Virus record (IMG/VR): IMGVR_UViG_3300042870_000531
Span: 1 to 20,736 of that record
From: a virus
Length of the DNA stretch: 20,736 nt
Direction: 5' to 3' (one strand)
The position numbers were made by a program, and so were the translations under genes. Below are positions 1-20,736 of the stretch, in pieces. How positions within the stretch are numbered: the stretch's first letter is position 1; each line of letters begins with the position of its first letter. The notes beneath the pieces were generated by a model. The model did no database searches, was not told where the DNA came from, and saw nothing but the letters and a program-made list of their open reading frames with translations.

Positions 1-8
1 CAACGTCA

Positions 9-54
9 ACAAAAAAGAAGAGGCCCCGAGTCGAAGAGGCAGACGACTCGGGGC
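9..54 (-). terminator. Rho-independent terminator of the late operon
   Basis: A perfect 11-bp inverted repeat, GCCCCGAGTCG (23-33) and CGACTCGGGGC (44-54), encloses a 10-nt loop. Read on the minus strand, the GC-rich stem is followed within six bases by a run of six T (positions 16 down to 11). This is the standard intrinsic terminator form and lies downstream of the lysis genes, so it probably ends the long minus-strand late transcript. Confidence 0.85.
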
Positions 55-101
55 AGCGCAGTGGGGGAAAGGAATACCCGGCGCACTCAAATCATACAAC
101 A

Positions 102-130
102 AAACGCCCCACCGGTTAGGCGAGGCGTTT
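102..130 (-). terminator. Weaker hairpin, possible first of two tandem terminators
   Basis: AAACGCC (102-108) pairs with GGCGTTT (124-130) around a 15-nt loop. On the minus strand the 3' arm ends in a short T run (GTTTTGTTG). It lies just after the last small lysis-end gene and before the stronger hairpin at 23-54, so the two may act in tandem. The short stem and imperfect T tract make it uncertain. Confidence 0.4.
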
Positions 131-146
131 CGTTATTTAGCGCAAT

Positions 147-227
147 TTACTGACAACCCTCACACTGAGCAGCTTCAGCCGGATCAACAGGGCACGCAAC
201 CCCATCAACCACGTCAAACTCATTCAC
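147..227 (-). CDS. Putative 26-aa cysteine-containing microprotein after the holin
   Basis: A 26-codon frame opens with GTG at 227-225, which overlaps the holin stop codon as GTGA, a coupling style used elsewhere in this operon, and ends with TAA at 147. The peptide is acidic, with Cys at residues 12, 22 and 25, including a CPVDP stretch and a CEGC knuckle near the C-terminus. This composition looks protein-like and could bind a metal or form a disulfide. An ATG frame of 28 codons starting 3 nt later gives a basic, Leu/Arg-rich peptide and looks less natural. No function can be assigned. Confidence 0.4.
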   Translation of the reverse strand: MNEFDVVDGVACPVDPAEAAQCEGCQ

Positions 228-436
228 TCGGAAGCGTCAGGAACAAACTTGAAAGCAACAATCGAACCAGCCACAGCCACGATGCTCGCCGCAATCGAAC
301 CAATCGTAGCGGCCACTGAAGGCTCAATAACGCCTTGGGTAATCAACACCGGGAGAACAACGCCGAGCAGACCGTTCAGGGCGATGACGACCCCGTAGAT
401 GCTCTTTCTGGTAGTAGTGCTAAGTAGTTTCTTCAT
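224..436 (-). CDS. Holin, two transmembrane segments
   Basis: This 70-aa protein has a short basic N-terminus (MKKLLSTTTRK), two hydrophobic segments at about residues 13-33 and 41-62, and a short charged tail. Size, topology and position two genes after a peptidoglycan hydrolase fit a small phage holin, the inner-membrane protein that oligomerises to release or activate the endolysin. It resembles two-TM actinophage holins, though the family cannot be fixed by eye. The ATG is preceded by AGGGAG at an 8-nt spacing, a strong ribosome-binding site. Only 12 nt separate it from the coiled-coil membrane protein upstream. Confidence 0.75.
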   Translation of the reverse strand: MKKLLSTTTRKSIYGVVIALNGLLGVVLPVLITQGVIEPSVAATIGSIAASIVAVAGSIVAFKFVPDASE

Positions 437-448
437 TTCATTTTCTCC

Positions 449-718
449 CTAGGGTGTTGTGTTTGTTTGATATAGCCGGTCAAAAAGTGCGAGGCCGAAA
501 CCGACCAAGGCGAGAATACCCACCAAAATTGTGATCCAATGAACCTTCGGGCCGCGCTGACTCTCCAAAACCGCAATCTTAGACTCAAGCTCAGCAATCC
601 GTTTATAGTGACCGTCACTCTCGTCACGCAATCTTTCAAGTGCTTGCATCATGGCATCCTGTTTCGCCTCAAGCCTTGAACAGGCAACGAGAACATCGGT
701 CAGGGTTGGCGCGGCCAT
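449..718 (-). CDS. Coiled-coil protein with C-terminal transmembrane segment, lysis-associated
   Basis: This 89-aa protein has a long charged helix with heptad-like Leu/Ile spacing at about residues 14-55, then one transmembrane segment at about 61-79 (WITILVGILALVGFGLALF) and a short polar tail. This layout is shared with XhlA/hemolysin-type phage lysis proteins and with second holin-like proteins in actinophage lysis cassettes. It lies between the M23 hydrolase and the two-TM holin, so a role in holin function, timing or membrane anchoring is likely. The direct role is inferred from topology and context. The start is ATG, 3 nt after the endolysin stop; the ribosome-binding site is weak, which suggests coupling. 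Confidence 0.7.
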   Translation of the reverse strand: MAAPTLTDVLVACSRLEAKQDAMMQALERLRDESDGHYKRIAELESKIAVLESQRGPKVHWITILVGILALVGFGLALFDRLYQTNTTP

Positions 719-721
719 GAG

Positions 722-1513
722 TTACGAACTCATGCGCTTGGCGACATCATCATTCACCGTCTTGGGAATGGCCGCAAAATCATCCTTCAAACTTGCATCA
801 ACAGCAGCCGCAATCTGCGCCGGCGTAGCACCGCCACCACCGCTAATCGTGTCCAACTTCGACCAGGTGCGGTTCGTAGTAGACAACGCGCGCACCTTAT
901 CCTCAGGAATGTTCAACGCCTTGCACCACAACACGAAATCATCAAGCGTCGCGTGAGGCTTAGGTTCGCCCATGTTCCATGCAACGTGCCGCACTTCAGC
1001 ACCCGTAATCACGCGCACATACTCCGCACCAACCACATACTGCCAGCCCGTAGCCGTGACAACGTTGTAATACATATCTGCACCCTGATTCTTTGTTGGT
1101 TCGTTAGTGAAGTATTCCCACTGGCGGACAACCTTGCCCTGCGGATTAACCAAATCCCAGTGAATATGCGGCCCAGTGCTCGAACCCGTGTTTCCACTAA
1201 ACCCAATGGTAGCACCCGGCTCATAAACGCCCGGAGAGACAAACGCAGACAAGTGCATAAACTGATCGTAAAAGCCGGTTTCGTTGCCATTGTCGTCAAT
1301 GTGAAAGAAATCTACGGCGTTACCGGCGGACGCGTTAGACCAATTCCTCACACGGCCTTTTGTTGGCGCAATAACCGGTGAGCCTGTGCGCACTGCGTAA
1401 TCAACACCGCCACGACTGCCGCGCGCCAAATGCTCGTCATAACTGCACTGCATGGTCGTGCAAGGCGCACTGATCGGGTAACCGGCAGCACCAAGCGAAT
1501 CGTAATAACGCAT
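722..1513 (-). CDS. Endolysin, M23-family (LytM-like) metallopeptidase with altered first zinc ligand
   Basis: This 263-aa peptidoglycan endopeptidase candidate carries an M23/LytM fold at about residues 30-128: GGVDYA with Asp38, a central FMHL with His87, and the GPHIHWD signature with His116 and His118. M23 enzymes cut peptide cross-bridges in the cell wall. The usual HxxxD first motif is changed here: residue 34, where the zinc-binding His normally sits, is Arg (RGGVD). Zinc might be held by another residue (His28 and His71 are candidates), or activity may be lost. The C-terminal 130 residues hold no wall-binding repeat I recognise and end in a Gly-rich linker (GGGG, 225-228) and a helix. 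There is no signal peptide, so export would need the holin. The start codon overlaps the upstream stop as TAATG. Confidence 0.78.
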   Translation of the reverse strand: MRYYDSLGAAGYPISAPCTTMQCSYDEHLARGSRGGVDYAVRTGSPVIAPTKGRVRNWSNASAGNAVDFFHIDDNGNETGFYDQFMHLSAFVSPGVYEPGATIGFSGNTGSSTGPHIHWDLVNPQGKVVRQWEYFTNEPTKNQGADMYYNVVTATGWQYVVGAEYVRVITGAEVRHVAWNMGEPKPHATLDDFVLWCKALNIPEDKVRALSTTNRTWSKLDTISGGGGATPAQIAAAVDASLKDDFAAIPKTVNDDVAKRMSS

Positions 1514-2187
1514 TAGAAAATAATTGGACGAAGAAATGTCACGCTTACTTGTTGCGTAACGGTTACTGATCCGCCCGAATCTTGATAGTTAAGAAATTCA
1601 ACATAATCTGTAGACCCATTTAGAAAGTAAACCAAAGTAGTTGAAGGGTAAGGAGAACCAGGAACAGTTGTTGACTGCGTTGAACCAGAAATACTTGACC
1701 CGTTTACGGCAATACGGGCAACGCGCGAACCTGCCGCTATAGAAGAAAAACTTGTTTGAGTCATCATCTGATACAAGCCTCGAACCGTTGGTGTAATACG
1801 ACTCGTATTTGTAACAGTTGAGTGCCAGTTAAGACCGTCAACATATTCAGTGTAAAGAAACCCCGTCGAACCCGCAGTATATGTTGTACCGGTTACTGCA
1901 GACCTTTGCGCCTGACCAAAAAACATTGCACTACCAGGAGCCGGATACCATCCGGCCGAAGCAGCACCGCCCGGATTTGTTGAGGCGTTATAGGCAGCGT
2001 AGTAAATCCATGTCGTCCCGGAATCATTTAAAAAACTCATCATGCCCTGAGACGGTGAAGTCAATGCCGAAGTCCGGGCAGCAGCCGTGGCAAACACCAT
2101 CACCGACTGATCGACCGCGTAACCCTGCAAATCGGCCGCAGTCAAAACGCTCGCCGCGTTAAAAGTTTTGAAGCCCAGTCCAGCCAT
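1513..2187 (-). CDS. Minor tail protein / receptor-binding candidate with C1q-like C-terminal domain
   Basis: This 224-aa protein starts with MAGLGFKTFNAASVLTAADL, closely like the N-terminus of many short actinophage tail or tail-associated proteins that lie beside the tail-tip genes. The first 80 residues are a small domain rich in aromatic and Gly/Ser residues. From about residue 90 to the end the sequence has the rhythm of a C1q/TNF-like jelly roll: SRITPTVRGLYQMMTQTSF, then RVARIAVNG, then short beta strands to a hydrophobic end. Such domains trimerise and often bind receptors. It lies between the main tail-tip protein and the endolysin, fitting a host-recognition part. ATG follows TTAGGGAG at about 9 nt. 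Confidence 0.65.
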   Translation of the reverse strand: MAGLGFKTFNAASVLTAADLQGYAVDQSVMVFATAAARTSALTSPSQGMMSFLNDSGTTWIYYAAYNASTNPGGAASAGWYPAPGSAMFFGQAQRSAVTGTTYTAGSTGFLYTEYVDGLNWHSTVTNTSRITPTVRGLYQMMTQTSFSSIAAGSRVARIAVNGSSISGSTQSTTVPGSPYPSTTLVYFLNGSTDYVEFLNYQDSGGSVTVTQQVSVTFLRPIIF

Positions 2188-2218
2188 AGTTATTTACTCC
2201 CTAACATCATTTTACCAG

Positions 2219-4180
2219 TCACAAACCAAGACGATCCGTGTTCAAAACTCCCTGCGTAGCACTATCCAAAATAAAAGCATCAAAAGGAACCGGCGACAAC
2301 GCCCAATTCGTTGTCCACCCATCAACCTGAATATCATGCGCCACACCCTCAATCAGAAGCTCGTTCGTCATAACAGAACCAACATTCTGTGGCCGTCGGT
2401 TCACCGTAATTCGTGTGCCAATCTCATACCCGAGCACCTTCGGAAACAAATCAGCCGGAACCTGACGCGGCTTCACCTGCAACGACTCAATTCGCAGTTT
2501 CGGTTGCCCATAAGTGGCCACACGATACACGGCCACCTGTCGGGCAAACTCATCATTATCAACCGTCAAATCCGTGATGGACTCAGAGCGCAAAAAATAG
2601 GAATCCTGCGAACCCGTATCATCACTTGTGAACGTCCCACCACCCTGCCGGCTGACCGTAGAACGATTCTTGATAAGCCGGTCATCATACGAAAATGTAA
2701 TATCCGAGTAAGGCAACTCGCCGGAACCATCACCAAACGTAGCCTGAGAAGTCGAATACGTGGCGTTCGTATAAATGCTCAACCGTGGAATCAAAGCCAC
2801 ATCGCCGTCACGGTCAATAAACAACCGGCCCTGCTCAGCCTTCTCCACCTCTTTGATAGCGTCCAAAACGGTTTGGTCAATGATAGACAAACCCGACACC
2901 GTAGAATCACCGCCAGCAACAGACCGCGCATCACTCATCCACAACGCATAATCCAACAACACGTCGATGCGCTCACCCGACGTATCACCCGCCCCATACG
3001 TCCCCAACATTTGCCGGTAACGATCAGTGCAATCCGCCTGGTCAAACAACACCGAATGAATCACAACCTCATCAACAGTGCCAGTGAAATAAGACGCAAA
3101 ATTGTCGCCGTCAAGTTGAGTCATCGGCGCACCAATTTGCGCGCGAATATCCGCCGCCCCATAACCCGCAGTCCACGAACGCAACGTGCTGTAAGTTCCC
3201 TGCACCGCGTCAACCGTCGGCGCAATCGTCGTCGGCATAAAGTCACCGTAAACCGGTATGTGAATGATATGAGGTTGCCCATCATTCACCACAATGTCAG
3301 ACACATAAATTTGCACAAAGTTGATACCCGCCAATGAGCCACGCCAAAACTTGACAGTGCCTTTACCACCAGAAACAACCATGCCCAAGCCGAAAGTAAA
3401 CTCCGCAGAATCAAACCGGGCAATCCCATACGAACCGTCAGCAGTCGTCGAAGTCGAAAAAATTAGCTCAAGAGTAATATCCTCATAATCGGTCAGAACC
3501 AACGCAGGGGTAGACCAACCCGAAGCAACAATCGCCGCACCACTCAACGGGGCTGAACCCGTAGCAGAATCACCAACAAGAGAAGCCGCCGACTGAGCAA
3601 AAATACCCGCACCCGTCGTATCAACCCAACCCAAATTAGCGGGGCGAGAACCAAACCCCTGCGCCTGATTCGCCGGAGAGGACTCCCCAAACTTCCACCA
3701 ACAAAACGGGTTAAAAGCCGCAGTCTCCAAATCCCAAGAACCCTGCAAAGTCAACTGATTCAAAATTTTGAACGCATCCGAAGCCGTAACAACCACCGTA
3801 GCGTCAGCCGGAAAATTGTATTGCTGATCCCAACCATCAACCCAACCAAAAAACACGCCAAACGTTGTGCCCCCAGCGTATTGTGCGCGAACCCGAACAG
3901 GGCGACCAGGAGTAACCGCACCAAAATACGGCCCCGCCGTATACTCAGGGTCAAACCGGCGGTCAGCATTCGACAACGTGATACTCGCCGTACCAGTGCT
4001 GAAATCGTCAAGCTCGTTATTGCGGCCTCGATTAGTTGTAACAGAACGCACATACGCGCTCACATCAGTCCACACAATGTCAGTAAGCAACCCATTCAAG
4101 GGAACAGTGTTCGCGCCCGAAGTCGTAGAAAACCCAATCTCCACCGTCAACACAGTGCTGTCATACAATGTGACGCTCAT
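2219..4180 (-). CDS. Minor tail protein (tail tip) with LamG/concanavalin-like insert
   Basis: This 653-aa protein, immediately downstream of the tape measure, is the largest tail-tip protein here. Residues 1-150 match actinophage minor tail proteins: a beta-rich part with SAYVRSVTTNRGR and a FSTGTASITLSNADRRFDP stretch. Residues about 155-392 look like a LamG/concanavalin A-like domain, ending in the characteristic FTGTVDEVVIHSVLFDQAD stretch; such domains bind sugars and may touch the host wall. Residues 400-640 resemble a tail-hub segment. No separate Dit-like gene is visible between this gene and the tape measure, so this protein may combine distal-tail and hub roles. The start codon overlaps the tape-measure stop as ATGA. 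Confidence 0.8.
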   Translation of the reverse strand: MSVTLYDSTVLTVEIGFSTTSGANTVPLNGLLTDIVWTDVSAYVRSVTTNRGRNNELDDFSTGTASITLSNADRRFDPEYTAGPYFGAVTPGRPVRVRAQYAGGTTFGVFFGWVDGWDQQYNFPADATVVVTASDAFKILNQLTLQGSWDLETAAFNPFCWWKFGESSPANQAQGFGSRPANLGWVDTTGAGIFAQSAASLVGDSATGSAPLSGAAIVASGWSTPALVLTDYEDITLELIFSTSTTADGSYGIARFDSAEFTFGLGMVVSGGKGTVKFWRGSLAGINFVQIYVSDIVVNDGQPHIIHIPVYGDFMPTTIAPTVDAVQGTYSTLRSWTAGYGAADIRAQIGAPMTQLDGDNFASYFTGTVDEVVIHSVLFDQADCTDRYRQMLGTYGAGDTSGERIDVLLDYALWMSDARSVAGGDSTVSGLSIIDQTVLDAIKEVEKAEQGRLFIDRDGDVALIPRLSIYTNATYSTSQATFGDGSGELPYSDITFSYDDRLIKNRSTVSRQGGGTFTSDDTGSQDSYFLRSESITDLTVDNDEFARQVAVYRVATYGQPKLRIESLQVKPRQVPADLFPKVLGYEIGTRITVNRRPQNVGSVMTNELLIEGVAHDIQVDGWTTNWALSPVPFDAFILDSATQGVLNTDRLGL

Positions 4181-5661
4181 ACTGCAAGCCTCGTCGTTCC
4201 CCGACGCGAAGCCCGTGAAATAGCATCCAACACCACACGCTCAATAGCCGCAGGATCACCAGCAACCGTGTTAACCGTCACGTTCACAGTCTGACCGCCT
4301 CTCATATTGCCCATCCGATCCAGCGGAATAATAGCCTCCGGCCCCGCCTCACCAACCAACAGGTTAGATGTCGGCCTCATAACAATGCCACCCTCCGCCA
4401 TCGGAGTTTGACGACCCATCGCCGGACGAATCCGAGCGGGCAACTCAGAAAAGCCAGGCAAGTTCATCGGCTGACCAGTAATAAACCTAATCGCCGTCAC
4501 CACCCGATCAAGTGCAGTTTGGAACGGGAACAACGCGCCCATGATTGCATCAATGACACCCTTAAAGACTCCGCCAAAATCGCCAAGAGCCTCCTGCGAA
4601 TCACCCAACCACTCGTTAAACGCAACACCAAAATCGGTAATCGCCCTAATAACAAAAGCAAGATCAGTTAAAGTTTTAAAAGCGTTCCCGGACTCTTCAG
4701 CCATGCCACCCAAACCTTCTGAGCCAAGAGTCACAAGATTATTGAAGATAGGCAAAAGCTCGTTTAAAAGCGGCAGAGCGTCATTCGCCAAATTTGTCAT
4801 CGAGTTAAGCACATCCGGCAAATACTTGAGCATCTCGGAAAAGCCTGCCGAAGCATCCTCAATGAAAGTAGCAAACTCAGGAGAAGCCACAAACGCGTCA
4901 ACGGCCTCCTGAATAATCGGGATAGCCTCTTCAAGTGCAGGCAAAAACGCGCTACCCAAGTTCTCTTGGAAGTCCTCAAGAATGGCTTGCAGTCTCAGAA
5001 ACGGATTAGCCGCCGCCTCCGCCGCGCCCTCAAAAGTCGTCCCCAACTCACCAAGAAGATAATCCTGCGCCGCAATCTCACCATTAGTCTCAAGAATCTG
5101 ATTGTAAGCATCCTTCTGCGCCTCAGTGAAAACAATGCCCTGTCGAAGCAACTTGCTCAATGCTGTTGACTCGTCGCCCGCGACCTTAACAAACGCGGCC
5201 CCAATGGACTCCACCGACTTGCCCGTGCCCGCAGCCACATCCAGCGCAACCTTCGCCATATTCTTTAGGCCATCAACACCCTTACCCGCCAACTCCGGCA
5301 CAGCAATAAACCCGCGCAAAATCGAGTTCAAAACCTCATCGTCAACACCAGTCAACTTAGACAACGCCGTAGTGTACGAAGTCAGTTCCTTAACCGCGCT
5401 TTGAACCTCACCAGCAGTCTGCCCAAACGCCCCAGAGTTTTTTGCAATCTGCTCAAGCGATCTAGCAACAGATTCACTCTCAGCCGCCGCTTTGATAGAC
5501 GAAATACCAAACGCCACAGCACCAGCAGCAGCAGCCGCAAACGCCGCACCCGCCGCGATACCAAAACCGCCCGCAACCTTACCGAGCTTGTCAAGACCTG
5601 AAGTTGCCTGACCGATACCCTTCGCGTCAAACTTCGAAAGAATATTAAGACTGATAGGCAT
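4177..5661 (-). CDS. Tail tape measure protein
   Basis: This 494-aa protein fixes tail length and probably travels ahead of the DNA during ejection. It has an Ala/Gly-rich hydrophobic segment at about residues 31-58, long amphipathic helices after it, a second helical/hydrophobic stretch around 335-390, and a Gly-rich C-terminal part containing MAEGGIVMRPTSNLLVGEAG and PEAIIPLDRMG, motifs typical of siphovirus tape measures. At roughly 0.15 nm per residue the tail would be about 75 nm, a rule-of-thumb inference that makes it a short tape measure for a siphovirus. It follows the chaperone pair with one gene between, and its start overlaps the upstream stop as TAATG. Confidence 0.9.
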   Translation of the reverse strand: MPISLNILSKFDAKGIGQATSGLDKLGKVAGGFGIAAGAAFAAAAAGAVAFGISSIKAAAESESVARSLEQIAKNSGAFGQTAGEVQSAVKELTSYTTALSKLTGVDDEVLNSILRGFIAVPELAGKGVDGLKNMAKVALDVAAGTGKSVESIGAAFVKVAGDESTALSKLLRQGIVFTEAQKDAYNQILETNGEIAAQDYLLGELGTTFEGAAEAAANPFLRLQAILEDFQENLGSAFLPALEEAIPIIQEAVDAFVASPEFATFIEDASAGFSEMLKYLPDVLNSMTNLANDALPLLNELLPIFNNLVTLGSEGLGGMAEESGNAFKTLTDLAFVIRAITDFGVAFNEWLGDSQEALGDFGGVFKGVIDAIMGALFPFQTALDRVVTAIRFITGQPMNLPGFSELPARIRPAMGRQTPMAEGGIVMRPTSNLLVGEAGPEAIIPLDRMGNMRGGQTVNVTVNTVAGDPAAIERVVLDAISRASRRGTTRLAV

Positions 5662-6236
5662 TAGCGATCCATTTCGTTCGTTATCCTGCGCTCAAACTTG
5701 TCAATGACCATCGAAGCCGCCCGGTTCAACAACTGTCGTTGCTCCCAAAAATACTTCCACGCAATACGGTTTCCGCCCTTGCCCTTCAACGGGCCGAACT
5801 TCTGCACCATGCGCGCAATCAGATACTGACCTTGCGTGCCACCAGGCTGAGAACCGCCCCACTTAGTACGAGACACCAACGACTGACGAACACGCGCCCG
5901 AGGATTACCCGCAACCTCCGCAGCCATATAACCAGGCGAACCCTTCGGGCTTTCCACCTTGATAGAAAACAAAGGCGTTATATCGCGCGCTCGAGAACCA
6001 GCCAAAGCGATAGACACACGAGTCTTTGCCCCCTCCCACTTCAACGCATAGGGTGTGTAACCGCCCATGCCGGTCAATGGGGGAGTGACCGAAATGCGAG
6101 ACTTGATAGTACTCGACATATCTTGCGCAGTGCCCTTCAGCTCTTTGCGAAAGGCAGAAACGAGCTTAGGGTCAATGTCTTTGAGGCGCGCAACCATTTC
6201 GCGCACGCCCACAGCTTCATAGTCAAACTTGATCAT
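5661..6236 (-). CDS. HK97 gp10-like tail/neck component
   Basis: This 191-aa protein begins MIKFDYEAVGVREMVARLKD, followed by an alpha-helical region with an R/K-rich helix and SRISVTPPLTGMGGYTP. The pattern of N-terminal beta strand, helix of basic residues and later Gly/Pro-rich loops matches the HK97 gp10 family, a head-tail joining or tail-completion protein. The unusual feature is position: it lies between the tail assembly chaperones and the tape measure, whereas gp10 homologues usually precede the tail-tube gene. The ATG at 6236 is chosen over TTG three bases upstream because AGGGAG lies 6 nt before the ATG. Family assignment is moderate; it could be an unrelated minor tail protein. 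Confidence 0.6.
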   Translation of the reverse strand: MIKFDYEAVGVREMVARLKDIDPKLVSAFRKELKGTAQDMSSTIKSRISVTPPLTGMGGYTPYALKWEGAKTRVSIALAGSRARDITPLFSIKVESPKGSPGYMAAEVAGNPRARVRQSLVSRTKWGGSQPGGTQGQYLIARMVQKFGPLKGKGGNRIAWKYFWEQRQLLNRAASMVIDKFERRITNEMDR

Positions 6237-6263
6237 CAAAGACTCCCTACCTAAGTTTACCGC

Positions 6264-6664
6264 CTAGGAGCGAGGCCGATGCTTAGCGATAAGATACTTC
6301 TCCATCGTCCACAACATTCGCGGCGACAACTGCACAAGCTCACGAGGACTAATGCCCGTCTCGCACGCAATCACAGCAAGATTCCAATGAACCGACGATG
6401 CGCCGAGACCCGCTATTTTTTTACTTCAGGAACCTCAACGGCACTAATCGTCTCAGCGTAAGCCTCAAACTCAAGCGTGGTCTGCTTCGTCCGGGTTTCA
6501 GCCTTCCACGCAATGAACACCAGCCAAGACAAGCGCACACCCTTCTGGAAGTCGGCAACACTCTTGTCAAACTTGTCCTCGAACGCCATAAGGTCAGACA
6601 CTATCGCCGTCACTTCACGGCTTTCGCCGTCCACGAACTTGATAAGTAGGTTTATGGGATTCAT
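6264..6664 (-). CDS. Tail assembly chaperone, long form (GT-like), made by -1 frameshift
   Basis: The first 83 codons are those of the short chaperone. A -1 slip on the A7 run at 6422-6416 moves reading onto a frame that begins ATA GCG GGT and runs 50 codons to TAG at 6264-6266, for a total of about 133 aa. The extension contains WNLAVIACETGISPRELVQL, a helical motif typical of the T-like domain of lambda gpG/gpGT-type chaperones, which bring the tape measure to the tail tube. The extension frame has no obvious start codon of its own near its beginning. Gene order tail tube, chaperones, tape measure agrees with this call. The frameshift is inferred from the slip site and the protein-like extension. 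Confidence 0.8.
6413..6664 (-). CDS. Tail assembly chaperone, short form (gpG-like)
   Basis: This 83-aa protein starts MNPINLLIKFVDGESREVTA and ends EVPEVKK at a TAG lying directly after the A7 slippery run. Its size, its mixed acidic/helical composition and its location between tail-tube and tape-measure genes identify it as the abundant short chaperone of siphoviruses, which holds the tape measure in an assembly-ready form. The ATG at 6664 lies 2 nt after the tail-tube stop; a longer reading from further upstream would run into the tail-tube gene and add an unlikely Cys/His-rich leader. Confidence 0.82.
   Translation of the reverse strand: MNPINLLIKFVDGESREVTAIVSDLMAFEDKFDKSVADFQKGVRLSWLVFIAWKAETRTKQTTLEFEAYAETISAVEVPEVKK
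6416..6422 (-). other. Programmed -1 ribosomal frameshift site (A_AAA_AAA)
   Basis: On the minus strand the zero frame reads GTA AAA AAA TAG, so the heptamer A_AAA_AAA sits just before the stop. A Shine-Dalgarno-like GAGG at 6436-6433 ends 10 nt upstream of the heptamer, the same spacing as the stimulator of the E. coli dnaX -1 frameshift. The shifted frame opens a 50-codon chaperone-like extension. No downstream pseudoknot was modelled. Confidence 0.8.
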
Positions 6665-6666
6665 GG

Positions 6667-7092
6667 CTAGACAGTGCCTCGCGTGATACCAGCAGTGCCG
6701 GCAGTCGGCCAAGTAACGTCGCGTGTGGCAAGGTCGCCAACGGATCCGCTAATCGGGTTTACCTGCGATACCAGGAACACACCAGTGTAGGAAGGGTTAC
6801 TCGAGCTAACAGTTCCGCTTGTGGGACGAACGACTACCGTGGCGTTGCTGTTAAACAAGTTCCAGATAGTCGAGTCAACAGCGTCAGAACCTGATGTGCC
6901 AAAGTCGTTGTGGAAAGAAAGCGTGACGCTTCCATCCTTCAGACCGCCAACACGAGTGCGGAAACCAGAACCGCCAAAGGCCGTTGTCTCAACCTCATCG
7001 GCAGAAAGGTCAATGGTGACGGCAGCGAGGTGGTCGCTGAAGTCCACGCCATTTATGGAAGTGGTAACGCTGGTCAATACGAACTTTGGCAT
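6667..7092 (-). CDS. Major tail tube protein
   Basis: This 141-aa protein forms the stacked rings of the tail tube. The sequence MPKFVLTSVTTSINGVDFSD, then ETTAFGGSGFRTRVGGLKDG and VTLSFHNDFG, is a typical short actinophage tail-tube pattern, all beta with a Gly-rich loop. It lies just before the chaperone pair. ATG is preceded by GGAGAAATAAAAA, a strong ribosome-binding site, as expected for an abundant product. Hand-counted G and C on its plus strand are about equal (16 G, 14 C in 6841-6900), while the neighbouring genes are clearly C-rich on that strand; the capsid gene shows the same shift, suggesting codon choice tuned for high expression. Confidence 0.85.
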   Translation of the reverse strand: MPKFVLTSVTTSINGVDFSDHLAAVTIDLSADEVETTAFGGSGFRTRVGGLKDGSVTLSFHNDFGTSGSDAVDSTIWNLFNSNATVVVRPTSGTVSSSNPSYTGVFLVSQVNPISGSVGDLATRDVTWPTAGTAGITRGTV

Positions 7093-7109
7093 TTTTTATT
7101 TCTCCATTA

Positions 7110-7511
7110 TCATTCTGCGTAAACTTGAATCAAGAAGTCGGCGGCAAGATATGTTTGCTCACCTAAGTTTAGCGCACCAAGCGTGCTCATTTCGGAAAGG
7201 CGCACATCAAAAGCCGCCCCATCAAGTTGCCGGTCAATTTGCACTGCCGTCTTGATAGACCGCTCACCGTTCCCCGCATACTGATCAAGCAATCTCTGCG
7301 CGTTTCTCTCAGCCACACGACCAACAATCAGTGTCACCGTAAAGTTATAGAGCGTCATGCCCCGGTTAAAGTCCAAATCGTAAGACACGTTATTCAGCGC
7401 GATCACCGCAATAGGTGGTGACGGGTTATCCGGAATTTCCGCCGCAACCCGCAACCCGCTAATCGTGGCAATGTTCGCCGCCAACCCGGCACGAATCTCA
7501 GCAATAGCCAC
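7110..7511 (-). CDS. Tail terminator / tail completion protein
   Basis: This 133-aa protein starts MAIAEIRAGLAANIATISGL, with an N-terminal helix, a central PDNPSPPIAVIAL strand, and later alternating strands and helices (TLYNFTVTLIVGRV). This is the usual form of siphovirus tail-terminator proteins (lambda gpU / HK97 gp10-neighbour type), which cap the tail tube before head joining. It lies between the head-tail adaptor and the tail tube, the expected slot. The start is GTG at 7511, overlapping the upstream TAG as TAGTG; AAGGTGAG lies about 9 nt upstream and supports this start. The exact family was not confirmed. Confidence 0.65.
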   Translation of the reverse strand: MAIAEIRAGLAANIATISGLRVAAEIPDNPSPPIAVIALNNVSYDLDFNRGMTLYNFTVTLIVGRVAERNAQRLLDQYAGNGERSIKTAVQIDRQLDGAAFDVRLSEMSTLGALNLGEQTYLAADFLIQVYAE

Positions 7512-8113
7512 TAGCCAGCACTCACCTTACGGAACGGAGCCACGAGAGCCTCCACGTCCGGGTCAAACCTGCCCACACGCATACTGCCGAGATCATTGCT
7601 AATCATTCCCAAAGGCGCATCCAAACGCTTGAACAAACGCATAGCCAGAATCACAGTAGCCTGACGGATAGCCGCCGGAACAGCAGACCAACCAAACACA
7701 CCCACAACCTGAATCAAAGCCTCAAGTTCGTAAAACGTACCAACCGAAAATGACGGCATCAAGTAATTACCCGTCGCGCGAATCCTTGTGAAAGGCGTAA
7801 CAAGACCACCGGCGACACCGTTTAACGGCTCGAGCTGGTAATCGCTCGTCGCCCAGGTGATGTCATACGTCACACCGTCGCTGGAACTCTTCAGAGTCGT
7901 CACAGAAATGATGTCGTCAGTGGTCACTGTGAAAACATTTGTCGGCGCGTAAACACGCGTGCCTGTCGTGCTATAAAACACGCGCTCGCAGTACCCGTCA
8001 ATCTCGCGTGAGGCCGACTCGATGGCCAACTCGAGCAACGAGTCGTCAATGGAATCCTGCACGCGCAACGCCGCCTTCAAATCGGCAAGCGAACAGTAAC
8101 CATTTGTAATCAT
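7511..8113 (-). CDS. Head-tail adaptor (connector, HK97 gp6-like)
   Basis: This 200-aa protein begins MITNGYCSLADLKAALRVQD and continues DSLLELAIESASREIDGYC, the N-terminal helical pair typical of the phage head-tail connector (gp6-like) family, which forms a ring under the portal. A beta-rich insertion follows (about 50-125), then a C-terminal helix with AIRQATVILAMRLFKRLDAP and a conserved-looking GMISNDLGSMRVGRFDPDV ending, as in actinophage adaptors. It starts at ATG, 9 nt after the methyltransferase stop. The gene order capsid, [insert], adaptor, terminator, tube shows the glycosyltransferase cassette has been placed within the normal head-to-connector interval. No separate stopper gene was recognised. 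Confidence 0.75.
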   Translation of the reverse strand: MITNGYCSLADLKAALRVQDSIDDSLLELAIESASREIDGYCERVFYSTTGTRVYAPTNVFTVTTDDIISVTTLKSSSDGVTYDITWATSDYQLEPLNGVAGGLVTPFTRIRATGNYLMPSFSVGTFYELEALIQVVGVFGWSAVPAAIRQATVILAMRLFKRLDAPLGMISNDLGSMRVGRFDPDVEALVAPFRKVSAG

Positions 8114-8122
8114 GCTTCTAGT

Positions 8123-8641
8123 TTACCGCGTCACACCATAAAAATAGAGGTCGCATGACTGGGCGTTGTATTCAAAACCAAAATCGGCAAACACAGTAGG
8201 CAAATCAAACACGCCCCGAAAATCCTGCTCAGTCAAATTCTGGTAGTAATCATTCGTCACCGGCGACTCATCCGGCAAACTATCGTGTGTTCCATGCTCA
8301 GCGCGCCCCGTCGAAGCGCAAGTGAAAAACACATACTTGCCAGACATTCGCGCCATGTTCGCAAACGTGGCAACCCATTCGCTGTTGTGCTCAAAACACT
8401 CCGCTGACACCACCACATCAAACCAGTTGTCAACGTAATCGAGTGACTGCCCTGCACACACACGATCCACGCCCGGACCCTCCACCAGGTCAACACCGAT
8501 ATATTCTTTCGCGTCGAAGAAATCGCGCACCGTCCCGTTGATATTTAATGAACCCACCTCGAGCACGCTCACCCCTGTAAAGGCATCCGGGAAACTCTCC
8601 CGCATCTTCTCAAAAAACACTCGTTGCTCAGGATGTGCCAT
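8123..8641 (-). CDS. Class I SAM-dependent methyltransferase, cassette member
   Basis: This 172-aa protein has the class I SAM-binding layout: motif I VLEVGSLNINGT (about 26-37), an acidic residue after the second strand (YIGVDLVEGPG, Asp51) and motif IV-like FDVVVSAECFEH (74-85). The C-terminal half has no target-recognition region I can name. Similar small methyltransferases often lie beside glycosyltransferases and modify sugars, so O-methylation of a glycan is a reasonable inference, but DNA or protein targets are not excluded. ATG at 8641 is chosen over a TTG 12 bases upstream; it overlaps the upstream stop as TGATG, which favours coupling. It is the last gene of the cassette. Confidence 0.78.
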   Translation of the reverse strand: MAHPEQRVFFEKMRESFPDAFTGVSVLEVGSLNINGTVRDFFDAKEYIGVDLVEGPGVDRVCAGQSLDYVDNWFDVVVSAECFEHNSEWVATFANMARMSGKYVFFTCASTGRAEHGTHDSLPDESPVTNDYYQNLTEQDFRGVFDLPTVFADFGFEYNAQSCDLYFYGVTR

Positions 8642-9300
8642 CACTTGCCCCAATCGTTAGCGCGCCGAATCTTCAAAGACCACTCACCAGCGGTCACATC
8701 GTCACGGTCAACCTTTCTTACAAAATAAACCTCGTTGGCGTTATAAGTTCGCGCGTTCTGTGCAACCCACTTAGTAGCGTGAACCGTCCCCTGTTTGACA
8801 TGAGTGTGTGGTGCAGTGACTTGCCTAATGGCAACACCTGCAACCTCACAGCGTCGCTGATAATCATCGTCCTCAAAATTTGCCGGAAAAATGTTCTCAT
8901 CGAACAAGCCCACAGCGTCAACCACGTTCTCGCCAACCCCGAAAAACTGCCAGTGAGGCCACTGATCGCTTAGCGTCAACCCATCCGGCGAACACTCCGC
9001 AGCAAAGTCCTCCAGCGTGCCAGGCTGAAACACCACATCATCACTAACAATCATCCACCACGGCGCAAACGGCGAACACTTAATACCAAGATTCCACGAT
9101 CCAGCACAGCCAAGATTTGCAGGCATATTCAACACCCGATAATCCGCTACACAATCCGGTATCGAATCAGTGCCCTCAAAGTTTGCGCTCGGGTGATTGT
9201 TCACAATGATGAGCAAGCCAACCGGGTAGTCAATGCTCGCCAACATTTTCACCGCTAGATCATGCCGCGTTAGTGTCGGCAGGATCATTACGGGAATCAT
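8641..9300 (-). CDS. GT2-type glycosyltransferase
   Basis: This 219-aa protein resembles the GT-A fold of family 2 glycosyltransferases: MIPVMILPTLTRHDLAVKML at the N-terminus, a SDD metal-binding motif (86-88, within MIVSDDVVF), and FEDDDYQRR (142-150), the ED-type motif around the catalytic base. It probably transfers one sugar from a nucleotide-sugar donor to a glycan or protein. The ATG at 9300 overlaps the upstream GT4 stop as ATGA, which fixes this start over a GTG 36 bases upstream. Its close coupling to a second glycosyltransferase and a methyltransferase suggests joint work on one modified structure. Donor and acceptor are unknown. Confidence 0.82.
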   Translation of the reverse strand: MIPVMILPTLTRHDLAVKMLASIDYPVGLLIIVNNHPSANFEGTDSIPDCVADYRVLNMPANLGCAGSWNLGIKCSPFAPWWMIVSDDVVFQPGTLEDFAAECSPDGLTLSDQWPHWQFFGVGENVVDAVGLFDENIFPANFEDDDYQRRCEVAGVAIRQVTAPHTHVKQGTVHATKWVAQNARTYNANEVYFVRKVDRDDVTAGEWSLKIRRANDWGK

Positions 9301-10496
9301 TTGAAAAACTCGCGTAGGAAAGGCAACCAGCCCCACTTCCAGACGCGCTCAGCGTCGAACTGAGAGGCAAACTCGCGGGCAACCTTAGACGGCCCACGAG
9401 GTGCTTTATAAGCCTCCACGAGGGCATTGTGAATCGAATCAACCAGCGGTATAGACCACCACGCCTTTTGAGGTTCATCCCAAAACGGGACACCCTGCAA
9501 CAACCAACCATCCTCAGCAACTAGGTCGGCACTCGCCGCCCAGCCCGAACAAATTACCCTCGTGCCACACGCCTGAGCCTCCACAGCCGGAATACCAAAG
9601 CCTTCCCCATACGAAGGGTTAGCCAACACGTCAAACGCGCTATAAAGCGCAGCCATGTCCTCCTGCGAGTAGCCCTTACGCAAACGGTCACGCTCCGGAA
9701 AAATGATTGACTCCGGTGGCACACCACACGCTTGCAAAAGAACCGGCAAGTCAAACCCGCCCATGATCCCTGACGGCTCGGTGTGAATGTACATCTTGCT
9801 TTTTGGGTATGACTTTAGGAATATTGACCAGGCCAAAATTAGTTCGGAATAGGCTTTGCGATGAATCAAACCGTTGGCCTTATTCGCGCTCACCACGCCC
9901 ACCAAAAACTCGTCAGGCTTGACCCCAAGATACTCGCGTGCCTTCACCCCGTCGCTCATAGTCTCGCGCGGCTTAAAGACTTTGGTGTCAATCGCGTGCG
10001 GAATATACGTTGACGCGATACCCGCCGCCTCAAGTTGGCGTTGCCCATGAGGTGACATTGTTATCGGTGTGACATTTGGGCGAAGCAGCCACTTAGCCAC
10101 CGCCGGCGGCAATGACTGGTGATCCAGTGGAACCCAAGAAATAAACTTCGTTGGAAAATCGTTGCGCGGCGGAACATCGTTATACACCCACACGTCATAG
10201 AGCGTGAAACACGCGTCGGGCACGCCCGGATTCTGCCCCACAAAATCCTCATGCCACGGCTGAATCACATCATCGCTGTACTGTTTGAACCCGCGAGGGT
10301 AATGCGGAATCTTCTTCCCCGCAAACTCAAGCTCACCAGCAACACCCTCAAGCCCAAAATTACTTAGCGCAGCCACCTTGATACCGTGGCGCACCATCCG
10401 CTCCACCAGCATTGCGCCCTGCTGGCCGTAGCCGGTTGGTTGGCCGGGAGAATTTGAGGCGAGCGAAATAAGTCCGTCGATCTGTTCGTAGGTCAT
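9297..10496 (-). CDS. GT4-type glycosyltransferase (GT-B fold)
   Basis: This 399-aa protein has the GT-B family 4 signature EGFGIPAVE with Glu298 and Glu306 (E-x7-E), followed by AQACGTRVI and a C-terminal helix region. An N-terminal QPTGYGQQG (19-27) resembles the acceptor-domain loop. The enzyme likely transfers a sugar from a nucleotide-sugar to a glycan, lipid or protein in the infected cell. It is the first gene of the cassette, starts at ATG 10496, and has no strong ribosome-binding site, unlike its neighbours. It lies just after the plus-strand gene. A minus-strand promoter of its own is plausible in the AT-rich 10497-10609 region, but I could not identify a convincing one. Confidence 0.85.
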   Translation of the reverse strand: MTYEQIDGLISLASNSPGQPTGYGQQGAMLVERMVRHGIKVAALSNFGLEGVAGELEFAGKKIPHYPRGFKQYSDDVIQPWHEDFVGQNPGVPDACFTLYDVWVYNDVPPRNDFPTKFISWVPLDHQSLPPAVAKWLLRPNVTPITMSPHGQRQLEAAGIASTYIPHAIDTKVFKPRETMSDGVKAREYLGVKPDEFLVGVVSANKANGLIHRKAYSELILAWSIFLKSYPKSKMYIHTEPSGIMGGFDLPVLLQACGVPPESIIFPERDRLRKGYSQEDMAALYSAFDVLANPSYGEGFGIPAVEAQACGTRVICSGWAASADLVAEDGWLLQGVPFWDEPQKAWWSIPLVDSIHNALVEAYKAPRGPSKVAREFASQFDAERVWKWGWLPFLREFFK

Positions 10497-10541
10497 GGGA
10501 AAAGTCTAGCCAGAAAAAAATAAAAAAAGTTGCAAAATAAG

Positions 10542-10569
10542 TAGACAAACCCGCAAAAGTCTTTATACT
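10542..10569 (+). promoter_or_regulatory. Sigma70-type promoter for the plus-strand gene
   Basis: TAGACA (10542-10547) and TATACT (10564-10569) each match the sigma70 consensus in five of six bases and are separated by 16 nt. Transcription would start near 10576 and give a leader of about 35 nt before the ATG at 10610, which is preceded by AAAGGGAAATC. The surrounding DNA is AT-rich. This is the best promoter found in the window. Confidence 0.7.
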
Positions 10570-10609
10570 TATATATATAGGGCAGGCAGCCCGAAACGAA
10601 AGGGAAATC

Positions 10610-10855
10610 ATGGAAATCGCAAACTACACCCTCGAAATCCGCAACAAAGCAATGTGGGCGTGGAACGTCTACCGCGGCGACGAAGCAATTGGCACCGTCT
10701 ACTACGTTGGCAAGAACCGCGACTCCGTAGAGTTTGAGCCGCGCGAAGGACACGCCGTCTACTACGCCGAGACTCTTGGTGAAGCAGTTGACCAGTGGAT
10801 TCAGGAGAAGAACAACTACACCGTTTCGATGCACGCTCCCGGCTACGGGGACTAA
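10610..10855 (+). CDS. Small hypothetical protein, moron-like, opposite strand
   Basis: This 81-aa protein is the only convincing plus-strand gene in the window. It reads as a compact, soluble, aromatic-rich alpha/beta protein: two beta-strand-like stretches (NYTLEIRNKAMWAWNVYRGD; IGTVYYVGKNRDSVEFEPRE) followed by a helix (YYAETLGEAVDQWIQEKNNY). I do not recognise the family, and there is no signal peptide, transmembrane segment or clear DNA-binding motif. It has its own promoter, a ribosome-binding site (AAAGGGA) and a perfect-hairpin terminator, so it can be expressed when the late genes are silent. That layout is typical of phage morons, which often help a lysogen or the host. No integrase is visible here, so lysogeny cannot be shown. 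Confidence 0.75.
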   Translation: MEIANYTLEIRNKAMWAWNVYRGDEAIGTVYYVGKNRDSVEFEPREGHAVYYAETLGEAVDQWIQEKNNYTVSMHAPGYGD

Positions 10856-10870
10856 GCCTCGCAGACAAAG

Positions 10871-10905
10871 AAATCCCCCGGCGAACCTACAACGCCGGGG
10901 GATTT
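10871..10905. terminator. Bidirectional terminator between convergent genes
   Basis: AAATCCCCCGGCG (10871-10883) and CGCCGGGGGATTT (10893-10905) form a perfect 13-bp stem around a 9-nt loop. The A/T-rich ends give ATTT runs in both directions. It would stop the plus-strand gene from the left and the capsid transcript from the right. Because the cassette, connector and tail genes continue on the minus strand, they need readthrough, antitermination or a promoter below. Confidence 0.85.
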
Positions 10906-10919
10906 CCGTTTACAACCGT

Positions 10920-12080
10920 TTAGGCAGTGCCACCACGGAAGTAGTTGACCGAATCGGCAGCGAGACCGGAGTCCCCGCGCCACGTCACCCGGAACGTCGT
11001 AACATCCTGGTTGAACGCGTAGTCAGTCGAAGTTGCAACCTGAATACCGCCAGCCTGACGAACAATGAAGTCATCAAGCTTTCCGTAAACAATGCTCTTC
11101 GATGCGGCAGTTGCAGCAACAGCCGGCATGGAAGCGTTCTCGTGGATCACGTTGCCCATCAGGTAATCGCGGCCATCAACCGAAATTGAGGGTGCGAAGA
11201 TGAAGTTACCTGCGGTGTCCTTGATCTTACGGATAGCGGCGAGTGCCGAGGTCGAAACCATGAAGCCATACGATGCGCGGTTGTCACCGGCTACCGAATA
11301 GGTCAGGTCAACGAGGTTTTCGTATGTCGGCGCACCGCTTGTAGCGGTTCCCGTTACACCCGAACCGGCAGCGGTGACGATACCCGTAGGCTCAACCGTT
11401 CCAGTACCCGTGGTCAGTTTCGCGCCAGCATCAAACGCGATTTCACGCGACGAAATACGGGCAACCAGGTCGAGAAGGTTCACGCCAGAATCAGCAATGA
11501 TCTCGTTCGACAGGCTAACCAGTGCACCGAACTTGTACGCACCAAGGTTCAGCTGACTGAGCGTAGGGTTCTGCTCAGAGATAGCGGAACCGGCAGCAAA
11601 CTGACCGTAAGTACCGGCAGCCGTAACCTTAGGAATCTGCAGCGTGTTGCCACCAGTGGTCGTGATAATGGTGGACGTGCTGAACAGCGGGTTGCTGTTC
11701 TGCAGGAACTCAAACACCTGGGCGTAGAAGTCGTAAGGAACAACTCCCGAACCGCTAGTGGGGGTAAGAGCAGCGCGGAACTCGTGGCCACGCATTTCTC
11801 CCATAGCAATGCTACGAAGAATCGCAGAATCGTCACGAGACTCAACAGCAGGAACGAAACCGCGTGCGGCTTCAGCAACCTCAGCCTGACGCTCCTCAGA
11901 GCGACGTGCTACGGAAATGCCGGTGTCAATGTCGGCAATACGAGCCTCGAGACGCTCAACGTGTCCCAGGTCGTCAACGGTGAGGCCACGGGCCTCAGCT
12001 TCAGCCCGATCAAGGATGTCACGAACCTGAAAAATCAGGTTAGCGCGTTCCTCAGTCTGGCCCTTAATGAAATCACTCAT
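10920..12080 (-). CDS. Major capsid protein, HK97 fold
   Basis: This 386-aa protein is the main shell subunit. Residues 1-105 form a helical, charged delta-like domain (MSDFIKGQTEERANLIFQVR; GHVERLEARIADI) that probably works as an internal scaffold and is removed by the protease during maturation; cleavage position was not determined. After about residue 108 the sequence is HK97-like: SGVVPYDFYAQVFEFLQ, the E-loop/P-domain part (TSTIITTTGGNTLQIPK), and a C-terminal FRVTWRGDSGLAADSVNYF. ATG at 12080 is used, not the TTG 39 bases upstream, because GGAG lies 8 nt before it. Hand-counted plus-strand G and C are more balanced than in the neighbours, a codon-use difference that fits a highly expressed gene. 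Confidence 0.9.
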   Translation of the reverse strand: MSDFIKGQTEERANLIFQVRDILDRAEAEARGLTVDDLGHVERLEARIADIDTGISVARRSEERQAEVAEAARGFVPAVESRDDSAILRSIAMGEMRGHEFRAALTPTSGSGVVPYDFYAQVFEFLQNSNPLFSTSTIITTTGGNTLQIPKVTAAGTYGQFAAGSAISEQNPTLSQLNLGAYKFGALVSLSNEIIADSGVNLLDLVARISSREIAFDAGAKLTTGTGTVEPTGIVTAAGSGVTGTATSGAPTYENLVDLTYSVAGDNRASYGFMVSTSALAAIRKIKDTAGNFIFAPSISVDGRDYLMGNVIHENASMPAVAATAASKSIVYGKLDDFIVRQAGGIQVATSTDYAFNQDVTTFRVTWRGDSGLAADSVNYFRGGTA

Positions 12081-12203
12081 TGTGAATACTCCAAAGGTAG
12101 AAAGGATTATGAACGGCAACCGCTGACGGAAAACCTAGCATCGCCGCTAACGGTCAAACGCATACCTTAAGAATACCAAAGTCTCTACTCAGTAGAGTGA
12201 GGA
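12081..12203 (-). promoter_or_regulatory. 123-nt leader before the capsid gene, with a short palindrome
   Basis: Most late genes here overlap or nearly touch, but 123 nt separate the protease stop and the capsid ATG. The gap holds a 7-bp-arm palindrome, CTCTACT C AGTAGAG (12183-12197), and a strong ribosome-binding site close to the capsid ATG. The central gap of one base is too short for a normal hairpin loop, so the palindrome could be a protein-binding site or chance. A capsid-specific promoter or 5' leader is plausible: TTGACC is present on the minus strand (12157-12152), but no convincing -10 follows at the right spacing. Confidence 0.3.
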
Positions 12204-13874
12204 TTACAGGCTATCGAGCAACTCCATGAGCGCAATCTTCTTACGGTGCAACGCCAACTGATCAAGGCCGTTCTGCTCAGTCATCGCCTCATCCATCGGC
12301 GCATCCTCAACCGGTGCTTCTTCTTCAGGTACCAAAGCGTCCAAAACCAACTCCATAACTTCCTTCTCAGCGTAAGTGATTGGCTCACCAGCAGCAACCT
12401 TGCCAAGCACCATGCTGAGCGCGTCATAGTCAACGCCGACAGCCACAACAACATCTTCTAATGAGCGCACTTGAGCAGTTCCGTTCGTCGAGGGGTAAGC
12501 CGGAAAAGCAACCCCAGTTGATACTTCCAAAAGGCGCACAGACTTCAGTGTGCGTTCAGTGCCGTCTGAGCTCCAAGAGTCACCGTTAGCGGGAACAGTA
12601 AACCCAAACGAGAACCCGGTCACATCACCGCGCTGGATCAGCACCTTTGCATCACGTCCAGCCTGAGTGTCCGGCAGGTCAGCCTCAACACGCAAACCCA
12701 TCTCATCTTCATAAAGACGCAACGTGCCCGACCGAGTCGAACCGAGAACCGAACTTGAGTCATGGTTCCACAACAATTTGATGTCGTTCTTAGCGCGAAG
12801 TGAACGCTTGAACGCACCAGGCGCAATGCGCTCAATAAACGGCAATGGCTCAGAAGGCTCGTTAAACCGAGCAGCGTAGCCGGTGAGCGTCATACCTTCA
12901 GCCGTTTCGCGCACCTCAAAATCGTTTACAAAAACGCGAGTCTCAATTTTCGACACAGTGCCACCCTTAGATCGGTTAGTGTTCTCCGCCTCAATTCTAC
13001 CAATTATATCCTCAGCATAGGAAAGCACCCTGCGCGCGCCCGACTTGCCACCATCCGAACCCCACAACGCATGAGCAACAACACCCGCGCTCGGGTAATT
13101 GTCCGAGTCCGGATTAGCATCCGGCGAATCCAAATCAACCAGGTGGCGGGAAATCCACGCCGCAATCCGCACCCACTTATCTGCCGAAACCTGACCGGCA
13201 ACCATATCGCGCGCCTCGCGCACCGTTCGCCCCGTCAAACCATCCCCAGCAAGCCCTTCAGCGAACCATTCAAGCCCTTTACGGGCCGCATCCACCATGT
13301 AAGCCGGTGGTGTCAAATCAACGGCTCTAGCCTCCGCACGAGAAGCCGGAACTTCATTAGGGTGCAGTGCCGTGATACCGGCGGCTCGATAGGCCGCGCG
13401 TGCGCCCTCATCGTTATCCACCGCAACCATCACGTTATATGTTTCCATCAACCGCACCGCAGTCTCAGCCTTGAACTCGTTACTAGTCAAAGACTCATCC
13501 GGGCGCATAATCAAATCATCAAAGCGCACCCCGGCATCCGTCAGCTCGTTGCTCGTGCGCTCACGATCCTCCTCGAGTCGCCCCGTCACCACAAAAATAG
13601 ACGTGTCAGGGAAACTGTCAAGATACGCCAACAGGTTCTCGTTCGTCTTGTTGCCGTCAATGAAAATCGTGCCGTCAATATCAGTCACCACAACCTGTGG
13701 CCCCGACTCATTACGCTCACCCAAAAACTCAACCTCCTCCGCCAACGAAATCGCCACCGCCTGGTCAATCGCAGACTGCTTCGTTGTGTGGCAACCAAAC
13801 ACCTCATCGGAGTCAATGGCCATGACAGCCCAACCGGAGCAATCCGCGTTCTCTTGCGTAATGTAATAAGGCAT
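12204..13874 (-). CDS. HAD phosphatase-prohead protease fusion (capsid maturation protease)
   Basis: This 556-aa protein is far longer than a usual S78 prohead protease (about 200-250 aa). Residues 1-50 form a small domain (MPYYITQENADCSGWAV) that I have seen at actinophage structural-protein N-termini. Residues 58-172 show the HAD phosphatase motifs in order: DIDGT (Asp65, Asp67), VVTGR (Thr97), Lys135 and VDNDE (Asp153, Asp155), most like a phage 3'-phosphatase/acid-phosphatase type. Residues 186-296 are a helical domain of unknown role. Residues 308-472 are the protease: TRVFVNDFEV, His371 (WNHD) and Ser422 (GFSFGF), the probable catalytic pair. The last 85 residues are acidic. The protease trims the capsid delta domain; the phosphatase role is unknown. 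ATG overlaps the upstream stop as TAATG. Confidence 0.88.
   Translation of the reverse strand: MPYYITQENADCSGWAVMAIDSDEVFGCHTTKQSAIDQAVAISLAEEVEFLGERNESGPQVVVTDIDGTIFIDGNKTNENLLAYLDSFPDTSIFVVTGRLEEDRERTSNELTDAGVRFDDLIMRPDESLTSNEFKAETAVRLMETYNVMVAVDNDEGARAAYRAAGITALHPNEVPASRAEARAVDLTPPAYMVDAARKGLEWFAEGLAGDGLTGRTVREARDMVAGQVSADKWVRIAAWISRHLVDLDSPDANPDSDNYPSAGVVAHALWGSDGGKSGARRVLSYAEDIIGRIEAENTNRSKGGTVSKIETRVFVNDFEVRETAEGMTLTGYAARFNEPSEPLPFIERIAPGAFKRSLRAKNDIKLLWNHDSSSVLGSTRSGTLRLYEDEMGLRVEADLPDTQAGRDAKVLIQRGDVTGFSFGFTVPANGDSWSSDGTERTLKSVRLLEVSTGVAFPAYPSTNGTAQVRSLEDVVVAVGVDYDALSMVLGKVAAGEPITYAEKEVMELVLDALVPEEEAPVEDAPMDEAMTEQNGLDQLALHRKKIALMELLDSL
12954..12968 (-). promoter_or_regulatory. Internal ribosome-binding site and GTG start within the fusion gene
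   Basis: Inside the fusion gene, in frame, AAGGGTGG (12968-12961) is followed 4 nt later by GTG (12956-12954), codon 307. Translation from it would give about 250 aa beginning MSKIETRVFVNDFEV, which is exactly where stand-alone S78 proteases usually start. The site therefore could yield a protease without the phosphatase part. Its use is inferred, not shown. Confidence 0.5.
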
Positions 13875-14410
13875 TATGCGCTCGTAATGTAAGTGCCAGA
13901 AACGTGGAAATTGTCTGCAACATTCAAAGTCACCGGAGCACCCTGCTCAAAAGGCACATTGAAAGTTGTGTTCCCCTGCGCGTCCATCGACTCCAAACGC
14001 AACTGAGACTCACCCGCAAAGACGTGACCGAAAATCGGGTACGTTCTCCCAGTGCTTATGTCGTGCAAACAACCCGCCGTGAACTCGTAAGCAAACGCGG
14101 CCGGGTAAGGCAAGTTCACATAGTATTGCCCCGAGCCAAAACTGGTGATGTTGTCAAAGTCAACTTGAATCTCGAAATGAACTAGCGAACCCATTTTGAC
14201 AAAACTGCCCGTAAACAATGGCGCGCCGTTGAAAGTTGGTTGAGTTCCAAGCGTTCCACCCTCAACCGTAAACTCAGCCGGTGCGGGCCACACAAAATCA
14301 GGTGCAACACTAACCGTCGCCGTCGCCGCGCCCGACGTTGTAACCGTTGCAGAAGATGGTGGGATAACCTCAACAACCGCTGTTGAAGTCGTCACAGTAA
14401 CAGTGGTCAT
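13874..14410 (-). CDS. Beta-rich virion fibre/decoration protein candidate
   Basis: This 178-aa protein has a Thr/Val/Ser/Ala-rich low-complexity N-terminus (residues 1-40, TVTVTTSTAVVEV), then a beta-sandwich-like C-terminal domain: GTQPTFNGAPLFTGSFVKMG, VHFEIQVDFDNITSF and YYVNLPYPAAF. Such C-terminal domains occur in phage fibres. It sits between the portal and protease genes, not with the tail genes, so it may decorate the head or be a short head fibre; this is inferred from position. Start ATG at 14410 overlaps the upstream stop as ATGA. It carries no signal peptide or membrane segment. Family not identified. Confidence 0.6.
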   Translation of the reverse strand: MTTVTVTTSTAVVEVIPPSSATVTTSGAATATVSVAPDFVWPAPAEFTVEGGTLGTQPTFNGAPLFTGSFVKMGSLVHFEIQVDFDNITSFGSGQYYVNLPYPAAFAYEFTAGCLHDISTGRTYPIFGHVFAGESQLRLESMDAQGNTTFNVPFEQGAPVTLNVADNFHVSGTYITSA

Positions 14411-14763
14411 GCTCTAGTGACTTCCGGGCTGACCAAGAAATTTCCCTCAACCAAGCGCGTCACAGTCGAACCGCTCACAAGCTCAAGATCATAAACGTAC
14501 TGACCGGAAGGCGTCGCGTCAATCGCCGCCGTTTGCGTAGCGGTCAACGCCACAACAATCGTCCCAGCCGTCCCACCCAACGTGATACCAGTGCCCGAAG
14601 TCAGGTTCACAATGGCCGAACCGCCATCAAAACCATCACGCACCTGCATACGCGCCGAATACCCCGACAGGTTCACAGGTGTCCCGCCGGTCTGCCACGT
14701 CAACGTGTAATCAAAGCTCGCGCCCTGATAGCACTCCATGTTCAAACGTCCAGGTGACTGCAT
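14407..14763 (-). CDS. Small beta-rich protein, BppU-like, beside the portal
   Basis: This 118-aa protein has a pattern of short beta strands (FDYTLTWQTGGTPVNLSGYS; RMQVRDGFDG; GITLGGTAGTIVVALTA; YVYDLELVSGSTVTRLVEGN), ending in a PEVTRA tail. This resembles the small N-terminal BppU-type proteins found in many phages and often of unknown role. It may be the partner of the fibre protein that follows, since the two genes overlap by ATGA. The start, ATG at 14763, lies 2 nt after the portal stop. It could serve as an attachment base for the fibre on the head or be a capsid accessory protein; no enzyme motif is visible. Confidence 0.6.
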   Translation of the reverse strand: MQSPGRLNMECYQGASFDYTLTWQTGGTPVNLSGYSARMQVRDGFDGGSAIVNLTSGTGITLGGTAGTIVVALTATQTAAIDATPSGQYVYDLELVSGSTVTRLVEGNFLVSPEVTRA

Positions 14764-14765
14764 GA

Positions 14766-16127
14766 CTAAATCACATCCTTATAGGCCTTGTTCGGGTCAG
14801 TAGGGTCGACTTGCGCCACGGGTTGCAGTTGCGTACTGGGCAAACCAGTGTGTGCAATCGGGTCAAGACCAACAGCCGCCAACGACTCCGCCGGATCATA
14901 ACCAGACAACACCAAAACATTAGCCATACGCACCCGCTTCTCATCCGCCGTCAACTCGGAATCCGTAATGGTCACGTTCGCCAACGGTACGCGCACCTCG
15001 TTTGCATACGGCGATTCAACCGGCAACAAATCCTCAAGACGGCGCACATCATTGATAGTCAAATACCCCGCCTGTAGCCCCGACGAATACGCGGCAGTAC
15101 GCGCCTGAATGTTCGCACGCAAAAGCGCATCCATGTTGAACTTCACATACGCGTTCTCACCACCAGGCGAACGCCTCATCAACGGAGAAATAGCAGACTC
15201 AATCTTTGCCACCATCGGCTGAATAGTCGAAGTCAAAAACGCCCGGTTGTTCTCCTCAACGCTTGCATAGGCCATAGTGCCCGGAAGCCCGAGCAAGTGC
15301 GGTGGAATGTTTAGCGCACGCGCCACATCCTCGACAGCGAAACGGCGTGAGTCAATCAAGCTCGACTGTTGCGGGTCAATCTGAGTCGGTTTGAATTGTG
15401 CGCCGCCCGACAGCACGCCGGTGCGGTTAGACCGCGACCAACCCGAGTGTCGTGAATCAAAACCTGAACGCAGGTTGTCAGCTTGTTCCTGCGTGAGGTT
15501 GCCGGGGAACTCAATAACACCGGCAAGGTTAGTACCAGAACCAAAAAAGGTGGCCGCGAACTTCTCGAGAGCGAGAGCAAGACCAAAGTTTTCTTTCAAC
15601 GCAGTTACCCGTGAGACACCACGCACCTGACCAGGGCGCAACAAATCCGGGATATAAAGAATGTCATCGGCGGTCAACGGTTGTTCCTCGCCAGTCACAT
15701 TGAACTGCAAACGCCCAATACCGTTTCTGACAATCTGCACCGTGGTCGGGTTCAACACAACAAGGTTGACAACCTCGCCCCGTCGGTTCGAGTACACGCG
15801 AATAAACGCATTGCCATCGAGTAGCAGACTCGTGACAACCGACGAATAAAACGCTTGCCGCGGCAAATCAACATCAGGCTGATCCACCCAAGACGGCTTA
15901 GGCCGAAACGGAAAACGCGCCCCATCACGATTAACAAAACAATCAACCGGCAGAGTAGAAACCAAATCACTGATAAGACTGACACCGCTAAAAATCGCGT
16001 TGACCTGAAACACCGTGTCATTGTTCACAACAGTGCCAGCAAGGTTGTTCAACTCAACCATGTCGCCCGAAGCCCACATGGTTTGATACGAGATATTGCG
16101 CTGCTCGAACAGACGATTGAACAACAT
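14766..16127 (-). CDS. Portal protein, HK97 type
   Basis: This 453-aa protein forms the 12-subunit ring at one capsid vertex through which DNA is packed. It has the typical HK97 portal pattern: VFQVNAIFSGVSLISDLVST (about 39-58), LLLDGNAFIRVYSNRRGEV (101-119), DILYIPDLLRPGQVRGVSR, and the central FAVEDVARALNIPPHLLGLP (about 264-283) followed by the clip and crown region. Length fits the family. It lies directly downstream of the terminase and of a tiny two-TM gene whose stop overlaps the portal ATG as TAATG, so translation is probably coupled. The C-terminal tail is Pro-rich and polar. Confidence 0.9.
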   Translation of the reverse strand: MLFNRLFEQRNISYQTMWASGDMVELNNLAGTVVNNDTVFQVNAIFSGVSLISDLVSTLPVDCFVNRDGARFPFRPKPSWVDQPDVDLPRQAFYSSVVTSLLLDGNAFIRVYSNRRGEVVNLVVLNPTTVQIVRNGIGRLQFNVTGEEQPLTADDILYIPDLLRPGQVRGVSRVTALKENFGLALALEKFAATFFGSGTNLAGVIEFPGNLTQEQADNLRSGFDSRHSGWSRSNRTGVLSGGAQFKPTQIDPQQSSLIDSRRFAVEDVARALNIPPHLLGLPGTMAYASVEENNRAFLTSTIQPMVAKIESAISPLMRRSPGGENAYVKFNMDALLRANIQARTAAYSSGLQAGYLTINDVRRLEDLLPVESPYANEVRVPLANVTITDSELTADEKRVRMANVLVLSGYDPAESLAAVGLDPIAHTGLPSTQLQPVAQVDPTDPNKAYKDVI

Positions 16128-16270
16128 TATTTACTCATTCCAAAAGCGAACCCGACAAGCACCAAACACGCACCGCCAACAATCAAACCGGCAGGAAGAA
16201 AGATAAGCGACACCCCAGCCGTCACCGCGACTAGCCCGGCAATCTGCGCGACCATTGAAAAAAGTTTCAT
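16127..16270 (-). CDS. 47-aa two-transmembrane protein between terminase and portal
   Basis: A short gene of 47 codons begins at ATG 16270 and ends in TAA that overlaps the portal ATG. It follows the terminase stop by 4 nt and has a ribosome-binding site, GGATAGG, just upstream. The product is strongly hydrophobic: one segment at about residues 8-24 and another at about 28-44, linked by a Pro/Ala turn, with basic Lys2 and Lys47 at the ends. It looks like a tiny hairpin membrane protein. No function is recognised; membrane targeting of the packaging complex, a holin-like or superinfection-exclusion role are possible inferences. It is real-looking because of spacing, codon frame and coupling. 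Confidence 0.72.
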   Translation of the reverse strand: MKLFSMVAQIAGLVAVTAGVSLIFLPAGLIVGGACLVLVGFAFGMSK

Positions 16271-16274
16271 AAAC

Positions 16275-17798
16275 CTATCCGTAAAATTGTGGAACCGGTG
16301 ACTCTAGTTTACCGGATGCCCGGTCATAAGCCATGAGCAAAGCAATCGCAAGGTCAATCTTCAAACGCGGGTTACGGTAATCCTTCGTCAGCCGTGAACC
16401 ACCCTTACTATCCATCTTGAGTATGCAGTTATCAACGTGACGTTGAATCGCGCCATCACCGTCATGGCGAATCTTCCCCGCCATAATCCCCTCATACAGT
16501 TTTGCCGTCGCCGGCACAAGACGGTTTAGCGTTTGCGGATACTCCACAACGGGAAGCCCAGCCTGCGCCCACTGATACGCCTCATCCTGCCAAAAAGACA
16601 CATCGGCCACGAGCTCAATACAACCCGGATTCTCGCGCACGAAATCCATCACCGTGTTCACGACCAGTTGTTTATCAACAACCCACGAATCGTCATCAGT
16701 CATCTCGCGTTCCCATGAGGCCACGCGCATCACACGATAAACATCATCCTCAAAGCGCGGCTTGATAATCGCCACAACCGCAGTGCAGTCATTCTTCCAC
16801 GAACCATCAAAACCCAACACATACTCATCGCCGGGCTCGAGGCGCACACCATCCTCTTGCAAGTTCTCCCACGCACCAGGGGGAAGCCACGCCTGTTTCA
16901 CATTCACCCACTGATTCAAACGCTTGGTGCGAAACTCAGCCTCGGGAGTTGTCAGCACCGCGCTCGCAAAATCCTTCTCAGACACCAAATCATCAAAGCC
17001 CGGATTAGCAATCCGCCACGCCTCCGGATCATCGTGCTTTAACCGTTCGGGAGCCTCCCACCAAGCCATGAAAAAAGACGGGTCAACAACCTCACCCGTA
17101 GCAACCTTCTTGCCGTATTGGTAAAGCTGATAAGCGACAGACTCCCCACCGGTCACATCATTCTTCAGACCTGCCGTAGTCACGGCCACAAGTTGCGCAA
17201 TCGAACCACGGTTACCCATAGCCAAACTCATAACGTCAAACAATGACCGATCACGGTGAGCGTGCAACTCGTCAATAACGACGCGGCTCGGGTTCAGCCC
17301 CTCGGCCGAGAAACTCTCACTAGCGATAACACGCAAAACTGATTGAGTAGCCGGAACAAAAATTGAGTCACGGTAAACCTGAACCTCATTCGCCAACTCA
17401 CTCGACTGCACCATACGCCGAGCCTCACCAAACACAATGCGTGCCTGCTCTTTCGTCGCCGCACAAATTATGACCTCCGCACCCTGCACGCCTTCAGCCA
17501 CGAGTGAGAACAGTGCAATCGACGCACTGGCGAGCGCACTTTTACCGTTCTTCCTAGCAACGCCCACGAGTGCCGTTCTTGCAACGTAACCGCCAGACTC
17601 ATCGCGCGCATACAAATGCCGCAGTAATTCTGTTTGCCATTCACGCATTTTCAACGGCTCACCAGCACGCCCAGCAATACCATCCTTACCGATCGAACCA
17701 AACAACTCCGCAAACCGCGCGGCCTTCCAGCCATCACTGCGCGCCAAAGCCTCAGAATCAACCGGCGTAAGAAAAGCCGGTGGCCAACTACTCGGCAT
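16275..17798 (-). CDS. Terminase large subunit
   Basis: This 507-aa protein is the packaging motor and nuclease. The ATPase N-terminal half has Walker A GVARKNGKS (79-87) and Walker B RVVIDE with Glu177, followed by a TTAG coupling stretch (207-210). The C-terminal nuclease has the RNase-H-like acidic residues: Asp331 (LGFDGS), Asp399 (VADVSF) and Asp482 (PRLKIDLAIALLMAYD). It fits the Terminase_1 family used by cos-type and pac-type siphoviruses, so the packaging mode is not fixed by the gene. It overlaps the small subunit by 11 nt. A multi-zinc-knuckle HNH gene precedes the small subunit, an arrangement seen in cos-packaging phages. Confidence 0.92.
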   Translation of the reverse strand: MPSSWPPAFLTPVDSEALARSDGWKAARFAELFGSIGKDGIAGRAGEPLKMREWQTELLRHLYARDESGGYVARTALVGVARKNGKSALASASIALFSLVAEGVQGAEVIICAATKEQARIVFGEARRMVQSSELANEVQVYRDSIFVPATQSVLRVIASESFSAEGLNPSRVVIDELHAHRDRSLFDVMSLAMGNRGSIAQLVAVTTAGLKNDVTGGESVAYQLYQYGKKVATGEVVDPSFFMAWWEAPERLKHDDPEAWRIANPGFDDLVSEKDFASAVLTTPEAEFRTKRLNQWVNVKQAWLPPGAWENLQEDGVRLEPGDEYVLGFDGSWKNDCTAVVAIIKPRFEDDVYRVMRVASWEREMTDDDSWVVDKQLVVNTVMDFVRENPGCIELVADVSFWQDEAYQWAQAGLPVVEYPQTLNRLVPATAKLYEGIMAGKIRHDGDGAIQRHVDNCILKMDSKGGSRLTKDYRNPRLKIDLAIALLMAYDRASGKLESPVPQFYG

Positions 17799-18228
17799 CA
17801 GGTCGCTTCATTGCCATAAGCTCTTCCAACTTAGACATCTTCTGCACCTCAGCCACACCCAACTTCATGCGATCCGTAGGCGTAAAACCCAAAATAGAAA
17901 GATTAGAACGAATTGATTTCTCCAACTCGCGCAACGCAGCACGCTCACGCCACGCCTCAACATCAGACAACACCAACTCGCGCAACGAATCACGCTCATC
18001 AAGTTGCTCACACAAAATCTGCAACACGTCAATGTCAGTGGAAAGCGAAAGCCAAACCTTCCCCATGCTCCAAATGCGTTTCCACAACTCGAGCCCCGAC
18101 GGCCCCAACATGCGCAACGGCTCAGGCATCACCTCAACCTCCGGCACAAACGTCACAGACTCACTCGGCTGATAATGTCGCGAACCAACCAACCGCTTCA
18201 GCTCAGCAGGTTTACCAGGATTAACCAT
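17788..18228 (-). CDS. Terminase small subunit, P27-like
   Basis: This 146-aa protein begins MVNPGKPAELKRLVGSRHYQ, then a Pro-rich loop and a mostly helical body (LELWKRIWSMG; DIDVLQILCEQLDERDSLRE) ending with LGFTPTDRMKLGV and a short helix. The GKPAELKRL start and the TPTDR-type ending are features of P27-family small terminases. The protein binds the packaging site on phage DNA and hands it to the large subunit. It lies between the HNH nuclease and the large subunit and overlaps both (8 nt and 11 nt). Start is ATG at 18228. Assignment rests on short motifs, gene order and length. Confidence 0.75.
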   Translation of the reverse strand: MVNPGKPAELKRLVGSRHYQPSESVTFVPEVEVMPEPLRMLGPSGLELWKRIWSMGKVWLSLSTDIDVLQILCEQLDERDSLRELVLSDVEAWRERAALRELEKSIRSNLSILGFTPTDRMKLGVAEVQKMSKLEELMAMKRPDAE

Positions 18229-18862
18229 TTACAAACTCCAAACTATCGCTCTTCCGAATGTTACAAATCCAATGCGCCAAACGCACATTCTCCAACGAAT
18301 CCAAACCACCTTTCGAAATAGGCACAACATGATCAACCGTTGCACCAAAACGAGACACTCGAGACACAGACATATCAACCAAACCCGAACAAATATGACA
18401 CACAAAATTGTCACGCTCTGCCAAAACAAAAATGTCAATGCGCTCCACAGTCTTCGCGCCCTGACGCTTCACAGTCTTCTTACGATTACGATGACGAGTC
18501 GCCTCAGCCCTGCACGCATCGTGATACAACTTCGACGCCAACGAGGAAGAGGACACCTCAACCCCATCACCACACCATCCACAAATCTTGACTTTAGTTT
18601 CCGGCCTCGAGGCTCGCACCAACTCAGCCTTTCGCAAAGCTCTTTGACGATTAGCTTCCACTGAACAATCAGGCGAGCAATATCTTTTTCGCTTCCCAAC
18701 CTCAAACGCTAATCCGCAAACCTCACACAACACCGTAACTCGCACACTTGGCTGATAACGCTCAAGCCTGCATACGTTGCCATTACACAAAAGCCGTTCG
18801 CCGCTCACAAGCGCGCCAGAAATCATCACCCCGCAAGCATCACAAAGTAGGTTTGTTTCCAC
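18221..18862 (-). CDS. HNH endonuclease with several zinc knuckles, terminase-adjacent
   Basis: This 213-aa protein has Cys pairs resembling zinc sites: C7/C10 with C26/C31, C46/C49 with C62/C66 and C94/C97 with C117, then the HNH core: C155/C158 (FVCHIC), Asp177-His178 (DHVVP), Asn192, His197 and Cys200 (WICN). HNH nucleases next to terminase often help cut concatemers at cos, as shown for HK97 gp74, so a role in packaging is likely, with homing as the alternative. The start is uncertain: GTG at 18862 is chosen; a TTG at 18880 would add 6 residues and an ATG at 18826 would lose the first CxxC. None has a good ribosome-binding site. Confidence 0.85.
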   Translation of the reverse strand: METNLLCDACGVMISGALVSGERLLCNGNVCRLERYQPSVRVTVLCEVCGLAFEVGKRKRYCSPDCSVEANRQRALRKAELVRASRPETKVKICGWCGDGVEVSSSSLASKLYHDACRAEATRHRNRKKTVKRQGAKTVERIDIFVLAERDNFVCHICSGLVDMSVSRVSRFGATVDHVVPISKGGLDSLENVRLAHWICNIRKSDSLEFVNG

Positions 18863-18880
18863 TCTCGAAGTATTACACAA

Positions 18881-19024
18881 CTAAAAAAAGGCAAGCATAG
18901 GAAACACTACTCAAGCGTCACTGCGTGTTTTCCTTGGACTGCGGGGTGAGGATGCGCGCTATTGCAGGAAAAAGGGTACTCCGGTCAGATGCCGGTGAGG
19001 GGGTAGGCGCGTGTGTGCGTGTGT
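18881..19024. other. Non-coding gap, candidate cos/late-promoter region
   Basis: No supported gene lies here. It separates the late genes from the GT/HNH genes above. The plus strand has a G-rich part (GACTGCGGGGTGAGG at 18938-18952), an imperfect hairpin (GGGTACTCCGG with CCGGTGAGGGGGTA, 18975-19006) and a GT-rich tract (GTGTGTGCGTGTGTTT, about 19011-19026). It sits next to the terminase/HNH genes, where cos sites often occur, and base skew on the plus strand changes here. No cohesive end can be read from sequence alone. A promoter for the late genes is expected in or near this gap but was not found with confidence. Confidence 0.35.
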
Positions 19025-19345
19025 TTACAGTGGTTTGTTGCCTCTTGCTTGGTTGCATGACCGGTGGCTAGGCGCGAGCGGAGACTGATCGCCGAGCGTG
19101 GGGTCGAGGTGGTCTGCCTCCCACGGGTCGTTTGCTTTGTAGCCTTCATGGCAGATGTGGCAGTTTGTTGCGTTTGCTTTTACTATTGGTGCGAGTCGGC
19201 GGTAGTTGGGGCCATACAGCCCCCGCTTACGGGCTACCCGTATGGGGTCACTGTCCCGTTTTCTTTCAATCGCTTTTGCGCACACGTCGCAGTAGTTGTT
19301 GAGACTTAGTGCTCCGCAACCTAGGCAAGGCTTGTTGAATCTCAC
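19025..19345 (-). CDS. Small HNH endonuclease
   Basis: This 106-aa protein has an N-terminal zinc knuckle (C7/C10 with C19/C22: CLGCG, YCDVC), a basic linker (KRDSDPIRVARKRG) and a compact HNH: C62/C65 (CHIC), Glu76-Ala-Asp78-His79 (EADHLDP), His94 and C97-Asn98 (HRSCNQARG). It is a phage-type HNH nuclease, distinct from and smaller than the terminase-adjacent one. It probably nicks or cuts DNA, either as a mobile homing enzyme or as a packaging/replication helper. Its GTG start overlaps the upstream glycosyltransferase stop as GTGA, which decides the start. Its location next to the possible cos region is suggestive only. Confidence 0.85.
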   Translation of the reverse strand: MRFNKPCLGCGALSLNNYCDVCAKAIERKRDSDPIRVARKRGLYGPNYRRLAPIVKANATNCHICHEGYKANDPWEADHLDPTLGDQSPLAPSHRSCNQARGNKPL

Positions 19346-20406
19346 TGTAGGCCGTGTATAACGTTGGCGAATTGTTGTTTGATGTTTGCCCAGTCGTATT
19401 GTTGCGCGGCGTTGAGTGCGATGGTGTGTCGGTTGTTCCAGTCTCTCGTGATACTGCGTATGTCGTCGGGTGCGCTGTCTAGGTCTGTGACGAGCACAGC
19501 CTCATAGCCTCGAGAGCCAGCGAGAAGCGTTACTACGGGCAACCCATACGCGAGTGCCTTAGCAATCTTTAGGTGTGTGCCTGAGCCTTCAGTAACCAGG
19601 TTCACAAAGATATGTGACATCTGTAGCAGTCGGTCAAGGGCTTGCTCAGTCTTGTAGCCGTGAAGTGTCACGTTTGGTTCGTCGCTGGTCAGTGGCTCGG
19701 AGCATCGCCCGACGATGTGAATGTGATACTCAGGCAGTAGGTGAGCCATGTCTATGAGTCTTTGCGCGGCTTTAATGTTCGGCCCGTACAGTGATCCGAC
19801 AAAGATAAGGTTTAGGTTTTCGCCGGTTGCAACCTTGTCTGGTACGTGTGTGCCGTTGGGTATGTGTGTGCCGGGTGGTAACTCCCAGTTGTCGCCCATC
19901 ATGCGCCAATCATCGGCACTGCAATAAGTAACGTGTTCTGCGCCGGAGACAGCCCACCTTTCGATGTCGGCAACCATGTTGTAGTCCATGCTGTTGCGCC
20001 CGAACAGTGACGCGGTTGCGAGACTTTCAAAGTTGTGTGCGTCATACAGGTATGGTCGGCCATCGGTTAGCTCTACCAACCAAGGGTGCTCGAGGATAAT
20101 CAGGTCAGGGTTGAAGTCATCTATCGCTTTTCGTATTACGTTCAGATCATCTAGGCAGAGTGTGGGCATTGCGTCATAACTGTGGAAGCCCTGCCCGAAC
20201 AGTTTGTGCGCCCGGTCAGCGGCCTTCGCACCGGCTGGTATCACACGGTAAGGCATCCCGTTGAGCGCGGTCTGAGACTCTTGGTTATCCCACGACAGTG
20301 CAAACGTAGTCACACCAGGCACACCGGTTAGCAGTTCATAACAGCGTTGCTTACCGCCCGTGTCTGGCGTGCTGATATCCCACGGGACTAGGGCAAGTGT
20401 TTTCAT
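19342..20406 (-). CDS. GT-B glycosyltransferase (GT4-like)
   Basis: This 354-aa protein is a third glycosyltransferase, apart from the 8641-10496 pair. N-terminal features are MKTLALVPWDISTPDTGG (typical GT-B start, 1-18) and YDAHNFESLA (121-130); the C-terminal donor domain has LIFVGSLYGPN (200-210), HIVGRCSEP and EGSGTHLKIAKALAYGLPVV (273-292), the nucleotide-sugar binding signature. The enzyme likely acts on a surface glycan or a virion protein. It lies between microprotein genes and an HNH gene, with an ATGA overlap upstream and a GTGA overlap downstream, so the genes are co-translated. Base skew differs from the late genes, which may mean a different origin. Confidence 0.87.
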   Translation of the reverse strand: MKTLALVPWDISTPDTGGKQRCYELLTGVPGVTTFALSWDNQESQTALNGMPYRVIPAGAKAADRAHKLFGQGFHSYDAMPTLCLDDLNVIRKAIDDFNPDLIILEHPWLVELTDGRPYLYDAHNFESLATASLFGRNSMDYNMVADIERWAVSGAEHVTYCSADDWRMMGDNWELPPGTHIPNGTHVPDKVATGENLNLIFVGSLYGPNIKAAQRLIDMAHLLPEYHIHIVGRCSEPLTSDEPNVTLHGYKTEQALDRLLQMSHIFVNLVTEGSGTHLKIAKALAYGLPVVTLLAGSRGYEAVLVTDLDSAPDDIRSITRDWNNRHTIALNAAQQYDWANIKQQFANVIHGLQ

Positions 20407-20519
20407 TCCGGTTCGTCGTCGTCCTCGATGACTTCAGCGGGTAGCGCATCATTGCGGCGTTCAATCGCGTCACGATACGACACTTTAGGCCGATCACCGA
20501 CGTTTCCAAATAGGTGCAT
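20403..20519 (-). CDS. 38-aa acidic-tailed microprotein
   Basis: This 38-codon gene, ATG at 20519 to TGA at 20403, ends inside the glycosyltransferase start as ATGA. AAGGACAAATGAA lies upstream of its ATG and gives a fair ribosome-binding site. The product begins MHLFGNVGDRPKVSYRDAIE and ends in an acidic run (EDDDEPE). It is soluble, has no transmembrane segment and matches no family I know. Small acidic proteins of this size can bind a partner or mimic nucleic acid, but nothing here shows this. The overlap and ribosome-binding site support a real gene. Confidence 0.55.
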   Translation of the reverse strand: MHLFGNVGDRPKVSYRDAIERRNDALPAEVIEDDDEPE

Positions 20520-20520
20520 T

Positions 20521-20691
20521 TCATTTGTCCTTACTGTAGAAACCTGAGCCTTTGAAGCTCAGACCGTACTGTTGGGGTTTCCGCCACATCTCCAACGAAC
20601 ACTCGTCACAGTAGTAAACGGAAGTATCAAAGACAGACATTGTGACCATTCGTGCATGGTCGTTGTCGCAGACATAAAGATAGTTTGCCAT
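20521..20691 (-). CDS. FmdB-like zinc-ribbon protein
   Basis: This 56-aa protein starts MANYLYVCDNDHARM and contains C8 with His12 and C28/C31 (YYCDEC) as probable zinc ligands. It ends KGSGFYSKDK, closely like the KGSGFY-type ending of FmdB-family zinc-ribbon proteins, which occur in many actinobacteria and phages with little known function. The first knuckle here is C-x3-H rather than C-x2-C, so zinc binding would be of a C3H type. ATG at 20691 is chosen over TTG 12 bases upstream; it overlaps the stop of the previous gene as TAATG and has GGAAA upstream. One base separates it from the microprotein. Confidence 0.6.
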   Translation of the reverse strand: MANYLYVCDNDHARMVTMSVFDTSVYYCDECSLEMWRKPQQYGLSFKGSGFYSKDK

Positions 20692-20736
20692 TACAGTTTC
20701 CAAACTGTTCCGGTGTAATCAACGCCCTGCTCGAGA
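20691..20736 (-). CDS. C-terminal end of a gene cut by the window edge
   Basis: On the minus strand the frame entering at 20736 reads LEQGVDYTGTVWKL and stops at TAA (20693-20691), overlapping the next ATG as TAATG. The overlap style matches the rest of this operon, so it is probably the end of a real gene. Only 14 residues are seen; no function can be given. Confidence 0.45.
   Translation of the reverse strand, partial: LEQGVDYTGTVWKL

Follow-up and report, generated by a model that had tools for sequence, protein, structure and literature searches.

What is a single small gene doing on the opposite strand of a phage late operon, between the capsid gene and a gene for surface modification? 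The window, by which we mean the whole 20,736-base stretch of DNA analysed here, is a record of an uncultured phage. Its nearest named relative is Pontimonas phage phiPsal1 (MG835450.1), and the hosts of the phage group are probably small aquatic actinobacteria. The late block of the window occupies the minus strand and comprises genes for terminase, portal, protease, capsid, a glycosyltransferase (GT), GT2, a methyltransferase-like protein, and neck and tail proteins. Within it, only one plus-strand ORF is gene-like and, as the first-pass annotation of this DNA had indicated, it lies between capsid and GT (Table 1). That annotation regarded the gene as a moron, of a kind often active in lysogens and often devoted to defence or to benefiting the host. 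The explanation that we favor, and consider probable as a whole, is that the 81-aa gene now fills an expression slot whose contents can be exchanged, and that an RNA link would connect the loop of the adjoining terminator to the start of GT.

Table 1. Features of the window discussed in the text (strand: +, plus; -, minus;., both or none).
Feature	Position	Strand	Basis
Cargo ORF, 81 aa, ATG start, TAA stop, no recognised family	10610..10855	+	ORF call, codon score, family searches
Shine-Dalgarno GAAAGGG	10598..10604	+	sequence; AAAGG element recurs in relatives
5' leader, ATATA plus GGGC-AGGCA-GCCC hairpin, predicted transcript 5' end	10575..10592	+	comparison of 21 slots
Cassette promoter TAGACA-16-TATACT	10542..10569	+	pattern match and comparison with occupied slots
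Bidirectional terminator hairpin, 14 bp, common to cassette and capsid gene, ancestral	10870..10906	.	sequence and comparison
Hairpin loop UUGUAGGUU in capsid message, complementary to GT start	10884..10892	-	pairing and covariation tests
Major capsid protein (HK97 type)	10920..12119	-	PHROGs and Pfam profile matches
Predicted leaderless GT promoter, -10 box TAGACT exactly 6 nt ahead of GT ATG	10503..10508	-	comparison
GT codons 2-4, ACC TAC GAA, complement of loop	10485..10493	-	18 close-relative GT starts
Group 1 glycosyltransferase (GT)	9297..10496	-	profile matches
Second slot (slot B) beside holin-like gene, empty in window: short hairpin (102-130) only	96..135	.	comparison

The 81-aa ORF

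By codon usage the ORF appears to be coding, with a score that tops those of the other five frames and of all 1000 shuffles. The AAAGGG of its Shine-Dalgarno element (SD) lies 5-6 nt ahead of the ATG. An independent contig (L001/L003) has a 423-bp capsid-GT interval identical to that of the window and a capsid gene that is 99.9% identical. The protein had been assigned to no recognised family, and homology and structure searches bore this out. No match was obtained by tblastn against phages (E≤0.1), in PADLOC, NCBIfam or PDB sequences, or in GTDB genomes (close relatives only); Pfam returned no family (best E 0.1), and the best PHROGs match (E 0.011) is of unknown function. AlphaFold, run without an alignment, models four strands and a helix (pLDDT 60), and fold searches with this model gave no match at E≤0.001.

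An exchangeable slot beside the capsid gene

The capsid-GT interval, hereafter slot A, was compared among 23 related records that contain it complete and were found by capsid or terminator scans; L071, where the contig end cuts the slot, was excluded. Seventeen records carry one to three small ORFs and six are empty (Table 2), the interval measuring ~80-840 bp. The 81-aa ORF is present in just two of the 17 occupied slots, those of the window and L001, which are nearly the same phage. L002 has a capsid gene 94.2% identical to the window's at the DNA level, and yet the cargo of its slot is unrelated.

Table 2. Contents of slot A in 23 records.
Cargo	Records
81 aa	window, L001
46 + 70 aa	L002
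46 + 87 aa	L005, L006
46 + 69 + 87 aa	L016
52 aa	L004, L007
87-aa type	L008, L017, L078
80-aa type	L013, L076, L080, L083
~51-aa ORF + 92 aa	L012
66 aa	L014
empty	L009, L010, L011, L015, L069, L073

The gene is also absent from this place in 29 distant loci, whose capsids are mostly 37-47% identical, and in phiPsal1, all with a capsid-GT gap of ~70-150 nt that holds a hairpin only. Since these loci have nothing but the hairpin, the cargo gene is an insertion into a persisting slot; and since the hairpin is found in all distant loci and cargo in none, the terminator would have come first and the cargo later. phiPsal1 has the same capsid-GT gene order with a terminator hairpin in between, but its gap is ~70 bp, without a cargo gene, and its loop mismatches the GT start. 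The gene had been said to interrupt the late operon. Inserted it is, but into a site that in relatives is already a transcription boundary, made up of the capsid terminator and an apparent GT promoter.

The "empty" slots of L009, L010, L011 and L015 retain ~60 bp, in which a promoter-like sequence (TTGCCA...TATCCT, identified by eye) leads straight into the terminator and could yield a tiny non-coding RNA.

A shared front end

Taken by itself, the promoter match in the window is at chance level (1 found, 1.1 expected). We regard the promoter as real because the same promoter-leader unit precedes the cargo in all 21 occupied slots examined, 15 of them slot A and 6 the second slot described below. 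The -35 box, TAGACA in the window, is TTGACA in 12 of the 21, and six have a second promoter form starting TTGCA. All 21 leaders begin ATATA-GGGC, and the GGGC...GCCC stem, with a variable loop, is kept in 20, L193 being without it; the pattern itself counts 19, and L191, whose 11-nt loop is one base beyond the pattern limit, was added by eye. On the predicted RNA, some five bases would separate the hairpin from the 5' end. Five leaders taken as examples fold with energies of about -7 to -8 kcal/mol. In L016, the leader is repeated ahead of the third ORF. Some pattern matches (L084-L089, L091, L093, L094, L096, L097 and L225) were judged by their context to be due to chance. The promoter, ribosome-binding site and bidirectional hairpin listed in the first-pass annotation are all present, the one correction being that the hairpin has 14 bp and not 13. 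We propose that this near-consensus sigma-70-type promoter, the hairpin at the RNA 5' end and the SD drive expression of whichever tiny ORF or ORFs reside in the slot, and that transcription of the cassette would stop at the pre-existing, two-way capsid terminator.

Could the slot serve to make an RNA, acting as a small RNA or to insulate transcription, with the ORFs being incidental? Such a role would fit the persistence of the leader hairpin in all but one of the slots and the promoter-like sequence that some "empty" slots (the four named above, by eye) retain before the terminator. We nonetheless consider it very unlikely, as SD and ATG are similarly spaced, the window ORF shows codon bias, and synonymous changes exceed non-synonymous ones in the pairs of 66-aa and 87-aa ORFs. 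The numbers are small throughout, however. Seven cargo pairs allowed a count, two more being of unequal length, and in two of the seven non-synonymous changes equal or exceed synonymous ones.

Promoter and hairpin combinations have precedents. PeSLs are reportedly mobile composites of a promoter and a stem-loop present at many sites; measured against this criterion, the present unit was rejected as a member, since the promoter-leader recurs at two sites only and the terminators are slot-specific. The resemblance to the T4-type PeSL cassettes (Arbiol 2010, Comeau 2014; PMC4503421) lies in a promoter-hairpin combination tied to the shuffling of small genes. The differences lie in the actinophage host type, in two fixed slots in place of many sites, and in a terminator that belongs to the slot and not to a mobile composite. 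The Start-Associated Sequences (SAS) described in cluster K mycobacteriophages and cluster EF Microbacterium phages are a conserved 13-bp motif at the ribosome-binding site, with many copies per genome (PMC3203893, PMC7302621). Like SAS (GGGATAGGAGCCC; GGGAAAGGACCCC), the leader motif (GGGCAGGCAGCCC) is a short GGG...CCC element ahead of small genes of unknown function, a likeness in form only; unlike SAS, it marks the 5' end of the predicted RNA, has a variable loop, stands apart from the SD and occurs once or twice per genome. Membership was rejected here too: there is one exact copy in the window and there are zero to two per record (15 records, longer pattern), upstream of a separate SD.

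A second slot and the exchange of cargo

The same promoter-leader unit is found at a second place, slot B, between the holin and lambda-exonuclease genes, where the terminator differs from that of slot A. Slot B is occupied in seven of nine records (contigs of L090, L092, L095, L098, L191, L193 and L194) and empty in the window and L196. One 66-aa ORF is common to slot A of L014 and slot B of both L092 and L095; its L014 and L092 versions differ at 8 codons synonymously and at 3 non-synonymously. Two contigs that share the 52-aa cargo of slot A (L004 and L007) differ in slot B (L194 and L098). Together, these findings indicate that cargo moves between the slots and that the slots vary independently. 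Sequence comparison thus documents the exchange, the shared front end and the existence of two slots. As for the route, homologous recombination in the shared flanks, in slot A and its twin alike, would be the simplest; integrase-mediated exchange was considered and dropped. None of 17 records, which may be incomplete, matches the integrase or resolvase Pfam models.

Ahead of slot B, the window (1-224), L090, L092, L095 and L098 have a hairpin rich in GC, which in the window reads GGCCCCGAGTCG...CGACTCGGGGC.

All 11 cargo ORFs tested are ORFans, with no convincing family match; the structure models obtained are of low confidence. The commonest cargo family (10 sequences) yields a helical model (pLDDT 66) for which fold searches found no match at E≤0.001; a weak similarity to Cre (E 2.5) was taken as chance. 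The cargo ORFs are small, turn over rapidly and have host-type promoters that are not under late control, and integrases are absent; this suggests an early role in lytic infection, with the products most likely being small inhibitors of host or rival functions. Timing and function are here what we infer, and for any given cargo we hold the role of early inhibitor to be possible rather than probable.

The term moron denotes a gene with expression of its own that a comparison of relatives shows to be an insertion in an operon (PMC2629481). In this formal sense the term, as applied to the 81-aa gene, is apt: judged by sequence, the gene has its own promoter and shares a terminator with the capsid gene. 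Like phage morons, for example the P22-like ant moron (PMC2629481), the slot holds one or more genes in a late operon that are predicted to be independently expressed and are variable or absent among relatives; unlike them, it combines a fixed promoter-leader frame with replaceable cargo, has a twin, borrows its terminator from the capsid gene and is accompanied by no sign of lysogeny. This last point bears on the other part of the claim, activity in lysogens, which found no support. If the gene were an ordinary lysogenic-conversion moron, that is, a single host-benefit gene kept on in the prophage, at a site with nothing special about it, its own promoter and terminator and its insertion relative to relatives would be explained. 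However, integrase and resolvase models have no match in the 17 records, which may be incomplete, phiPsal1 is described as lytic without integration (PMC6106888), cargo is wholly replaced while its frame stays fixed, and the slot has a twin, all of which makes this origin quite improbable. As an exchangeable slot, the site would amount to a labelled address for phage accessory micro-proteins, whose occupants can be found through the shared promoter-leader and tested against host defence or metabolism.

The capsid terminator and the GT start

The slot is flanked by older elements, both conserved: on one side the capsid terminator, on the other the promoter and start of GT, apparently leaderless. 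The hairpin of the terminator has 14 perfect pairs, a 9-nt loop and T-rich tails both ways. The pattern scan did not list it, probably because the loop exceeds the scan's 8-nt limit; that it is real is argued by its presence in all 29 diverged loci surveyed. Its stem diverges in sequence, but in many loci the loop, taken in the direction of the capsid gene, is (U)UGUAGGUU. GT relatives in other phyla are without the hairpin arrangement, part of which is present in one Microbacteriaceae MAG among them (L199).

On the GT side, a TAnnnT box ends 5-8 nt, mostly exactly 6, ahead of the start codon in all 39 loci that have no SD. The window has TAGACT-6-ATG and, by eye, no evident -35 box. An extensive leaderless transcriptome has been reported in Mycobacterium tuberculosis (PMC3898074).

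Complementarity between terminator loop and GT start

The terminator loop is complementary to the first ~15 nt of the predicted GT message. In the window, the pairing amounts to -11.0 kcal/mol. The 2,049 other stretches of that strand all pair less well, although the cargo puts ~370 nt between loop and target. GT codons 2-4 show no synonymous change in any of 18 distinct close-clade GT starts, whereas most neighbouring codons have some. Together with the pairing in the window, this constancy supports, without proving, the notion that the pairing is still used in cargo-bearing phages.

A broader set was drawn from 80 GT loci. L118, where the match begins at the locus edge, was excluded, and nine had no hairpin in the 160 nt scanned: L149, L159 and L174, which are cassette-bearing close relatives with the hairpin further off, three with less than ~60 nt upstream, and three others. 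The 70 loci kept reduce to 60 non-redundant ones and to 49 below 85% identity. Over these 49 diverged loci the mean energy of a loop with its own GT start is -8.14 kcal/mol, against -6.46 (sd 0.20) for swaps, and none of 20,000 swaps is as good, in a test that ignores relatedness among loci, though compensated loop types recur. In the first version of this test, the target was cut at ATG+15 and targets further in were missed, which the 20,000-swap test corrects. A test on 26 loci gave -8.8 for own and -7.6 for permuted pairings (p 0.0004), with no pairing in phiPsal1 and little in L019, L032, L051, L053 and L061.

Runs of at least six Watson-Crick pairs form in 29 of the 49 loci, whereas six controls gave 0-2 of 49 apiece, and with 30 of 47 hairpins at the capsid-GT site, against 1 of 44 other hairpins of the same loci. 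The own target ranks within the best 5% of locus stretches in 35 of 49 loci (2.5 expected), and in 33 of the 36 whose loop has at least 7 nt. It falls outside in the other 14, among them six of the seven loci with a 6-nt GCGTAG loop, whose pairing is not significant singly; seven of the 49, mostly with short or unusual loops, show no loop-GT pairing.

The loop GTAGGTT is common to many loci and the match lies mostly within coding sequence, so that one might see in it an inherited motif whose fit to the GT start is due to coincidence or coding bias. To this we give hardly any credence. The complement AACCTAC occurs in different reading frames (Asn-Leu-Gln, Thr-Tyr, Pro-Thr) and, in L049, upstream of the ATG; altered loops have matching altered targets (TCTAGGTT with AACCTAGA, TGCAGGTT with AACCTGC, TGGTTGGT with GCCAACTA, TGGTTGAT with GTCAGCCA and, by eye, GTAGGGT with ACCCTAC in L181); and in 25 loci with a loop that lacks GTAGGTT, own pairing beats 5000 of 5000 swaps. 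In L141, loop TCTAGGTT matches its target in part only.

Covariation of inverted repeats would also arise if loop and GT start were DNA half-sites for a co-evolving regulatory protein such as a repressor, and the GT promoter does lie between them. Yet the complementarity ends ~1 nt into the stem, as pairing of an RNA loop predicts, it persists in the window with the elements ~400 bp apart, and other hairpins of the same loci show nothing of the kind. We therefore think a DNA-level role unlikely and prefer an RNA interaction.

The likeliest reading of such an interaction is that the ends of abundant capsid mRNA pair with the GT message at the ribosome loading site and lower GT translation. Where an SD is present and the loop is GCGTAG, the candidate target is mostly part of the 5' UTR, close to the SD, so that pairing would cover the ribosome landing site in leaderless and SD-bearing loci alike. 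Action in trans on the GT message would be favored, because an internal AUG without SD would hardly be translated from read-through RNA. There is a parallel in Helicobacter pylori, where the terminator loop of RepG pairs with the 5' region of an mRNA (PMC8295292). The complementarity of an intrinsic terminator loop to an mRNA 5' region is common to both cases, here with covariation; unlike RepG (PMC8295292), the loop of the present system belongs to the end of the capsid mRNA, its target is the next gene, and regulation is a prediction. An Rfam search of the window gave no match, and literature searches on leaderless genes, capsid terminators, terminator loops and antisense listed no paper that, by its title and the opening lines of its abstract, reports such an arrangement in phages.

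An ancestral terminator and a covarying complementarity emerge from the comparison of loci. Put in its most specific form, our proposal is that in this actinophage clade the capsid terminator loop serves as a dedicated antisense element lowering leaderless GT, that the gap is the docking slot of a two-site micro-gene cassette system, and that the 81-aa protein belongs to a larger set of cargo micro-proteins, probably host-directed; in all these particulars together we advance it tentatively, on the strength of sequence. From the covarying match follows a concrete prediction, cheap to test, that RNA control operates in these phages, whose hosts would be aquatic actinobacteria of tiny size and mostly uncultured. 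The match also suggests that terminator loops can hold information.

Other variable features of these phages

Three observations concern neighboring genes. The protease ORF of the window (12204-13874; 556 aa) is long and apparently a fusion, with similarity to HAD/polynucleotide kinase phosphatase families over the first ~180 residues. The methyltransferase gene is opposite in strand to its neighbors in phiPsal1 (L067, 14325-14843), unlike in the window, and in L031 (3354-3875) it is oriented as in phiPsal1. Finally, GT and GT2, which overlap in the window, are separated by ~700 bp of extra DNA in L005, L007, L009, L013 and L017, which marks another variable site.

Follow-up and report, generated by a model that had tools for sequence, protein, structure and literature searches.

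The window analyzed here is a virus record of 20.7 kb, in which the head genes are arranged in the order terminase, portal, two small genes, protease, capsid protein, and glycosyltransferase. The protease gene is located between the portal gene and the HK97-type capsid gene both in the window and in its relatives (Table 1). The contigs that carry relatives were binned with uncultured Microbacteriaceae, the nearest isolate phage is phiPsal1 from Pontimonas salivibrio (Microbacteriaceae), and the source of the window is a phage of aquatic actinobacteria. One SAM methyltransferase-like and three glycosyltransferase-like genes are present in or near the head operon (8123-10496 and 19342-20406), and phiPsal1 likewise has glycosyltransferase and methyltransferase genes placed after the capsid gene. 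Two genes with HNH-like zinc motifs (18221-18880 and 19025-19345) are found next to the head operon, at its small terminase end.

The protease gene is a minus-strand ORF of 556 codons; the earlier note was silent on the strand, and the plus strand is closed over the same interval. The product starts with a short N-terminal module (NTD), followed by a HAD phosphatase domain, a helical domain (HEL), and an S78 prohead protease, and the claim of the earlier note that the last three are joined in a single 556-aa product holds, as judged from the ORF, from Pfam, NCBIfam and PHROG matches, and from the predicted fold. The protease assignment is supported by a Pfam match (PF04586) to residues 319-474 (E 3e-45, 154.7 bits against a cut-off of 21) and by a match to the NCBIfam HK97 proheadase TIGR01543 (E 5e-33, 114 bits against a cut-off of 59). 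The two catalytic residues of the protease, His371 and Ser422, are both invariant among 34 sequences. PHROG 80 (head maturation protease) covers the N-terminus, the helical region and the protease and skips most of the HAD stretch, which gave the first hint that the HAD domain is an inserted module. The whole-chain AlphaFold2 model has a pTM of 0.32, so that the arrangement of the domains in the full-length protein is not predicted. An origin of the fusion by chance or as an assembly artefact is ruled out because many metagenome contigs, independent of one another, carry the full-length fusion.

Table 1. Features of the protease locus, with predicted sites and domains of its product.
Feature	Position	Strand	Evidence
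Portal protein, constant upstream neighbor in relatives	14766..16127	-	Gene list, relatives
NTD-HAD-HEL-S78 prohead protease, 556 aa	12204..13874	-	ORF, Pfam, TAATG overlap of its own start with the stop of the upstream gene
NTD, residues 1-54, DUF2188-like	13713..13874	-	Pfam E 0.011, under the Pfam cut-off; conserved block in alignment A3; PHROG 80 positions 1-58
HAD phosphatase domain, residues 58-176, Pnkp 3'-phosphatase-like; D65, D67, T97, R99, K135, D153	13347..13703	-	PHROG, profile, fold, homologs
Linker E-A-R183 (HAD/HEL), candidate self-cleavage site	13326..13334	-	Arg in 73/73 relatives, E-x-R in 57/73; predicted cleavage
HEL, six-helix domain, residues 186-297	12984..13319	-	No PDB fold match; recurs in phage head proteins
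Shine-Dalgarno-like AAGGGTGG ahead of the internal start	12961..12968	-	Sequence, anti-SD pairing
Internal start GTG, codon 307, predicted 250-aa free protease	12954..12956	-	ATG, GTG or TTG in 73/73 distinct relatives
E-T-R313 at the S78 N-terminus, candidate self-cleavage site	12936..12944	-	E-x-R in 72/73 relatives; predicted cleavage
S78 (HK97-type) prohead protease core, residues 319-474; His371, Ser422	12453..12920	-	Pfam, NCBIfam, conservation, fold match to T4 gp21 (5jbl)
HK97-type major capsid protein with propeptide; 7 E-x-R motifs, all in the first 115 residues	10920..12119	-	Gene list, relatives, motif count
E-F-R115, predicted propeptide/mature boundary of the major capsid protein	11775..11783	-	Comparison with the annotated phiC31 mature start, EKR/DGT

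Single-sequence searches with the HAD domain yielded weak matches (Pfam families Acid_phosphat_B, E 3e-6, and HAD_PNKP, E 0.002; PHROG 415, E 7e-13), and Acid_phosphat_B was the sole Pfam HAD family above its cut-off. The best fold match in the PDB is the 3'-phosphatase domain of T4 Pnkp (5uj0; Foldseek E 1.3e-5, target TM 0.68), followed by the whole T4 Pnkp and Pnkp1, with weaker matches to the HAD domains of Nir2, lipin and MDP-1. A profile search of the PDB detected bacterial Pnkp1 (4xrp, E 4e-5); Pnkp was recovered with the diverse profile A5 and missed with the near-clade profile A2. Proteins of isolate phages that match the HAD domain are mostly annotated as polynucleotide kinases, and searches of the 556-aa product against Pfam and PHROG found no P-loop 5'-kinase domain. 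In both fold and profile, the domain is nearest to the T4 Pnkp 3'-phosphatase, and the HAD assignment, weak from the single sequence, is firm from the fold.

The conserved motif residues are placed at the expected strand ends in the AlphaFold2 model, where the block pLDDT of the HAD stretch is mostly 77-92, and all four HAD motifs (I, DxDxT; II, Thr; III, Lys; IV, Asp) are in place in 69 unique homologs. In the diverse alignment A5, residues D65, D67, T69, T97, R99, R104, K135, and D153 are kept. Among the 69 homologs, six of these (D67, T69, T97, R99, R104, and K135) are invariant; position 65 is Asp in 68 and Glu in one, and position 153 is Asp in 62 and Glu in seven. The earlier assignment thus stands for Asp65/67, Thr97, Lys135 and Asp153 and fails for Asp155, which is not a conserved catalytic residue because positions 154 and 155 vary. 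The lone homolog with Glu in place of the motif I nucleophile (TEIDDT in L206, 2647-3687) may be an inactive copy. The dN/dS values of the HAD domain are 0.04-0.18 in the measurable pairs, resembling those of the protease domain, and by this measure the domain is under purifying selection. The possibility that it is a dead relic is ruled out by the invariant motifs and the low dN/dS.

Structure prediction confirmed the helical domain, which the earlier note had placed at residues 186-296, as six helices spanning residues 186-297 (pLDDT 96). HEL has no Pfam match, and its predicted structure has no match in the PDB below an E value of 1. Among predicted viral structures, it was detected in prohead proteases, XkdF-like proteins, portal proteins, and a capsid-protein fragment, and it stands at the front of the protease-capsid fusions of Synechococcus phage S-CBS1 and Roseobacter phage CRP-821. 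Because HEL recurs in phage head proteins, we infer that it is an inner-head adaptor. Instances of the domain come from cyanophage, roseophage and actinophage head proteins alike (L097, S-CBS1; L098, CRP-821; L099, a Nodularia phage; L100, DSL-LC01). In DSL-LC01, a separate gene annotated as HiPIP is located directly upstream of the HEL-bearing gene, itself annotated as a protease.

The same domain order was found in other phages. HAD scans of IMG/VR recovered 72 and 84 relatives (44-100% identity), and at least 84 IMG/VR stretches carry the HAD domain. Wherever the gene is readable, HAD is within the S78 gene and almost always accompanied by HEL, with the portal gene upstream and the capsid gene downstream where the contig extends that far. 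The HAD-protease fusion was absent from all isolate phages searched, 300 genomes of the host family contained ordinary stand-alone Pnkp-like HADs and no fusion, and an open-access literature search found no report of such a fusion.

Scanning with HEL, followed by typing of the modules, revealed a general order that starts with NTD, continues with SH3-like, HAD or HiPIP-like, and Tudor (PF11160) or DUF5824 (PF19141) modules, and ends with HEL and S78. More than 20 module combinations were observed, incomplete genes counted, and HAD and HiPIP-like modules never occur in one protein of the typed set. When 73 proteins are placed on trees made from HEL or S78, HAD appears or disappears at least 15 times; in L024, a close relative of L020, HAD is missing with a clean junction. 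HAD is one of several exchangeable modules in a slot before the protease, and its lack in many close relatives implies that it is dispensable in those phages. Three relatives (L066, L070 and L078) share 83-85% identity with the window in S78 and 46-48% in HAD, and two (L201 and L204) have the order NTD-HEL-HAD-S78. In L074 and L078, the NTD and HAD are identical and the S78 domains have a dS of 1.43; identical NTD-HAD parts on such strongly diverged proteases indicate a recent recombination near the HEL/S78 boundary. In L035 (5001-6541), the NTD and SH3-like part and the HEL-S78 part are in different overlapping frames, representing either two genes or a frameshift.

The GTG at codon 307 and the sequence AAGGGTGG just upstream of it are both present, as the earlier note had pointed out. 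Its further claim, that this start coincides with the usual beginning of stand-alone proteases, is exact for Rhizobium phage 16-3 (aligned residue 307) and approximate for phiC31 (near 310) and Paenibacillus phage Wanderer (near 317). In the clade of the window, codon 307 is GTG in all relatives but one, which has ATG. Across 73 distinct relatives, the aligned codon is always a start codon (ATG in 47, TTG in 18, and GTG in 8; 72 were matched by a pattern, and the unmatched L213 reads Met), so that the encoded residue is Met, Leu or Val; in the background codon usage, TTG accounts for 28% of Leu codons and GTG for 24% of Val codons. At least five changes of this codon were mapped on the tree, every one inside the start set. 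The gene thus appears to be one with a nested in-frame start, in which the start codon is kept across the relatives whatever the residue.

Relatives that keep the fusion retain the start codon, contrary to the refuting outcome set out in the earlier note, and the Shine-Dalgarno-like sequence as well; mean anti-SD pairing at the internal start is -7.5 kcal/mol versus -3.6 kcal/mol for all in-frame positions. In the clade of the window, codon 307 ranks fifth for such pairing and several in-frame start-like codons are equal or stronger, so the Shine-Dalgarno-like sequence alone is weak, non-distinctive evidence, and its strength was rejected as proof of a start. A tie of the internal start to the HAD fusion only was likewise rejected: the start still adjoins S78 when the order is NTD-HEL-HAD-S78 and is kept in relatives that lack HAD or contain other modules, and therefore belongs to the protease. 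At the full-length start, pairing is weak (-2.2) and the start codon shares the sequence TAATG with the upstream stop; both features would fit translational coupling. Given the conservation of the internal site as a start codon, two products, a full-length fusion and a free protease, are likely made from the gene. The lambda C/Nu3 gene is a known case of a head-protease gene with a nested start and long and short in-frame products; the short product is a scaffold in lambda, whereas here it would be the protease.

A candidate cleavage motif for this protease group, E-x-R, emerged from the capsid proteins. The annotated mature capsid protein in the phiC31 record begins right after E-K-R, and the phiC31 capsid protein contains six E-x-R motifs, all in the propeptide, with the last one exactly at the boundary. 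In the family of the window, 21 of the 22 distinct capsid proteins have E-x-R in the corresponding region. Compared with residue shuffles, the 22 proteins contain 127 E-x-R in the propeptides against 35 expected and none in the mature parts against 4.4 expected, where the motif was picked after the alignments were inspected and the propeptide boundary was drawn from the motif region itself together with the phiC31 comparison, not experimentally. The S78 protease would probably cleave the capsid propeptide at these candidate E-x-R sites.

The same motif marks both edges of HEL in the protease itself, at the HAD/HEL boundary and at the S78 N-terminus, and an Arg precedes HAD in 30 of 34 sequences. 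This recurrence suggests that the protease may free its own N-terminal cargo. E-x-R also occurs inside HEL (R222), HAD (R104) and the HiPIP-like module, so either some E-x-R are left uncut or the protease destroys some modules; the NTD, Tudor and SH3 modules contain no internal E-x-R. The HiPIP-like Cys-rich modules (L031, L034, and L002) have about four E-x-R per 100 residues, above the other modules, and should be shredded if E-x-R is the cut site.

We propose that ribosomes arriving from the upstream gene would make the long protease, with NTD, HAD and HEL in front, and that those initiating at codon 307 would make a plain 250-aa S78 protease. HEL, as an adaptor, would hold the long form in the prohead interior. 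After assembly, the protease would trim the capsid propeptide at the E-x-R sites, and the long form would cut itself twice, at R183 and close to R313. These cuts would release an NTD-HAD fragment of some 20 kDa in the head and leave a mature protease nearly the same as the internal-start product. The freed HAD would most likely strip 3'-phosphates from nucleic-acid ends, either on the DNA inside the head or, once ejected, in the next host; this is the weakest step. In phage SPN3US, the prohead protease matures internal head proteins that are thought to be ejected (PMC10052503). For the model as a whole, from two products and loading of the long form through self-cleavage at E-x-R to a Pnkp-like end phosphatase, the chances appear evenly balanced. 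Only tentatively do we extend it to prohead proteases of this group as self-releasing cargo carriers, in which exchangeable modules would be N-terminal fusions on a subset of the protease molecules, with the second start setting the dose, the cargo would be released by E-x-R self-cleavage, and a Pnkp-like phosphatase would be packaged and delivered with the genome; this broader proposal is possible but somewhat doubtful.

The principal alternative is that the N-terminal block serves only as a scaffold or for targeting and is broken down or leaves the head at maturation; any HAD activity would then fall before or during assembly, for example, on host or phage proteins or on nucleotides in the cytosol, and not in the virion. 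The propeptides of tailed phages usually exit the head (PMC10052503), so HAD might be lost in the same way, and the E-x-R sites within HEL and near HAD, along with the many relatives without HAD, are compatible with such a fate. Nevertheless, the HAD catalytic residues are invariant and under selection, and E-x-R is found mostly at module edges and not within the NTD, Tudor and SH3 modules; we consider this alternative unlikely, albeit a serious one. Another possibility is that HAD, whether or not it is delivered, does not process nucleic-acid ends and is instead a small-molecule or anti-defence phosphatase with a nucleotide or a signal molecule as its substrate. HADs are diverse in function, and both the Acid_phosphat_B match and the weaker fold matches to Nir2, lipin and MDP-1 leave room for such a role, but Pnkp phosphatases rank first in both the fold and the profile searches, and PADLOC gave no match for HAD, which makes this reading quite improbable. 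A defence-system reading was rejected, the only PADLOC match being a weak one, to a short candidate model, within the NTD. Because the relatives of HAD are Pnkp 3'-phosphatases, nucleic-acid ends are favored over the nucleotide-processing and anti-defence roles that the earlier note had also listed. Finally, it is very unlikely that codon 307 is an unused relic of an ancestral stand-alone protease, with the long form alone made and then cleaved, because, although the codon coincides with stand-alone starts and autocleavage at about R313 would yield nearly the same product, an unused start would be expected to change into other codons for Leu or Val, and this was seen in none of the 73 distinct relatives.

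Several known systems come near to this architecture. The stand-alone HK97-type prohead proteases (Peptidase_S78, TIGR01543), such as those of Rhizobium phage 16-3 and phiC31, are alike in the protease domain, the catalytic residues, the gene place between portal and capsid, and the start point, but lack the 306 extra N-terminal residues that contain the phosphatase and the helical domain. With the T4 Pnkp 3'-phosphatase domain (5uj0, 2ia5) and bacterial Pnkp1 (4xrp), its nearest structure and profile, the HAD of the window shares the fold and motif residues, whereas it consists of about 120 residues without a kinase domain and is fused to a capsid protease. The prohead protease of phiPsal1 (MG835450) has the same NTD-module-HEL-S78 order, the same head gene order, and an internal TTG at the same place, but its slot is occupied by a HiPIP-like Cys-rich module instead of HAD. 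S-CBS1 and CRP-821 also have HEL ahead of S78, and CRP-821 additionally has a DUF5824 module; unlike in the window, their protease is fused onward to the major capsid protein and HAD is missing.

The analysis points to the module slot before the protease as a place to survey for virion enzymes, to E-x-R as the predicted cleavage motif of the protease group, and to a conserved gene that likely encodes two products. If the proposed mechanism is correct, small siphophages would have a general means of loading head enzymes without dedicated internal proteins, by attaching the enzymes to a self-cutting maturation protease, and a phosphatase of the DNA-end-healing type would be placed where the packaged DNA lies.
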